Shown: positions 1 to 64,000 of the stretch, one piece after another
How positions within the stretch are numbered: position 1 is the stretch's first letter
Layout: each line of letters starts with the position of its first letter
The notes under the pieces: generated by a model
Told to the model about the DNA's origin: nothing
Database searches by the model: none
Seen by the model: the letters and a program-made list of their open reading frames with translations, nothing else
Translations under genes and position numbers: made by a program
From: Cytobacillus oceanisediminis 2691
Lineage (GTDB): Bacteria; Bacillota; Bacilli; Bacillales; Cytobacillaceae
Direction of reading: 5' to 3'
Length of the DNA stretch: 64,000 nucleotides
NCBI RefSeq assembly: GCF_007678455.1
Contig: NZ_VEEP01000004.1
Location: forward strand, 186,001-250,000

Positions 1-130
1 CGGGTTTTCTAGTAAAGCTGTCCGAAGTAGACCCGTGTTCGGACAGGATTTCAGTTTTTCTAGGAAAAGCTGTCCGAAGTGGACCGGAGTTCAGACACCA
101 TACCGGTTTCATCAGGAAAAGCTGTCCGAA
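1..130. repeat. 52-bp-period tandem repeat array A (cut by window start)
   Basis: The motif TGTCCGAA starts at 19, 71 and 123, an exact 52-bp period. Its complement TTCGGACA is at 38-45, with the variant TTCAGACA at 90-97. Each left arm is followed 25 bases later by the right arm, and each right arm is followed 11 bases later by the next left arm. The same 52-bp period and 25-base inner gap recur in three other intergenic arrays of this window. The array continues beyond the left edge. An ORF across it (35-226) has no recognisable product. Confidence 0.8.
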
Positions 131-336
131 CCGAGCACACATAACCCCATTAATCAACCCAAGCACGGAAATGGTAAAAAGCATCCGCAATTCTTTGCTT
201 CGACCAGATATTTCCCTTTGTTTTGATTAACTTTTTTCTAAAAAGTGAAAAATAATAGGAAACCATGCTTTATCAGATGTGATATGCTATTATTTTGTTA
301 GAATCAGACAAGCGATAAAAGGAGCTAAAGAATTTC

Positions 337-729
337 ATGAAAAGAAGAACAGCAAGAGAAAAGGCACTGCAAGCCTTATTCCAGATTGATATAAGCAAGG
401 TGGAAGCATCGGATGCGATTGAGCATGTGCTTGAGGAAGAAGCAGGAGATGACTATCTGAACAAGCTTGTGTACGGTACAGTGGAGCATCAGCCGGAAAT
501 TGATGAGGAGATCAAGGTTTATTTGGAAAAATGGTCCCTCGACCGTCTGGCAGCTGTTGACCGTAATCTGCTTCGCCTGGCCGTATACGAATTGAAATAT
601 TGCAATGAAGAGGTACCTATGAATGTCGTTCTTGATGAAGCGATTGAAATTGCTAAATTATATGGGGATGACCAATCAAGCCGGTTCATCAATGGTGTTC
701 TGTCAAAAGTAAAACAAAGCATTTCCTGA
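337..729 (+). CDS. nusB: Transcription antitermination factor NusB
   Basis: NusB binds boxA RNA together with S10 (NusE) and helps antitermination of rRNA transcription. The 130-residue product has the family length. It opens with the typical basic stretch ([17 protein letters not shown]), keeps the central [20 protein letters not shown] core and ends with the FINGVLSKV motif of the all-helical NusB fold. The ATG follows an AAAGGAGC ribosome site. folD follows after about 50 bases, as in B. subtilis, so the two are probably cotranscribed. The asp23-like yqhY gene that usually precedes nusB is not in the window; the repeat array sits there instead. Confidence 0.95.
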
Positions 730-782
730 CACCATTGAAACATGCAGGTTGGCCTTTCCCTGATCACATAGGGGGAGAAAGT

Positions 783-1655
783 ATGGCTGCTATAATTATT
801 GATGGGAAAGAAATTGCTAAAAAGAAAAGACTCGAAATTGCGGATCAGGTTCAGGAGCTAAAAAAGCAGGGTATCACCCCAGGCCTGGCTGTCATTCTTG
901 TCGGAGATAATCAGGCTTCAAGAACCTATGTCATCAGTAAGCAAAAAACAGCTAAAGAACTGGGTATGCACAATGTGCTGATAGAGTATCCCGTATCGAT
1001 TACTGAACAGGAGCTTTTGGCAAAAATCGATGAATTGAATAATGATGAGGCCATCCACGGCATTTTGGTACAGCTGCCTCTTCCAGGTCATATCAGTGAA
1101 AAGAAACTGATCGAAGCCATTTCCCCTGAAAAAGATGTCGATGGCTTCCATCCAATCAATATCGGCCGGATGATGACCGGCCAGGATGCTTTTTTGCCAT
1201 GTACTCCATACGGCGTGATGGTGATGATGGAGGATATCGGAATCGACCTGTCCGGCAAGCATGTAGTAGTGGTTGGCAGGAGCAATATTGTTGGGAAGCC
1301 GGCAGGACAATTGTTTTTAAATGAAAATGCAACGGTTACATATTGCCATTCGAGAACCAAGGATTTGAAAGAACACACAAAGCAGGCGGATGTCATTGTA
1401 GCAGCTGTTGGAAAAGCCGGATTGATTACAGCGGAACATATAAAGCCAGGAGCTGTGGTCATCGATGTGGGCATGAACCGGAATGATGCAGGCAAACTTT
1501 GCGGAGATGTCGCTTTTGAGGAAGTAAAAGAAACGGCCGGCTATATCACTCCAGTACCGGGCGGTGTCGGGCCAATGACCATTGCCATGCTGATGTACAA
1601 TACCCTTAAGTCGGCAAAAAATCATATGAACAGACTTCAAAATTCAAATCTATAA
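783..1655 (+). CDS. folD: Bifunctional methylenetetrahydrofolate dehydrogenase/cyclohydrolase
   Basis: FolD interconverts 5,10-methylene-, 5,10-methenyl- and 10-formyl-tetrahydrofolate in cytosolic one-carbon metabolism, using NADP. The 290-residue protein has the catalytic Tyr49-xxx-Lys53 pair in YVISKQK, the DGFHP folate-site motif, the Rossmann signature GRSNIVGKP and the C-terminal [14 protein letters not shown]. The frame is open further upstream to 735, but the ATG at 783 has a GGGGGA ribosome site just before it and gives the normal N terminus [12 protein letters not shown], so I chose it. It lies between nusB and xseA; a strong hairpin separates it from xseA. Confidence 0.95.
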
Positions 1656-1664
1656 GGCATGATC

Positions 1665-1758
1665 CTGTCCATATCTGTTATGGTTAGAAACTGAAAATCC
1701 ACTTATGTTAAGTGACGAATCGGGATTCTAAACTTATAATGGATATGGGCAGTTTTTT
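1665..1758 (+). terminator. Long imperfect hairpin with T-tract between folD and xseA
   Basis: The left arm, starting CTGTCCATATC at 1665, pairs with a right arm ending GATATGGGCAG at 1752. There are about 25 pairs, some G-U, and six T residues follow. A second small hairpin (CACTTA-TGT-TAAGTG) lies in the loop. The form fits a rho-independent terminator but is much longer than the others in this window. It may end a nusB-folD transcript or act as an attenuator before xseA. Confidence 0.6.
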
Positions 1759-1817
1759 ATGAAGCCTGAATCAATCTTTAACGGAATATTCATTAGTTCT
1801 ACCAAAGGAGTTTTCCA

Positions 1818-3173
1818 ATGGAGCAACAGCGTTATCTTACCGTCAATGCGTTAACTAAATACATAAAACGAAAATTCGATGCTGATCCGCATTTGCAGGG
1901 TGTTTATCTTAAAGGGGAAATTTCCAACTTCAAAAGGCATTCCAGCGGACATATGTATTTTACACTCAAGGACGAGAAAGCCCGAATCCTTGCTGTCATG
2001 TTTGCTGGATCTGTCCGAAACATGAAGTTCAGGCCCGAGAATGGGATGAAGGTGCTTGTCAGAGGAGATATCTCTGTATATGAAGGCAGCGGCCAGTATC
2101 AGATATACATAAAGGATATGAAAACCGATGGAGTGGGCGATTTATTCGTTGCTTATGAGCAGCTCAAGAAAAAGCTTGAGCAAGAAGGTCTTTTTTCACC
2201 GAAATTTAAACAGCCTTTACCCAAATACCCAAAAGCTGTCGGGATTGTCACATCCCCAACAGGGGCGGCGATACGTGATATTTTGACGACGATCAAAAGA
2301 AGGTATCCGATAACCAAGGTACTGATCTTTCCAGCCCTCGTACAGGGTGACCAGGGCGGCCCTTCTATAGTGAAGGCAATCGAGAAGGCGAATGAGCGGG
2401 GAGATCTAGATGTTCTGATCATCGGACGCGGAGGCGGATCGATTGAAGAGTTGTGGAATTTCAATGAGGAAACCGTCGCAAGGGCAATTTTTGCCTCTCG
2501 AATACCGATCATTTCGGCAGTTGGACATGAAACAGATTTCACGATTGCGGATTTCGTTGCAGATATGAGAGCACCGACGCCAACAGGTGCGGCTGAACTG
2601 GCTGTCCCTCATATCCAGGAATTGATCGAGAGGGTAATGAACAGGGAAACCAGACTGATGAGGGCTATGCGGGAAAAGGTGTTCTTCCAGCAGGAGCGCT
2701 ACCAGCGGCTGATCAGGTCTTACGCCTTCCGCTATCCGAGGAAATTGTATGAGCAAAAGCTTGAACAAGTGGACAAACTGACTGAATCACTTACCCGCGG
2801 AGCAAAGAAGTTATATTCCTCAAAACACGATTCGCTGATTCAATTGAAACGAAGATTGGAGCGCAGCCATCCAGAGGAATTGAGGAAAATCTCTGCGGAT
2901 AGACATATAAGAACAACGCGGGCATTAAACAGAGCCATGACAGCTGTTGTTTCAGAAAAGCGAAAAGAGTTCAACGGTATCTTATCTACACTTGAAGCAT
3001 TGAGTCCGCTGAAAATCATGGACCGTGGATATAGTCTGGCCTACACTGAGGATGGAAGTTTAATCAAGACTGTCAATCAGGTAAAGCCTGAACGAAAAAT
3101 ATTCGTAAAGCTTTCTGATGGAAGCATTGAATGCGTCGTCACAGATATTGAGGAGAGTGAAAACAATGGCTGA
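1818..3173 (+). CDS. xseA: Exodeoxyribonuclease VII large subunit
   Basis: XseA is the large, catalytic subunit of exonuclease VII, which degrades single-stranded DNA from both ends to oligonucleotides and takes part in repair. The 451-residue protein has an N-terminal OB-fold (about residues 7-100, with [10 protein letters not shown] and [10 protein letters not shown]). The catalytic domain follows with [31 protein letters not shown], and [18 protein letters not shown] long coiled region comes before the C-terminal [12 protein letters not shown]. The ATG has a strong AAAGGAG site. The last 8 bases overlap xseB, so the two subunits are translationally coupled. Confidence 0.95.
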
Positions 3174-3399
3174 AGAAAAAAAACTGAGCTTTGAACAGGC
3201 GATGGACCAACTGGAAAGCATCGTTGAAAAATTGGAAGAGGGCGATGTGCCATTGGAGGAAGCCATCTCGTTTTATAAAGAAGGAATGGAATTATCCAAG
3301 CTTTGCCATGATAAGCTAAAGAATGTGGAAGAACAACTGGCCCAGATCATTACTGAAGATGGACGGACTGAGAGCTTCTCCATAAATGAGGAGGAATAG
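3166..3399 (+). CDS. xseB: Exodeoxyribonuclease VII small subunit
   Basis: XseB is the small subunit that binds in several copies to XseA. The product is 77 residues, all helical, with the family motif [18 protein letters not shown] followed by [14 protein letters not shown]. The frame is open from 3118, but the ATG at 3166 has an AGGAGAG site inside the end of xseA and yields the standard start [12 protein letters not shown]. It overlaps xseA by 8 bases and ends two bases before the start of the prenyltransferase gene, so it sits in one tight operon. Confidence 0.95.
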
Positions 3400-3401
3400 T
3401 A

Positions 3402-4295
3402 TTGCATCCTGTTTCACTAGAATCTTTTACAAAGAAATATAAGGCTCTTCTTGAGGAGCGGCTAAGGGATGCGGTTGGCTCCCTGGAGACTCCGGAAAAC
3501 CTTGCAAAGGCCATGCTCTATTCTCTTGAAGCAGGCGGGAAGAGAATCCGTCCACTCCTGGTCTTTGCGGTGATTGACGCTTTTGGAAAAGACCCGATCC
3601 ATGGACTTGATGCTGCTGCGGCAATTGAAATGGTCCATACTTATTCTTTGATCCATGATGATCTTCCTAGCATGGATGATGATGATCTAAGAAGAGGAAA
3701 GCCGACGAATCATAAAGTGTTCGGCGAAGCCACTGCCATTCTTGCAGGGGATGCATTATTGACGCTTAGCTTCAGAATGATCGCTGAAATGCCAGAGGGC
3801 TCAGCATCCGACAAAGTCAAGCTGGCATTGATCACCAGGTTATCAACTGCCGCGGGAGCCAATGGTATGGTTGGCGGACAAGTAGCGGATATGGAAGGGG
3901 AGCACAGGAAACTGACGCTCGAACAGATGGAATATATCCATATCCATAAAACAGGGAAATTGCTTGAGTACAGTATCATTGCCGGAGCAGAGATTGCAGG
4001 GGCAACCGCTGCACAAAAGGAAATACTGGCCAAGTTCGCTTATCATATTGGCCTTGCTTTCCAGATTCGTGACGATATCCTGGACCTTGAAGGAACAGAA
4101 GAGACGATTGGCAAACCCGTCGGCAGCGATACAGCGAACGAAAAAAGCACTTATCCAGCTTTGCTTGGATTGGATGGAGCCAAACAAGCCCTGCAGGATC
4201 ACCTGCACAGTGCTAAGGATGCTCTGGAATCAACTGGACTTCAAGTGGGCGTCCTTTCACAAATTACCGATTTGATTGGATTAAGGAACCATTAG
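3402..4295 (+). CDS. ispA: Farnesyl diphosphate synthase (polyprenyl synthetase family)
   Basis: The enzyme condenses IPP with DMAPP and GPP to give farnesyl diphosphate, the precursor of undecaprenyl phosphate, quinone side chains and heme O/A. The 297-residue protein has the first aspartate-rich motif DDLPSMDDDD followed by LRRGKPTNH, the GGQVADM segment, and the second aspartate-rich motif DDILD. The start is a TTG preceded by GAGGAG with correct spacing; no ATG gives a complete N terminus. It follows xseB by two bases, and a terminator-like hairpin follows it. It supplies the same pathway that dxs, the next gene, feeds at its first step. Confidence 0.93.
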   Translation: MHPVSLESFTKKYKALLEERLRDAVGSLETPENLAKAMLYSLEAGGKRIRPLLVFAVIDAFGKDPIHGLDAAAAIEMVHTYSLIHDDLPSMDDDDLRRGKPTNHKVFGEATAILAGDALLTLSFRMIAEMPEGSASDKVKLALITRLSTAAGANGMVGGQVADMEGEHRKLTLEQMEYIHIHKTGKLLEYSIIAGAEIAGATAAQKEILAKFAYHIGLAFQIRDDILDLEGTEETIGKPVGSDTANEKSTYPALLGLDGAKQALQDHLHSAKDALESTGLQVGVLSQITDLIGLRNH

Positions 4296-4339
4296 AAACC
4301 TTTGCCTCGTTGAAGCATTCTTCATTCGTGTGCTATAAT

Positions 4340-4376
4340 AAGCTGTTAGCACCTTGGTGTTGGCGGCTTTTTTTAT
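4340..4376 (+). terminator. Terminator after ispA
   Basis: A 14-pair stem including several G-U pairs (from AAGCTGTTAGCACC to GGTGTTGGCGGCTT, two-base loop) is followed by TTTTT. The rest of the roughly 300-base gap to dxs is AT-rich. No gene or clear box-type promoter was recognised in it. Confidence 0.65.
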
Positions 4377-4596
4377 ACATATTGTAAAAAATAGATGCCA
4401 TATTTTAAGGTATAGCTTGAAAACCGTTCTTTATTTAATATATGTTATTACTAACAACTTTTTTAGAATAAGGTTAATTTAACCATATTGCTTGTAATGC
4501 GGTGTGATGCGAAGCAGGCAAAGCAATAGTCTTTAAAGGTACAGCCTAAATAAAAATGGCGGAATGATAAGTCAGAAATGAAAGTGAGTGGTCCGA

Positions 4597-6489
4597 ATGG
4601 ATCTTTTATCGATAAAAGACCCTTCCTTCTTGAAAAATCTTTCGAAAAAGGAATTGGAAGAGTTAAGCAGGGAGATTCGGCAGTTTTTGATAGAAAAATT
4701 ATCGGTCACAGGCGGACATATTGGACCAAACCTTGGGGTTGTCGAATTAACGATTGCACTCCATAAATGCTTTGACAGCCCGAAGGATAAATTCCTCTGG
4801 GATGTTGGCCACCAGTCCTATGTCCATAAAATCCTGACAGGAAGAGCCTGTCAATTCGATACATTGCGGCAGCATAAAGGCCTCTGCGGATTTCCGAAAA
4901 TGGTGGAAAGCGAGCATGATGTCTGGGAAACCGGCCATAGTTCAACCTCCTTATCAGCGGCGATGGGAATGGCAATCGCCCGTGATTTGAAGGGTGAAAA
5001 CTCCCATATCGTACCGATCATCGGCGATGGTGCCCTTACAGGGGGAATGGCTTTAGAGGCGTTGAACCATATCGGCCATGAGAAAAAGAAGCTGATCGTA
5101 ATTCTGAACGATAATGAAATGTCCATTGCGCCAAATGTAGGAGCCCTGCATAATGTGCTTGGACGTCTCCGGACCGCAGGTAAATACCACTGGGTAAAAG
5201 ATGAACTCGAATACCTGCTGAAAAAAGTCCCGGCGATTGGCGGCCAGCTGGCAGCCACAGCCGAGCGGATCAAGGACAGCTTAAAATATCTCTTCGTTTC
5301 AGGCATCTTTTTCGAAGAGCTGGGTTTCACTTACCTTGGACCAGTCGATGGCCATGATTATGACGCTCTTTTCGAAAATCTTGCGTATGCAAAAAAGCAG
5401 GAAGGACCTGTATTGCTTCATGTCATCACGAAAAAAGGCAAGGGATACAATCCGGCCGAAAACGATAAAATCGGTACATGGCATGGAACCGGCCCTTATA
5501 AAATGGAAACGGGTGATTTTGTAAAACCTGAATTTTCACCGCCTGCCTGGAGCAAGCTTGTCAGTGAAACTGTGAGGAAAATCGCGCGTACGGATGAGCG
5601 GATCGTGGCAGTGACACCAGCGATGCCAGTTGGTTCAAAACTGGAGGGATTCGCAAGTGAGTTCCCGGACAGGATGATTGATGTCGGAATTGCTGAGCAG
5701 CATGCAGCGACTTTTGCCGCAGGTCTTGCGACACAAAAGATGAAGCCATTCCTGGCGATTTATTCAACCTTCCTGCAGCGTGCTTATGATCAGGTGGTTC
5801 ATGACATCTGCCGCCAGAACCTGAATGTGTTCATTGGCATCGACCGTGCCGGACTTGTAGGAGCGGATGGTGAAACGCATCAGGGTGTATTCGATATAGC
5901 CTTTTTGAGGCATTTGCCGAATATCGTACTGATGATGCCTAAAGATGAAAATGAAGGCCAGCATATGGTAAACACTGCAATCAAGTATGATGATGGGCCG
6001 ATTGCGATGCGTTATCCTAGAGGCAATGGTCTCGGTGTACCAATGGATGAGAAATTGAAAGAAATCCCGATTGGCAGCTGGGAAGTACTGCGCGAAGGAG
6101 AAGATGCAGCCATCCTAACATTCGGAACCACGATTCCAATGGCAATGGAAGCGGCAGATATCCTCGAAAAGCAAGGTGTATCCATCAAAGTTGTCAATGC
6201 ACGCTTTATCAAGCCGCTTGATGAAGAAATGCTTACCGGGATACTGAGAGAAAACATGCCAATCCTGACCATCGAGGAAGCTGTCCTCCAGGGCGGATTC
6301 GGAAGTTTTGTGCTTGAAACGGCACACGACCTTGGCTATCAGCACGTCGAAATCGACAGGATGGGGATTCCGGACAAGTTCATCGAACATGGCAGCGTCG
6401 ACAAGCTGCTTCAGGAAATTGGCATGACAACAGAAGATGTTGTCCTAAGAATGCAAAAGCTTGCAAGACAGAAACAAAAAAGGGCGTAA
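4597..6489 (+). CDS. dxs: 1-deoxy-D-xylulose-5-phosphate synthase
   Basis: Dxs condenses pyruvate and glyceraldehyde 3-phosphate, with thiamine diphosphate, to DXP. This is the first step of the MEP isoprenoid pathway and also feeds thiamine and pyridoxal synthesis. The 630-residue protein has the [15 protein letters not shown]-terminal motif with a catalytic His, the thiamine diphosphate motif [10 protein letters not shown] to NDNEMSI near residue 150, the transketolase-type [15 protein letters not shown], and a C-terminal transketolase domain. A GTG at 4588 is in frame, but the ATG at 4597 gives the B. subtilis-like start [11 protein letters not shown] and is preferred. yqxC follows after three bases. 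Confidence 0.95.
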
Positions 6490-6492
6490 GCA

Positions 6493-7341
6493 ATGAAAAT
6501 AAAAAAGGAACGTTTAGATGTTCTGCTAGTCGACCGCGGACTTGCTGAAACAAGGGAGAAAGCGAAACGGACAATCATGGCAGGACTCGTCTATACAAAT
6601 GAAAACAGGCTTGACAAGCCAGGTGAAAAGGTTAATATCGATATTCCCTTGATGGTGAAAGGAAATCTCCTTCCGTATGTCAGCAGGGGCGGGCTGAAGC
6701 TTGAAAAGGCTTTGAAGGTTTTTGACCTTGATGTCAATGGAAAAAAACTACTCGATATCGGGGCTTCTACCGGCGGATTTACTGATTGTGCTCTTCAAAA
6801 TGGTGCTGAAATGTCCTATGCGCTTGATGTTGGCTACAATCAGCTCGCCTGGAAGCTCCGCCAGGATGAAAGAGTCGTCGTGATGGAGCGTACGAATTTC
6901 CGTTACGTTAAACCAGAAGATCTTGTAAAAGGGATGCCGGATTTCGCAAGCATTGATGTTTCATTTATTTCACTTCGTCTCATCCTGCCAGTCCTTAAAA
7001 CATTGCTGGTAACCGGGAGCGATGTTGTTGCCCTTGTTAAACCGCAGTTTGAGGCAGGAAGGGAACAGGTAGGTAAAAAAGGAATCGTCCGCGACAGGAA
7101 GGTCCACGAACAAGTCTTGGACAGGATTATTTCTTTTTCGATGGAAGAGGGCTATGATGTCATGGACTTAAGCTTCTCGCCAATCACCGGCGGCGACGGC
7201 AATATCGAATTCCTCCTCCATCTCAGGTGGAACAATCCAGAGGATGAGAAAGGCAAATCAATGTTAAGGATCCTGCCTGAGGCAGTTGTGACGAATGCGC
7301 ATGATGAACTAAAATCAAAACAAACCAGTGAGGAAGAATAG
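6493..7341 (+). CDS. yqxC: TlyA-family rRNA 2'-O-methyltransferase / hemolysin-like protein YqxC
   Basis: The 282-residue protein has an N-terminal S4 RNA-binding domain (LDVLLVDRGLAETREKAK, about residues 6-65) and an FtsJ/RrmJ-type SAM methyltransferase domain with motif LLDIGASTGGFTDCALQ. That matches the TlyA family. Mycobacterial TlyA 2'-O-methylates 16S and 23S rRNA; the exact target in Bacillus is not shown by sequence. The name hemolysin in databases comes from indirect phenotypes. It starts three bases after dxs and ends in a T-rich hairpin, so it closes the dxs-yqxC unit. Confidence 0.9.
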   Translation: MKIKKERLDVLLVDRGLAETREKAKRTIMAGLVYTNENRLDKPGEKVNIDIPLMVKGNLLPYVSRGGLKLEKALKVFDLDVNGKKLLDIGASTGGFTDCALQNGAEMSYALDVGYNQLAWKLRQDERVVVMERTNFRYVKPEDLVKGMPDFASIDVSFISLRLILPVLKTLLVTGSDVVALVKPQFEAGREQVGKKGIVRDRKVHEQVLDRIISFSMEEGYDVMDLSFSPITGGDGNIEFLLHLRWNNPEDEKGKSMLRILPEAVVTNAHDELKSKQTSEEE

Positions 7342-7366
7342 ACTTTGACAGTCTGTTCTTTTTTTA
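7336..7366 (+). terminator. Terminator after yqxC
   Basis: GAATAGACT pairs with AGTCTGTTC across a five-base loop and is followed by seven T residues. The stem overlaps the yqxC stop codon. Confidence 0.75.
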
Positions 7367-7508
7367 TTTCAAGTGCTAATAGATGTTCACCACTTTGTCA
7401 ATTCTGTCATGATCTTCTGATGAAAAACCACGAAAGATTGTACATTCTGTTGAAATCGGCTAACATATGAGTATATGAATGTTTCGGATTTATCCAGAGG
7501 TGATATGA

Positions 7509-7958
7509 ATGAATAAAGGACAAAGACATATTAAAATCCGTGAGTTGATTGCGAGCAGGGATATCGAGACGCAGGATGAACTGGTCGACCGTTTGAAGGC
7601 GGCGGGTTTTAATGTTACACAGGCAACAGTTTCCCGTGATATTAAAGAGCTGCATCTTGTAAAGGTTCCTTTGATTGACGGAAGGTATAAATACAGCCTG
7701 CCAGCTGATCAGCGTTTCAACCCACTGCAAAAATTAAAAAGATCGCTGATGGATGCATTTATCCGGATCGACCAGGCTGGACATCTGTTAGTCATGAAAA
7801 CATTGCCCGGCAATGCGAATGCGATTGGGGCGCTGATTGATAATCTTGATTGGGATGATATATTAGGTACGATTTGTGGAGACGATACCATCTTGATTAT
7901 TTGCCGTACTCCAGAGGATACGGAGCAGGTCACAAATCGTTTTCTTGACATGCTGTAA
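7509..7958 (+). CDS. ahrC: Arginine repressor/activator AhrC (ArgR family)
   Basis: AhrC is the hexameric arginine-sensing regulator that represses arginine synthesis and activates its breakdown. The 149-residue protein has an N-terminal winged helix with the recognition segment [16 protein letters not shown] (about residues 38-53). The C-terminal domain carries the arginine-binding [14 protein letters not shown] near residue 120. A GAGGTGAT ribosome site precedes the second of two nearby ATGs (7505 and 7509); 7509 is in frame. As in other Bacillaceae it sits between yqxC and recN. Confidence 0.95.
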
Positions 7959-7974
7959 ATGAGGTGACGTTTGC

Positions 7975-9666
7975 TTGTTAAATGAATTATCAATACGTAA
8001 TTTCGCCATTATCGAATCTTTATCTATATCTTTCAATAAAGGACTGACTGTTCTGACTGGAGAAACCGGTGCCGGTAAATCCATTATCATTGATGCAGTC
8101 CACTTGCTTGTCGGCGGGAGAGGTTCAGCTGAATTTGTCCGGCACGGCGAGGATAAAGCAGAGATTGAAGGCCTGTTTTTTATTGAAGGCGAAAACCATC
8201 CCTGTAAGTCGAAAGCAGCAGAATTCGGCATTGAAATTGAGGATGGGATGATCGTTTTAAGGAGGGATATCGCAGCCAGTGGCAAAAGTGTTTGCAGAAT
8301 CAATGGCAAACTTGTCACCATCGCTGTCTTGAGGGAAGTCGGCTCAACGCTGATTGACATCCATGGCCAGCACGAACATCAGGAACTGATGGATGAAACA
8401 AGGCATATCAATCTTCTTGACCAGTTTGGCTCAGAGGAAATCCTGCCTGCCCTCCAGGAATATCAACAGGTATACAGATCATTTGAACAAACACTCAAAA
8501 AACTTAAGAGCCTCAGTGAAAATGAGCAGCAAATGGCCCACAGGCTGGACCTGATTCAGTTCCAGCATGATGAAATCCTGTCAGCGAACCTGATGATGAA
8601 CGAAGATGAGGAACTGCTCGAAGAAAGGCGGAAGCTTGCCAATTTCGAACGGATTTTCGAAAGCATCCAGACAAGCTACAATGCGCTGCACGGCGATCAG
8701 AAAGGGCTGGATTGGATCGGGATGGCTATGGATAATCTGCAGACGGCTGCTGAATTGGATCCTGAATATAAAACTGTCGCAGAATCTGTTGCAAACAGCT
8801 TCTATATGCTCGAGGATGCTGCGAGAACGATCAGAAATGACCTCGATTCCCTAGAGTATGACCCTCAGCGTTTGCTGGAGATAGAAGACAGATTGAATGA
8901 AATCAACCAGCTTAAGAGAAAATATGGGAAAACGATTGAAGAGATCCTTGAATATGCTTCAAAGATCGAAGAAGAAATCGAAACGCTTCAAAACAAGGAA
9001 GTCCATATCGGCCAGATGGAAAAGGAATTGGCATCGCTCAAAAAAGATTTGCGCATCGAAGCCGATAACTTAACCGAAACACGCAAAAAATGGGCCAAGA
9101 AACTGACGAAGCTGATTCATAAAGAATTAAAAGAGCTTTATATGGAAAAAGCCGTATTTGAACTAAAGATCGATTCAGACCTCGATGCTTTCCATAAAAA
9201 TGGAGCAGACAAAGTTGAATTTTATATTTCAACAAATCCCGGAGAGCCATTGAAGCCATTGTCCAAGGTTGCTTCCGGCGGAGAATTGTCAAGAATCATG
9301 CTGGCTCTAAAAAGTATCTTCTCCAAACATCAGGGTGTTACATCCATAATTTTTGATGAAGTGGATACAGGAGTGAGCGGGAGGGTCGCACAATCGATCG
9401 CTGAAAAGATCTACAATGTGTCGACAGGTTCCCAGGTGCTTTGTATTTCTCACTTACCTCAGGTAGCTGCTATGGCGGATACCCATCTATATATTGCAAA
9501 GGTCATAAAAAATGGGCGGACAAAAACTTCCGTGACTCCGCTATCCTCATCTGATAAGGTGAAGGAAATCGGGAGGATGATTTCCGGAGTGGAAATCACG
9601 GAGCTTACAAAACAGCATGCAGAAGAATTGCTGCAGCTGGCACAGAATATGAAGGCTGTCACATGA
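7975..9666 (+). CDS. recN: DNA repair protein RecN
   Basis: RecN is an SMC-like ATPase that gathers at double-strand breaks and helps homologous repair. The 563-residue protein has the N-terminal Walker [16 protein letters not shown] near residue 30 and central coiled-coil arms rich in Glu/Lys. The ABC signature is [14 protein letters not shown] and the Walker B is [13 protein letters not shown], followed by the [12 protein letters not shown] switch. The start is TTG ([14 protein letters not shown]) with a GAGGTGA site. It is slightly shorter than the roughly 575 residues of the B. subtilis protein, but all motifs are present. A terminator hairpin follows at once. Confidence 0.95.
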
Positions 9667-9696
9667 AAAGCTATCCATAAAGGGTAGCTTTTTTAT
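9666..9696 (+). terminator. Terminator after recN
   Basis: AAAAGCTATCC and GGGTAGCTTTT form a stem with an ATAAA loop followed by a T-run. It starts within the recN stop region and separates the housekeeping run from spoIVB. Confidence 0.85.
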
Positions 9697-9790
9697 TTTT
9701 ATACCGGTTATAAATGAGGCGAGTCGAGGCAAAATTAAAGGTGTAGCCATTTTTGATGTGTGTGGACTAGAAGCGAGGAGAGTGAATGGA

Positions 9791-11077
9791 TTGAAAAAAG
9801 ATTTTCTCAGAAAATTTATTGGTGGAATTCTCCTTGTTTCATTAATTGCTTTAGGATTTGCAAAGCCAGTACACGAATATTTATCTATTCCAGGAGATAT
9901 AACTTTATTCGAGGGGCAAAAGCTTGATTTCAAGGCGAATGCAGTTCAAGTAACGGCTCCCTTAAATGATTCCGGCATCACGGTTGACCAGAAGGATCAA
10001 ACGGTTTCTATTGAGGCTAAAAGGCATGGAAAGGATGAAATGGTCCTCGAGCTGGCCGGTTTCCCGGTGAAAAAGGTCGATGTGAATGTCCTTAAGGATT
10101 TCAAGGTCAGGCCAGGCGGTCAATCAATAGGAGTAAAACTTAATACGGTTGGTGTCCTTGTGGTCGGACATCATCAGGTTCAGGCAGATGAAGGAAGGGT
10201 ATCACCAGGAGAATTGGCTGGTATCAAAAAAGGCGACATCATCACAGAAATCAATGGACAGCAAATAGAAAAAATGGCAGACGTCGGCCCTTTTGTAAAA
10301 CAAGCTGGAGCGGATGGAAAGCCATTGGATGTAGTTATTAAGCGGGAAAATGAAAAAATCAAAACCCAGCTGCAGCCTAAGAAGGATGTAAACGAGAACA
10401 CGTATAAACTTGGTTTGTATATACGTGATTCGGCAGCGGGAATCGGGACGATGACTTTTTATCATCCTCAGTCAAAAAAATATGGAGCACTTGGACATGT
10501 CATTTCCGACATGGATACAAAAAAGCCGATTGTGGTTGAAGATGGACAAATCGTTAGATCGACAGTTACTTCCATCGAAAAAGGCGGAAAAGGCAATCCT
10601 GGTGAAAAACTTGCACGCTTTTCATCTGACAGAGAAGTAATTGGAAATATCCGCAGGAACAGTCCTTTTGGGATCTTCGGTGAACTGAACAAGGATATTA
10701 CGAATGGAGTATTTGATAAGCCATTGCCTATTGCCCTTTCTCATCAGGTGAAAGAAGGGCCGGCGAAAATCCTTACGGTTGTGAATAATGACGAAGTCAA
10801 TCTTTTTGATATAGAGATTGTCAGCACCATCCCGCAAAAATTCCCGGCAACAAAGGGTATGGTTATAAAGGTAACGGATCCAGAGCTTCTGGAGAAAACA
10901 GGCGGGATTGTACAGGGAATGAGCGGCAGCCCGATCATTCAGGACAACAAGCTGGTAGGTGCTGTGACGCATGTGTTCGTAAATGACCCAACAAGCGGAT
11001 ACGGAGTCCATATTGAATGGATGCTGAATGAAGCCGGGATTGACATCTACGAAAAACCAAGAGAGCAGGCAAGTTAA
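9791..11077 (+). CDS. spoIVB: SpoIVB serine peptidase (stage IV sporulation)
   Basis: SpoIVB is made in the forespore and secreted into the intermembrane space. There it cleaves SpoIVFA, which releases SpoIVFB to process pro-sigma-K. From the TTG at 9791 the protein is 428 residues: an N-terminal membrane/signal segment (about 9-25), a PDZ domain (about 105-190) with [19 protein letters not shown], and a chymotrypsin-like peptidase domain. LGHVISD puts His at residue 236 and GMSGSPII puts Ser at 378. These are the positions of the catalytic residues in the B. subtilis enzyme and support this start. A GTG at 9782 is possible but too close to the GGAG site. Confidence 0.93.
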
Positions 11078-11087
11078 GCAGGAATTC

Positions 11088-11112
11088 GGCGGCGGCGTAT
11101 GCCGCCTTTTCT
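11088..11112 (+). terminator. Terminator after spoIVB
   Basis: GGCGGC-GTAT-GCCGCC is a GC-rich perfect stem followed by TTTTCTTT. Confidence 0.8.
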
Positions 11113-11132
11113 TTGTTTCATTTTAAAGATTA

Positions 11133-11139
11133 TTCGACA
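11133..11139 (-). promoter_or_regulatory. Upstream 0A box (TTCGACA)
   Basis: TTCGACA is the exact complement of the Spo0A binding core TGTCGAA. It lies about 125 bases before the second box that overlaps the sigma-H promoter, which is the arrangement seen upstream of spo0A in other bacilli. Confidence 0.5.
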
Positions 11140-11243
11140 AATTCCCACTTGCTTTTTTGTCAACTATCGAAATAAGTCGAAAAACAAAGGAAATTGAAGC
11201 AAATATAAGAAAATATTACTTTTTTAAGAAAAAATTAAAAATA

Positions 11244-11270
11244 AGAGGAATTTCTGTTGCATTGTCGAAT
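11244..11270 (+). promoter_or_regulatory. Sigma-H promoter of spo0A with overlapping 0A box
   Basis: AGAGGAATT (11244-11252), an 11-base spacer and GTCGAAT (11264-11270) match the sigma-H consensus RNAGGAWWT-N11/12-RNNGAAT in every defined position. TGTCGAA at 11263-11269 is an exact 0A box laid over the -10 element. This is the expected sporulation-phase promoter Ps with direct Spo0A control, about 75 bases before the spo0A start. Confidence 0.8.
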
Positions 11271-11341
11271 TAGTCATTTAGAATAGAATTTAGAGAAGAT
11301 AATATTTGTGATCATAATTGGATTTGAGGAGGAACCAAGCA

Positions 11342-12136
11342 GTGAACAAAATAAAAGTATGTGTTGTAGATGACAACAGAGAATTGGTAGGTCTTTTGGA
11401 AGAATATATTTCTTCCCAGGAGGATATGGAAATTGTAGGGGTTGCCCATAATGGCCAGGAATGTTTGGAAATGCTGGAAGACACAGACCCTGATGTCTTG
11501 CTTTTAGATATTATCATGCCTCATCTTGATGGTCTGGCGGTGCTTGAAAAACTCCGTGAAATGAAAAAAGGAATCATCCCAAATGTGATCATGCTGACAG
11601 CCTTCGGTCAGGAAGATGTTACGAAAAAAGCTGTAGAGCTTGGAGCATCCTACTTCATCCTGAAACCATTTGACATGGAGCATCTTGCAGGCCATATCCG
11701 CCAGGTAAGCGGCAAGGCGAAATCAGTAGCAAGAAAGCCTTCTTCCATCAATTACGGAAGGTCAAATGCTGAACAGAAGCCTAAGAATCTGGATGCCAGC
11801 ATTACAAGCATCATTCATGAAATTGGTGTTCCTGCCCATATTAAAGGCTATATGTACCTGCGTGAAGCTATTTCAATGGTATACAACGATATTGAACTCC
11901 TTGGCTCGATCACAAAAGTACTCTACCCGGATATCGCGAAAAAATTCAATACAACGGCCAGCCGTGTAGAACGTGCGATCCGACATGCTATTGAGGTTGC
12001 GTGGAGCAGAGGTAACATCGACTCGATTTCTTCACTATTCGGCTATACAGTAAGCATGTCAAAAGCGAAGCCTACAAATTCCGAGTTCATTGCGATGGTT
12101 GCTGACAAGCTGCGTCTGGAGCATAAAGCTTCTTGA
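11342..12136 (+). CDS. spo0A: Sporulation master response regulator Spo0A
   Basis: Spo0A is the phosphorelay-fed transcription factor that commits the cell to sporulation. The 264-residue protein has a receiver domain with the acidic pocket VVDDN (Asp10/Asp11) and phospho-acceptor Asp56 in [13 protein letters not shown] linker leads to the Spo0A-specific DNA-binding domain (about residues 150-260) with [17 protein letters not shown] and the recognition region [16 protein letters not shown]. The start is GTG at 11342 behind GGAGGAA; it sets the receiver Asp at 56 as in B. subtilis. It follows spoIVB, as in most spore formers, with its own regulated promoter. Confidence 0.97.
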
Positions 12137-12180
12137 AAGAGTTAGACTAGATTTAGCTATTTTTTCATATTTCATAACGA

Positions 12181-12228
12181 CATCTTACTTGATTTCGATT
12201 CAACTCGAAATCAAGTAAGATGTTTTTA
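12181..12228 (+). terminator. Terminator after spo0A
   Basis: An 18-bp perfect stem (CATCTTACTTGATTTCGA and its complement, six-base loop) is followed by TTTTTATTTTT. Confidence 0.9.
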
Positions 12229-12301
12229 TTTTTCGTGGTAGAAGGTTGGTCAATGGCATGTCTGCATATTATGATATATATTGTGACAGGAGATGACTAA
12301 A

Positions 12302-12331
12302 AAATAAAAAAAACGCCCATAGGCGCCTTAA
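12302..12331 (-). terminator. Terminator of the YycC-like gene
   Basis: On the minus strand a short CGCC-TAT-GGGCG hairpin is followed by eight T residues, just after the stop codon of the 46-residue gene. Confidence 0.55.
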
Positions 12332-12336
12332 AAAAG

Positions 12337-12477
12337 TCAGTTCTCCTTATCCTTGTCAAGTTCGGCAAGTTTTTGCAAAAGGATATGCTGTGGCATATGC
12401 ATGATCTGTTCAACTGGAACTCCTAATTTTTCTGAGAGTTTGATTGCCGTCTCGGCAGAAATATGAAGTGGTCTCAT
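12337..12477 (-). CDS. YycC-like small protein (46 residues)
   Basis: This short minus-strand gene encodes 46 residues: MRPLHISAETAIKLSEKLGV, a PVEQIMHMPQHILLQKLAEL segment and a charged DKDKEN tail. The MRPLxIS start and HMPQHIL motif resemble the YycC-like family of small Bacillaceae proteins of unknown function. A near-perfect TGGAGGTAG ribosome site lies eight bases before the ATG, and a small terminator follows. It is placed head-to-head with the glycerophosphodiesterase gene, with 39 bases between the starts. Function is not known; the coding call rests on the ribosome site and the recognised motif. Confidence 0.75.
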   Translation of the reverse strand: MRPLHISAETAIKLSEKLGVPVEQIMHMPQHILLQKLAELDKDKEN

Positions 12478-12516
12478 TGTTACTACCTCCAAATAAAAAG
12501 ATGGGTGTGATGGTTT

Positions 12517-13251
12517 ATGACTTTAATTTTAGCACATCGTGGCTATGCTGCTGAATATCCGGAAAATACAATGCTCGCTTTTAAAGAAGCCGAAAAGGCA
12601 GGTGCCGATGGACTTGAGCTTGATGTCCAGATGACGAAAGACGGTGAGCTGGTAGTCATACACGATGAAAAGGTCGATCGGACAACGGGTGGGACGGGAT
12701 TGGTTAAGGACTATAATTATAAGGAATTAAGGAAATTGGATGCTCGCTTTAAGTTCACTAAGTTATCTGAAAAACAGCAGATTCCTGCTCTCGATGAAGT
12801 CCTTGAGTGGCTGGCAGGTACGGTTTTGAACTGCAATGTAGAACTTAAAAACACCATTATTCCATATGAAGGCATGGAAGAAAAAGTGATAAATATGATA
12901 AGGGATTATCAATTATCTGACAGGATCATTATTTCATCCTTTAATCATTATAGCATTGTCCATAGCTATATGATGGCACCTGATATTGAAATTGCTCCTT
13001 TGCTTTCTGAAGGCTTATATATGCCCTGGGTTTACGCGCAATCAATCAGGGCAAAAGGATTCCATCCTCATTGGAGAGCGGCGCCGGACGAAATCATCAA
13101 ATCGTCACTTGAAAGCGGGATTGAAGTGAGGCCATATACGGTCAATAAGGATGCCGAACTGGATAGATTGTTCAGGGTAAATTGCAGTGCGGTCATCACA
13201 GATGACCCGGCAAAGGCGTTCCAAATAAGGGGAAATAAAAAACAGGCCTGA
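12517..13251 (+). CDS. yqiK: Glycerophosphodiester phosphodiesterase
   Basis: The enzyme hydrolyses glycerophosphodiesters to glycerol 3-phosphate and an alcohol. The 244-residue protein is a complete GDPD TIM barrel. It has HRG near residue 6, the PENTMLAFKEAEKAGAD segment, the metal-binding GLELDVQMTKDG, the catalytic VIHDEKVDRTT, and the C-terminal ITDDPAKAF. There is no signal peptide, so it acts in the cytoplasm, unlike secreted GlpQ. The ATG follows a GGGTGTGAT stretch. It ends in a bidirectional terminator shared with the convergent yqzF. This is the position of yqiK in B. subtilis. Confidence 0.9.
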   Translation: MTLILAHRGYAAEYPENTMLAFKEAEKAGADGLELDVQMTKDGELVVIHDEKVDRTTGGTGLVKDYNYKELRKLDARFKFTKLSEKQQIPALDEVLEWLAGTVLNCNVELKNTIIPYEGMEEKVINMIRDYQLSDRIIISSFNHYSIVHSYMMAPDIEIAPLLSEGLYMPWVYAQSIRAKGFHPHWRAAPDEIIKSSLESGIEVRPYTVNKDAELDRLFRVNCSAVITDDPAKAFQIRGNKKQA

Positions 13252-13271
13252 GAAACTCAAGGCCTGTTTTG
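13239..13271. terminator. Bidirectional terminator between yqiK and yqzF
   Basis: AAAACAGGCC and GGCCTGTTTT form a stem flanked by A and T tracts. It spans the ends of both convergent genes. Confidence 0.8.
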
Positions 13272-13520
13272 CTTTTTATTGCTATCAGGTATACGGAAGA
13301 ATGCCTGTACCTTATTCCTCTTACGGTCACGATGCAGAATGAAACCTGCGATGAATCCCAGTCCGGCCAGGAAAAAGATGAGTCCGGCCAGGAACTGAAG
13401 CCATAAATAGGGAAAGGGTGACTGCAAAATCCCGAAAACCATATCGCGCATCAGTTTTACACCCAAAGCAGCAATGACACCTGGTATCAGCATGACGATT
13501 AACGCTACAATCCTGATCAT
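13257..13520 (-). CDS. yqzF: DUF2627 membrane protein YqzF
   Basis: The 87-residue product has two hydrophobic segments (about residues 3-22 and 37-62), then a basic tail (HRDRKRNKVQ). Length, start MIRIVALIVMLIPGVIAALG and position next to yqiK match the DUF2627/YqzF family. A GAGGGG ribosome site precedes the ATG. It is transcribed towards yqiK and away from bkdR. The role is unknown; two membrane spans suggest a small inner-membrane protein. Confidence 0.85.
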   Translation of the reverse strand: MIRIVALIVMLIPGVIAALGVKLMRDMVFGILQSPFPYLWLQFLAGLIFFLAGLGFIAGFILHRDRKRNKVQAFFRIPDSNKKQNRP

Positions 13521-13733
13521 TTGGTAACCCCTCGTAATTTGTCCTCTTAAGAAAGTATACTTAACGCGCGGTTTTTCCGCAATATATGTTGCTCATGGTA
13601 TATTATCCGCATAAAAGTTAAAAAACAAAGAAATTTGTCAGCCCATTCAAAAAGCATTACAATATATTTGAAAGAATTTGCAGACTATAAAATGCAATCC
13701 ATGAAATATTTTTCCGACATGTGGTGGACAATT

Positions 13734-15794
13734 ATGCAAAGAATAATGATTGTAGGTGCAGGTAAGGGTGGGACGGCCATCCTGGACATTTTTAAACAAA
13801 CGGCCGATGTAGCCGCTGTGGTGGACATTAATCCGAATGCTCCTGGAATACTGGCTGCGAAGGAAGCTGGTATTCCAACCGGGACAGACTGGCAAGCAAA
13901 TATGTCCGATGAATTGGACATTGTCATTGAAGTGACCGGGGATGAAAAAGTTTTCCGTGAATTAAGAGATGCACGCAGTAAAAACACTGTGCTGATCCCA
14001 GGAAGTGTCGCCTTCCTCCTTGCTACCTTGTTAGAAGAAAAGGAAGAGTTGATCAAGACTCTCAGAAAAATTACATATGAACACGATTTAATCTTTAATT
14101 CCTCAGGAGATGGCATGGTCGTCATCAATACAGAGGGAACGGTAACTTTGTTCAATAAGAGCGCAGAAAAAATCATCGGGAACAAAAGGGAGCTTGCTGA
14201 AGGACGGCATGTACTTGAGATTATTCCGACCAGCAAACTTCCGAGAGTCCTCCATACGAGGAAGGTAGAGTCCAATCAGGAATTATTGCTGCCCAATGGG
14301 TCGAAGATCATCACGACAAGAATTCCGATCATTGATGAGAATGACCAGCTGATTGGTGCGTTTTCCGTCTTCAAGGATATTACAGAAGTAGTCAATCTTG
14401 CGGAAGAAATAACAAACCTGAAAGAAATCCAAACGATGCTCCAGGCAATCATTCATTCCAGTGATGAGGCGATATCCGTAGTAGATGAAGATGGCCGGGG
14501 CATTATGATTAATCCTGCCTACACTAGAATAACCGGGCTAAAAGAAGAAGAAGTAATCGGACAGCCGGCAACTGCAGATATCTCCGAGGGAGAAAGCATG
14601 CATATGAAGGTTCTGAAGACAAGAAGGCCTGTTCGCGGAGCTGCCATGAGGGTTGGTCCGAATAAAAAGGAAGTAGTCGTGAATGTAGCCCCAATCATTG
14701 TGGATGGGAAACTGAAGGGTAGTGTAGGGGTCATCCATGATATGTCTGAGATCCAGAGTCTGAACAGGGAACTCAATCGCGCAAGGCAAATCATCAGGAC
14801 CCTTGAAGCGAAATATTCGTTTGAGGATATAATCGGCCAATCGGAAGAAATGACGATTCCGATTGAACAGGCGAAGCTTGGTGCGAAAACACCTGCCACT
14901 GTCCTCCTCCGGGGCGAGTCAGGTACAGGAAAGGAGCTTTTTGCCCATGCGATCCACAATGCCAGTGACCGCAAGTTCAACAAGTTCATTCGTGTAAATT
15001 GTGCCGCTATTTCTGAGTCGCTGCTGGAAAGTGAACTTTTTGGTTATGAAGAAGGGGCTTTCTCAGGTGCTAAAAGAGGCGGGAAACGCGGTTTCTTTGA
15101 AGAAGCCAATAACGGAAGCATCTTTCTTGATGAAATCGGTGAGTTGCCGGCAAATACACAGGCTAAGTTGCTTCGGGTCCTGCAGGAAAGGGAAATAGTC
15201 CGTGTTGGAGGCACGAAACCGGTGCCAATCAATGTCCGGGTCATCGCTGCAACCAATATGAATCTTGAAAAAGGGATAGCGAATGGCAGTTTTAGGGAAG
15301 ATTTATACTATCGTCTGAACAGAATGCCGATCCATATACCTCCTCTCAGGAGAAGGAAAGATGATATTCCGTTGCTTTGCGAAAGGCTGATCCGAAAAAT
15401 TAATCAGGACTATGGACGAAATGTTGATGGTGTCTCTGATGAGGCCATCAAGAAACTAATGCAATATGACTGGCCAGGGAATGTCAGGGAACTGGAGAAT
15501 GTGTTGGGCAGAGCGATCATCTTCCTTAATTATAACGAAACAATCATCCAGGAAGAACATTTACCCGAACTCCAGAATAGCCAGGCTAAGGAAAAGGAAG
15601 ATGACTATGGCCAAACAATACCTTCAGAGACTCTGGCGGTCCAGTTGGAAAGATACGAAGCAAAAGTAATAAGATCTACCCTTAATGCGGTGAATGGCAA
15701 TAAAACAGCTGCTTCTAAATTACTGGGCATCTCTGTAAGGAATCTGTATTATAAACTCGAAAAATATGGTATTGAAATGAATGGCATGCAATAA
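13734..15794 (+). CDS. bkdR: Sigma-54-dependent transcriptional activator BkdR
   Basis: BkdR activates the branched-chain keto acid operon with sigma-54 (SigL). From the ATG at 13734 the protein is 686 residues. An N-terminal Rossmann-like part begins [17 protein letters not shown]. Two PAS domains follow (about 115-230 and 235-350). The AAA+ domain has Walker A GESGTGKE near 393, the sigma-54 contact loop GAFSGA near 441, and FLDEIGELP near 463. A Fis-type helix-turn-helix is at the C terminus ([20 protein letters not shown]). The frame extends upstream to 13635, but that part looks non-coding. Its presumed target promoter lies directly downstream and overlaps its end. Confidence 0.93.
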
Positions 15795-15820
15795 ATTTCA
15801 TACCATGCAATTTATTGCAT
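15784..15820 (+). promoter_or_regulatory. Probable BkdR upstream activating sites
   Basis: A perfect palindrome ATGCAATTTATTGCAT (15805-15820) and a related copy around 15784-15800 (GCATGCAATAAATTTCAT) lie 45-80 bases before the -24/-12 promoter. The first copy overlaps the end of bkdR. Position and symmetry fit enhancer sites for a sigma-54 activator; binding is inferred. Confidence 0.6.
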
Positions 15821-15862
15821 AATACTTTTCGGGAAAAGTAAAGCGTTTTCACGATTTTTTGT

Positions 15863-15878
15863 TGGCACGCTTCTTGCA
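15863..15878 (+). promoter_or_regulatory. Sigma-54 (SigL) -24/-12 promoter of the bkd operon
   Basis: TGGCAC-GCTTC-TTGCA matches the sigma-54 consensus TGGCAC-N5-TTGCW exactly. The start of transcription should lie near 15889, about 40 bases before the ptb start. Confidence 0.9.
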
Positions 15879-15928
15879 TATATAAATAACGGGTGATGCG
15901 CAAAAGAAAGAAAGGGTTGACTCAACAC

Positions 15929-16834
15929 ATGAAACTTGACTCACTAATCAGCATGGCATCCCAAAATGGCAGGAAAACCATTGCTGTGGCAGCAGCAGAG
16001 GATACAGAGGTATTAGAAGCGGTTGCCGAGGCTGTTAAGAGGAACCTGGCCGATTTCCTTCTTTATGGAGATGAAGAGGAAATCAAAAGGATCATTGCCG
16101 TACAGCATCCTGAACTAGCAAGTCATAAAGGGATTGAAATTATCTCTGCACCTAATAATAATATGGCCGCAGAGATGGCAGTGAAAGCTGTCACTTCGAA
16201 TGAAGCACAGGTAGTGATGAAGGGGAATATCCCGACGGCGGCAATCCTGAAGGCTGTCCTGAATAAGGAGTATGGCCTCAGAACGGGTGCGGTATTATCC
16301 CATGTAGCAGTGTTTGAAGTGCCGGGATATGATCGCTACACAATCGTTACCGATGCTGCGATGAATATAGCGCCGGATCTTGAACAAAAAGCGCAAATCA
16401 TAAAAAATGCCGTCCGGGTAGCCCATTCGATCGGTATTGATATGCCAAAAGTAGCACCACTTGCAGCGGTGGAAGTAGTCAATCCCGCTATGCAGGCCAC
16501 ACTTGATGCAGCAGCATTGACGGTCATGAATCAAAGAGGGCAAATTTCCGGTTGTATTGTGGACGGCCCGCTCGCGCTTGATAACGCGGTTTCACAGCTG
16601 GCTGCAGAGCACAAGGGAATCAAGAGTGATGTTGCCGGGAAAGCTGATATCCTTTTAGTCCCTGCGATCGAAGTCGGCAATGTACTTTATAAATCATTAG
16701 TTTATTTTGCCAATGCAAAAGTTGGCGCAGTCATATCAGGGGCGAAAGCTCCAATCGTGTTAACATCCAGGGCAGATACAGCCGAAAGCAAGCTTTATTC
16801 TCTTGCGCTGGCGTTATGCTCTGCTGAAAAATAA
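15929..16834 (+). CDS. ptb: Phosphate butyryltransferase
   Basis: Ptb exchanges CoA for phosphate on (branched) butyryl-CoA. With butyrate kinase it makes ATP from acyl-CoAs released by the keto acid dehydrogenase. The 301-residue protein is a full PTA/PTB-family enzyme ([65 protein letters not shown]). The frame is open back to 15893, but transcription should begin only near 15889, so I chose the ATG at 15929 ([10 protein letters not shown]). It is the first gene of the operon and corresponds to B. subtilis yqiS. Confidence 0.9.
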
Positions 16835-16862
16835 CCTACATAAATCAGAGGGGGAACTAGAA

Positions 16863-17957
16863 ATGGAAATCTTCAAGTATCTTGAACAGTATGATTATGA
16901 GCAGGTAGTGTTTTGCCAGGATAAGCAATCAGGTTTGAAAGCGATTATCGCAATCCATGATACAACTTTAGGGCCAGCTTTGGGCGGTACCCGTATGTGG
17001 ACTTACGCTTCAGAAGAAGCAGCGATCGAAGATGCTCTTAGACTGGCAAAGGGCATGACTTATAAGAATGCGGCAGCTGGCCTCAACCTTGGCGGTGGAA
17101 AAACGGTCATCATCGGCGACCCTCGCAAGGACAAGAACGAAGAAATGTTCCGTGCCTTTGGCCGTTATATCCAGGGATTGAATGGCAGATACATCACTGC
17201 TGAAGATGTTGGTACAACCGTGGCTGACATGGACCTTATCCATGAAGAAACAGACTATGTAACAGGTATTTCACCAGCATTCGGTTCATCAGGCAATCCA
17301 TCACCAGTAACTGCTTACGGAGTATACAGAGGAATGAAGGCAGCTGCGAAGGAAGCATTCGGCACTGATTCTCTTGAAGGTAAGACGATCGCCGTCCAGG
17401 GTGTAGGGAATGTCGCATATAATCTATGCCGCCACCTTCATGAAGAAGGCGCTCAGCTGATCGTGACTGACATCAATAAAGAAGCAGTCCAGAGAGCGGT
17501 TGAGGAATTCGGGGCAAAGGCAGTTGAACCAGATGAGATCTATAGTGTTGACTGTGATATTTATGCTCCTTGTGCATTAGGTGCGGTCATCAATGATGAA
17601 ACGATTCCTCAAATTAAGGCAAAGGTTATTGCCGGTGCAGCAAATAACCAGTTGAAGGATACCAAGCATGGCGACATCATCCACGAAATGGGCATTGTTT
17701 ACGCTCCGGATTATGTCATCAACGCAGGCGGAGTTATCAACGTAGCGGATGAGCTGTATGGCTACAATGCGGAGAGAGCAATGAAAAAGGTTGAAACGAT
17801 TTATAACAATATTGAAAAAGTTATTGAAATTGCCAAGAGGGACGGTATCCCTACGTATAAAGCGGCAGACCGTATGGCAGAAGAACGCATTGAGAGAATG
17901 CGCAATTCCCGCAGCCAGTTCCTGCAAAACGGCCACCATATCTTAAGCCGCCGCTAA
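16863..17957 (+). CDS. bcd: Leucine (branched-chain amino acid) dehydrogenase
   Basis: Bcd deaminates Leu, Val and Ile to their 2-keto acids with NAD, feeding the dehydrogenase encoded downstream. The 364-residue protein has the Glu/Leu/Phe/Val dehydrogenase signature ([15 protein letters not shown], catalytic Lys about residue 80), TAEDVGTT, and the Rossmann motif [15 protein letters not shown]. It ends with a [10 protein letters not shown] to ERMR helical tail. A strong GAGGGGGAAC site precedes the ATG. An open extension to 16803 only overlaps ptb. Confidence 0.95.
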
Positions 17958-18059
17958 TCCGGGGGTTTTCAAGGAATGTTCTTTTCTCCATCTGTGTGAA
18001 TATCAGCATGATTTCTGCGATGCGAAAAAAAGAAAACATGCCTTAATCAAAAATGATTT

Positions 18060-18095
18060 GCAGAGTGCGCTGAATCGACCCTTCGGCGCCTCTGC
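18060..18095 (+). other. Stem-loop in the bcd-buk gap
   Basis: GCAGAGTGCGC and GCGCCTCTGC can pair across a 15-base loop. No T-tract follows, so it is not a standard terminator. It may be an mRNA-processing or stabilising hairpin inside the bkd transcript; that role is inference. Nothing else is seen in this 200-base gap. Confidence 0.4.
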
Positions 18096-18160
18096 TGTTT
18101 CCTAAATGCTACTGACATTACGGATTGGAACCAGCCCGTAAGCAAATTGGAGGTTTAACT

Positions 18161-19246
18161 GTGCAACAAACAGAACATCGGATTCTAGTCATTAATCCAG
18201 GATCTACATCAACGAAAATAGGTGTTTTTGATAACGAAGTATCGATTTTCGAAAAAACAATCCGGCATGATTCAGCTGTCATCAACTCCTATGAAACCAT
18301 CATCGATCAATACGAATTCAGGAAGAATACGATACTTGAAACGCTTGATACCGAAGGCATCAACATTTCAAAATTGAGTGCTGTTTGTGGGCGCGGCGGT
18401 CTTTTACGGCCAATTGAAGGCGGAACATATGCAGTTAACAATAAGATGCTTGAAGACCTGCGGGCAGGTTACTCTGGCCAGCACGCATCAAATCTGGGCG
18501 GTATCTTGGCTTATGAAATCGCTTCAGGCTTGAACATTCCTTCATTTATTGTAGACCCGGTCGTGGTCGATGAACTTGACCCGATCGCACGAGTTTCAGG
18601 GTTCTCGCTGATTGAACGGAAGAGCATTTTCCATGCTCTGAACCAGAAGGCGGTTGCGCGAAGGGTTGCCAGAGAGCTTGGCCGGAAGTATGAAGAGCTT
18701 AACCTCATTATTACCCATCTTGGCGGAGGTATCACTGTAGGAGCCCATAAAAGGGGCAGGGTTGTTGATGTGAACAATGGTCTGCATGGTGATGGTCCAT
18801 TCAGTCCCGAACGCGCAGGCACAGTACCTGCTGGAGACCTGGTTCAGCTATGCTTCTCAGGAGATTTCTTCCGGGATGAAGTGATGAAAAAGCTTGTCGG
18901 CCAGGGAGGTCTTGTTGGCTACCTGGGCACGAATGATGCGGTCAAGGTCGAAAAGATGATCAAGCAGGGGGATGAAAAAGCGAAGCTTGTATATGACGCG
19001 ATGGCATATCAGGTAGCCAAAGAAATCGGTTCTGCCAGCGCGGTCCTATCAGGAAAAGTAGACGCAATCGTCCTTACAGGCGGACTTGCGTACGGCAAAG
19101 AGTTCGTACAGGAAATTTCAGAACGGATCAACTGGATCGCAGACGTAATCGTCCATCCCGGTGAAAACGAATTGCAGGCCCTTGCAGAGGGAGCTCTTCG
19201 AATTTTACGGAACGAGGAAGATGTAAAGGAATATCCTGGCCGATAA
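18161..19246 (+). CDS. buk: Butyrate kinase
   Basis: Buk transfers phosphate from (iso)butyryl phosphate to ADP, completing substrate-level phosphorylation started by Ptb. The 361-residue protein is an acetokinase-family enzyme ([15 protein letters not shown] at the N terminus, [51 protein letters not shown], and [11 protein letters not shown] near the C terminus). The start is GTG behind TTGGAGGTTT; the open frame to 18125 lacks a ribosome site. Confidence 0.94.
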
Positions 19247-19302
19247 TCATGCATGGCTGAAGTTGAACAAAATTAGTTGATTTATATAGAGGAGGGATTC
19301 AG

Positions 19303-20724
19303 ATGGCTCAAGAATATGATTTAGTCATTCTCGGAGGCGGTACAGGAGGATACGTAGCAGCAATCAGGGCTTCTCAGCTTGGGTTGAAAACTGCCATCGT
19401 TGAAAAGGGTAAGCTGGGTGGTACATGCCTTCATAAAGGCTGTATTCCAAGCAAGGCTTTACTAAGAAGTGCTGAAGTGTATGCAACTGCAAAGAAAAGT
19501 GAAAACTTCGGGATAACAGTTGGCGAGGTTGCGGTGAATTTCACCAAGGTGCAGGAAAGGAAAGAGAAGATTGTCGAGCAGCTCCATAAAGGAGTCCAGC
19601 ACCTGATGAAACAGGGGAAAATCGATGTCTATGAAGGTTTGGGAAGAATCCTGGGGCCTTCTATTTTCTCACCTATGCCGGGTACGATTTCTGTAGAAAT
19701 GAACAATGGCGAAGAAAACGAGATGCTAATCCCTAAAAATGTGATTGTAGCGACAGGGTCACGTCCAAGGACTCTGCCAGGGCTTGAAGCAGACGGCCAA
19801 TATGTCATGACCTCTGATGAAGCACTTATCATGGAAGATCTTCCAAAGTCGATCATCATCGTTGGCGGAGGCGTCATTGGGATTGAGTGGGCTTCCATGC
19901 TTGCTGATTTCGGAACAGAAGTTACAGTCATTGAGTATGCTGATCGAATTGTCCCAACAGAAGACAAGGAAGTTTCAAGAGAGATGCAGCGCGCGATGAA
20001 GAAAAAGGGCGTGAAAATCATTACAAGCGCCAAAGTATTATCTGAGACACTTCAAAAAGGTGATGGAGTCACGATCAGTGCCGAGGTTAAAGGTGAAACG
20101 AAAGAATTCACCGCTGAAAAATTACTGGTCTCTGTTGGACGCCAGGCTAATGTTGAAGGAATTGGACTTGAGAATACAGAAATCCAGCTTGAAAGAGGCT
20201 TCATCCAGACAAACGAATTTTTCCAGACGAAGGAATCCCATATTTATGCGATTGGTGATGTCATTGGCGGACTACAGCTTGCGCACGTAGCATCTCATGA
20301 AGGGATTGTAGCTGTCGAGCATATTGCCGGGGAAAATCCTCATCCAATCGATTATACGCTAGTCTCTAAATGCATCTACAGCTCTCCAGAAGCTGCGAGC
20401 GTCGGTCTGACAGAGGATGAAGCAAAAGAAAAAGGCTTTGAAGTAAAGACTGGGAAATTCTCTTTTAAAGCAATTGGCAAGGCACTTGTTTATGGCGAAT
20501 CTGACGGTTTTGTAAAAATTGTGGCTGATAAAGAAACGGATGATATTCTTGGAGTCCATATGATCGGGCCGCATGTTACTGACATGATCTCAGAAGCTGG
20601 CCTGGCAAAAGTTCTTGATGCAACTCCGTGGGAAGTTGCCCATACAATCCATCCTCACCCAACTTTGTCAGAGGCAATCGGTGAAGCGGCCCTGGCTGTG
20701 GATGGAAAAGCAATCCATTCTTAA
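19303..20724 (+). CDS. lpdV: Dihydrolipoyl dehydrogenase (E3) of the branched-chain complex
   Basis: LpdV reoxidises the lipoyl arm of the branched-chain 2-oxo acid dehydrogenase, passing electrons through FAD and a disulfide to NAD. The 473-residue protein has the FAD motif LGGGTGGYVAAIRA, the redox-active GGTCLHKGCIPSKALL, the NAD motif IVGGGVIGIEWASM, YAIGDVIGG, and the C-terminal HPHPTLSEA with catalytic His and Glu. A GAGGAGGGATT site precedes the ATG. It is specific to the bkd operon and separate from any pyruvate dehydrogenase E3. Confidence 0.95.
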   Translation: MAQEYDLVILGGGTGGYVAAIRASQLGLKTAIVEKGKLGGTCLHKGCIPSKALLRSAEVYATAKKSENFGITVGEVAVNFTKVQERKEKIVEQLHKGVQHLMKQGKIDVYEGLGRILGPSIFSPMPGTISVEMNNGEENEMLIPKNVIVATGSRPRTLPGLEADGQYVMTSDEALIMEDLPKSIIIVGGGVIGIEWASMLADFGTEVTVIEYADRIVPTEDKEVSREMQRAMKKKGVKIITSAKVLSETLQKGDGVTISAEVKGETKEFTAEKLLVSVGRQANVEGIGLENTEIQLERGFIQTNEFFQTKESHIYAIGDVIGGLQLAHVASHEGIVAVEHIAGENPHPIDYTLVSKCIYSSPEAASVGLTEDEAKEKGFEVKTGKFSFKAIGKALVYGESDGFVKIVADKETDDILGVHMIGPHVTDMISEAGLAKVLDATPWEVAHTIHPHPTLSEAIGEAALAVDGKAIHS

Positions 20725-20789
20725 TTTTTCTTGGGACAGAAACTCTTTTCCGAGGAGAAGAGCTGTACGAACAAATGGGAGGTATAAAA

Positions 20790-21785
20790 ATGGCAGAAAA
20801 TCGTCACGCTGCACTTGGCTTAAGTGATGAAAAGGTTATGGAAATGTATGAAACAATGCTTTTGGCCCGCCGGCTGGATGAGCGGATGTGGTTATTGAAC
20901 CGTGCCGGGAAAATTCCTTTTGTGATTTCCTGTCAGGGGCAGGAAGCAGCACAGGTAGGAGCTGCCTTTGCACTTGATCGCGAGAAGGATTATGTTCTTC
21001 CTTATTACCGTGACATGGGTGTGGTCTTAACTTTTGGCATGACGGCAAAAGATTTGATGCTTTCAGGTTTTGCCAAAGCGGAAGACCCAAACTCTGGAGG
21101 CCGCCAGATGCCTGGACACTTTGGGCAGAAGAAAAATAGAATCGTAACAGGTTCTTCACCGGTAACAACACAGGTACCTCATGCGGTTGGAATCGCACTT
21201 GCAGGTAAAATGGAGAAAAAGGACTTAGTAACATTCGTTACCTTCGGAGAAGGATCTTCCAACCAGGGCGATTTCCACGAAGGAGCTAACTTTGCGGGAG
21301 TCCATAAGCTTCCTGTCATTTTTATGGTTGAAAACAATAAATATGCAATCTCGATACCTTATGAGAGACAAGTCGCTGCAGAAAAAGTATCGGACCGTGC
21401 AATTGGTTATGGCATGCCAGGAGTCACTGTGGATGGAAATGATCCTTTAGAAGTTTATAAAGTGGTAAAGGAAGCTGCTGACCGCGGACGCCTTGGTGAA
21501 GGACCAACTCTTGTCGAGGCAGTATCCTACCGTCTGACTCCACACTCATCAGATGATGACGATAGAAGCTACCGTGCGCCTGACGAAGTAGCACAGGCAA
21601 AGACGAAGGACCCTATCATTACCTTCGGCGCATATTTAAAGGAAAATGGCCTCATGAACGATGAGAGTGAAAAGGAAATCAACGATCGAATCATGAAACT
21701 GGTCAATGAAGCAACAGATTATGCTGAAAATGCACCGTATGCAGAGCCAGAACATGCTTTGAAATACGTATATGCTGAAGAGTAA
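20790..21785 (+). CDS. bkdAA: Branched-chain 2-oxo acid dehydrogenase E1 alpha
   Basis: This is the alpha subunit of the thiamine diphosphate-dependent decarboxylase that acts on keto acids of Val, Leu and Ile. The 331-residue protein has the SCQGQEAAQVGAAFAL segment, the thiamine diphosphate/Mg motif FGEGSSNQGDFHEGANFA ending in VENN, and the loop YRLTPHSSDDDDRSYR. The ATG at 20790 has a GGGAGGT site; the in-frame ATG at 20775 has none. It ends 12 bases before the beta subunit gene. Confidence 0.95.
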   Translation: MAENRHAALGLSDEKVMEMYETMLLARRLDERMWLLNRAGKIPFVISCQGQEAAQVGAAFALDREKDYVLPYYRDMGVVLTFGMTAKDLMLSGFAKAEDPNSGGRQMPGHFGQKKNRIVTGSSPVTTQVPHAVGIALAGKMEKKDLVTFVTFGEGSSNQGDFHEGANFAGVHKLPVIFMVENNKYAISIPYERQVAAEKVSDRAIGYGMPGVTVDGNDPLEVYKVVKEAADRGRLGEGPTLVEAVSYRLTPHSSDDDDRSYRAPDEVAQAKTKDPIITFGAYLKENGLMNDESEKEINDRIMKLVNEATDYAENAPYAEPEHALKYVYAEE

Positions 21786-21797
21786 GGGGGAACGAAA

Positions 21798-22781
21798 ATG
21801 GCGGTAATTTCTTATATAGATGCAGTGACATTGGCAATCAAGGAAGAGATGGAAAGAGACCCGAGAGTTTTTGTCCTCGGTGAAGACGTTGGTAAAAAAG
21901 GCGGGGTTTTCAAGGCTACACAAGGCTTATATGAAAAATTCGGGGAAGACAGGGTCATCGATGCGCCGCTTGCGGAATCAGCGATTGCTGGTGTCGGAAT
22001 CGGTGCGGCAATGTACGGCATGCGCCCGATTGCAGAGATGCAGTTCGCAGATTTCATCATGCCCGCTGTAAACCAGATCATCTCTGAGGCGGCAAGGATC
22101 CGTTATCGCTCAAACAATGACTGGAGCTGTCCGATGGTCATCCGTGCTCCTTATGGCGGAGGCGTCCATGGTGCACTTTACCACTCCCAGTCTGTTGAGG
22201 CCGTATTTGCGAACCAGCCTGGACTGAAAATCGTGATGCCTTCTACACCTTATGATGTTAAAGGTTTGTTGAAAGCTGCGATCAGGGATGAAGATCCAGT
22301 TTTGTTCTTTGAACACAAGCGCGCCTATCGATTGATCAAAGGCGAAGTTCCTGAGGACGATTATGTGCTACCAATCGGCAAAGCTGACGTAAAACGCGAG
22401 GGTGAAGATATCACCGTCATCACTTATGGCCTGGCAGTTCATTTTGCTCTTCAGGCAGCTGAAAGACTTGCGAAGGATGGAATTTCTGCTCACATTCTGG
22501 ATCTTCGTACAGTATATCCATTGGACAAAGAAGCGATCATCGAAGCTGCATCCAAGACTGGAAAAGTCCTTCTTGTAACGGAAGACAATAAAGAAGGAAG
22601 CATCATGAGCGAAGTTTCTGCGATTATTGCTGAACACTGCTTATTCGAACTTGATGCACCGATCAAGAGGCTGGCTGGCCCGGATGTTCCTGCTATGCCG
22701 TACGCTCCTACTATGGAGAAATACTTCATGATCAACCCTGATAAAGTTGAAAAAGCAATGAGAGAGCTTGCTGAATTTTAA
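21798..22781 (+). CDS. bkdAB: Branched-chain 2-oxo acid dehydrogenase E1 beta
   Basis: The beta subunit forms the alpha2beta2 E1 with BkdAA and supplies part of the thiamine site and the E2 contact. The 327-residue protein has LGEDVGKKGGVFKATQGLYE, the AESAIAGVGIGAAMYG segment, FADFIMPAVNQIISEAAR, and a transketolase C-terminal domain with DLRTVYPLDKEAII. A strong AAGGGGGAAC site precedes the ATG. All known residues of the family appear present. Confidence 0.95.
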   Translation: MAVISYIDAVTLAIKEEMERDPRVFVLGEDVGKKGGVFKATQGLYEKFGEDRVIDAPLAESAIAGVGIGAAMYGMRPIAEMQFADFIMPAVNQIISEAARIRYRSNNDWSCPMVIRAPYGGGVHGALYHSQSVEAVFANQPGLKIVMPSTPYDVKGLLKAAIRDEDPVLFFEHKRAYRLIKGEVPEDDYVLPIGKADVKREGEDITVITYGLAVHFALQAAERLAKDGISAHILDLRTVYPLDKEAIIEAASKTGKVLLVTEDNKEGSIMSEVSAIIAEHCLFELDAPIKRLAGPDVPAMPYAPTMEKYFMINPDKVEKAMRELAEF

Positions 22782-22827
22782 CATAATCATATTGGAAATA
22801 GAGTGAATGGAGAAGGAGGGTCAACCT

Positions 22828-24126
22828 GTGGCGATCGAACAAATCAAAATGCCTCAATTAGGCGAGAGTGTTACAGAAGGAACAATCAGCAAATGGCTGG
22901 TTTCTGTTGGTGATAAAGTAAATAAATACGATCCGCTGGCCGAAGTCATGACTGACAAGGTAAATGCTGAAGTACCATCATCTTTTTCAGGAACAATCAA
23001 GGAATTGATTGCGAATGAAGGAGATACTTTTGCGGTTGGTGAAATCATTTGCACTATTGAAATAGAAGGCGGCAGCACCGAGGAAGCTCCAGCTGCAGAG
23101 AAACCTGCAGCAGAAGCTTCAACAGGTACTGCTGCACCAGCAGTATCCGGCAATGATGGAAACAGAGCAAGGTACTCACCGGCAGTACTGAAGCTTGCCC
23201 AAGAACATAATATCGACTTGACCATAGTTAATGGCACCGGGGCAGGCGGAAGGATTACCCGTAAAGATCTTCAGCAGATCATTCAATCCGGAAATATTCC
23301 TCAGCCATCAGCCGAAGCACCTAAGGCTCAAGCTGCGGCACTGACAGAGGCTCCGGACAAGCCGGCTGCACCATCTCAGCCAACAGCATCAGCTCCGGAA
23401 TCTCCTTCAGTACCAGTTGCTGCAGGTGATATCGAGATCCCAGTAACTGGAGTACGCAAGGCGATCGCTGCGAATATGCTGCGCAGCAAGCATGAAGCTC
23501 CGCATGCCTGGACAATGGTGGAAGTGGACGTTACAAACCTTGTAGAATACAGAAATGGTCTTAAGGATGATTTCAAGAAGAAAGAAGGCTTCAACCTTAC
23601 TTTCTTTGCTTTCTTCGTTAAAGCTGTCGCACAGGCACTGAAAGAATTCCCGCAAGTCAATTCTATGTGGGCTGGCGACAAGATCATCCAGAAAAAAGAT
23701 ATCAATCTTTCAATCGCAGTAGCGACAGATGATGCCTTGTTCGTACCTGTCATTAAAAATGCAGACGAAAAGACAATTAAAGGCATCGGCCGTGAAATCA
23801 ATGAACTTGCCCAGAAGGTACGTACCGGCAAGCTTCGTTCCGAGGACATGCAAGGCGGAACCTTCACTGTCAACAACACAGGTTCTTTCGGTTCTGTCCA
23901 ATCAATGGGAATCATCAATTACCCACAGGCTGCCATCCTTCAGGTGGAGTCAATCGTTAAGCGTCCTGTCGTAATGAACAATGGCATGATCGCGGTTCGC
24001 GATATGGTAAACCTGTGCCTGTCACTTGACCATCGTGTACTGGACGGCCTTGTTTGCGGACGTTTCCTTGCAAGGGTAAAAGAAATCCTGGAAAACACAT
24101 CAAAAGAGACGACATCAATCTATTAA
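22828..24126 (+). CDS. bkdB: Branched-chain 2-oxo acid dehydrogenase E2 (dihydrolipoyl acyltransferase)
   Basis: E2 carries the acyl group on lipoyl-lysine and transfers it to CoA. The 432-residue protein has one N-terminal lipoyl domain with the modified Lys in MTDKVNAEVPS and an Ala/Pro/Glu-rich linker. A peripheral subunit-binding domain (about 110-150, RYSPAVLKLAQEHNIDL) and a second Ala/Pro linker follow. The catalytic domain has the SLDHRVLDG motif near residue 402. The start is GTG behind GAAGGAGGG. It is the last gene of the sigma-54 operon; a clear terminator follows. Confidence 0.95.
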   Translation: MAIEQIKMPQLGESVTEGTISKWLVSVGDKVNKYDPLAEVMTDKVNAEVPSSFSGTIKELIANEGDTFAVGEIICTIEIEGGSTEEAPAAEKPAAEASTGTAAPAVSGNDGNRARYSPAVLKLAQEHNIDLTIVNGTGAGGRITRKDLQQIIQSGNIPQPSAEAPKAQAAALTEAPDKPAAPSQPTASAPESPSVPVAAGDIEIPVTGVRKAIAANMLRSKHEAPHAWTMVEVDVTNLVEYRNGLKDDFKKKEGFNLTFFAFFVKAVAQALKEFPQVNSMWAGDKIIQKKDINLSIAVATDDALFVPVIKNADEKTIKGIGREINELAQKVRTGKLRSEDMQGGTFTVNNTGSFGSVQSMGIINYPQAAILQVESIVKRPVVMNNGMIAVRDMVNLCLSLDHRVLDGLVCGRFLARVKEILENTSKETTSIY

Positions 24127-24141
24127 TTCAATCTATCTAAA

Positions 24142-24170
24142 GACGCCCAGAACCATTCTGGGCGTTTTCC
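24142..24170 (+). terminator. Terminator of the bkd operon
   Basis: ACGCCCAGAA and TTCTGGGCGT form a ten-bp stem with a three-base loop, followed by TTTTCC. Confidence 0.9.
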
Positions 24171-24311
24171 TATACGGAGTTAGATCGTTAATGTCCCTTC
24201 GTTGCTAGAATAGCATTCGTATACTAAAATAAAAGTGGAATATAAAAATTAGAATTTTATCACAATTTCATGAAGGGGGGAAGGCTGTCTGAACTTCGGA
24301 CAGTGAAGTAT

Positions 24312-26267
24312 ATGACAATCGAGAGTATGAAGGCTGCCTCGTTCAATGATGCATTTTTTGAGGACTGGCAAAAGAAAGCTGCTGCTTCATTAAAAGGAAA
24401 GCCAATTGAATCACTTTATACCAATACATATGAAGATATCATGCTTAAGCCGCTTTACACAAAAGAAGATTTCCCGGATCAATTGGCTGGAGCTCTTCCA
24501 GGTGAACCAGGCTACAGGCGCGGCATCCATCCATTCGGGTATCAATCTGAGTCATGGCATATCTCGAATCGCCTTTTTTACAAGGATTTGACGGAACTGA
24601 AAGAAAAAATGGACTCTGCATTAGCAAAAGGACAAAACGCGATTTCTTTTGAGGTAAAACCTGATTTGTTCCTTGATCCTCGTGGATTGGCCGAATTCTT
24701 TGCTTCTTATAAAAATGACTACCCTTTGAGTTTGAATGCTGGATTGCTGCAAACACAGCTGCTTGCATCATTGTCAGTGGCCACCAAGGTGGCAGGGGAT
24801 TCAAATAAGGTCTCAGGTATTGTCGCCGCAGATCCTGTTGCCGAAGCGAGCCTAAATGGGGGACTTCCGAAAGAGGAAAAGGAATTTTTTGCAGAATGGG
24901 CAAAGGTGCTGGAGGAAGCAGACCAGCAATTGCCACAATTAAAAACAGTGCTCGCCAATACCGTCCCTTATCATGACAGCGGAGCAAGTGCGGTTCAGGA
25001 ACTTGCTGCCGGCATTTCCACCGGGGTATACCTGCTGCAGCAACTGCTTGACCAGGGCTGGGAATTGAAGAAAGCGTTGTCAAAATTCGTGTTCCACTTT
25101 GCGATAGGCTCGAACTTCTTCATGGAAACAGCCAAGCTCAGGGCTGCCAGGATTCTATGGAGTAAAATAGCGGAAGCATACGGTGCCGAACCAGGAGACC
25201 AGAAAATGGTTCTATCAGCTGAGACTTCAAGGTACACGAAAACGATCTTTGATCCATATGTAAACATGCTCAGGACTGGGAATGAGGCCTTTGCTGCAGT
25301 ACTGGGAGGCATACAGTACCTTCACACTGGAAGCTTCGAGGAAGCAACAGGAACAGTTAGTGCCTTCTCTGAAAGGGTTGCCCGCAATACACAGCTGGTC
25401 CTTAAATCAGAGGCGCATCTCGAAAAAGTAGCCGACCCTGCAGGAGGATCGTGGTATATTGAATCGTTGACAAATGAACTGGCTGAAAAGGCGTGGAATC
25501 TTTTCCTTGAGCTGGATGGCATGGGAGGGATTTATGAGGCTCTGAGGTCCGGATGGCTCCAGGAACAGATTGCAAAAACGGCTGATGCCCGGGAACAGGA
25601 TGTTTTTAAGAGGAAAAAGAGCATCATCGGGACAAATGTTTATGCCAATCTTTCGGAAGCTGTCAGCCAGCCTCTAGTTAAGGATAGAAAAAGCCAATAT
25701 TTTGGAGGCACCCTTGCGGACAGTGTGAGAATGATTGAGTCAGGGGATTCTCTATTAAAAAGATTGGAAGAGATAGAACAAAGCTTCACGCCATTAGAAT
25801 CCAAACGTTTATCACAACCATTTGAAAAACTGAGATTCAGGGCAAATGGACTTGAGAAAATGGGGCAGCGTCCGGTGGTTGGCTTAATCTGCCTGGATCA
25901 GCTGAAAAAGCACAAGCCAAGGGCGGATTTTATTTCGGGTCTTTTATCAGCGGGCGGCATTCATGCACTAAGGAGCGACGAAATCCATACAGTTCAGGAA
26001 GCGCTGGAATTCATCAATGCATCGAGTGCAAAACAATTTGTCATTTGCGGTGACCAGACTTCCTACAATACATTCGGTCCCGAGCTGGCGCTGGAAATCA
26101 AGAAAGAGTATGATGTAAAGCTTTATCTGGCAGGTATCCCAGAGGAAAGAGAAAGCGAATGGAACATTGCCGGAATCCAGGATTTCCTGCATGTAAGAAG
26201 CAATGCTTACCAGTCGCTATCATCGATCCTTCAAGAAATGGAGGCAGGCACCAATGCAAAAGCCTGA
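24312..26267 (+). CDS. mutA: Methylmalonyl-CoA mutase small (non-catalytic) subunit
   Basis: MutA pairs with MutB to isomerise methylmalonyl-CoA to succinyl-CoA. From 24312 the protein is 651 residues. It has the TIM-barrel mutase domain with substrate-side segments such as [30 protein letters not shown] and [14 protein letters not shown]. The C-terminal part aligns with the B12 domain but lacks the DxHxxG cobalamin ligand motif, as expected for the small subunit. The frame is open from an ATG at 24270. The only good ribosome site (AAGGGGGG, about 24273-24280) lies between the two, and a palindrome (CTGTC...GACAG) sits just before 24312, so the start is uncertain. It overlaps mutB by 14 bases. 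Confidence 0.9.
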
Positions 26268-28434
26268 TTTTACAAAAGTCACTTTATTTGCTGATGAGAA
26301 AAAGGAAGGCAAGGAGCAGGTTGACACTCATATAAAAGAAAAGCTCGAAGACTTGTTATTTGAGACAAATGAACAGATCAAAGTGAAGGCTGTATATACA
26401 CAAGAAGATGTCGAGTCTGTTAAGCATCTGGATGGTATGCCCGGTCTGCCGCCTTACACAAGGGGACCGTATCCAGCGATGTATGTAAACCGCCCATGGA
26501 CGGTAAGACAGTATGCGGGATTTTCAACTGCTGAAGAAAGCAACGCATTCTACAGACGGAACCTTGCGATGGGACAAAAAGGTTTGTCTGTTGCCTTTGA
26601 CCTTGCGACCCACAGGGGATACGATTCAGACCATCCTCGGGTGGAAGGTGATGTCGGCAAAGCCGGTGTCGCGATCGACTCCGTCCTGGATATGAAAATC
26701 CTGTTTGGTGGAATTCCGCTAGACCAGATGTCTGTGTCAATGACAATGAACGGAGCTGTCCTGCCGATCATGGCATTCTTTATAGTGACAGCCGAGGAAC
26801 AGGGTGTGACGCAGGATCAATTATCCGGTACGATCCAGAATGATATCCTGAAGGAATACATGGTCAGGAACACCTATATTTACCCGCCGGAAATGTCAAT
26901 GAAGATCATCGCTGATATTTTCGAATACACGTCCAAATACATGCCTAAATTCAATTCAATCAGTATTTCAGGCTATCATATGCAGGAAGCCGGGGCACCG
27001 GCTGATATTGAACTGGCATATACCCTGGCAGATGGCCTTGAATATGTGCGGACAGGCCTGAAAGCCGGCATTGATATCGATTCATTCGCTCCGAGATTAA
27101 GTTTCTTCTGGGCGATCGGCATGAACTATTTCATGGAAGTCGCCAAAATGAGGGCGGCGAGATTTATTTGGGCAAAAATGATCAAGACGTTCAATCCGAA
27201 AAACGAAAAGTCAATGGCTTTGAGGACACATTCACAGACATCTGGATGGAGCCTGACCGAGCAGGATCCATATAATAACGTAATCCGTACATTGGTGGAG
27301 GCACATGCCGCTGCGATGGGCCATACACAATCCTTGCACACCAACGCACTTGATGAAGCAATCGCGCTGCCAACGGATTTTTCTGCCCGTATTGCCCGCA
27401 ACACACAATTGTTTTTGCAGGAAGAGACCGGGATAACAAAAGTGATTGATCCATGGGCAGGAAGCTATTATGTAGAAAGCCTGACAGATGCTCTGATTGA
27501 GAGAGCCTGGGAGCATATTGAAGAGATTGAAAGTCTTGGCGGGATGGCCAAGGCAATCGAAACGGGTTTGCCTAAGATGCGCATTGAAGAAGCAGCTGCA
27601 AGACGCCAGGCTCAAATTGACTCTGGTAAGGAAACAATTATCGGGGTGAATAAATACAGGCTTGAACAGGAGGATCCTCTTGAAATACTAGATATTGATA
27701 ACTCCGCTGTTCGCGCGAAACAGATTGAAAGGCTCAAGCAGTTAAAAGAAAATCGTGATGATGAAAAAGTAGAATCCGCTTTGAATGATCTGGCTGCTGT
27801 GGCTGAAACTGGAGAAGGCAATCTTCTCGAGTATGCAGTAAGGGCAGCACGGGCAAGGGCGACACTGGGAGAGATTTCAGATGCCATCGAAAAAGCGGCA
27901 GGAAGGCATAAAGCAGTGATTCGGTCAGTTAGCGGGGTATACAGTGCAGCCTTCACGAATGAAGAAGAAATTTCCGAAGTACAGCAAATGACGGCAGAGT
28001 TCCTCGAAAATGAAGGACGCAGACCGCGAATCATGATTGCCAAGATGGGTCAGGATGGCCATGACCGGGGGGCTAAAGTCATTTCAACCGCTTTTGCAGA
28101 CTTAGGCTTTGATGTCGATATCGGGCCGCTTTTCCAGACACCGGAAGAAACAGCCATCCAGGCAGTGGAAAACGATGTTCACGCCATTGGAATCAGCTCT
28201 CTGGCAGCTGGGCATAAAACGCTATTGCCACAGCTTGTAAATGAGCTGAAAAAGCTTGGACGTGATGACATTGTCGTCATCGTTGGCGGAGTCATCCCTG
28301 CCCAGGACTACCAGTTTTTATATGATAATGGAGCCAGCGCGATTTTTGGGCCGGGAACGATCATTCCGGTTGCAGCCCAAAAAGTGTTGCGGACCATCTA
28401 TGAGCGCCTGGGCTACGAGGAAGTGTCCCACTAA
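26254..28434 (+). CDS. mutB: Methylmalonyl-CoA mutase large (catalytic) subunit
   Basis: This adenosylcobalamin enzyme converts (R)-methylmalonyl-CoA to succinyl-CoA, linking propionyl-CoA from Val, Ile and odd-chain fatty acids to the TCA cycle. The 726-residue protein has the CoA-binding N terminus ([20 protein letters not shown]), the barrel with [20 protein letters not shown], and a C-terminal B12 domain (about 600-726) with the cobalt ligand motif DGHDRG. The ATG at 26254 lies inside the end of mutA behind GGAGG; the stop codon overlaps the meaB start (TAATG). Translational coupling of all three genes is likely. Confidence 0.95.
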
Positions 28435-29564
28435 TGAAGGACGAAAAAAAGCCTGAATGGTTTGACCCGGGGAAGGCTGATTCCTTTTCAAGCACCGTGA
28501 AGCCGGGAGTATCAGGGAATGGTCATGGTAATGAACTTCCTGCAAAAGCAGGACGTTTCATAAAAAAAACAGCAGCACGTAAAATAGATCCTGATTCTCT
28601 GGCGGCTGAAATCATGGATGGGAACAGGACGGCACTGGCAAAAGGAATCACCTTGATTGAAAGCAATGCGGAGCGTGATTTTCAATACGCGCAATCTCTT
28701 TTGCAAAGCCTTCTTCCTCGATCAGGAAAATCCATCAGGATTGGCATCACAGGTGTACCGGGAGCTGGGAAGAGCACCTTTATTGAAAGCTTCGGCAGCT
28801 ATCTGTGCGAGCTGGGACACAAGGTTGCAGTACTCGCTGTGGATCCTACCTCAAGTTTGACGGGCGGAAGTATCCTGGGAGATAAAACTCGGATGGAAAA
28901 GCTTGCGAGAAATCCGCGGGCATTCATCCGTCCCTCTCCATCCGGAGGGAAACTTGGGGGTGTACACCGTAAGACGAGGGAAACGATGCTTGTCTGTGAA
29001 GCAGCAGGCTTTGATGTCATCCTGGTTGAAACGGTCGGTGTCGGACAGAGCGAAGTCATAGTCAGGGATATGGTCGATTTCTTCATGCTGCTTGTCCTCA
29101 CGGGTGCAGGTGACGAACTCCAGGGCATGAAAAAAGGAATCATGGAACTTGCGGATTCCGTTATTGTCAATAAAGCAGATGGTCAAAATGAACAGGCTGC
29201 CAAAAAGACAAAAGAAGAATATAATAGGATTCTTCATTTCCTGCAGCCGGCAACGAAGGGGTGGCAAACGACCGCTTTAACGAGTTCTGCGCTGTATGAT
29301 AAAGGGAACGACGAGATATGGAAAATGATTTCTGACTTCTCGAGCCTTACAAAGAAAAGCGGGATTTTTGAGATGAGAAGAAGGTCGCAGACTAAGGAGT
29401 GGCTGAATGATCTGATCATCGACCAGCTTCAGATGAATTTTTTTCAGCACTCAGCAATCAAAAGTTTGCTTCCGAAAATAGAAAATGAAGTGATTTCAGG
29501 AAACAGGCCAGTCGCCTCTGGAGTCGATGAGTTATTCAAGACCTTTTTCGAGGCGAAAAAATAA
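28434..29564 (+). CDS. meaB: Methylmalonyl-CoA mutase-associated GTPase MeaB
   Basis: MeaB is a G3E-family GTPase chaperone that gates cofactor loading and protects or reactivates the mutase. The 376-residue protein has an N-terminal extension of about 50 residues rich in Lys/Gly, then Walker A GVPGAGKST near residue 106. Next come ILVETVGVGQSE (switch/Walker B), the base-recognition motif NKAD, and a C-terminal dimerisation arm. Its ATG overlaps the mutB stop codon. Old annotations call this family ArgK; context rules that out here. Confidence 0.94.
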   Translation: MKDEKKPEWFDPGKADSFSSTVKPGVSGNGHGNELPAKAGRFIKKTAARKIDPDSLAAEIMDGNRTALAKGITLIESNAERDFQYAQSLLQSLLPRSGKSIRIGITGVPGAGKSTFIESFGSYLCELGHKVAVLAVDPTSSLTGGSILGDKTRMEKLARNPRAFIRPSPSGGKLGGVHRKTRETMLVCEAAGFDVILVETVGVGQSEVIVRDMVDFFMLLVLTGAGDELQGMKKGIMELADSVIVNKADGQNEQAAKKTKEEYNRILHFLQPATKGWQTTALTSSALYDKGNDEIWKMISDFSSLTKKSGIFEMRRRSQTKEWLNDLIIDQLQMNFFQHSAIKSLLPKIENEVISGNRPVASGVDELFKTFFEAKK

Positions 29565-29596
29565 GCTGTCCAATGTGGACGGCTTATTGATTTTCA
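29561..29596 (+). terminator. Hairpin after meaB, likely terminator
   Basis: ATAAGCTGTCC and GGACGGCTTAT pair across a five-base loop, followed by the moderately T-rich TGATTTTC. It begins at the meaB stop codon. Confidence 0.6.
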
Positions 29597-29597
29597 T

Positions 29598-29632
29598 CAA
29601 AAAAAAGCGGACAACGGAATATGCCGTTGTCC
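29598..29632 (-). terminator. Minus-strand-oriented terminator-like hairpin
   Basis: GGACAACGG-AATAT-CCGTTGTCC has an A-tract on its left, so a T-run follows it only on the minus strand. No minus-strand gene lies nearby. It could stop antisense transcription running into meaB, or be a relic. Confidence 0.4.
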
Positions 29633-29779
29633 TTCATCTAGGGAGTTTAGGGGTATGGATCTAGCTGTATTGTTACCTTTCCCGGTTTTCCGGGCAGTTA
29701 AACATACTTTGAAAAATTTATTTTAATTGGTATCATTATTTATGTACTATTTAATTCCGAGCAGAGGAGAGATTGATCA

Positions 29780-30217
29780 ATGAGCATGGATTTTAATTTT
29801 TTCATGAATGATGTAGTCCGCCAGGCACGCCAGGAAATCTCGGCAGCTGGATATACAGAACTGACCACTAGTGAAGAAGTAGAAGAGGCTTTGGCCAAAG
29901 AGGGTACGACACTTGTAATGGTGAATTCCGTTTGCGGATGTGCCGGGGGCATCGCCCGTCCAGCGGCAGCGCATTCTCTTCACTACGATAAACGCCCTGA
30001 CCAACTTGTTACTGTTTTTGCAGGCCAGGATAAGGAAGCTACTGAAAAGGCTCGGAGTTATTTCACAGGATTTCCGCCTTCATCTCCTTCCTTTGCGCTT
30101 TTGAAGGATGGAAAGCTTTGCAGGATGATCGAGCGCCACGAAATCGAAGGCCACGATCCAATGCAGGTAGTGAATAAACTTCAGGATGCGTTCGAAGAAT
30201 ATTGCGAAGAAGTTTAA
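29780..30217 (+). CDS. brxB: Bacilliredoxin BrxB-type thiol protein (YqiW)
   Basis: Bacilliredoxins remove bacillithiol from S-bacillithiolated proteins. The 145-residue DUF1094-type protein has the characteristic active site CGC in [13 protein letters not shown] (about residues 53-55), followed by [14 protein letters not shown], and [16 protein letters not shown] at the C terminus. The ATG follows GAGGAGAG. It stands alone, between the mutase operon and the amino-acid transporter, and ends in a terminator. The same gene is near the bkd operon in B. subtilis (yqiW). Confidence 0.92.
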
Positions 30218-30226
30218 TTTTTGGTT

Positions 30227-30258
30227 AGAATCCCATACTAAATGGGGTTCTTTTTTAT
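30227..30258 (+). terminator. Terminator after brxB
   Basis: AGAATCCCAT and ATGGGGTTCT form a ten-pair stem with an ACTAA loop, followed by TTTTTATTTT. Confidence 0.85.
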
Positions 30259-30286
30259 TTTATTAGAATTATATTTAAAAATCATA

Positions 30287-30314
30287 TTGCATAAATATAA
30301 GGATGTGTTAAAAT
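30287..30314 (+). promoter_or_regulatory. Candidate sigma-A promoter of the amino-acid transporter operon
   Basis: TTGCAT and TAAAAT are separated by 16 bases in an AT-rich stretch about 120 bases before the binding-protein gene. No T-box or other riboswitch was seen in the leader. A short ORF here (30242-30424) is of AT-rich random composition and is not a gene. Confidence 0.4.
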
Positions 30315-30435
30315 GCATTATGTTGAATATTTATTATCAATTGTTTCTGCTTGAAAAAGTAATGAGTTTCGATAATAATATATTTATTATTTTAAAAAAT
30401 AAGAAATTTTCGAAAAAATTATAGGAGGAAAACAA

Positions 30436-31233
30436 GTGAAAAAGTCATTATCTATTCTTATGATTACGATTTTAATGATGGGAGTTTTAGCTGCATGCGG
30501 TACCGCTACTGAAGAAAAAGAAAACGCAGGCGGAAATGGTGAAGAAAAGAAAGTTCTAACAATGGGAACTTCAGCTGACTACCCGCCATTTGAATACGTC
30601 GAAACAGCCAAAAGCGATGAAATTATCGGTTTCGATGTTGATCTCGCGAACCTGATCGCAAATGAATTAGGATACGAAGTAGAAATCAAGGACATGGACT
30701 TCAATGGATTGATCGGTGCTATCCAGGCTGACCGTGTCGACTTTGTCATGGCAGGTATGACTCCAACAGAAGAACGTAAAGAGAGCGTCGACTTTTCCGA
30801 TGTGTATTACACAGCGAAGCATATGATCGTTTCAGCAAAAGACAGCAACATAAAGTCAATTGAAGACCTTGAAGGCAAAACAGTTGGCGTTCAGCTTTCT
30901 TCTATCCAGGAAGGCAAAGCAGAAGAAATCGGGAAAACAGTGAAAATCAAAGTTGAAAAACGCACAAGAATTCCTGAGCTGGTACAGGAAATCAAGGCTG
31001 GACGCATTGACGCAGCAATCATCGAGGATACAGTTGCAGAAGGATACTTCAAGAACAATCCTGATCTTGCAGGTTTCACAATCGAAGACGGAAATGAAGA
31101 AGAAGCCGGTTCAGCCATCGCATTCCCTAAAGGAAGCAAACTGACTGAAGAGTTCAACAAAGTCCTTAAAGAAAAAATGGAAAATGGCGAAGTAGAAAAG
31201 CTGGTTATTAAATGGTTTGGCGGAGAAAAGTAA
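30436..31233 (+). CDS. artP: Polar amino-acid ABC transporter substrate-binding lipoprotein
   Basis: This is the extracytoplasmic receptor of an amino-acid importer. The 265-residue protein has a lipoprotein signal with lipobox VLAAC (Cys about residue 21), a low-complexity Glu/Gly linker, and a family 3 bacterial binding domain. That domain has FDVDLANLIANELG, AIQADRVDFVMAGMTPT and KSIEDLEGKTVGVQ. Similarity and position fit the ArtP/YqiX arginine system of B. subtilis, but the ligand cannot be proven from sequence. The start is GTG behind ATAGGAGGAA. The permease and ATPase genes follow. Confidence 0.88.
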   Translation: MKKSLSILMITILMMGVLAACGTATEEKENAGGNGEEKKVLTMGTSADYPPFEYVETAKSDEIIGFDVDLANLIANELGYEVEIKDMDFNGLIGAIQADRVDFVMAGMTPTEERKESVDFSDVYYTAKHMIVSAKDSNIKSIEDLEGKTVGVQLSSIQEGKAEEIGKTVKIKVEKRTRIPELVQEIKAGRIDAAIIEDTVAEGYFKNNPDLAGFTIEDGNEEEAGSAIAFPKGSKLTEEFNKVLKEKMENGEVEKLVIKWFGGEK

Positions 31234-31316
31234 AATGGAAACTGGGCGTTCAGAGTGCATTTGACTTCTGGGCGCCTTTCTCCTTCATGAAATAAAAAGA
31301 GAGGGCTGTTACGATT

Positions 31317-31976
31317 ATGAATCTCGATTTTACCGCCATACTTCCTTCAATGCCATATATTTTGAAGGGAATTGGCGTCACACTAAAAATAGTATTGGTT
31401 GCAGGCCTTCTTGGCTTTGCGTTTGGTATCATTCTTGCAATTTTTAAAATCAGCAAATTTAAAGCACTCAACTGGTTTGCAGATATTTATACATCGATTT
31501 TCCGCGGAACACCGCTTATTTTGCAGCTTATGATCATTTATTACGGAGCCCCGCAGATTATTGGCTTTGAGATTTCATCTTACACTGCAGCAGTTGCGTC
31601 TTTTTCTTTGAATTCTGCAGCATACATTTCTGAAATCATCCGTGCCGGAATTTTGGCGGTTGATAAAGGTCAGAAGGAAGCTGCAATGGCTCTTGGTGTA
31701 CCTGGGAATAGAATGATGAAGGATATCATCCTGCCTCAAGCAATGAAAAATATCCTCCCTGCATTGATGAATGAATTCATCACTCTTACAAAGGAATCTG
31801 CAATCGTTACAGTCATTGCCGTTGATGATATCATGCGAAGGGCGTATATTGTTGGCGGTGAGCAGTATAGATTTTTTGAGCCGTTCATTTTTGCCGGTCT
31901 CATCTACTATCTCATGGTCATCTCCTTAACATTCATCGGTAAGCTAGTTGAAAGGAGAATGAGACAAAGTGATTAA
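31317..31976 (+). CDS. artQ: Polar amino-acid ABC transporter permease
   Basis: The 219-residue HisM/GlnP-type permease has an N-terminal periplasmic stretch, about five membrane segments and the ABC contact (EAA) loop [21 protein letters not shown] near residues 121-141. It begins with [19 protein letters not shown] and contains the [16 protein letters not shown] segment typical of the family. A GAGAGGG site precedes the ATG. It overlaps the ATPase gene by 8 bases, so permease and ATPase are coupled. Confidence 0.9.
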
Positions 31977-32691
31977 AGTACAAAATCTTAATAAATCATT
32001 TGGCAAGCTTGAAGTTCTAAAAGGAATCTCAACGACAATCGATAACGGGGAGGTCGTTGCCATCGTCGGGCCTTCAGGATCAGGGAAATCAACGTTCCTC
32101 CGCTGCCTGAATTTACTTGAGCAGCCGACTAGCGGACAAATCCTGATTGGCGCCGATGATGTTACCGATAAGAAAACGAACATTATGAAAGTCCGTGAAA
32201 ATGTCGGCATGGTGTTCCAGCACTTTCATCTGTTCCCGCATATGACCGTTTTGCAAAACATTACCTATGCGCCGATAAAGGTTAAAGGTATGTCCAAGGC
32301 AGAAGCAGAAAAGCATGGTCTTGAACTTCTTAAAAAAGTGGGACTCTCTGAAAAAGCAAATGAATATCCGAACAGATTGTCTGGAGGGCAAAAGCAGCGT
32401 GTAGCAATCGCCCGGGCGCTGGCGATGAACCCTGAAGTCATGCTTTTCGATGAGCCTACTTCTGCACTGGATCCGGAAATGGTCAAAGAGGTGCTTGAGG
32501 TCATGAAGTCTCTGGCTCACACTGGCATGACGATGGCCATTGTCACACATGAAATGGGCTTTGCACGTGAAGTGGCTGACCGCGTTCTTTTCCTGGATGG
32601 CGGTGTACTGGTGGAAGATGCTCCTCCAGCAGAATTCTTCAGCAGTCCGAAAAGCAGCAGGGCAAAAGAGTTTCTTGAGAAAATGCTGTAA
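31969..32691 (+). CDS. artM: Polar amino-acid ABC transporter ATPase
   Basis: The 240-residue ATPase powers uptake with ArtP and ArtQ. It has Walker A GPSGSGKS near residue 33, a Q-loop at [10 protein letters not shown], the signature [15 protein letters not shown], Walker [13 protein letters not shown], and the switch His in VTHEMGFA. The start is GTG, inside the end of the permease gene behind AAAGGAG. The last gene of the operon, it is followed by a hairpin with a T-run. Confidence 0.92.
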
Positions 32692-32740
32692 ATCCCTGCG
32701 GCTTGCTTTTATAAACGATGACGTATCTGATAAACTATGG

Positions 32741-32774
32741 ATGATCATATCTGAATGGTATGATCATTTTTTTA
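32741..32774 (+). terminator. Terminator after artM
   Basis: ATGATCATA and TATGATCAT pair across a nine-base loop and are followed by seven T residues. Confidence 0.75.
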
Positions 32775-32856
32775 TTTGGTTTGATGATCAGCAATGAGAC
32801 TGAAAGGACTCGCTTTCGTTGATCCAGTAAAAGTTTGATTGATAGGAGAATATACG

Positions 32857-33846
32857 GTGAAATTCAGAATTGGTTATCGGACTTTAAAAACAGCACTTGG
32901 TACGGCGCTCTCCATCGTCGTTGCCCAGCTTTTTGGCTTCGAGAATTACGTTTCAGCAGGCATCCTGACCATCCTCTGTATCCAGGTGACAAAAAAGAGG
33001 TCGCTGCAGGCATCATGGCACCGGTTCCTCGCCTGCATCATTGCGATGGCCTTCTCAGCGGTGTTTTTTGAGGGCATTGCCTACCATCCGCTTGTGATTG
33101 GATTGCTGCTGTTGTTCTTCATCCCGACCGTCGTCATGTTCAGAGCAAAAGAGGGAGTGGTATCCAGCAGTGTCATCATCATGCATATCTACTCTGCTGG
33201 AAAAGTAACAGGTGCTCTTTTATTCAACGAATTGGGAATCATCACAATTGGAATAGGTGTAGCGTTGATCATGAACCTTTATATGCCAAGTGTCGATTAC
33301 AAGTTGGAGCAATATCAAAGAGAAATCGAGGCCCAGTTCAAGAAAATTTTCAGCGAAATTGCCAAATACCTTAAAAATAATGATTCCAGCTGGGATGGAA
33401 GGGAACTGACAGAGACTGCCGTGCTGATTGAAAAAGCAAAAGGCCTGGCGATCCAGGATGTCGAAAACAATATTTTGAGAGATGAGAACTTGTATTATCA
33501 GTATTTTAAAATAAGAGAAAAGCAATTTGAAATAATCGAGCGGGTGCTGCCATCGATCACCTCGATCCCTCAGCATGTGGAGCAGGCTAATATGGTCGCG
33601 GGGTTTATCGAGGATCTGGCTAAAGGAATCCATCCGGGTAATACGGTATTATTTTACCTGGAAAAATTGTTGAGGATGAAATCCGTATTTGAGAATATGG
33701 AACTGCCGAAAACCAGGGAGGAATTCGAGGCGAGGGCTGCCCTGCTTCATTTCGTCAATGAAATGGAACAGTTCCTTTTGTTGAAACGATCATTTAAAGG
33801 CCTGAATACTGGCAAGGATAAAAGTCAGCCTGCCGCGGCAAACTAA
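32857..33846 (+). CDS. yqjA: YqjA-like aromatic acid exporter family membrane protein
   Basis: The 329-residue protein begins with an N-terminal membrane block of four or more hydrophobic segments (about residues 10-140, GTALSIVVAQLFGFENYVSA, LLLLFFIPTVVMFRA). A roughly 190-residue soluble helical C-terminal region is rich in Glu and Lys. This is the layout of the DUF939/ArAE-like YqjA family, which occupies this place in B. subtilis. Transport of aromatic compounds is a family label, not shown here. The start is GTG with a TAGGAGA site; a TTG at 32839 precedes that site and is unlikely. Confidence 0.83.
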   Translation: MKFRIGYRTLKTALGTALSIVVAQLFGFENYVSAGILTILCIQVTKKRSLQASWHRFLACIIAMAFSAVFFEGIAYHPLVIGLLLLFFIPTVVMFRAKEGVVSSSVIIMHIYSAGKVTGALLFNELGIITIGIGVALIMNLYMPSVDYKLEQYQREIEAQFKKIFSEIAKYLKNNDSSWDGRELTETAVLIEKAKGLAIQDVENNILRDENLYYQYFKIREKQFEIIERVLPSITSIPQHVEQANMVAGFIEDLAKGIHPGNTVLFYLEKLLRMKSVFENMELPKTREEFEARAALLHFVNEMEQFLLLKRSFKGLNTGKDKSQPAAAN

Positions 33847-33872
33847 CGGAAAAAGACGACGGAGGGATTAGC

Positions 33873-34388
33873 ATGCCGGTGTTTATCTCCATGCTTCTAG
33901 CAGTTTTCATCTTTTCGCCTGTCTGGCCGCTGGGAACAAATCCGCTGCCGGGGGACCCATTTGTGATTGTGAATAAAAAAACGAACGAGGTCGCATTGAT
34001 CAATGAGAACAGAGTGCAGACAGTTGTCAGCGCGGCAACTGGGAAATCAGAGGACCTGACACCTGAAGGTCTTTTCACAGTAACAGTTAAAGCTCCTGAC
34101 CCGTATTATCGCAAGAAGGATATTCCGGGAGGTGACCCTAAAAATCCGCTGGGCAGCAGATGGATTGGGTTTGACGCTGAGAACACAGATGGCCGAACAT
34201 ATGGAATTCATGGAACGAATGACCCGGCAAGTATCGGCAAAAAAGTTTCCGGAGGGTGTATAAGGCTGCAGAACGAGGCAGTCGAATCACTATATGATTA
34301 CATACCATTAGGCACAAAGATCCTCATTACATCATCACAGAAAAGCTTCATAGAACTGGGGCAGGAGCACGGCGCCATCAGTAAATAA
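33873..34388 (+). CDS. yqjB: L,D-transpeptidase (YkuD domain), YqjB-like
   Basis: L,D-transpeptidases make 3-3 peptidoglycan crosslinks or attach proteins to the wall. The 171-residue protein has a short N-terminal signal or anchor segment (FISMLLAVFIFSPVWPL). The YkuD domain follows with HGTNDPASIGKKVSGGCIRL, holding the catalytic His near residue 112 and Cys near 128. There is no LysM domain, unlike YkuD itself. It follows yqjA after 26 bases and probably shares its transcript. A perfect hairpin follows. Confidence 0.88.
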   Translation: MPVFISMLLAVFIFSPVWPLGTNPLPGDPFVIVNKKTNEVALINENRVQTVVSAATGKSEDLTPEGLFTVTVKAPDPYYRKKDIPGGDPKNPLGSRWIGFDAENTDGRTYGIHGTNDPASIGKKVSGGCIRLQNEAVESLYDYIPLGTKILITSSQKSFIELGQEHGAISK

Positions 34389-34391
34389 AAT

Positions 34392-34419
34392 AAAGGGCTG
34401 CCAGCTGGCAGCCCTTTGC
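34392..34419. terminator. Hairpin terminator after yqjB
   Basis: AAAGGGCTGCC-AGCT-GGCAGCCCTTT is a perfect 11-bp stem. It also lies just beyond the stop of the convergent 31-residue gene, so it may serve both strands. Confidence 0.75.
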
Positions 34420-34433
34420 TTATTTTATATACA

Positions 34434-34529
34434 TTATAGGAAAGTAGCTAATCCCATTAGAAGGGTTGAAGCTAGCATAGTAAAAAGCATGACATATACT
34501 ACGACCTTTCTGATATTCGGCTTTCGCAT
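34434..34529 (-). CDS. Prli42-like stressosome-associated miniprotein (31 residues)
   Basis: A very short minus-strand gene encodes a positively charged start (MRKPNIRKVVVYVML), then one hydrophobic span ending in MGLATFL. Length, charge pattern and sequence resemble Prli42, the membrane anchor of the stressosome first described in Listeria. An AAGGGGGA ribosome site lies eight bases before the ATG. It is convergent with yqjB. The role in stress sensing is inferred from family resemblance only. Confidence 0.75.
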   Translation of the reverse strand: MRKPNIRKVVVYVMLFTMLASTLLMGLATFL

Positions 34530-34695
34530 TAAAGAGATCCCCCTTCCAAAGCTTCAAATTCTATCTCTATTATTTTACATCCCCAGAACCATTTCAACAA
34601 CCCTTTTAGTGGAAGCATTTAGACACGGTATAAAGGTATTATGTCAATCATAATGCAGAAATTACTATTTAAATAAGGAGGATTTGTGACATTTT

Positions 34696-34702
34696 TGTCG
34701 AA
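34696..34702 (+). promoter_or_regulatory. Possible 0A box before the epimerase gene
   Basis: TGTCGAA, the Spo0A core, lies 47 bases before mce in an AT-rich leader. A seven-base match can arise by chance. Confidence 0.3.
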
Positions 34703-34748
34703 TATTAAAATGGTTAAATATATTTAAATAATATTTGGAGGGAAATTC

Positions 34749-35162
34749 ATGATAAAAAAGGTTGACCATATCGGCATTGCTGTCAAATCTCTTGAGCATG
34801 CCCTCCCATTTTATACAGATGTGCTGAAACTGACATTACTGGGGATCGAGGAAGTAGATAGCGAAAAGGTGAAAGTGGCTTTCCTGAAAGCCGGAGAAAC
34901 GAAGCTTGAGCTTCTTGAGCCTCTATCGGAGGAAAGCGCAATCGCACGTTTTATTGAAAAGCGTGGAGAAGGAATTCACCATGTTGCACTTGGTGTGGAA
35001 TCAATCGAGGAAAGAATCAGAGATATGAAGGAAAACGGAATCAAGATGATACAGGATGTTCCGAAAAAAGGTGCTGGTGGAGCGCTTGTAGCATTCATGC
35101 ACCCGAAATCTACCGGCAGCATTTTATACGAACTTTGCGAGAAAAACAGGGAGGCTGAATAA
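34749..35162 (+). CDS. mce: Methylmalonyl-CoA epimerase
   Basis: The enzyme converts (S)- to (R)-methylmalonyl-CoA, the form used by the mutase encoded upstream. The 137-residue vicinal-oxygen-chelate protein starts MIKKVDHIGIAVKSL, with a metal-binding His at residue 7. It has GEGIHHVALGVESIEE (second His near 77) and ends with SILYELCEK, carrying the metal-binding Glu. A GGAGGG site precedes the ATG. The carboxyltransferase gene starts one base after its stop codon. Confidence 0.92.
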   Translation: MIKKVDHIGIAVKSLEHALPFYTDVLKLTLLGIEEVDSEKVKVAFLKAGETKLELLEPLSEESAIARFIEKRGEGIHHVALGVESIEERIRDMKENGIKMIQDVPKKGAGGALVAFMHPKSTGSILYELCEKNREAE

Positions 35163-35163
35163 A

Positions 35164-36714
35164 ATGCCAGACATCTATGAAAAAATCAATGAACTATATG
35201 ATAGACGCAGGGAAATTGAATTGGGCGGCGGCGACGACCGGATTGAAAAGCAGCATGAAAAAGGCAAGCTGACAGCCCGTGAACGAATTGAACTTCTTGT
35301 CGATCCAGGAAGTTTTGTGGAATTGAATCCCTTTATTCAGCATCGGAGCACTGACTTTGGGCTTGAGAATCAGAAGGGTCCCGGAGATGGAGTGGTAACC
35401 GGTTATGGAAAAGTGAATGGCAGGCCTATCTATCTGTTTTCCCAGGATTTCACCGTGTTTGGCGGAGCTTTGGGTGAAATGCATGCAAAGAAAATCGCCA
35501 ATGTAATGGATCTGGCAGCCAAGAATGGTGCTCCCTTTGTCGGACTGAATGATTCCGGCGGAGCAAGGATCCAAGAGGGTGTTGTTTCTCTTGATGGGTA
35601 CGGCCATATTTTCTACCGGAATTCGATTTATTCTGGAGTCATCCCGCAGATTTCTGTCATCATGGGACCATGTGCAGGGGGAGCCGTTTATTCACCGGCT
35701 ATCACTGATTTTGTGTTCATGGTTGAAAAAACAAGTCAGATGTTCATCACCGGCCCTAAAGTAATTGAAACAGTTACGGGTGAAAAGATCTCCGCAGAAG
35801 ATTTAGGCGGTGCAATCGTACATAATACAATCAGCGGCAACGCTCATTTCCATGGCCAGTCTGAAGAAGAAACATTGGGGCAGGTAAGATTGCTGCTGAG
35901 CTATCTGCCGCAAAGCTATGAAGAAAAGCCGCCGCGTCTTGAAGCGGATGAGCAGGATGATTACCGTCCGGACCTGACAGACGTGATTCCATTTGACGCT
36001 ATCAGACCATATGATGTGCGCAAAGTAATCGAGCAGGTAGTGGATGCGGATTCGTTCCTGGAAATACAGAAGGACTTTGCCAAAAACATCGTGATTGGAC
36101 TTGCAAGAATCAAAGGGGAGGTTGTCGGCCTAGTCTGCAACCAGCCAAAGGTGATGGCAGGAGGACTTGATATCGATTCTTCCGATAAAGCGTCTCGATT
36201 CATCAGATTCTGCGATTCATTCAATATCCCGATCATTACATTTGAAGATGTGACAGGATTTTTCCCTGGAATTAAGCAGGAGCATGGCGGCATCATCCGA
36301 CACGGCGCAAAAATCCTCTACGCCTATTCAGAAGCGACTGTTCCTAAACTTACCGTAATTTTACGGAAAGCATATGGCGGCGCGTATGTTGCATTGAATA
36401 GTAAATCCATTGGGGCGGACCTTGTTTTTGCGTGGCCAAATGCCGAAATTGCAGTTATGGGGCCGCAGGGCGCCGCGAATATTATTTTTGCGAAGGAAAT
36501 CCAGAACAGTGAAAATCCAGAACAGACAAGACAGCAAAAAATCGATGAGTATCGTGAAAAATTTGCGAATCCATATGTCGCTGCCAGCCAGGGCATGGTC
36601 GATGACGTCATTGATCCGCGTGACACACGGATTAAACTGATTCAGGCCCTTGAGATGCTTCGGACAAAGAAAGAAGATAGACCGGGCAAAAAGCATGGCA
36701 ACATTCCGCTATAG
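35164..36714 (+). CDS. mmdA: Acyl-CoA carboxylase carboxyltransferase (propionyl-CoA carboxylase beta / MmdA-like), YqjD
   Basis: This 516-residue carboxyltransferase moves CO2 between biotin and an acyl-CoA, here most likely propionyl-CoA to (S)-methylmalonyl-CoA. It has two crotonase-like halves: RIELLVDPGSFVEL, FSQDFTVFGGALGEMHA, NDSGGARIQEG, GPCAGGAVYSPA, then ITFEDVTGFFPG, RKAYGGAYVAL and AVMGPQGAANIIF. No biotin carboxylase or biotin carrier gene is in the window, so its partner must be elsewhere. Being next to mce favours the propionate route over sodium-pumping decarboxylation. Confidence 0.9.
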   Translation: MPDIYEKINELYDRRREIELGGGDDRIEKQHEKGKLTARERIELLVDPGSFVELNPFIQHRSTDFGLENQKGPGDGVVTGYGKVNGRPIYLFSQDFTVFGGALGEMHAKKIANVMDLAAKNGAPFVGLNDSGGARIQEGVVSLDGYGHIFYRNSIYSGVIPQISVIMGPCAGGAVYSPAITDFVFMVEKTSQMFITGPKVIETVTGEKISAEDLGGAIVHNTISGNAHFHGQSEEETLGQVRLLLSYLPQSYEEKPPRLEADEQDDYRPDLTDVIPFDAIRPYDVRKVIEQVVDADSFLEIQKDFAKNIVIGLARIKGEVVGLVCNQPKVMAGGLDIDSSDKASRFIRFCDSFNIPIITFEDVTGFFPGIKQEHGGIIRHGAKILYAYSEATVPKLTVILRKAYGGAYVALNSKSIGADLVFAWPNAEIAVMGPQGAANIIFAKEIQNSENPEQTRQQKIDEYREKFANPYVAASQGMVDDVIDPRDTRIKLIQALEMLRTKKEDRPGKKHGNIPL

Positions 36715-36788
36715 GATTTAGGATTTGGTGTTGCCATTCAATTAGCGTTATACTCAAGTAGTATATACATAATTGGAGGTAGGCTTTG

Positions 36789-37910
36789 ATGATTAACAAC
36801 GAACGTTTATTGAATGAGTTTTTAGAGCTTGTCCAAATTGATTCTGAAACAAAGTATGAAACAGAAATCGCCCGCGTTCTCAAGCAAAAATTCGAGGATC
36901 TTGGGGTTGAAGTATTCGAAGATGATACGACAGCGCAAACGGGTCATGGTGCAGGAAATCTAATCTGCACATTGGAAGGGACAAAAGAAGGTGTTGATAC
37001 CATCTACTTCACTTCCCACATGGATACAGTCGTACCCGCAAAGGGTGTAAAGCCATCCATCAAAGATGGTTATGTCATAACAGATGGAACAACCATTCTT
37101 GGTGCGGATGACAAAACGGGACTTGCGGTCATGCTTGAAACAATCCGTGTCCTGAAAGAACAATCCATTCCTCATGGAACGATCCAGTTCATCATTACTG
37201 TCGGGGAAGAATCGGGACTTGTTGGTGCCAAGGCATTGGATTCTTCTCTGGTAAAAGCGAAATATGGATATGCACTCGACAGTGATGGCAAGGTAGGAAA
37301 CATCATTGTCGCAGCTCCTACTCAGGCGAAAGTGTCGGCTGTCATCCATGGCAAAACCGCACACGCTGGTGTTGCTCCTGAAAAAGGTGTATCCGCAATC
37401 ACAATTGCAGCCAAAGCAGTTGCCAGAATGCCGCTTGGCCGCATTGATGAAGAAACAACTGCAAACATTGGCCGTTTCCAGGGCGGAACACAGACAAACA
37501 TCGTTGCCGACCGAGCAGAAATCCTTGCTGAAGCCCGTTCCCTAATCCCTGAAAAGATGGAAGCGCAAGTGGCGAAAATGAAGGAAGCATTCGAGTCAGC
37601 TGCACGGGAAATGGGCGGCAAAGCAGAAGTTGATGTCCAGGTAATGTATCCAGGCTTCAAATTCGGCGAAGGTGACCTGGTAGTCGAACTTGCTAAAAAA
37701 GCTGCCGCAAAAATCGGCAGAAGCTCTGAATTGCTTCACAGCGGCGGCGGAAGCGATGCAAACGTCATTGCTGGCTTTGGTATTCCGACAGTCAACCTTG
37801 CTGTAGGATATGAAGAAATCCACACAACGAATGAAAGAATGCCAATCGAAGAGCTGGAGAAGCTTGCCGAAATGGTCATCGCTTTGATTCAAGAAGTAGC
37901 AGCACAATAA
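36789..37910 (+). CDS. yqjE: M20/M42-family peptidase, YqjE/PepT-like tripeptidase
   Basis: The 373-residue zinc peptidase has the motifs of PepT-like enzymes: SHMDTVVPAKG (metal His and catalytic Asp), GADDKTGLAVMLE (bridging Asp), VGEESGLVGAK (catalytic and metal Glu), and a central dimerisation domain with KTAHAGVAPEKG. HSGGGSDANV follows near the C terminus. It is cytosolic, with no signal peptide. An upstream TTG at 36786 is in frame, but the ATG at 36789 is the more likely start behind GGAGGTAGGC. A perfect terminator follows, then the longest repeat array of the window. Confidence 0.87.
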   Translation: MINNERLLNEFLELVQIDSETKYETEIARVLKQKFEDLGVEVFEDDTTAQTGHGAGNLICTLEGTKEGVDTIYFTSHMDTVVPAKGVKPSIKDGYVITDGTTILGADDKTGLAVMLETIRVLKEQSIPHGTIQFIITVGEESGLVGAKALDSSLVKAKYGYALDSDGKVGNIIVAAPTQAKVSAVIHGKTAHAGVAPEKGVSAITIAAKAVARMPLGRIDEETTANIGRFQGGTQTNIVADRAEILAEARSLIPEKMEAQVAKMKEAFESAAREMGGKAEVDVQVMYPGFKFGEGDLVVELAKKAAAKIGRSSELLHSGGGSDANVIAGFGIPTVNLAVGYEEIHTTNERMPIEELEKLAEMVIALIQEVAAQ

Positions 37911-37914
37911 ACCA

Positions 37915-37947
37915 AATGGCTTCCCTGCAGGGGGAAGCCATTTTTTA
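37915..37947 (+). terminator. Terminator after yqjE
   Basis: AATGGCTTCCC and GGGGAAGCCATT form the stem, followed by TTTTTATAC. Confidence 0.85.
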
Positions 37948-37965
37948 TACGAACATACAGTGTTT

Positions 37966-38370
37966 AATAGACATTTTGAAGAATGGCGATAGTCAAAATG
38001 TCCAAGAACTGAGCTTTAATAGACATTTCAGGGAAAGCGGCAGTCAAAATGTCCAAGAACTGAGTTTTAATAGACATTTTAGAGAGAAATGATGATCAAA
38101 ACGTCCAAGAAACCAGTCTTAATAGACATTTCAGGCAGAAGCGGCAGTCAAAATGTCCAAGAACAGAGTTTTAATAGACATTTTAGAGAGAAATGATGAT
38201 TAAAATGTCCAAGAACAGAGTTTTAATAGACATTTTAGAGAGAAATGATGATCAAAATGTCCAAGAAACCAGTCTTAATAGACATTTTGGGGAAAAGCTG
38301 CAGTCAAAATGTCCAAGTAATGTGTTTTTTAGACATTTCAAGAAATAGTAATCGGCTAAATGTCCATATC
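37966..38370. repeat. 52-bp-period tandem repeat array B (eight units)
   Basis: AATAGACATT or its variant begins at 37966, 38018, 38069, 38121, 38173, 38225, 38277 and 38328, a period of 51-52. In each unit AGACA is followed about 25 bases later by TGTCC, usually within AAAATGTCCAAGAA. Unlike the other arrays, complementarity extends inwards (GACATTTT with AAAATGTC). Internal parts alternate between two types (GGCGATAGTC/GCGGCAGTC and AGAGAGAAATGATGAT), suggesting duplication of unit pairs. The array fills the 600-base gap between yqjE and cheW and holds no gene. Confidence 0.85.
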
Positions 38371-38394
38371 CCCTTACTCATTTTTCATTAGTTC

Positions 38395-38421
38395 TAAAGA
38401 TCGAACTGAAGAATCCGATAT
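38395..38421 (+). promoter_or_regulatory. Sigma-D type promoter of the orphan cheW
   Basis: TAAA (38395-38398), a 15-base spacer and TCCGATAT (38414-38421) match the sigma-D consensus TAAA-N15-GCCGATAT except for one base. It lies about 100 bases before a CheW-type gene, which makes motility-sigma control plausible. Confidence 0.65.
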
Positions 38422-38519
38422 AATACTTGAAATGATCGACCTGATCAATCACTATGAACCCATTTTTATAATCTATTATTACATAGGGATAGAACTATAA
38501 ATAAAGGAAGTGTACTCCA

Positions 38520-39002
38520 ATGGCTGAAAGTACTAAGACGGTTGTGTTCCAGGCAGGGAATGAAGAATATGCTTTTCCGATTCTTTTCGTCATATCGATT
38601 GAAAAAATGGAAGGGATGACTGCGATCCCCCATATGCCTGATTATGTCACCGGAATTACGAAGGTAAGGGGAGATCTAATTCCAGTTATAGATTTGGAAA
38701 AGGTCCTCTATAATCGGGATATTCAGGCGGACGACAAGACGAGACTGATTGTACTGGAGACATCGGATATCTCGTTGGGAGTCCTGGTCAGGGATGCGAA
38801 GGAAATCCTTGAGATACCTCAGGAGAATTTAAAACAACCAGGTCTGATCGCATATCAAAATACTAAATTCATCACAGGCATCGCCAATTTTGAGAAACGG
38901 ATGATCATGGTCATTGATCCAGAAACCTTGATCCAGTCACTCGAGGGAATCAAAGAGATTAAGGACTATATGAAAAATCAAAAACAGGAATTACATAACT
39001 AG
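38520..39002 (+). CDS. CheW-type chemotaxis coupling protein
   Basis: The 160-residue protein is a single CheW domain: KTVVFQAGNEEYAFPILFV, PDYVTGITKVRGDLIPVIDL (the conserved VRG region near residue 50), LIVLETSDISLGVLVRDAKE and KFITGIANFEKRMIMVIDPE. CheW couples chemoreceptors to the kinase CheA. No CheA, CheY or flagellar gene lies nearby, so it is an orphan copy. A convergent receptor gene lies just downstream, and both have sigma-D-like promoters, so the two may work as a pair. A GGAAG site precedes the ATG. Confidence 0.88.
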   Translation: MAESTKTVVFQAGNEEYAFPILFVISIEKMEGMTAIPHMPDYVTGITKVRGDLIPVIDLEKVLYNRDIQADDKTRLIVLETSDISLGVLVRDAKEILEIPQENLKQPGLIAYQNTKFITGIANFEKRMIMVIDPETLIQSLEGIKEIKDYMKNQKQELHN

Positions 39003-39013
39003 TGTGATATAAA

Positions 39014-39046
39014 AACAAGCTGACCCCACGCGGGTCAGCTTGTTTT
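39014..39046. terminator. Bidirectional terminator between cheW and the receptor gene
   Basis: AACAAGCTGACCC and GGGTCAGCTTGTT pair across a five-base loop, with A and T runs on the two sides. Confidence 0.85.
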
Positions 39047-39048
39047 AG

Positions 39049-40761
39049 TTATAGTTTGAAACTGGAGAATGACTTTCTCAGGTTCTCGGCCATGCTGGAC
39101 AATTTGCTGGATGATTCCAACAGTTCTTGCATGGTTGCGTTTTGTTCCTCTGTTGTAGCTGCTACCTGCTCGAGGAATTGCGCAGACTTTGAAGATGCAG
39201 TGATGACCTCGGTCGCAGACTGCGCCATGAATTCAATCTTTTCATTCGCACTCGTGACAGCACTGCTGACAGTGTCTCCCTTCAAGCTGACTTCCTCGAT
39301 TGATTGAGCTATTTCTGTGAAGGTGGCCGCAACTTTCTCAACAAGTTCATTGCCTTTTTGGACGGTCACCTGGCTTTCATCCATGACATTTACGGCCAGG
39401 TTCGTTTCTTTTCCAGTTTGTTCAAGGATTGTGCGGATGCTGTCTGCCGCTCCAGCTGATTGTTCTGCAAGTTTGCGCACTTCCTGGGCCACCACACCGA
39501 AGCCTTTCCCATGCTCCCCGGCTCTTGCCGCTTCAATCGCTGCATTCAATGCCAATAAATTTGTCTGGTTTGATATATCAGTGATAATTTCAATGATTCG
39601 ATGAATTTCCTGAGAATTGTTTTTCAGGGAGTGAATCACTTTGGCCAGTTCTGTTACTTTTCCATTGATTTCATCCATTTGTTCCGTCACATTGATAGCA
39701 TATAGTTTTCCCTGTTCAATCTTTTGCTTCGTATCTGAAGTCGTTTGCAGGGTCTCCTGCATTGATCCAGTAACTTCGATTAATTGTGAAGACACATTTT
39801 CGACTGCTTCATTGGTGCGTTCCGAAATCTTAACCTGCTCATCTGAGGCAGAGGCAACCTGCATGATTGATGTCGTAATTTCATTGTTTGCTTCTGTGGT
39901 GGCCTCCGCATTTTCCTTTAGATTTCTCGACATTTCATTTACCTGGTCAGATGACAAAAGTATGCTGGAAATGGAAGCTTTAAGGTTACCGGATAATTGA
40001 TTCATTGCCTGGATGATCTGGCCGACTTCGTCCTTGTTCTTTGCCTGCAGCGCTTTTACATTCAGTTCCCCGGCTGCGAGCTTCTTGCAGTAAGCAACAA
40101 CATCCTTAAGATTTTTGCTGATGCTGCGGGAGACAAAGTACATTGCCACAGAAGAGATGATAAAGGCGATGATGATAAGGATGAAAGTATTACGGATCAT
40201 GGAAGCAATTGAAGAATGAGTTTCATTCATGATTGTCGTCCTGTCATCCAGGATTGCCGTCTGTAACTGGTTTAATTTCTCGATATTCATATCCCTGATG
40301 GTTTCAGCTTTGTTCGCAAGACTGATTTGGGTGAAGATATCAACCTGTTCTCCGTTTTGCCTAAATTCATCCACAGTCTTTAAAATTTCATCAGACCAGA
40401 TTTTGTCCATATGCTTATCTGTTTTGACGATTGCCTCGAATAGCGTTTGTGCATTTTCCGTTTTCACATTTGCTTTCAGTTTTTCAGCTGAGGCATCAAA
40501 CTGTTCCGCTTCTTTTTTATAAAGTGTAAGAAGCTCTGGTTTTGGTTCGGTTATGTAGTCAGTAATAATAATGTATTTCTGGCGAAAAGTGGCCCCCATT
40601 TCGCTGATCATGATAGCGTAATCACTTTTCTCCTCTGCAAGGTCGATCGCATCTTGTAGGTTGCTCAAAACACTGGACAAATAAATAAAGCTGCCCAGGA
40701 AAATGACCATGATAAATGCGAAAACGCTTGCATACTTTCTGCCAATGGACCAATGCTGCAT
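39049..40761 (-). CDS. Methyl-accepting chemotaxis protein
   Basis: The 570-residue receptor has two membrane segments, at about residues 12-32 and 190-210, enclosing a roughly 155-residue helical extracellular sensor of the four-helix-bundle type. A HAMP domain (about 210-265) follows. The long signalling coiled coil has the tip motif [19 protein letters not shown] and [16 protein letters not shown]. The sensor begins right after the first segment with [19 protein letters not shown]. The ligand is not evident. A GGGGGAG site and a sigma-D-like promoter precede the ATG. Confidence 0.92.
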
Positions 40762-40798
40762 AAAAACTCCCCCGTCTTTGTATATCTATTTATTGATT

Positions 40799-40825
40799 TT
40801 ATCGGGTTTCCCAGCGGAATCTTTA
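40799..40825 (-). promoter_or_regulatory. Sigma-D type promoter of the receptor gene
   Basis: On the minus strand TAAA, a 15-base spacer and CCCGATAA match the sigma-D consensus with the central CCGATA intact. It lies about 38 bases before the receptor ATG. Confidence 0.65.
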
Positions 40826-40914
40826 ATCTTTTCCATTTTATCTTCACATAAAATTCACATTTGCCATCCAAACTTCGATTAAGTATATGATCGCTATTTT
40901 TGATAAACTAGAAG

Positions 40915-40928
40915 GGAACGTATATTTG
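40915..40928 (+). promoter_or_regulatory. Weak LexA-box-like site before dinB
   Basis: GGAACGTATATTTG matches 11 of 14 positions of the Bacillus SOS box CGAACRNRYGTTYC. It lies just before the polymerase start. The match is weaker than those before the second Y-family polymerase gene. Confidence 0.35.
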
Positions 40929-40941
40929 GGAAGTGGCTGAT

Positions 40942-42234
40942 ATGAAAGAGATGTATCCAAAAAAGGGCAGAGTCATTTTACATGTTGATATGAACAGTTT
41001 CTATGCTTCCGTAGAAATGGCTTATGATTCTGAACTGAAGGGAAAACCCCTGGCCATTGCAGGCAACCCTGAGGAACGGCGGGGAATCATTGTAACTTGC
41101 AGTTATGAAGCAAGGAAATTCGGAGTAAAGACAACCATGCCGTTGTGGGAAGCAAAAAAGCTCTGCCCTGAGTTAATCATAAAAACACCGAATTTTGACA
41201 GGTACCGGGCTGCGTCTGGTGCTATGTTCGATATTTTACGCCAATATACCGAGCTGGTGGAACCTGTTTCCATTGATGAAGGGTATATGGATATTACGGA
41301 TTGCGCTGACATCGGGGCACCATTGGAGATAGCTGAGAGCATTCAGAAACGGATTCTCGAGCAGCTTGATTTGCCATGCAGCATTGGAATCGCCCCTAAT
41401 AAATTCCTGGCGAAAACAGCTTCCGATATGAAAAAACCATTGGGGATCACGATTTTAAGAAAACGGGATATCCCTCGGATCCTATGGCCGCTCGGAGCCG
41501 GAGAGATGCATGGAGTAGGAACGAAAACCGCGGACAAACTAAAAAGCATCGGTATTCAATCTATTGGCGACCTGGCAAAAGCAAATGATATCCAATTGAA
41601 AGCCCTGTTAGGGATTAATGGCCTGAAGCTGAAAAATAGAGCCAACGGTCAGGATAATAGAATGGTGGATCCCGAATCCGTCTATGACTTCAAGAGTATC
41701 GGCAATTCAACAACCCTGCCGAGAGATCTCTCGAATCAGCATGAACTCCTGAAGGTCCTTGATGGCTTATCAGAGCAGGTAGCTGCCAGGATGAAGAGAA
41801 AGGAAGCTGTCGCAACCACCATTAGCATCATGATCCGCTTTAAGGACAGAAAAACGATCACAAGAAGCCAAAAGCTCCCGAACCCGGTTTCAAAGAAAGA
41901 CGAAATTGCTGCTGCGGCAAAAGCTTTATTTTTAAAGCATTGGAACGGTGATCCTGTCCGCTTGCTCGGAATCACCGGAACAGATCTGCTAGAGGCAGAT
42001 CAGGCTGTTAAGCAGCTCGACTTGTTTTCTTACGAACAGGATGCAAAAAAAGAGCCTTTGATCAATACGATGAGCCAGCTGCGTGAAAAATACGGTAAAA
42101 GTATTATCGAAAGCGCTGGTTTACAGGTGAAGAAGCACTCTTCAAGGGAAAACCCCAAGGCTGGCACAAGCTTTAATAAGGATTTTCTTCAGGACCGCAA
42201 AAGAAATGGCGATACCGAGAAAAAAGACTATTAA
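40942..42234 (+). CDS. dinB: DNA polymerase IV (Y family, DinB/PolYB)
   Basis: This is a low-fidelity translesion polymerase. The 430-residue protein has the palm motifs ILHVDMNSFYASVE and VSIDEGYMDIT with the catalytic acidic residues. Helix-hairpin-helix (GVGTKTADKLKSIGIQSIGD) and little-finger domains follow. Its C terminus (QLDLFSYEQ) resembles a beta-clamp-binding motif. An in-frame GTG lies at 40933; the ATG at 40942 is better spaced from GGGAAGTGG. It corresponds to B. subtilis yqjH (polYB) and sits next to gndA as there. Confidence 0.92.
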   Translation: MKEMYPKKGRVILHVDMNSFYASVEMAYDSELKGKPLAIAGNPEERRGIIVTCSYEARKFGVKTTMPLWEAKKLCPELIIKTPNFDRYRAASGAMFDILRQYTELVEPVSIDEGYMDITDCADIGAPLEIAESIQKRILEQLDLPCSIGIAPNKFLAKTASDMKKPLGITILRKRDIPRILWPLGAGEMHGVGTKTADKLKSIGIQSIGDLAKANDIQLKALLGINGLKLKNRANGQDNRMVDPESVYDFKSIGNSTTLPRDLSNQHELLKVLDGLSEQVAARMKRKEAVATTISIMIRFKDRKTITRSQKLPNPVSKKDEIAAAAKALFLKHWNGDPVRLLGITGTDLLEADQAVKQLDLFSYEQDAKKEPLINTMSQLREKYGKSIIESAGLQVKKHSSRENPKAGTSFNKDFLQDRKRNGDTEKKDY

Positions 42235-42365
42235 AGTTGTTTAGCTTCCAGAGGTTAAGTCAAAATATAGAGGGATGAAGCCTATTGTTTGCACGACCCT
42301 GGATTCATTGTTACATTAGTTTGTAAGTTTTTAAAAACCAGTTATGAAAAAGGAAGGAAGTTGGA

Positions 42366-43778
42366 ATGATGTCAAAACAGCAAATCGGAGTCATTGGCCT
42401 CGCTGTTATGGGGAAAAACCTTGCGATGAATATTGAAAGCCGTGGGTATTCTGTTTCCGTTTATAATCGTTCTAGAGAAAAGACGGATGAAATGCTCGCC
42501 GAAACGGAAGGCAAGAACATTTACGGAACGTTTACAATCGAAGAATTTGTTGAATCCCTCGAGAAACCGCGGAAAATCTTGCTGATGGTAAAGGCCGGGG
42601 CTGCGACCGACGCGACAATCGATCAATTGAAGCCTCATCTTGAAAAGGGCGATATCATCATCGATGGCGGTAATACATATTTTGCCGATACACAGCGGCG
42701 GAACAAAGAATTGAGCGAGCTTGGACTTCACTTCATTGGCACCGGGGTATCTGGAGGGGAGGAAGGCGCACTGCATGGACCGTCCATCATGCCTGGTGGG
42801 CAAAAGGAGGCATATGAGCTGGTTTCGCCGATCTTCCAGGATATTGCTGCTAAGGTCAATGGGGACGCGTGCACAACATATATTGGTCCTGATGGAGCGG
42901 GCCATTATGTAAAAATGGTCCACAATGGAATCGAGTATGGCGACATGCAGCTGATCGCAGAATCTTATTTCATGCTGAAGCATGTTCTTGGCTTGAGTGC
43001 TGAAGAGCTGCATGAAGTGTTCGCTGAATGGAATAAAGGTGAGCTGGACAGCTACTTGATTGAAATCACAGCTGATATTTTCACAAAAAAGGACGACGAA
43101 ACAGGCAAACCGCTTGTCGACGTAATCCTTGATACTGCAGGCCAAAAAGGAACAGGAAAATGGACAAGCCAGAGTGCGCTAGACCTTGGGGTTCCGCTGC
43201 CTATCATTACGGAATCCGTTTTCGCGCGTTTTATTTCGGCCATGAAGCAAGAGCGGGTTGAGGCAAGCAAGGTACTTTCCGGACCAGAAGCGAAACCATT
43301 TGATGGTGACAAAAAGGGATTCATTGAATCGATTCGAAAGGCACTGTATCTGAGCAAAATTTGTTCTTATGCACAGGGCTTCGCCCAGATGAGAGCGGCA
43401 TCAGAAGAATATGACTGGAACCTGAACTACGGAGAAATCGCGATGATTTTCCGCGGAGGCTGCATTATCAGAGCCCAGTTCCTACAGAAAATCAAGGAAG
43501 CGTACGATCGCGACCCTGAGTTGAAAAATTTGCTGCTTGATCCTTATTTCAAGGAAATCACTGAAGGCTATCAGCAGTCACTGCGGGAAATCATCTCCGC
43601 TGCTGTTCTTAACGGAATTCCGGTTCCGAGCTTCTCTGCTGCCCTTTCCTATTTCGACAGCTACCGGACAGAAACGCTGCCGGCCAACTTGATACAGGCG
43701 CAGCGCGATTATTTTGGCGCCCACACCTATCAGCGCATTGACAAAGAAGGAATCTTCCACACTGAGTGGATGGAATAA
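42366..43778 (+). CDS. gndA: 6-phosphogluconate dehydrogenase, decarboxylating
   Basis: GndA oxidises 6-phosphogluconate to ribulose 5-phosphate and CO2, giving NADPH. The 470-residue protein has the N-terminal nucleotide motif [17 protein letters not shown] with VYNRSREK, which fits NADP preference. The substrate site [16 protein letters not shown], the catalytic region [16 protein letters not shown] and the C-terminal dimer tail are also present. Two adjacent ATGs (42366, 42369) are possible starts behind GGAAGGAAG. With zwf 3.5 kb away it forms the oxidative pentose phosphate branch. B. subtilis yqjI occupies this place. Confidence 0.95.
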
Positions 43779-43786
43779 GACACTGT

Positions 43787-43817
43787 AACAGCGGATTTTG
43801 TATCCGCTGTTTTTTAT
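43787..43817 (+). terminator. Terminator after gndA
   Basis: AACAGCGGAT and ATCCGCTGTT form a ten-bp perfect stem followed by TTTTTATT. Confidence 0.9.
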
Positions 43818-43909
43818 TGTAAATAAAGGTGTTTTTCGTATGAAAGGAAGGGTTTGCCTCAAGATGAGTCGAAATCTTTTAAGTAGATAATTAGATTGGA
43901 GGGAATAGC

Positions 43910-44653
43910 ATGGCAGATCGTTACCCTGTTCTTGAGGGAGCTGAACCATTCTATTTTGAAGGAAATAGAGTTGGTATCCTTGTATCTCATGGTTTTACAG
44001 GCTCTACACAGAGTATGAGGCCACTAGGGGAGGCGTATGCTGAGGCAGGATATACCGTATGTGGTCCCCGCTTGAAGGGACATGGTACACATTATGAAGA
44101 CATGGAACAAACCTCTTATCGTGATTGGATTGCGTCGGTGGAAGAGGGATTTCAGTGGTTAAAAGATAGGTGTGACACGATTTTTGTGACAGGCCTGTCA
44201 ATGGGCGGAACGCTGACGTTGTACATGGCTGAAAAATATCCTGAATTCCGGGGGATTGTCCTGGTCAATGCCGCTGTTGATATCCCGGCAATGGAGCCTG
44301 TCCGCCAATTGGAAGGCACCAGGTTTTTGGATGCAATTGGATCTGACATTAAAAAAGCGGGAGTAACGGAACTAGCTTATGAAAAAACGCCGGTCCAATC
44401 AGTAAAAGAAATTTTAACCTTCATGAAAGAAGTTAAAGATGACCTGGCGAAAATATCTTGCCCAGCTTTGATCTTTGTTTCTGAGGAAGACCATGTGGTG
44501 CCGCCGGATAATTCTCAAACCATTTATGAAAATATCAGCTCTGAAACAAAAGAAATCTATCCCTTAAAAGAAAGCTATCATGTTGCAACTCTTGACAATG
44601 ATCAGCACATTATTATTGAAAAGACACTGCAGTTTATCAAAAGGAATCTTTAG
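43910..44653 (+). CDS. Carboxylesterase/monoacylglycerol-lipase-like alpha/beta hydrolase
   Basis: The 247-residue protein resembles the Est30-type carboxylesterases of Bacillus/Geobacillus. It has the oxyanion HGFTGSTQSMRPL, GPRLKGHGTHYEDM, the nucleophile elbow GLSMGG (Ser near residue 95), the acid in SEEDHVVPPDNS, and the catalytic His in SYHVATLDND. It has no signal peptide, so it is cytosolic. A GGAGGGAAT site precedes the ATG. It is a single gene with its own terminator. The substrate is short- to medium-chain esters by family; the natural one is unknown. Confidence 0.87.
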   Translation: MADRYPVLEGAEPFYFEGNRVGILVSHGFTGSTQSMRPLGEAYAEAGYTVCGPRLKGHGTHYEDMEQTSYRDWIASVEEGFQWLKDRCDTIFVTGLSMGGTLTLYMAEKYPEFRGIVLVNAAVDIPAMEPVRQLEGTRFLDAIGSDIKKAGVTELAYEKTPVQSVKEILTFMKEVKDDLAKISCPALIFVSEEDHVVPPDNSQTIYENISSETKEIYPLKESYHVATLDNDQHIIIEKTLQFIKRNL

Positions 44654-44682
44654 AGGGCATTCAATTGCCTTCTTTTTTTTGG
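44651..44682 (+). terminator. Terminator after the esterase gene
   Basis: AGAGGGCA and TGCCTTCT pair (one mismatch) and are followed by TTTTTTTT. Confidence 0.7.
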
Positions 44683-44694
44683 AAAAAGGAATGT

Positions 44695-45429
44695 TTAAGT
44701 CTCAGAATAAGAACTCCTTTTCTCTCCTCTTAGCCATAACCGCAAGCAGAGCCATGCAAGGAGACTTAATAAGACCAGCAAACTTTCCAGGGAAAAAATA
44801 TACCATGGATAGGGACCGAGTAAATCCATGAAACTGGGGCTATCAGGTTTATGGCGCAAAAACCAATAGTTCCCGTCAGCGGTTTTATTAATTAACAGGA
44901 TTACGGGCAGAAGCAGATTGATGAATAGAATGACCTTTAAAACTGAACTGAATGTAGGGTGAAATCCCTTTGCCAGAGTGAAATAAAGGGTCACCCATAC
45001 AATCATCATATGGGCATAGAAAAAGTGGAAAAAGCGAAAATGAGGGAAGCCATAGGTTAAAGCAGGTGTGATGATCGCCTGGGTCGCACCCAATAAGGCA
45101 ATGAAAAACAATAGCTCAAAAAAGAGTTTCTTTCTGGTTAACAGTAAACCAATAGCCAGGAAGAGACCTATATTACATAGTTCCAAGGGCATGGAGCGTC
45201 CTAGCTTCCAGACAGCATGTTTATACATCCAGTAATGATTGAAGAGCTCGATCAATATTAATGAGAATGCTGTCAGCAGCTCAGCTTTCCGCCACTTTTC
45301 ATTACTTAATTTCCGCCTGTTTAAAAAAATTGCCGTATTTACAAATATGAAGATCGCTAAAATGGCAAGATGGCTCTCTGAAAACATGGCAAAGCTGAAT
45401 GTCTTGTTGCTGTGTCCGAACCATCCCAT
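44695..45429 (-). CDS. YwaF-family (TIGR02206) integral membrane protein
   Basis: The 244-residue protein has about seven hydrophobic segments. It starts MGWFGHSNKTFSFAMFSESH, has the family's FNHYWMYKHAVWKL and MPLELCNIGLF segments, and FRFFHFFYAHMMIVWVTLYF later. These match the YwaF/TIGR02206 family, whose role is unknown. The frame is open to a GTG at 45438, but that codon lies within the AGAGGTG ribosome site, so the ATG at 45429 is chosen. It converges on the esterase gene. Confidence 0.82.
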   Translation of the reverse strand: MGWFGHSNKTFSFAMFSESHLAILAIFIFVNTAIFLNRRKLSNEKWRKAELLTAFSLILIELFNHYWMYKHAVWKLGRSMPLELCNIGLFLAIGLLLTRKKLFFELLFFIALLGATQAIITPALTYGFPHFRFFHFFYAHMMIVWVTLYFTLAKGFHPTFSSVLKVILFINLLLPVILLINKTADGNYWFLRHKPDSPSFMDLLGPYPWYIFSLESLLVLLSLLAWLCLRLWLRGEKRSSYSET

Positions 45430-45562
45430 ACCTTTCACCTCTGTTTAGTTAATAAGACAAATATAAGTTTTCCTTTTCAGGATTTTTTTATGTGAAAAGG
45501 TGAAACCAATCTTTGGCAGATACGTAAAAGAAGTATAGTTAAAAAAAGGGAGTTGGAAGACA

Positions 45563-45769
45563 ATGACCGACAAAGGGTGCATAAAATGCGGGAGCACGGA
45601 CGCAGCACAGAAGGATGTCGCGATGACTGGTACGGGATTATCCAAGATGTTTGATATCCAGAATAACCAGTTTACTGTTGTGTATTGCAAGAAGTGCGGA
45701 TACTCCGAGTTCTATAACAAAGAGGTATCTGCAGGCTCGAATATCCTTGATTTCTTTTTTGGAGGTTAA
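45563..45769 (+). CDS. Small zinc-ribbon protein
   Basis: The 68-residue protein has two CxxC knuckles, CIKCGS (residues 6-9) and CKKCGY (about 42-45), as in zinc ribbons of the DUF2082-type nucleic-acid-binding family. It ends in NILDFFFGG. An AAGGGAG site precedes the ATG. It stands alone between the YwaF-like gene, which is divergent, and zwf, which is convergent. Function is not known. Confidence 0.82.
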   Translation: MTDKGCIKCGSTDAAQKDVAMTGTGLSKMFDIQNNQFTVVYCKKCGYSEFYNKEVSAGSNILDFFFGG

Positions 45770-45771
45770 AC

Positions 45772-45805
45772 AAAAGGCCCGCCATGTAACAGGCGGGCCT
45801 TTTTG
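45772..45805. terminator. Bidirectional terminator, zinc-ribbon gene and zwf
   Basis: AAAGGCCCGCC and GGCGGGCCTTT form an 11-bp stem with an eight-base loop, A-tract on the left and T-tract on the right, between two convergent genes. Confidence 0.9.
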
Positions 45806-45806
45806 A

Positions 45807-47306
45807 TCAGCAATTTTCTACATCGATTTCGGTGATTGGCCACCAGAAGAATCCATCTTTTTCGAGCAGCTTGTCTGCTGCATCAGGACCCATTAAGCCA
45901 GATTCATAGTTCGGGAAGGTCGGTTCTTTCGTGTTTTCCCATACTTCTGAGATGTTATCGACGAAACTCCAGGAGAGTGCCACTTCATCCCAATGAGTAA
46001 AGTTTGTTGCGTCACCGCGCAATGAATCATACAGAAGCTTCTCATATGCTTCCGGTGTATTCAGTCCATCGATCCCTTTATTGGCATAATTCAGTTTCAC
46101 AGGTGTAGCATCTGTCCCCTGGCCGGATTTCTTGGCGTTCAAATGAAGCGTGATTCCTTCTTCAGGCTGGATATGGATCACAAGCAGATTTGGGTTGACC
46201 GTTTTTTCTGGTTTGTAATACAAATCCATCGGGATATCTTTGAATTGAATCACGATTTTTGTTGATTTTGCCTTCATTCTTTTGCCTGTCCGGATATAGA
46301 AAGGTACTCCAGCCCAGCGGAAGTTATCAATCATCAGCTTGCCAGCTACGAACGTCTCGGTATTGGAATCAGGGTCAACCATTTCCTCCTGACGGTAAGC
46401 AGGAACATCTTTCTCATTCATCGTGCCTTTACCATATTGGCCACGGACAAAATAGTCGTTTACTGCCTCTCCCGTGATCGGTCGGAGTGCACGGAACACT
46501 CTTACTTTTTCGGAACGGATTTCATCCGTTGTCAGCTTGATAGGCGGTTCCATCGCCAGCAAAGAGACCATCTGAAGCATATGGTTCTGGACCATGTCCC
46601 GGAGTGCACCGCTCTTTTCATAATAGCGGCCGCGTTCTTCTACTCCAAGTGTTTCACTGGATGTTACCTGGATGTTGGAAATGTAACGGTTATTCCAGAG
46701 TGGCTCGAACATCGCGTTCGCAAAACGGATGACTTCGATATTTTGAACCATTTCCTTTCCGAGGTAATGGTCGATCCTGTAGATTTCATCCTCGGAAAAA
46801 GCAGTTCGGATTTGCTTGTTCAGCACTTTTGCCGATTCAAGGTCATGTCCGAATGGCTTCTCGATGACGAGTCTCTTGAAACCAGGAACATTCGTCAGGT
46901 TGTCATTCTTTAAATGTTCAGCAATCGTTCCGAAGAATTCGGGTGCCATTGCCAGGTAGAAAATTCTATTGCCATCAAGTCCGTAATGTCCGTCGAGCTC
47001 TTCTGCCAGCTTGCCAAGTGCGATATAGGAGCTTGAGTCAGTAACATCATGGGAATGATAATAAAACTTGGAGACGAACTCATCAAGATTTGCTTCTGAT
47101 TTTCCATGTTCAGTTACAGACTCTTTTACCCTAAGCTGAAATTCTTCATTTGTCAGTGAACGACGGGCAACGCCAACGACCGCGAACTTGTCCAGTTTCC
47201 CTTTTGCATACAAATTGTAAAGGGAAGGAAATAGTTTTCGGTTTGCCAGGTCTCCTGTAGCCCCGAAGATCATGATTAAAGCTGTTGGTTTTTCGGTGTG
47301 TGCCAC
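45807..47306 (-). CDS. zwf: Glucose-6-phosphate 1-dehydrogenase
   Basis: Zwf oxidises glucose 6-phosphate to 6-phosphogluconolactone with NADP. The 499-residue protein has the coenzyme motif FGATGDLANRKLFPSLYNL and the active-site RIDHYLGKEMVQN. The family segments FEPLWNNRYISNIQVT and FYIRTGKRMKAK follow, with VALSWSFVD near the end. The start is GTG behind AGAGAGGTT. Two sigma-A-type promoters with a shared sequence lie upstream. It is divergent from rnz. Confidence 0.95.
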   Translation of the reverse strand: MAHTEKPTALIMIFGATGDLANRKLFPSLYNLYAKGKLDKFAVVGVARRSLTNEEFQLRVKESVTEHGKSEANLDEFVSKFYYHSHDVTDSSSYIALGKLAEELDGHYGLDGNRIFYLAMAPEFFGTIAEHLKNDNLTNVPGFKRLVIEKPFGHDLESAKVLNKQIRTAFSEDEIYRIDHYLGKEMVQNIEVIRFANAMFEPLWNNRYISNIQVTSSETLGVEERGRYYEKSGALRDMVQNHMLQMVSLLAMEPPIKLTTDEIRSEKVRVFRALRPITGEAVNDYFVRGQYGKGTMNEKDVPAYRQEEMVDPDSNTETFVAGKLMIDNFRWAGVPFYIRTGKRMKAKSTKIVIQFKDIPMDLYYKPEKTVNPNLLVIHIQPEEGITLHLNAKKSGQGTDATPVKLNYANKGIDGLNTPEAYEKLLYDSLRGDATNFTHWDEVALSWSFVDNISEVWENTKEPTFPNYESGLMGPDAADKLLEKDGFFWWPITEIDVENC

Positions 47307-47436
47307 AATATAGAACCTCTCTTTTATGTGAATTTAGAAATATGTAGAAGGCTTTTTCTGTTAACTTTTCCGCTTTCTCGCCTGGAAAATGGAAAGCAAC
47401 AATCTCTGAGAATAAAAAACACTTTACAAATACAAA

Positions 47437-47465
47437 ATTGTATCGGTTTCGAGAACAATTAGCAA
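47437..47465 (-). promoter_or_regulatory. zwf proximal sigma-A promoter (P2)
   Basis: On the minus strand TTGCTA, a 17-base spacer and TACAAT. The -10 lies in a CCGATACAATTT block that recurs 57 bases upstream in the distal promoter. Confidence 0.55.
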
Positions 47466-47493
47466 CTCTTTTGGCCTGTATTAGTTTCTGCAA

Positions 47494-47522
47494 ATTGTAT
47501 CGGACTATCCCATTCTCATCAA
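47494..47522 (-). promoter_or_regulatory. zwf distal sigma-A promoter (P1)
   Basis: On the minus strand TTGATG, a 17-base spacer and TACAAT inside CCGATACAATTT. The repeated 12-base block (47435-47446 and 47492-47503 on plus) could be a shared operator or a promoter duplication. The rest of the 319-base gap between zwf and rnz shows no gene. Confidence 0.55.
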
Positions 47523-47625
47523 ATCAACGATCTGTTTAGATGGACGCTGATACATATGATATATTGAAAGGAATAATGAAATGGATTTGCGTTTGCAAGC
47601 GTATTGACAGGAGGATGTAAGGGAT

Positions 47626-48555
47626 ATGGATGTTTTTTTTCTGGGGACAGGTGCAGGGGTTCCAGCAAAATTAAGGAATGTGACTTCAATTGCACTGAAG
47701 TTACTCGAGGAACGGGGAGTTGTCTGGCTGTTTGACTGTGGGGAAGCAACCCAGCACCAGATTTTACATACAAGCATAAAGCCGAGAAGAATCGAGAAAA
47801 TTTTTATCACCCATTTGCATGGTGATCATATCTATGGATTGCCGGGCTTGCTGTCCAGCCGTTCCTTCCAGGGAGGGGACTCATTGGTTACTGTATACGG
47901 GCCGCCGGGGATCAAGGAGTATATTGAAGTATCCCTGAAGATTAGCAAATCGTATTTGAAGTATCCTATCGAAATTATTAAACTGGAAGAAGGAATCATA
48001 TTCGAGGATGATCAGTTTATTGTGGAAGCAAGGCTGCTTGAGCATGGAATTCCTTCATATGGGTATAGAATCATTGAAAAGGACCGACCGGGCACCCTCC
48101 TTGCAGATAAGCTTCAGGCTGCAGGTGTAAAGCCTGGACCTGATTACAGGAAAATCAAAAATGGCGAAGAGGTCATATTGGACAACGGTACGGTGATTGA
48201 CCCTGCTGAATTCGTCGGTCCCCCGCAGAAAGGCCGAATAATCTCCATTTTAGGAGACACAAGAGTTTGCCAAAATGCTCAATTACTTGCCCATAAGGCG
48301 GATTTACTTGTCCATGAGGCCACTTTTTCAGCAGGTGAAGAGTCGCTTGCTCATGAGTATTTCCATTCCTCTACACTGCAGGCAGCTGAAACTGCCTTGA
48401 ATGCGGATGCAAAAAAACTGTGTCTTACCCATATAAGTTCGAGATATGACCGCAATGACTGGCAGCAGTTAGAAGCGGAAGCCAAGACGATTTTTGCCAA
48501 TACTGTCATATCAGAGGACTTCATGGAAATCACGGTTCCGTATGACCACGACTGA
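47626..48555 (+). CDS. rnz: Ribonuclease Z (tRNA 3' endonuclease)
   Basis: RNase Z cuts tRNA precursors that lack an encoded CCA just after the discriminator base. The 309-residue beta-lactamase-fold protein has [15 protein letters not shown] and the metal motif HLHGDH with His63, His65, Asp67 and His68, as in the B. subtilis enzyme. [13 protein letters not shown] and CLTHISSRY hold the later metal ligands. The exosite arm ([19 protein letters not shown]) is present. The ATG follows an AGGAGG site. It corresponds to yqjK. Confidence 0.94.
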
Positions 48556-48573
48556 ATAAAAGGGGTGTGACGA

Positions 48574-49122
48574 TTGAAAACAATCTATCTAGTACGTCAT
48601 GCTAGTGCAGCTGGACAGCCAGTAGACTCGCCATTGACCGAACATGGCCGGAAGCAGGCGCTGGCGCTGGTTGACTTTTTTAAACATAAGGAAATAGATA
48701 GCATCTATTCAAGTCCATTTAAAAGAGCGATCGATACAATAAAGCCTTTGGCCAATTCCAAAGGAATAGAGGTTCTTGAGGATGAAAGACTTGGTGAAAG
48801 AGTGCTGAGCACAGTGAATCTGGAAGACTGGCGGGAAAAGCTGAAACAAACCTTCGAAGACTTCGAGCTTGTTTTTGAGGGTGGAGAGTCTACTTCTGCC
48901 GCGATGAAACGGGCTAAATCCCTGATTGAAGACTTACTATGTTCGGACGATGGTCATATCCTCCTTGTCAGCCATGGAAACATGACCACATTGCTCATGA
49001 GATATTTCAACGAAAGTTTCGGATACGATTGCCTGATGGAAATGACCAATCCAGATGTTTTTGAACTGGTTGTTTCAAGTGAAAGCACACTCCTGAATCG
49101 AATATGGGATGACCGGATTTAA
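48574..49122 (+). CDS. Histidine phosphatase family protein
   Basis: The 182-residue protein belongs to the phosphoglycerate-mutase-like histidine phosphatases. It has RHAS in YLVRHASA with the catalytic His at residue 9, LTEHGRKQALAL, IYSSPFKRAIDT with the second phosphate-binding Arg, and LLVSHGNMTTLLMRYF near the C terminus. The usual RHG motif reads RHA here. The start is TTG behind AGGGGTG. It follows rnz by 18 bases, so they are likely cotranscribed. The substrate is not known. Confidence 0.82.
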   Translation: MKTIYLVRHASAAGQPVDSPLTEHGRKQALALVDFFKHKEIDSIYSSPFKRAIDTIKPLANSKGIEVLEDERLGERVLSTVNLEDWREKLKQTFEDFELVFEGGESTSAAMKRAKSLIEDLLCSDDGHILLVSHGNMTTLLMRYFNESFGYDCLMEMTNPDVFELVVSSESTLLNRIWDDRI

Positions 49123-49209
49123 AACCGTTTAAAAAATGACCCAGAGGGAAATGGAAGGTGATGGAACTATTTCCATCCATTCTTTCTATACGAAACTGGG
49201 GGAGTACGC

Positions 49210-49494
49210 TTGGAATTCTTACTTTTATTCGGTCTTCATTTTTTCATTATGGGTTCACTGGTCATGTTGTTTAGCGGGATTATCACTTTTCTCCTGCCGA
49301 GAATGCATTTCCTGATCACTATTTCCTTATTCGGGATTGTTGGGTTACTGTATGCTGTCATTTTTGAAGTGATGGATCTTGCAATATTCGCGGTTTTCTA
49401 CAATATGATCTTTTCCCTGATCGCGGTTGGTCTCGTTAAATTAGGATTTTATTTTAAAAAGGTTGCTGACCGGCAGAGAGAAAAAATAGCCTAA
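49210..49494 (+). CDS. Small membrane protein, function unknown
   Basis: The 94-residue product has three hydrophobic segments (about 3-28, 32-52 and 54-82) and a basic end (KKVADRQREKIA). The start is TTG behind GGGGGAG, 88 bases after the phosphatase gene. A clear terminator follows. I do not recognise the family. Confidence 0.65.
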   Translation: MEFLLLFGLHFFIMGSLVMLFSGIITFLLPRMHFLITISLFGIVGLLYAVIFEVMDLAIFAVFYNMIFSLIAVGLVKLGFYFKKVADRQREKIA

Positions 49495-49500
49495 TCTTTA

Positions 49501-49527
49501 AAACCAGGAGAGAATCCTGGTTTTTTT
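49501..49527 (+). terminator. Terminator after the small membrane gene
   Basis: AAACCAGGA and TCCTGGTTT pair across GAGAA and are followed by a T-run that runs straight into the -35 region of the cad promoter. Confidence 0.9.
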
Positions 49528-49528
49528 A

Positions 49529-49581
49529 TTGACATTCAAACGGCGGTTTGAATATTATATACTCAAATGATTATTTGAATG
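49529..49581 (+). promoter_or_regulatory. cad-type promoter with two CadC-like operators
   Basis: TTGACA (49529-49534), an 18-base spacer and TATTAT (49553-49558) form a good sigma-A promoter. The spacer with its edges is the palindrome ATTCAAAC-GGCG-GTTTGAAT. Just downstream, TCAAAT-GATT-ATTTGA lies within TATACTCAAAT to ATTTGAATG, which closely matches the known CadC operator of cadmium-resistance operons. The operator outlives the gene it controlled. Confidence 0.75.
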
Positions 49582-49595
49582 AGGTGGATGATAAG

Positions 49596-49770
49596 TTGAA
49601 GGAGCAGGATGTCTGTCAGGTCAATTGTGTCCATAGTGATAAGGTTGAAGAGGTAGCTGGGAAGTTTAAGGAACAAAATACTGCAGATTGTTATTCCTGG
49701 AGAAAAGATTGCTCTGGATGGAGAAGTGGTTGCTGGCTGCTGGGCTGCTTTTAGAGTCAAAAGTAATTAG
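49596..49770 (+). pseudogene. Fused remnant of cadC and cadA (cadmium resistance)
   Basis: From a TTG at 49596 the frame reads LKEQDVCQVNCVHSDKVEEV, the N terminus of CadC-type ArsR repressors with its metal-site cysteines, then stops resembling CadC after about 29 codons. From about 49678, in the next frame, the sequence reads ILQIVIPGEKIALDGEVVAG, the actuator-domain motif of CadA-type P1B ATPases. It then diverges and ends at TAG (49768-49770). The simplest reading is a deletion that joined the starts of the two genes, followed by decay. The helix-turn-helix and all catalytic ATPase motifs are gone, so no function is expected. Confidence 0.65.
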
Positions 49771-49796
49771 AACTTTGCATTTGGGATCAGATTGGG

Positions 49797-50426
49797 GTGG
49801 ACGCTATTAATAATTCCTGGAATAAGATCATTTACAAAGGCTGGGCGCCGATTTATGATGCGATTTTCAATGCCGGCCCTTTTTCCAAGGCGAGAGAGAA
49901 ACTTTTTAAAGACTTACACTTGCAGCCTGGGGACAAAGTGCTTTTTGTTGGTGCAGGCACAGGAGCAGACATCGAGCGCTTGCCCTATGAACAGCTGGAT
50001 ATCACTGCAATCGATTATTCAGAGGATATGCTTCAGAAAGCAAAGGATAAATTCCAGGGCTCAAAGATTACTTTTTTAAAAATGGATGCCCAGCAGCTGG
50101 ACTTTGCTGATGATGCCTTTGATTATGTTGTGGGAAGTTTAATTTTATCCGTCGTCCCCGACCATAGAAGGGCGTTTGCCGAGATGGTAAGAGTATGCCG
50201 GGAGGATGGCCTGGTGCTGGTCTTCGATAAGTTTGCTCAGCCAGGGAAAGGACTTTCCTTCGTCAAGAAAGCCTTCAGGCATGTGATCAAGCTGCTTGGG
50301 ACCGACATCGGCGTATCCTTTGAGGAAGCCTGCTCAACAGAAAAAGACAGAATCCGATTGATTGCTGATGAAGGCGTTATGTTCGGGGATATGTACCGCA
50401 GGATTTTGCTGGTGAAGGGCAGTTAA
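49797..50426 (+). CDS. Class I SAM-dependent methyltransferase
   Basis: The 209-residue protein has the Rossmann-like motifs VLFVGAGTGADIERLPY (motif I) and ITAIDYSEDMLQKAKDKF. LKMDAQQLDFADDAFDYVVG and GLVLVFDKFAQPG follow, as in UbiE/Methyltransf_11 enzymes. The substrate is unknown. The start is probably the GTG at 49797, but there is no strong ribosome site. It follows the cad remnant directly and may once have been part of that metal-resistance cluster. Confidence 0.8.
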   Translation: MDAINNSWNKIIYKGWAPIYDAIFNAGPFSKAREKLFKDLHLQPGDKVLFVGAGTGADIERLPYEQLDITAIDYSEDMLQKAKDKFQGSKITFLKMDAQQLDFADDAFDYVVGSLILSVVPDHRRAFAEMVRVCREDGLVLVFDKFAQPGKGLSFVKKAFRHVIKLLGTDIGVSFEEACSTEKDRIRLIADEGVMFGDMYRRILLVKGS

Positions 50427-50442
50427 ATAAATGATTTCATGG

Positions 50443-50477
50443 AAAGAGGGGCTGTTTTGATGACAGTCTCTTTTTCT
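50443..50477 (+). terminator. Terminator after the methyltransferase gene
   Basis: AGAGGGGCTGT and ACAGTCTCT form an imperfect stem, followed by TTTTTC. Confidence 0.65.
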
Positions 50478-50513
50478 ATGGGGTTACTGTATTAGTAAAC
50501 TGATCTAAGACAT

Positions 50514-50610
50514 ATGACGGACAGAAATTCATGAAAAGCGCACGAAAGTGTCCGTCATCAAGGCTATGACGGACAGAAATTGGTGAAAAGCGCAGGAAAG
50601 TGTCCGTCAT
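50514..50610. repeat. 52-bp-period repeat array C (two units)
   Basis: Two copies, at 50514-50558 and 50566-50610, each consist of ATGACGGACA, 25 bases and TGTCCGTCAT. The ten-base arms are perfectly complementary in both copies, and seven bases lie between units. The 25-base interiors (GAAATTCATGAAAAGCGCAC and similar) differ at a few places. It lies between convergent terminators of the methyltransferase and namA genes. Confidence 0.9.
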
Positions 50611-50634
50611 TCATATTAAACTCGTTTTAAGCAA

Positions 50635-50672
50635 AAAGAGGCATCCAGAGTATTATTCTGGATGCCTCTTTA
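50635..50672 (-). terminator. Terminator of namA
   Basis: A 15-bp perfect stem, AAAGAGGCATCCAGA with its complement around a seven-base loop, with a T-run on the minus-strand side. Confidence 0.85.
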
Positions 50673-50697
50673 GACACAATGATTATTTTAGTTTTGC

Positions 50698-51720
50698 TTA
50701 AAATATCCATCCTCGTTCATATTGCTTAGGCGATTCGATGCTTGTTCCAAGCTCTTTGGCCGCAGTTCTTGGCCAATATGGATCGCGAAGCAGTTCTCGG
50801 GCTATGAAAATCAGATCGGAGCGATCATTCTGCAGGATTTCTTCAGCCTGGATACCGGTTGTGATCAACCCGACAGCTCCGGTAGCCACATCGGCTCCAT
50901 GTTTGATTTTTTCAGCAAACTTGACCTGGTAGCCTGGGTAGGCGTGGATTCTTGCTGGCACAACCGCGCCGGAGCTGACATCAATTAAATCAACCCCAAA
51001 TTCTTTCATGGATGCACCAATTTTTACATAATCATCGGCAGTCAGGCCATCTTCCTGATAATCGCATGCAGAAACACGGACAAACAGAGGGCCGTCCCAC
51101 ACTGTTTTTACCTCTTCAAGGATTTCGCTAAGGAAGCGGAAACGGTTCTCGTCAGTGCCGCCGTATTCGTCTTCCCGTTTGTTTGTAAGAGGGGAGAGGA
51201 ACTGGTTGATCAAATACCCGTGTGCCGCATGAATTTCTATCACATCGAAGCCTGCACGCTTAGCTCTTTCAGCAGCCTTCCTGAATGCCTCGACAGTTTC
51301 CTTGATTTCTTCCGCCGTCATTTCCTTTGGTTCCTTATACTTTTCATCAAAAGCGATTGCAGAAGGGGCGATGATTTCATCACGCAATGCTGCTTTTCGG
51401 CCGGCATGTGCCAGCTGGATACCAGCTGCGGCGCCGTTCTGCTTGATTTGTTCAGTCAGTCTTGTAAGCCCGGGAACATGCTCATCGCTCCAGATACCCA
51501 GGTCCTGATGCGAAATCCGGCCCTGCGGTGTGACTGCAGTTGCTTCGAGAATGACCAAGCCTACCTGGCCGACAGCACGGCTTACATAGTGAGTCATATG
51601 GAAGTCTGTGACGGTCCCGTCTTCTTTTTCACATGAATACATGCACATCGGTGCCATGACAATCCTGTTTTTCAGGGTTAAATCTTTGATTTTATAAGGG
51701 GAAAATAATTTCTTTTCCAA
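50698..51720 (-). CDS. namA: NADPH dehydrogenase NamA (old yellow enzyme, YqjM)
   Basis: NamA is an FMN enzyme that reduces activated C=C bonds of enones and some nitro compounds. The 340-residue protein has the N-terminal [16 protein letters not shown], whose Cys sits at the flavin in the YqjM subclass. [10 protein letters not shown], the [19 protein letters not shown] active-site segment with paired His, and the C-terminal flavin-phosphate region [13 protein letters not shown] follow. The start is TTG with an AAGGAGG site eight bases before it. It begins a minus-strand run that matches yqjM-yqjO in B. subtilis. Confidence 0.94.
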
Positions 51721-51800
51721 TCCAGCAGCCTCCTTTTATTTCGCTATCCAAAATATATTTTTAGTATAACAGGGCTTTAAGAGGAAAGGAAAAATTGTAC

Positions 51801-52949
51801 TCACCGTAATGTGTTTTTTCTTAATTCCGCCAGCGTATATTTCGTTCCGCGCCAGATGATGCCGCCTCTTTTCATAGTCAGGTAGCTTGCTCTTAAGATG
51901 GAGAAAATGAACAGCAGGGCCGTAAAGGGCAGGACAAGGAACAGCCATGGTGAAAATTGGGTCATTTTCTTGGTTACCATCACATACAGAACAGCCAAGA
52001 ATGCGAGATTAACAGCACTAAGGATTGCAACAGACTGGTTACCCGAAAAAACAGTGAAGAACGGTAAGACCTGTGAAACAAAGACACCGAACACCGAAAA
52101 CAGCACCATGCTGATCCTGTAGTGAAGGCCGGCGAAGGTGTTTTTCTCCAGCCCGCCTAAAGCCTCGCCGAGGGTTTGGTACCATTCCACTTCAATTAAC
52201 GTCATAGCCGTGACAATCCGCTGCTTAAGACCCTGGCGCTTTACCATCATCCCCAGCTGCAAATCATCATCAGGCCGCATTTTTATATATTCATGGGTAC
52301 CGACTTTTTCATAAGCCGACCGGGTGATCATATTGAATGCACCGATGCCGACTCCCGTTTTCGACCGGGGGTTATTGCCGAGCCACGGTCGCTTGTAATA
52401 AGAAAAGCCAAATAAGAAAAACGCTACGAAGGCCTTCAGCCAGAAGGGCTTTGCACTAAGGTTCGGGGCGGCGGTCAAATGATCGAGGCTATGTTCCTCA
52501 AAATAACCGACCGCTCTTGAAAAAGCCTCGGGATGATACATGACATCAGCGTCGGTAAATAAGATCAGGCGGCCCGACGCGAGCTGAAACCCTTTATAGA
52601 GAGCGTGGTTCTTGCCGAGCCACCCTTCTGGCAGACTCTCGATATGAATCACTTGAATTCTTGAATCCGAGCCTTTCAGGTTTTCCATCACATTTCCGGT
52701 ACCATCCTCGGATCGGTCATTGACGAGGATCCACTCGGTATTTTTATAGGTTTGCGCCAGCTGGGTGAGGACGCTTTGTGTAATATGTTCTTCTTCATTC
52801 CTGGCAGCCACGATTACGCTGAGGAGCGGTTCTTGGTCAGCACCCCCTGCTTTTTCGAGTGAATCCAATTTCCTGAAGCCAATCAAGGCATCGATTGTTG
52901 CCAATATCCAGATGACTAAAGTTAAAGACAGTAAAATTAAAAGCACCAT
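51801..52949 (-). CDS. Membrane-bound family 2 glycosyltransferase
   Basis: The 382-residue protein has an N-terminal membrane segment (about 2-22) and a GT2 catalytic domain with LLSVIVAARNEEEHI, WILVNDRSEDGT and the metal motif LFTDADVMYHP. MRPDDDLQLGMMVKRQG follows, and three or four membrane segments form the C-terminal third. This layout resembles HpnB/CrtQ-type enzymes that act on hydrophobic acceptors, but the acceptor is not known. The ATG follows CAGGGACGTG. It lies between proC and namA; the B. subtilis yqjN at this place is unrelated. Confidence 0.85.
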   Translation of the reverse strand: MVLLILLSLTLVIWILATIDALIGFRKLDSLEKAGGADQEPLLSVIVAARNEEEHITQSVLTQLAQTYKNTEWILVNDRSEDGTGNVMENLKGSDSRIQVIHIESLPEGWLGKNHALYKGFQLASGRLILFTDADVMYHPEAFSRAVGYFEEHSLDHLTAAPNLSAKPFWLKAFVAFFLFGFSYYKRPWLGNNPRSKTGVGIGAFNMITRSAYEKVGTHEYIKMRPDDDLQLGMMVKRQGLKQRIVTAMTLIEVEWYQTLGEALGGLEKNTFAGLHYRISMVLFSVFGVFVSQVLPFFTVFSGNQSVAILSAVNLAFLAVLYVMVTKKMTQFSPWLFLVLPFTALLFIFSILRASYLTMKRGGIIWRGTKYTLAELRKNTLR

Positions 52950-53006
52950 TCACACGTCCCTGTGTTTTTTCTCCATTGTAGAGAAACAGGGGACCGGTTT
53001 GCAATT

Positions 53007-53852
53007 TTAAAGAGGCCGGTTTGCGGCTGCCAGTTCATTGCCCAGCAGACGGCCAAGCTTTTTTGATTGGGAGGTGGCTTCCTTGATGCAGGATACAAAA
53101 GCGGACTGTACTCCGTGCTGTTCAAGTACCTTGATGCCTGCCTCAGTCGTTCCACCTGGGCTGGTTACCTCAAAGCGGAGCTGTGCAGGTTCCTTATCAG
53201 AGTGTGTCAGCATTTCCGCTGCGCCCAGCAGCGTCTGGATAATCAGCTGCTTTGCTGTCTGTTTTTCAAGACCTATTTCGGCAGCGCTTTTTTCCATTGC
53301 TTCGACAAGGTAATATATATAGGCTGGCCCGCTGCCAGATAATCCTGTAACGGCGTCCAGCTGATATTCCTCAACGATTGTCGTCAGGCCGATTGTGTTA
53401 AAAAGCTCCTGAACAAGCGTCTTCTGTACTTCACTTACACCGGAATTCACGGCCAGGGCTGTTGCCGATTTGCCAATCGCAGCTGAGGTGTTTGGCATTG
53501 CCCTGACCACGGCAAGGGACTTTTCGGCAGCCGTTTCAATGGCGTCAATCGAAACGCCAGCTAGGACGGAAATGATCAGCATCCCTTCAGATAAATATGG
53601 CTTAATCTCCTCTATCGCTCCTGCTGCATCCTTTGGCTTCATTGCCAGGACAATAGCATCCGCGTCCTTAAAAAGAATTCCACTATCATATGTCGCCTTT
53701 ATTCCATATTTCTGCTCCAATGTTTTCAATCTGTCACTATCTTGTTTGTTTGTAACCCATATTTGCTCTCCCGGAAGAAGCCCGCTTGCCCCTATCCCGG
53801 AAATCATTGCTTCCGCCATCGATCCTGCTCCAACAAAAACAAGCTTCTTCAT
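53007..53852 (-). CDS. proC: Pyrroline-5-carboxylate reductase
   Basis: The enzyme reduces pyrroline-5-carboxylate to proline with NAD(P)H, the last step of proline synthesis. From the ATG at 53852 it is 281 residues, with the nucleotide motif FVGAGSMAEAMISGI, VRAMPNTSAAIG, and the catalytic-domain signature GLSGSGPAYIYYLVEAM, then TSPGGTTEAGI. The frame is open to 53897, but that ATG lies inside the T-box terminator. The chosen ATG has a GGAGGCG site. It corresponds to yqjO (proI) and is controlled by a proline T-box leader. Confidence 0.94.
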   Translation of the reverse strand: MKKLVFVGAGSMAEAMISGIGASGLLPGEQIWVTNKQDSDRLKTLEQKYGIKATYDSGILFKDADAIVLAMKPKDAAGAIEEIKPYLSEGMLIISVLAGVSIDAIETAAEKSLAVVRAMPNTSAAIGKSATALAVNSGVSEVQKTLVQELFNTIGLTTIVEEYQLDAVTGLSGSGPAYIYYLVEAMEKSAAEIGLEKQTAKQLIIQTLLGAAEMLTHSDKEPAQLRFEVTSPGGTTEAGIKVLEQHGVQSAFVSCIKEATSQSKKLGRLLGNELAAANRPL

Positions 53853-53894
53853 CAGATTCGCCTCCATAAGTTTATGTTTTCGGTTATTGAAATA

Positions 53895-54125
53895 CAAAAA
53901 GGCCCTTCATCCATAAAAGGACGAAAGGCCATGCTTCCGTGGTACCACCTTCATTCACTTTTTCGGCGTTTGCCGAATAAGTGCAGCTCAACATCCGTTA
54001 ACGCCGGTATACGTCCAGGTTTGCCTGGCAGCTCGCAAGGTAGGTTTCAACATGAAGAGGGCCGCGGAGCCTTTCAGCCGGTGGACTCCACTCTCTAACA
54101 CCATTCCTGTCTACTCGTCTTGCTC
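53895..54125 (-). promoter_or_regulatory. Proline-specific T-box riboswitch before proC
   Basis: The minus-strand leader has the conserved T-box AAGGTGGTACCACGGAAGC (around 53933-53951). A terminator follows, formed by GGCCTTTCGTCC and GGATGAAGGGCC with TTTTT. Upstream is a long stem I with AGAGAG and GCTGAAAG elements. The specifier region reads GAAACCTACC, giving CCT (Pro) as the likely codon, which agrees with the downstream gene. Uncharged tRNA-Pro should favour the antiterminator and read-through. Confidence 0.9.
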
Positions 54126-54161
54126 AAGTGCTTTTGAAAAGTTTACGAAATTTTAATAGTG

Positions 54162-54191
54162 ATTATGCAAGAAAGACAACCTCTGTGTCAA
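54162..54191 (-). promoter_or_regulatory. Promoter of the proC T-box transcript
   Basis: On the minus strand TTGACA, an 18-base spacer and CATAAT. Transcription would start near 54155, just before the T-box stem I. The remaining roughly 180 bases to yqjP are AT-rich with no other recognised element. Confidence 0.6.
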
Positions 54192-54376
54192 GAGAAAATT
54201 AAAAAGTTTTTAGTTTTTTCTGAAAGTAAAAGTTGAAAATAATGACTTTTGTTCATTTTAAAGGTAAACTTTATTTTATATTGAAAAAATACCAGGACCA
54301 ATAAAGTTGAATGATTTCTTGAACAAACAATCACTTTACCTTATAGAAAAATAATGTTTTGGGGTGTATAGATAAT

Positions 54377-55342
54377 ATGGCTGAATGGAAAGATGGAATT
54401 GCCAAACTGACTTTGCCGACTCCTTTCCCGGTCGGTGATGTGAACGCATATTTAGTAAAAGGGGACAGGTTGACACTTGTTGATGCGGGTACAAAAACGG
54501 AAGAGTCCTGGGAGTCGTTCAAATCCCAGCTGGCTGATTTGAAACTGAAGCCGGAAGATATCGAGCAGGTCATCCTGACACATGATCATCCGGACCATGT
54601 TGGAATGCTGGACTACCTTTCACAAGATCTTGAGGTCTATGGACATCATCTGAATGAAAGGTGGATTAACAGGACTTCGGAATTCGAGAAGAAACATCAG
54701 GAATTCTATGAGAATTTCTTCTTGCAGTCGGCAATACCTGATCATTTTTTTGTGCCATCGATGAAAATCATGAAAAAGACATTAGTATTTTCTTGCAATC
54801 GCTCGTTGACCGGGACTATTTCAGAAAATGACATTCCCCCGGCACTGCCGGGATGGAGGGTGATCGAGACACCGGGACATGCACAGAGCCATATTGTGCT
54901 GCTGCGTGAAAAAGACGGCACAATGATTGCTGGTGATACGATTCTTGCCGGAATTTCGCCAAATCCATTGCTCGAACCGCCGCTGCCAGGTGAAACAGAA
55001 AGACCGAAGCCGCTGGTCCAATATAATGCAACCTTGAAAAAACTGCAGCAGTACCCGATAGGACTGGTATACACTGGTCATGGAACGGAGATAACGGATT
55101 TGCACAACTTGATTGAAAAGAGGCTCGCCCGCCAGCACGACCGTGCCATGCAGGTCAGAGGAATGCTCGGGGGCAGGGAGCTTACTGTTTTTGAGATCTG
55201 CAAATTGCTTTTCCCGACGGTATATGAACGTGAACTGAACCTGACGATTTCGGAAACCGTCGGACAACTTGATTATTTACAATCCCTGGATGCCATTTCA
55301 GCCAGGGAAGAAGGAACCTCCTTCGTTTATACAGCAAAATGA
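54377..55342 (+). CDS. yqjP: MBL-fold metallo-hydrolase YqjP
   Basis: The 321-residue protein is a metallo-beta-lactamase-fold hydrolase. It has LVDAGTKTEESWE, the zinc motif THDHPDHVG near residue 67, the second His in ETPGHAQSHIVLL, the bridging Asp in IAGDTILAG, and the last His in YTGHGTEI. A C-terminal winged-helix-like part (EICKLLFPTVYE) recalls the LACTB2/YqjP subgroup, some members of which act on RNA. The ATG at 54377 lies behind GGGGTG; the TTG at 54359 overlaps that site. The substrate is unknown. Confidence 0.85.
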   Translation: MAEWKDGIAKLTLPTPFPVGDVNAYLVKGDRLTLVDAGTKTEESWESFKSQLADLKLKPEDIEQVILTHDHPDHVGMLDYLSQDLEVYGHHLNERWINRTSEFEKKHQEFYENFFLQSAIPDHFFVPSMKIMKKTLVFSCNRSLTGTISENDIPPALPGWRVIETPGHAQSHIVLLREKDGTMIAGDTILAGISPNPLLEPPLPGETERPKPLVQYNATLKKLQQYPIGLVYTGHGTEITDLHNLIEKRLARQHDRAMQVRGMLGGRELTVFEICKLLFPTVYERELNLTISETVGQLDYLQSLDAISAREEGTSFVYTAK

Positions 55343-55353
55343 GGTGAAAGTGG

Positions 55354-56145
55354 ATGCAATCTTTAAAAGGGAAAAATATTATTATCACCGGTGCCTCGGG
55401 CGGAATCGGGGCTGAGATTGCCAGGCTTTGCGCTGCGCGTGGAGCGAATCTTGTCCTTTTGGCCCGGAGTATCGATAAACTGGAAATATTAAAAAAAGAA
55501 TTGCAATCGAAGTACGCCATTAATATCCATGCACGGCAGCTGGATGTTTCAGACCCAGAAGCAGTCAAGAAAGTTTTTTTTGAGGTGCTTTCTGACATCC
55601 GCTATGTCGACATATTGGTCAATAATGCAGGGTTCGGCGTTTTTGATTTTGCCCACGAAGTGAAAATGGATGAAATAAAATCGATGTTCGATGTCAATGT
55701 GGTCGGCTTGATTGCATGCACTTCCATGGTTCTTCCAGGCATGAAGCAGCGGCAGAGCGGCCATATCATCAACATCGCTTCCCAGGCAGGCAAAATAGCT
55801 ACGCCAAAATCGAGTGTCTACTCGGCAACAAAGCATGCGGTGCTCGGCTACACGAACAGTCTTCGCATGGAGGTTGCTGATGACCGAATCTTTGTCACTT
55901 CTGTCAATCCGGGACCGATTGAGACCAACTTCTTTAATATTGCGGATAAGCAGGGGACGTATGTGAAAAGTGTCAAAAGGTTCATGCTCAAGCCGGAATA
56001 TGTGGCGAAGCAGGTAGTCGACCGGATGATGACAAAGACAAGGGAAATCAATCTGCCGCGATGGATGAACGCAGGCAGCAAATTCTATGCCCTGTTTCCC
56101 CGGACTTTTGAATTATTTGGCAAAAATATCTTCAATAAAAAGTAA
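55354..56145 (+). CDS. yqjQ: Short-chain dehydrogenase/reductase YqjQ
   Basis: The 263-residue classical SDR has the cofactor motif ITGASGGIGAEIARL near residues 10-24, LVNNAGFGVFDF, the catalytic Ser in IINIASQAGK, the YSATKHA motif (Tyr and Lys about 155-159) and VNPGPIETNF. The C-terminal tail is longer and basic (PRTFELFGKNIFNKK). It follows yqjP by 11 bases with a GAGGTGAAAG site, and the pair is the same in B. subtilis. The substrate is not known. Confidence 0.9.
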   Translation: MQSLKGKNIIITGASGGIGAEIARLCAARGANLVLLARSIDKLEILKKELQSKYAINIHARQLDVSDPEAVKKVFFEVLSDIRYVDILVNNAGFGVFDFAHEVKMDEIKSMFDVNVVGLIACTSMVLPGMKQRQSGHIINIASQAGKIATPKSSVYSATKHAVLGYTNSLRMEVADDRIFVTSVNPGPIETNFFNIADKQGTYVKSVKRFMLKPEYVAKQVVDRMMTKTREINLPRWMNAGSKFYALFPRTFELFGKNIFNKK

Positions 56146-56152
56146 ACTTCCA

Positions 56153-56180
56153 GACCGCCAGATTTTTTGGCGGTTTTTTA
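56153..56180 (+). terminator. Terminator after yqjQ
   Basis: ACCGCCA and TGGCGGT pair around GATTTTT and are followed by TTTTT. Confidence 0.8.
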
Positions 56181-56232
56181 AATTGATGAACGGACGGTAT
56201 TAAAGATTAATCTATTCTATGTTGGCCCTATT

Positions 56233-56424
56233 TTAGGTAACAATAAATTCATAAACCGCATCATTGATGATGTCATGTAAATCCGCCTCGGGATCCTCGT
56301 TTTTCATTCCAGCGATCTTTTCATATATTTCTTCGAATTCAGCTTCTCCAAATGGGAGCGATTCATCATGCCGATACTGCACAAAGCACTTTTGGACCAT
56401 TTTGCGAATGAGTTTTTTATCCAT
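56233..56424 (-). CDS. yqzH: YqzH-like small protein
   Basis: The 63-residue protein (MDKKLIRKMVQKCFVQYRHD at the start, DLHDIINDAVYEFIVT at the end) matches YqzH in length and position. The frame is open to 56484 with two ATGs near the ribosome site GAGGTG; the one at 56424 has the correct spacing. It converges on yqjQ and is divergent from the polymerase gene. Function is unknown. Confidence 0.8.
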   Translation of the reverse strand: MDKKLIRKMVQKCFVQYRHDESLPFGEAEFEEIYEKIAGMKNEDPEADLHDIINDAVYEFIVT

Positions 56425-56558
56425 CGTCATACACCTCTTTCCCTGATTATAATCGGAAATCCTCATGGGAAACACCCTTCGCAAAAATCTCCAATCCTGG
56501 GACGACTCCCCATTTTCACCTTAATTAAGTCAGTCACCCGGAAAATTTCCATTGAAAC

Positions 56559-56611
56559 CGAACGCATATTCGCTTAATATAATGGGTATAACGATACGGA
56601 ACAAACGTTCT
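56559..56611 (+). promoter_or_regulatory. Two LexA (SOS) boxes before polYA
   Basis: GGAACAAACGTTCT (56598-56611) matches the Bacillus SOS box CGAACRNRYGTTYC in 12 of 14 positions, with the core intact. CGAACGCATATTCG (56559-56572) also matches 12 of 14. They flank a TATAAT at 56578-56583, so LexA would cover the promoter of the polymerase gene. Confidence 0.65.
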
Positions 56612-56647
56612 TATTTTTTGAAAACTTGCCGAAAGGAGAGGGAAGAC

Positions 56648-57907
56648 ATGCTCGATTACAGCGAAATGCCGCAAAACAAAATTTTATGTGTGGATATGAA
56701 AAGCTTCTATGCGAGCTGTTCTGCCGTGATGCTCGGCCTTGATCCTCTTGATTGTTACCTGGCTGTCGTCGGGAATCTCGATCGTCCCGGGAGTGTCGTC
56801 CTCGCAGCCTCACCTCGTTTGAAAAAGGAGTTTGGCATCAAGACCGGATCACGCAAGTTTGAAATTCCCGACGATCCGCGAATTGTCGTCGTTGATCCGC
56901 AAATGTCAACATACCTGCGAATCTCCACTGAAATCTCCCGCGTATTCAATCGCTATGTCCCAAAGGAAGCGATCCATACCTACAGTGTCGATGAAAGCTT
57001 CATAAAAGTGGACGGTGCCTCTAAGCTTTGGGGTGACGCTGCTTCCATCGCAAAAAAAATCAAAGATGATATCGAGCGCGAGTTCCAGCTTCCGTGCGCA
57101 GTCGGGATCGGCCCGAATATGCTGATGTCGAAATTATGCCTTGACCTTGATGCCAAGCACAAAGGGATTGCTGAATGGACCTATGATGATGTCCAGACAA
57201 AGCTGTGGAATGTCTCACCGCTGAGGGATATGTGGGGAATTGGCCGCCGCGTCGAAAAAACACTGAACAGCATGGGGATTTTCACAGTCGGCCAGCTCGC
57301 CCGTTATGACCTTGAAATCCTGGAGAAAAAATTCGGCATCATGGGCAACCAGATGTACTGGCATGCATGGGGAATCGATTTTTCCGATATTGGCGCTCCG
57401 ATCATGGAAGGGCAGATCAGCTTCGGGAAAAGCCAAATCCTGCTTCGGGATTACAAAGAAGAGGAAGAAATCAAGCATGTCATCCTCGAAATGTGTGAAG
57501 AAGTCGCACGCAGGGCCAGAAGCCATGGAAAAGCAGGCCGGACAATCAGCTTCGGGGTCGGCTACAGCCAGGATGAATTTGGCGGCGGCTTCCACCGGTC
57601 AAGGACGATTGAGGAGCCGACCAATATTACGATGGACGTGTATCGTGTCTGCCTTGAACTTTTTGCAGAGAACTACGTTGGAAAAACGGTGCGGAGCATC
57701 TCGATATCGATTGGGAATCTCGTTACGGACAGTGAGTTCCAGCTCGATTTATTCGAGAAGAATGGCTGGAAAAAGAAAGAACTTGGCTATGCGATGGACC
57801 GGATCCGCAGCCGTTATGGATCCACGGCTCTCCTGAGGGCGGTTTCCTATACGGCAGCCGGAACAGCAAGGCACCGGGCTGCACTCGTTGGCGGACATAA
57901 GGGCTGA
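56648..57907 (+). CDS. polYA: UV-repair Y-family DNA polymerase (PolYA/UvrX-like)
   Basis: The 419-residue polymerase is of the UmuC/UvrX type. It has KILCVDMKSFYASC and HTYSVDESFIKVDG with catalytic acids, IGPNMLMSKLCLDLDAKHKG, an HhH region (GIGRRVEKTLNSMGIFTVGQ) and a little-finger domain. ELQLDLFEKNGW-like sequence (EFQLDLFEKNGW) near the end resembles a beta-clamp motif. The frame extends to 56552, but the ATG at 56648 has the GAAAGGAGAGG site. It lies 21 bases before a YolD-like gene, as yqjW-yqjX in B. subtilis, and is probably SOS-induced. Confidence 0.92.
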   Translation: MLDYSEMPQNKILCVDMKSFYASCSAVMLGLDPLDCYLAVVGNLDRPGSVVLAASPRLKKEFGIKTGSRKFEIPDDPRIVVVDPQMSTYLRISTEISRVFNRYVPKEAIHTYSVDESFIKVDGASKLWGDAASIAKKIKDDIEREFQLPCAVGIGPNMLMSKLCLDLDAKHKGIAEWTYDDVQTKLWNVSPLRDMWGIGRRVEKTLNSMGIFTVGQLARYDLEILEKKFGIMGNQMYWHAWGIDFSDIGAPIMEGQISFGKSQILLRDYKEEEEIKHVILEMCEEVARRARSHGKAGRTISFGVGYSQDEFGGGFHRSRTIEEPTNITMDVYRVCLELFAENYVGKTVRSISISIGNLVTDSEFQLDLFEKNGWKKKELGYAMDRIRSRYGSTALLRAVSYTAAGTARHRAALVGGHKG

Positions 57908-57928
57908 TAATTTGAAGGAGGAGAAAAG

Positions 57929-58267
57929 ATGATACGTGACCGCGGAAGAATCAAGTGGACATCGATGATGCTGCCTGAACATGTGAAAATGCTCCGTGAC
58001 TGGGCCCAGGAAGATCAATATGAAAAAGAGAAGCAGCTGGATGAACAGCAGCTTGAACAATTGAATGAAACGATTCTCGAAGCGATGGAATATAACCGGC
58101 CCGTCAGCATCACTTATTTACGCCACCGCAAGTATGAACTGGTGATCGGGAAAATCCATTACTGGAACGAGCTTGGGCAGAAACTCCATATTATCGATCG
58201 TTTTGAGGAGATTCATCGCATTGGAATCTCGGCAATTGCGGATGTCAGGCTTGCAGACGAATGGTAG
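57929..58267 (+). CDS. yqjX: YolD-like protein (YqjX)
   Basis: The 112-residue protein begins MIRDRGRIKWTSMMLPEHVK, the signature of the YolD-like family that accompanies UmuC/UvrX-type polymerases in Bacillus and its phages. A Lys/Glu/Gln-rich helix is followed by a beta part (PVSITYLRHRKYELVIGKIH). It is thought to be a UmuD-like helper of the polymerase, by association only. An AAGGAGGAG site precedes the ATG. Confidence 0.88.
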   Translation: MIRDRGRIKWTSMMLPEHVKMLRDWAQEDQYEKEKQLDEQQLEQLNETILEAMEYNRPVSITYLRHRKYELVIGKIHYWNELGQKLHIIDRFEEIHRIGISAIADVRLADEW

Positions 58268-58283
58268 CCAGCAACCCACCCCA

Positions 58284-58313
58284 CAAAAAAGAGCAATGGA
58301 TGTCCATTGCCCT
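58284..58313 (-). terminator. Terminator of the CDGSH gene
   Basis: On the minus strand GGGCAATGGA and TCCATTGCTC pair around a short loop and are followed by TTTTTT. It lies between the convergent yqjX and CDGSH genes. Confidence 0.8.
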
Positions 58314-58320
58314 CAGTACA

Positions 58321-58536
58321 TTATTCCGTTTCTTCAGCTTGCGGCGCGCGCACAGCCGACTCGAATTTCCCTTTATGAGAAGCATCGCAGAACGGCATAT
58401 TTTTGCTCATACCGCAGCGGCAAAGCGAGAACGCCGGCTTTGTCTCATACTTATTTCCGGCTCCATCCAGCAGCTCTACATCGCCGGAAATCCTTAAAGA
58501 TCCATTATCATTCACCTTAATTGTCACTTTTGACAA
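58321..58536 (-). CDS. CDGSH iron-sulfur domain protein
   Basis: The 71-residue protein carries the motif CRCGMSKNMPFCDASHKGKF (about residues 39-58), matching the mitoNEET-type CxCxxSx3PxCDxxH signature. That motif binds a [2Fe-2S] cluster through three Cys and one His. The central Gly of CDGSH is Ala here (CDASH). The start is TTG, with an AAAGGGGTG site eight bases away. The role in bacteria is not known. It is a monocistronic gene with its own terminator. Confidence 0.85.
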   Translation of the reverse strand: MSKVTIKVNDNGSLRISGDVELLDGAGNKYETKPAFSLCRCGMSKNMPFCDASHKGKFESAVRAPQAEETE

Positions 58537-58682
58537 AAAAAAGCACCCCTTTCAAGTTGTCAGAATTATCTTTGATACTAAAAGTTAAACAGAAAAATTG
58601 CAAGACATTTTCACATAAGGGCTGTGAAACGTAAAAAAGTCACCTGTATGGTAAAATGAAATCTCGGAAAGGGAGTGCAATC

Positions 58683-59012
58683 ATGAAATTGAAAATCACC
58701 GAAGCAGCATCAAATAAACTGAGCGAAAAAATCGCAGACAAAAAAGGGTATGTGAAATTAAAATACGATATAGACGGATGCGGCTGTGCAGTGAATGGCG
58801 TGGCTGCCCTCTGGTTTGAAAGTGAAAAAGAAGGGGAAGAGCACCGAATAGAAACAGGAGGTATCCCAATCTATATCGAAAAAGCGAAGGAAGTCTTCTT
58901 TGCTGAGGAAATGACGCTGGACTTCAAAGAAACCAACGGATGCTTCCAGTTGAAAAGCCCGAACGAGTATCTGAATCCAAGAATGAGTTTTTATGATAAA
59001 ACAAAACTATAA
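58683..59012 (+). CDS. yqkB: HesB/IscA-like protein YqkB
   Basis: The 109-residue protein has the A-type carrier/HesB-like fold (MKLKITEAASNKLSEKIADK, YDIDGCGCAVNGV, TLDFKETNGCFQLKSPNEYL). The Cys pattern differs from IscA: GCGC at about residues 36-39 and a single later Cys instead of the C-terminal CGCG. So iron-sulfur binding is not certain. The frame is open to 58656, but the ATG at 58683 has an AAGGGAG site. It matches YqkB of B. subtilis in position and length. Confidence 0.83.
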   Translation: MKLKITEAASNKLSEKIADKKGYVKLKYDIDGCGCAVNGVAALWFESEKEGEEHRIETGGIPIYIEKAKEVFFAEEMTLDFKETNGCFQLKSPNEYLNPRMSFYDKTKL

Positions 59013-59097
59013 GTTTACAAAAAATTGAAAAAAAGGGTAAAATAGAGAGAGAGTTGTAGAATTACATAGAAGTTTGGTGCAAAGGCAGGGGAGAGAG

Positions 59098-59643
59098 ATG
59101 AGGAGATTGTGGAAAGCAGCCATGATCATGATCTGCACGTTTGTACTGTCAGCGTGTGCTTATAAAACTGCAGGAGAAGCAATCGAAAACGATATTCCGT
59201 TCAACATCAAACAAATCATCCACAAAGAAGAAGTGGAGGATGGCTGGCTCCTCTTTTACACAACAGAACAAAAAGAGGGCTCAAAAACATTCGATGCGCT
59301 GGCCGTCGCCTATATCAAGGGCAGCGAAAAAGAAGGCTGGGAAAATGCAGGGCACAACCACTGGACTTATTATAAAAATGATTTCATGCTCCTGTATGTC
59401 GATGCCTTCACGGTTTTTAAAGAAGATGGCAATTTGGATGTAAAAATTCCGGTTATTTTCGGGAAAGTATTGAATCCGGATATCAAAGCAATTGAAGCTG
59501 CAGGACCAGACGGCAAATTCACCAAAATAGAAATCGTTGAAAAAGAAAACGAACGCTACTATTACGCCATTGGCGACTATAAAGAAGTCAGGGCATTGAA
59601 CGCTGAAGGCAAAGAAATCGACCGCCAGGGAGAAAAGCAGTAA
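59098..59643 (+). CDS. Lipoprotein of unknown function
   Basis: The 181-residue product has a lipoprotein signal, MRRLWKAAMIMICTFVLSAC, with lipidated Cys at residue 20. A soluble domain of about 160 residues is rich in Lys, Glu and aromatic residues (DGWLLFYTTEQKEGSKTFDA, HNHWTYYKNDFMLLYVDAF). I do not recognise the family. An AGGGGAGAG site precedes the ATG; the open frame to 59074 has none. It ends in a terminator directly followed by repeat array D. Confidence 0.75.
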   Translation: MRRLWKAAMIMICTFVLSACAYKTAGEAIENDIPFNIKQIIHKEEVEDGWLLFYTTEQKEGSKTFDALAVAYIKGSEKEGWENAGHNHWTYYKNDFMLLYVDAFTVFKEDGNLDVKIPVIFGKVLNPDIKAIEAAGPDGKFTKIEIVEKENERYYYAIGDYKEVRALNAEGKEIDRQGEKQ

Positions 59644-59676
59644 AAGATTGGCTCCAGTTGAGCCAGTCTTTTTTTA
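59644..59676 (+). terminator. Terminator after the lipoprotein gene
   Basis: AAGATTGGCTC and GAGCCAGTCTT pair around CAGTT and are followed by a T7 run. Its last bases abut the first arm of repeat array D. Confidence 0.85.
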
Positions 59677-59873
59677 TCGGCCAAACGGAAGCCAGAACGA
59701 GAGAAAAGTGTCCGATAGAAGGGCTCTAACGGCCAAACGGAAGCCGGAACGAGAGAAAAGAGTCCGATAAAAGGGCTCTATCGGACAAATGGAAGCCGGA
59801 ACGAGAGAAAAATGTCCGATAGAACAGAGCTATCGGACATACAGAACCCGAAAACGAACAAAAGTGTCCGAGA
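59675..59873. repeat. 52-bp-period tandem repeat array D (four units)
   Basis: CGGCCA/CGGACA begins at 59678, 59730, 59782 and 59834, an exact 52-bp period. Each unit is TATCGGACA (or variant), 25 bases, then TGTCCGATA (or variant), with nine bases between units. Unit 3 has perfectly complementary nine-base arms. The 25-base interior is purine-rich (variants of GGAAGCCGGAACGAGAGAAA). The array lies between the convergent lipoprotein and yqkD genes, next to both stop codons. Confidence 0.9.
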
Positions 59874-59894
59874 CAGGCGAGTTATATCATGTTA

Positions 59895-60830
59895 TCAGTC
59901 CGCAGCAACAATTCCATCACCCGCAAAGACGTATTCCTCAAGGAATTCATCGAGTACCTTTTCGTATTGGTCCCGATTTTGGCTGTAGGATTGGGCATGG
60001 AGGCCGTTTTCGGCCATGAACAGCTTCTTTGGTCCTTGTTTCTGTTCAAACAAAGCCTCGGTCATGGATGGCAGAATGAAATCGTCCATGCGGCTGTGGA
60101 TGAACAGGATTGGGTTCTTGATATTTTCGATAACCGCAATCGGCGATACCTCACTCAAGGAGTATTTATCACGGATGCGGACAAACAGATTGGCAACCGG
60201 CAGCAATAGTTTTGGCGGCAGCAGCTTGACTTCTTCCTTGATGCGGTAGGCGAGCTGTTCGCTGAAGTCGGAAAATGGGCAATCAGCTACATAGAAATCG
60301 GCACCATCCTCAAGCATCCCGGCATACAGAAGCAAGGTCGCAGCACCCATGGATTCTCCATGAATGCCAAGCAGGAGGTCCGGTCCTTTTTCTTTTCTTA
60401 GCCAGTTTACCACTGATTGTAAGTCGAATTTCTCGTAATAGCCATAGCTTGTGGTTTTTCCGCCGGATTCACCGTGGCGGCGATGGTCGTAAATAACCGC
60501 GTTGAAGCCTCTGTTCAAGAACAAATTCATATATTTTACGGAATTCGTCTTGCTCTGGGTAACACCGTGGGCAATGATAATATAACGGTTTGTGTCATGC
60601 GGTTCAACAAGGACAGCCTTCAATGCATAGCCAAAGGATGAAGGGATGGTAACTTCCCTTTTTGGCAGGGCATCGTACTCGTCAGGCACCAAATGGCCGG
60701 CCTCCGTTTCCCGGTTGAAAATCTCCTCGTCATCCTTCTTTTTTAAAAACATGACTTTATTTGATATGAATACGCCAAGTGAGGCAAGTAACAGTAAAAA
60801 TGAAAATAACACACGGAACGCCTTCTTCAT
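59895..60830 (-). CDS. yqkD: Alpha/beta hydrolase YqkD
   Basis: The 311-residue protein has an N-terminal membrane or signal segment (AFRVLFSFLLLLASLGVFIS). An alpha/beta hydrolase domain follows with IIAHGVTQSKTNSVKY, DHRRHGESGGKTTSYGYYEK, the nucleophile elbow GIHGESMGAATLL, the acid in FIHSRMDDFI, and the catalytic His near GLHAQSY. It is probably membrane-anchored and faces outward. The ATG at 60830 has a GGAGGGG site. It matches YqkD in length and place; the substrate is unknown. Confidence 0.87.
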   Translation of the reverse strand: MKKAFRVLFSFLLLLASLGVFISNKVMFLKKKDDEEIFNRETEAGHLVPDEYDALPKREVTIPSSFGYALKAVLVEPHDTNRYIIIAHGVTQSKTNSVKYMNLFLNRGFNAVIYDHRRHGESGGKTTSYGYYEKFDLQSVVNWLRKEKGPDLLLGIHGESMGAATLLLYAGMLEDGADFYVADCPFSDFSEQLAYRIKEEVKLLPPKLLLPVANLFVRIRDKYSLSEVSPIAVIENIKNPILFIHSRMDDFILPSMTEALFEQKQGPKKLFMAENGLHAQSYSQNRDQYEKVLDEFLEEYVFAGDGIVAAD

Positions 60831-60954
60831 GCTAACCCCTCCGATCAACGGATATTCCCAGATGAACCAATGCCGATAAAGGCAGGCATTCCTGTTGTTT
60901 CGACTTTAAAAGGAACACTTCTTTATTTTACCATTATATGTGAAATACAAACAT

Positions 60955-60982
60955 GAAAAAACCGCCGGCCAGGGCGGTCAGA
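60955..60982 (-). terminator. Terminator of the 43-residue gene
   Basis: On the minus strand ACCGCC-CTGGCC-GGCGGT is followed by TTTTTT. Confidence 0.85.
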
Positions 60983-61001
60983 AAAATCTTATTAATTACG
61001 C

Positions 61002-61133
61002 TTATTGCTGGGAATTTTGTCCCTTTGTCGGATGGATGGCTTTTTCGAGATCCTCAGCAGCAATTTGCTGCTTGACTGTGTCAGCATTTGGTTTGCCTTG
61101 CTGGCTGTAACCCTTGTCACGTTTTTGGCTCAT
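61002..61133 (-). CDS. Small hydrophilic protein (43 residues), function unknown
   Basis: A short gene encodes 43 residues: MSQKRDKGYSQQGKPNADTV, then KQQIAAEDLEKAI and a HPTKGQNSQQ tail. It is highly polar, rich in Gln and Lys, with no Cys or hydrophobic span. An AAGGGAGC ribosome site nine bases before the ATG and a strong terminator after the stop support a real gene. The composition recalls small spore or stress proteins, but I cannot assign a family. Confidence 0.7.
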   Translation of the reverse strand: MSQKRDKGYSQQGKPNADTVKQQIAAEDLEKAIHPTKGQNSQQ

Positions 61134-61206
61134 GTTAAAGGCTCCCTTCATCAAAATGACTTCATCTAATAAGATGGATTCAGGGACAGGAGCTTATGCA
61201 AAAAAG

Positions 61207-62109
61207 TTAAACATTGACGGAATTGAGCTTGAAATAACTGCTTTCGATCGGCCTCGATATATGAGGCTGAATGACTTCTATTGCCTGGGTGAGTTTATCA
61301 AGATCAACACCGGTTTGGATGCCCATCCTTTGAAGCATATAGACAACATCTTCCGTCGCAGCATTTCCGGCAGCGCCAGGGGCGAACGGACAGCCGCCAA
61401 GTCCCCCGGCAGACGTATCAAAACGAGTGACACCAGCCTGAAGTGCGGCCAGGATATTGGACAGCGCGAGTTTCCTTGTATCATGGAAATGCGCGGTCAT
61501 GAGCACATCCGGATACACATCAATCAATTTGGAAAATAAAGAATAAGACTCGTGGGGAGCCGCCATGCCAATCGTGTCGGCAACACTCAGTTCATCCACT
61601 CCAGCTTTAACGAATTCGCCGCACAGTGCGAGAACTTCTTCTTCAGCAATCTTGCCTTCATATGGACAATAAAAGGCGGTAGAGATGCAGGCGCGTACAA
61701 AATAATCCTTTGCTTTCAGCTCAGAAATCAGCGGGAGCACTTCGGCAAGGCTTTCGGCCGTTGTTTTATTGATATTCTTTTGATTGAAAGTGTTGCTGAC
61801 ACCGACGAATACAGCAACGGCTTTGCAATCCGTCATATAGACACGTTCAATTCCCTTTTTATTTGGAGCGAGCACAATATTCCTGGTGTTTTCATCAAGG
61901 CAATCTGCGACAATCTCCGCCGCATCCCCCATTTGCGGTACCCATTTGGGAGATACAAAGGATGTAAGCTCCATTTCTTTGATTCCGGCATCCTTCAAGG
62001 AACCGATAAATACTTTTTTAACTTCAGTCGGAACGAAATTCTTCTCATTTTGCAGCCCGTCTCTTGGGCCGACTTCAATAATTTCTACCTTCTTGGGAAG
62101 CTGCAGCAT
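61207..62109 (-). CDS. mvaB: Hydroxymethylglutaryl-CoA lyase
   Basis: The enzyme cleaves HMG-CoA to acetoacetate and acetyl-CoA, the last step of leucine breakdown. The 300-residue TIM-barrel protein has VEVGPRDGLQNE-like sequence (IIEVGPRDGLQNEKNF), SFVSPKWVPQM, FVGVSNTFNQKNIN, VADTIGMAAP, HFHDTRKLALSN, and the active-site loop GGLGGCPFAPGAAGN with the catalytic Cys. A GAGGAGGG site precedes the ATG. It is divergent from the thiolase gene. Together with the bkd operon it supports full leucine catabolism, though the intermediate enzymes are not in the window. Confidence 0.93.
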   Translation of the reverse strand: MLQLPKKVEIIEVGPRDGLQNEKNFVPTEVKKVFIGSLKDAGIKEMELTSFVSPKWVPQMGDAAEIVADCLDENTRNIVLAPNKKGIERVYMTDCKAVAVFVGVSNTFNQKNINKTTAESLAEVLPLISELKAKDYFVRACISTAFYCPYEGKIAEEEVLALCGEFVKAGVDELSVADTIGMAAPHESYSLFSKLIDVYPDVLMTAHFHDTRKLALSNILAALQAGVTRFDTSAGGLGGCPFAPGAAGNAATEDVVYMLQRMGIQTGVDLDKLTQAIEVIQPHISRPIESSYFKLNSVNV

Positions 62110-62198
62110 TAGACATACCCTCCTCTTAAGATATCTTAATTGTAAATAGAATATTTTTAAAAATGCAAGAATAAATAAAATTTTGATAAAATAAAAGG

Positions 62199-62213
62199 GA
62201 TTTGATTCAAATC
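62199..62213. promoter_or_regulatory. Palindrome between mvaB and thiolase genes
   Basis: GATTTGA-T-TCAAATC is a perfect 7-1-7 palindrome in the 140-base AT-rich divergent promoter region. It could be an operator for a regulator of both transcripts. It does not match the FadR consensus. Confidence 0.4.
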
Positions 62214-62258
62214 AATCGAAGTAATAAAAATGTGAAGATCTGAGAAAGGGTGAGCACT

Positions 62259-63446
62259 TTGAGCAAGACTGAAGCAGTAATCGTGGCTGCAGTAAGAACA
62301 GCAATTGGCAGCTTTAATGGAAGCTTGAAAAATATCTCCGCTCCGGAGCTAGGGGCTGCGGTCATCAAAGACGCATTGAAGCAGGCAGGAGTCAAACCGG
62401 AACAGGTAGATGAAATCATCATGGGTAACGTGCTCCAGGCTGGACTTGGACAAAACCCTGCGAGACAGGCAGCCATTAAGGCGGGAGTTCCTGAGAGCGC
62501 TTCCTCTATGACCATCAATAAAGTCTGTGGTTCAGGCTTGAAGGCTGTCCATCTGGCTGCACAGGCGATTATCGCCGGAGATGCTGATGTTGTCGTAGCC
62601 GGCGGTATGGAGAATATGAGCCAGGCGCCTTATTTACTGAAAAATGCCCGGGATGGGTTCAAGATGGGCGACCAGAAGCTCGTGGACAGCATGATTTCCG
62701 ATGGTCTGTGGTGTGCGTTCAATGACTACCATATGGGGGTTACAGCTGAAAACCTTTGTGCCAAGTATGAGATTGGCAGGGGAGAGCAGGACGAGTTTGC
62801 CGCTTCCAGCCAGGAAAAGGCAGCCAAGGCCATTGAGGAAGGCAAATTTAAGGACGAGATTGTCCCGATAGAAATTCCGCAGCGAAAAGGCGATCCAGTC
62901 GTATTTGACACAGATGAATATCCGAAAAAGGGGACAACGGCCGAAAAGCTTGGCGGACTGCGTCCTGCATTCAAAAAAGATGGCAGCGTAACAGCAGGTA
63001 ACGCGTCAGGAATCAATGATGGAGCTGCTGCTCTGGTTGTCATGAGCCGGGCAAAGGCGGATGAACTTGGACTTAAACCGCTTGTCGTGATCAAAGGGAA
63101 CGCAAGCGCGGGTGTCGACCCAAGCATCATGGGGATCGGTCCGGTTGAAGCGGTAAAGAAAGCATTGAAGAAATCGGGCATGACAATGGACCAGATGGAG
63201 CTGATTGAAGCGAATGAAGCGTTCGCTGCCCAGTCACTTGCAGTTGACCGCGAACTGAATTTCAATAAGGAAATTTTAAATGTCAACGGAGGCGCAATCG
63301 CATTGGGCCACCCAATTGGGGCGAGCGGCGCGAGGATCCTTGTTACGCTGATTCATGAAATGAAACGCAGACAGGCAAAGACTGGCCTTGCGACACTATG
63401 CATTGGCGGCGGACAGGGTGTCGCTACTGTAGTGGAACTCGTCTGA
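62259..63446 (+). CDS. Acetyl-CoA C-acetyltransferase (thiolase)
   Basis: The enzyme condenses two acetyl-CoA to acetoacetyl-CoA or runs in reverse. From the TTG at 62259 it is 395 residues. It has the nucleophilic Cys in [42 protein letters not shown], the catalytic His in [17 protein letters not shown], and the second Cys in [10 protein letters not shown]. An in-frame GTG at 62250 overlaps the AAAGGGTGA ribosome site, so TTG is preferred. With the CoA-transferase that follows it suits acetoacetate use. Confidence 0.93.
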
Positions 63447-63528
63447 TTCTATCACTTTTTAAAAGATTAATAGTCATTCCGGCACGAAAATAGTGCAGGT
63501 GCGAACATAGTCAAAAGGGGGAAGAACG

Positions 63529-64000
63529 ATGAAAAAAATTTGTGCATCCTTTCAAGACGCCATAGCGGATATCCATGATGGTGCAACCTTAATGGTTGGC
63601 GGCTTTGGTCTCTGCGGGATTCCTGAGAACGCAATCCTCGCGCTTGTTGAAAAAGGGGTAAAAGACCTGACCGTCATTTCGAATAACTGCGGAGTTGACG
63701 ATTGGGGGCTTGGACTGCTCCTTAAAAATAAGCAGATCAAAAAAATGGTAGGTTCATATGTTGGCGAAAACAAAGAATTCGAGCGTCAGGTGCTGTCTGG
63801 CGAAATCGAGGTCGAATTGATTCCGCAGGGTACGCTTGCTGAGAAAATCAGGGCCGGCGGTGCCGGTATACCTGCTTTTTATACGCCGGCTGGTGTGGGA
63901 ACGCCAATCGCTGAAGGAAAAGAAACCCGCATGTTCAATGGCAAGGAATACCTCCTTGAAGAAGCGCTGACAGCGGATTTCAGCATTGTACGTGCCTGGA
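63529..64000 (+). CDS. scoA: 3-oxoacid CoA-transferase subunit A (partial, runs off the window)
   Basis: The first 157 codons are present. The sequence [20 protein letters not shown], then [48 protein letters not shown] and [20 protein letters not shown] matches the alpha subunit of succinyl-CoA:3-ketoacid CoA-transferase. It activates acetoacetate to acetoacetyl-CoA. An AAAGGGGGAAG site precedes the ATG. It follows the thiolase gene by 82 bases; the beta subunit gene is expected just beyond the window. Confidence 0.92.

Follow-up and report, generated by a model that had tools for sequence, protein, structure and literature searches.

The cadCA system of the Staphylococcus aureus plasmid pI258 consists of the repressor CadC and the P1B-type ATPase CadA. 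Its ArsR/SmtB-type cadC precedes the gene of the Cd/Zn/Pb ATPase, the same arrangement as in the ancestral operon considered here, and the inverted-repeat operator at its promoter resembles the operators described below. PMC6975044 states that CadC leaves its operator upon binding cadmium.

The locus that we analysed lies in a window of 64,000 nucleotides, a term used here for the whole stretch of DNA under study. It differs from pI258 in having two operators at a 27-bp pitch and a third gene, which encodes a methyltransferase (MTase), while its cadC and cadA are stubs. We favour, with some confidence, the reading that a three-gene cad operon was displaced here and that its remnant now forms a single-gene unit under trans repression by the CadC of another cadCA system, designated B1.

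Genomes and samples

The genus of the window's genome (G000; 4.9 Mb, a draft of 477 contigs) and its close relatives are treated as Mesobacillus in this analysis. Our sample of the genus holds 21 genomes of 20 species, since G000 and G101, a genome in one contig, belong to one species. Completeness is only 66% for G010 and 87% for G004, so single absences in these two are uncertain. The species tree was built on rpoB and seven neighbouring genes, some of which are missing in some genomes; a tree of rpoB only was also made. The nearest intact operon is found in a misnamed record (L201), which bears the title Chryseobacterium sp. ISL-80 in spite of its Mesobacillus genes.

Two deletions in an ancestral operon

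The original prediction proposed a comparison with intact cadCA loci, and those of G013 and G011 do place the breakpoints of both deletions. Against G013, window positions 49003-49688 align at 94.6% identity and end inside cadC. Positions 49686-49747 align at 82% inside cadA, about 0.94 kb further along, and positions 49749-50610 at 84%, about 1.4 kb further again, spanning the end of cadA and the MTase. By arithmetic on these alignment coordinates, the first deletion measures about 945 bp, with GAT as a 3-bp overlap, and the second about 1,377 bp. With G011 the first junction and the end of the CadA stub are the same; this genome has no MTase there to align. The features are collected in Table 1.

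Table 1. Features of the cad relic, in window coordinates
Feature	Position	Strand	Remarks
Intrinsic-terminator-like hairpin	49500..49524	+	End of the upstream 94-aa gene
cad promoter, sigma-A type	49529..49558	+	TTGACA-18-TATTAT; -35 at 49529-49534, 18-nt spacer, -10 at 49553-49558; 11/12 consensus matches
cad operator 1, TCAAACGGCGGTTTGA	49536..49551	.	In the -35/-10 spacer; arms perfect
cad operator 2, TCAAATGATTATTTGA	49563..49578	.	Directly behind the -10; arms perfect
cadC 5' stub	49596..49688	+	31 codons from TTG-49596; G013 alignment; 80% aa over CadC residues 1-50
CadA actuator-region stub, IVIPGEKIALDGEVVAGCWA	49687..49746	+	20 codons, frame other than that of cadC; G013 alignment
Last cadA codons and stop	49747..49770	+	In frame with the actuator stub; reads AFRVKSN-stop
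PmtA-like class I SAM methyltransferase	49797..50426	+	209 codons; original third gene of the cad operon

What had been described as one cadC-cadA deletion fusion is thus a deletion remnant, but one of two deletions. Twenty CadA codons in another frame were predicted, and the alignment inside the G013 cadA bears this out. The predicted cadC remnant exists as well, although its length is about 31 codons, or 47 counted from the in-frame TTG-49548, as against the predicted 29 or so. Most of both genes is lost, as stated, except that the last cadA codons survive, so that the CadA pieces share one frame, IVIPGEKIALDGEVVAGCWA-AFRVKSN-stop, with its stop at 49770. In cis, then, cadC is present only as a 5' stub, and the ATPase as 20 codons plus a tail. 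Five base changes in the CadA stub alter 4 of its 20 amino acids (K to I, M to L, F/S to C, S to W), and three of these four residues are at positions invariant in the 14 type-A CadA rows that were read (the G008 row was left out).

The frame at 49548-49754 is open over 68 amino acids and has a possible start, as expected of a functional small-protein gene. Relatives show full-length cadC or separate pieces instead, and among the genomes searched (a set of 101 and a set of 21) the joined frame had no homologue outside the species, being found only in G000 and G101. We therefore reject this reading as highly improbable, and the conserved small-protein family that would have spoken against the original prediction did not appear.

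An assembly error that removed cadCA might be suspected in so fragmented a draft. The one-contig G101 has the same relic structure and differs from G000 at only two bases over 49401-50430, of which one lies within an operator spacer; for this reason we reject an artefact, whose probability is next to nil.

Upstream of the cad site, at 49210-49494, lies an ORF for a very hydrophobic 94-aa protein, which is present in relatives such as G013 and has no Pfam or NCBIfam match. Behind the MTase, at 50514-50610, two 45-bp copies of a palindromic-ended element (ATGACGGACA...TGTCCGTCAT) follow each other at a 52-bp pitch; overlapping matches to it vary in number at the same site among relatives.

Promoter and operators of the relic

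A cad promoter with two CadC-type palindromes was predicted at 49529-49770 and is present, with perfect operator arms. Both operators are palindromes of the form TCAAA-N6-TTTGA and overlap the promoter. The prediction of an undamaged operator is borne out at sequence level, with all 20 operator-arm bases and the TTGACA unchanged. Changes did occur in the -10, in the operator spacers and at the base that precedes operator 2. The -35 is the same as in relatives, and the -10 reads TATTAT as against TATGAT in G013. The arms are also perfect in G101 and G016.

With up to one mismatch, the tandem operator occurs once in the 4.9 Mb of G000, and a reversed-pattern control gave 0. A looser single-site pattern at the same threshold finds three sites in this genome, namely the two relic operators and one before the B1 cadC; with up to three mismatches it becomes noisy (60 sites vs 30 in the control). 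Throughout Mesobacillus, tandem sites with at most one mismatch lie before cadC or in the relics of G000, G101 and G016, and none was found in G001 and G004. In G018 (L034) and G015 (L035) the cad promoter-operator unit before cadC is duplicated, giving two tandem operator pairs 62 bp apart.

The exact tandem pattern was found in 94 of the 193 genomes of the family (reversed-pattern control 0 in the rows shown). Outside the genus 77 genomes have a match, and in 53 of them we examined one site each. At 52 of them cadC lies within 100 bp, in 38 cases followed by cadA; the exception is a relic in Neobacillus cucumis (G161), where an MTase follows at 147 bp. Fourteen operator sites have cadC and no cadA, and all 10 of those viewed have a His-rich, CDF-like ORF behind cadC, judged by eye except for L353, the only one tested with Pfam. 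The operator string was not found in the part of PMC3274271 that was available.

A plain pseudogene could look much the same, with promoter, operator and MTase persisting because decay is unfinished and not because regulation is selected. We consider this less likely. The CadA stub has drifted, so time has passed, yet the operator arms and the TTGACA are intact. Taken alone, the survival of the operators is weak evidence for selection, since so few bases are concerned.

Parallel losses and the B1 system

The native cadC-cadA is retained by 16 of the 20 Mesobacillus species and missing from that site in G000/G101, G016, G001 and G004. The species tree shows four separate losses: G013 is nearest to G000 (support 96) and G009 is the sister of G016 (support 100), both with intact operons. 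In the rpoB-only tree G001 moves, and the four losses still stand apart. A single ancestral deletion shared by G000 and G016 is rejected because these sisters are intact and the 5' breakpoints differ.

All four losses leave traces at the native site. The remnant of G016 comprises both operators, an inverted 27-bp cadC piece, a cadA tail and an intact MTase. The inverted piece (L037 8707-8733) comes from the start of cadC and lies between operator and cadA tail, so this deletion was not a simple excision. G001 keeps a bit of cadC with a stop and an altered AT-rich palindrome, with no MTase, and G004 keeps fragments of all three genes.

Another relic was found in N. cucumis V32-6. It consists of the tandem operator, a few cadC codons (read by eye against L225), a CadA piece (residues 35-53, E 0.001), a cadA tail and an intact MTase. 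One CadC match at E <= 1e-12 is present in this genome, 74% identical to the B1 CadC and followed by cadA. Operator and MTase thus survive in 2 of the 4 losing species (G000/G101 and G016) and in V32-6; the latter was detected through its MTase and is not counted when asking how often the MTase is kept. Judging from these sequences, the same outcome has arisen separately in at least two lineages besides that of the window.

For a pseudogene in unfinished decay, G004 with its three-gene fragments and G001 with its stop-ridden cadC stub and no MTase would be later stages, and neither kept the tandem operator or an intact MTase. Against such decay, three separate relics end in one arrangement.

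In the CadA tree, the B1 clade (support 1.000) comprises exactly the species that lost cadCA. B1 is present in 4/4 species without the native genes and in 0/16 others (Fisher p = 2.1e-4), and since it is confined to the four losing species, it would seem that a xenolog took the place of the native pump. The original prediction suggested looking for a second cadC; one lies at G000:C11:32983-33345 in the window's genome and is accompanied by a cadA of its own. When compared in pairs, the B1 loci of G101, G016, G001 and G004 have about 2.6-2.9 kb in common and nothing more in the 9-14 kb compared, except for one 116-bp stretch outside the common segment between G101 and G001. These differing neighbourhoods suggest horizontal arrival. 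The best-covering plasmid relatives of B1 are the cadCA genes of Cytobacillus plasmids (H1-H4), 72-74% identical over 98%, which is too distant for them to have supplied it directly. Identities of 80-90% are reached by two plasmid records that do not appear in the list of 15 drawn up by coverage and identity.

The methyltransferase gene

The MTase (METHYLTRANSFERASE) belongs to the operon, as the gene order in relatives is rnz, histidine phosphatase, 94-aa gene, cadC, cadA, MTase. From this synteny we conclude that it is the original third gene of a cadC-cadA-MTase operon and not a bystander.

At the position of the ancestral ATG (49806), G000 and G101 read ATT, and the ribosome-binding site GGAG of the five relatives compared has become GGGG; G016 retains both the ATG and the GGAG. 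GTG-49797, the first in-frame ATG/GTG/TTG, may serve as a substitute start. Translation is probably weaker in the species of G000 than in its relatives, and this species may be losing the enzyme. Such erosion is what a decaying pseudogene would show, but the reading frame itself is under strong constraint. dN/dS is 0.086 for G000-G013 and 0.117 for G016-G009. Polarised changes give synonymous to nonsynonymous ratios of about 39:14 on the G000 branch (2 of these 14 fall in one codon) and 34:12 on the G016 branch, no worse than the 26:16 and 16:17 of the sisters with intact operons. These patterns indicate that the MTase is under purifying selection, which may predate the deletions.

The protein has a class I SAM-methyltransferase fold and domain (Methyltransf_11 and related Pfam families). 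Its top PDB match by profile, and the best in sequence, is 8ys9, the PmtA-type phosphatidylethanolamine N-methyltransferase of R. thermophilum (E 3.6e-27). The predicted structure (pLDDT 82, pTM 0.80) matches 8ys9 over nearly the whole length (TM 0.81, 31% identity over 205 columns). The protein differs from PmtA-type enzymes in scoring 79.5 bits, far below the cut-off of 390, with the NCBIfam PmtA model NF045882 (Legionella), and in its link to metal resistance genes. The substrate is likely a lipid or a similar small molecule, going by sequence and model.

Methyltransferase and cad genes in relatives

A scan of a collection of species genomes gave 252 relatives of the MTase, the best 80 of which were analysed. 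At 25 of these 80 loci cadA is matched on the same strand, its end lying 2-269 nt before the MTase, and 24 of the 25 also have cadC before cadA; the remaining one, L262, has a run of N in cadA. Four of the other 55 loci, those of Bacillus marasmi, N. cucumis V32-6, Saccharibacillus qingshengii and Paenibacillus timonensis, carry exact CadC-type operators in the 500 bp before the gene, at least two sites each, and no cadCA in between. When these 55 upstream regions were simulated, a mean of 0.24 loci had at least one site and 0.005 had at least two. The other 51 of the best 80, a point against our reading, lack both a cadA directly upstream and such an operator in the preceding 500 bp; for one of these loci the upstream sequence covers just 102 bp.

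In the Bacillaceae genome G169 (L353 1359-3011), cadC, MTase and a CDF-type cation exporter follow in this order, with no cadA within the stretch examined. The MTase therefore accompanies cadC also where the pump is a different one.

At the native site of G011, G008, G019 and G003 (L032, L041, L188, L182) cadCA is present and the MTase is lost or broken; in G011, G019 and G003 additional copies of the MTase stand next to other cadCA loci. Extra copies, set against a broken native-site MTase, occur in 3/4 vs 3/15 (p = 0.071), which is suggestive only; counts were set by hand, and G010, whose contig ends behind cadA, was left out.

No description of a cad-linked MTase was found in the literature that we searched. 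Two candidate precedents were rejected. In the available part of the pGIAK1 report, the methyltransferase gene (no. 15) does not stand with the cad genes, among which the cadD copy behind cadC/cadA is no. 34 (PMC3756968). The third gene of the Bacillus vietamensis 151-6 cad cluster is cadD and not an MTase, as far as the available part of PMC6975044 goes.

Discussion

Our preferred reading, a displaced operon whose remnant answers to B1 CadC, runs as follows. A three-gene operon, cadC-cadA-MTase, stood at a fixed chromosomal site in Mesobacillus, and the sequences show that two deletions removed most of its cadC and cadA and left the promoter, the tandem operator and the MTase frame. The arrival of B1 cadCA would have made the native pump redundant. 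This one-gene unit would be repressed in trans by B1 CadC and released by Cd, Zn or Pb, and its enzyme would probably act in the metal response by methylating the head group of a phospholipid or some comparable small substrate.

At sequence level the original prediction is supported, including the possibility that a CadC encoded elsewhere controls the MTase through this operator. Control in trans by B1 CadC is plausible from the sequences and the most likely mechanism. The B1 cadC-cadA has the same half-sites as the relic operators. CadC of type A and of B1 both read TATASHHLR, which we take, from the ArsR/SmtB fold, to lie at the putative recognition helix; both also share the Cys positions DVCxxxC and ELCVCD.

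Most likely, the relic is a stand-alone and possibly fading CadC-regulated gene. In outline this is ordinary decay, yet its outcome is unusual and recurs, and it involves an MTase with a link to metals. More tentatively, a CadC-controlled, PmtA-like lipid MTase could form an independent arm of the Bacillaceae response to Cd/Zn, the old operator keeping the MTase under an incoming CadC.

On this more tentative view, operator and enzyme would repeatedly outlive the operon wherever the native pump gives way to a mobile cadCA. If our preferred reading is right, the relics are a natural, repeated experiment on what an operon retains once its regulator and main gene have been supplied from outside, namely its operator and whichever gene was not brought in. 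The link of this MTase to cadC across several genera of Bacillaceae raises the question of whether Cd or Zn may induce methylation of membrane lipids.
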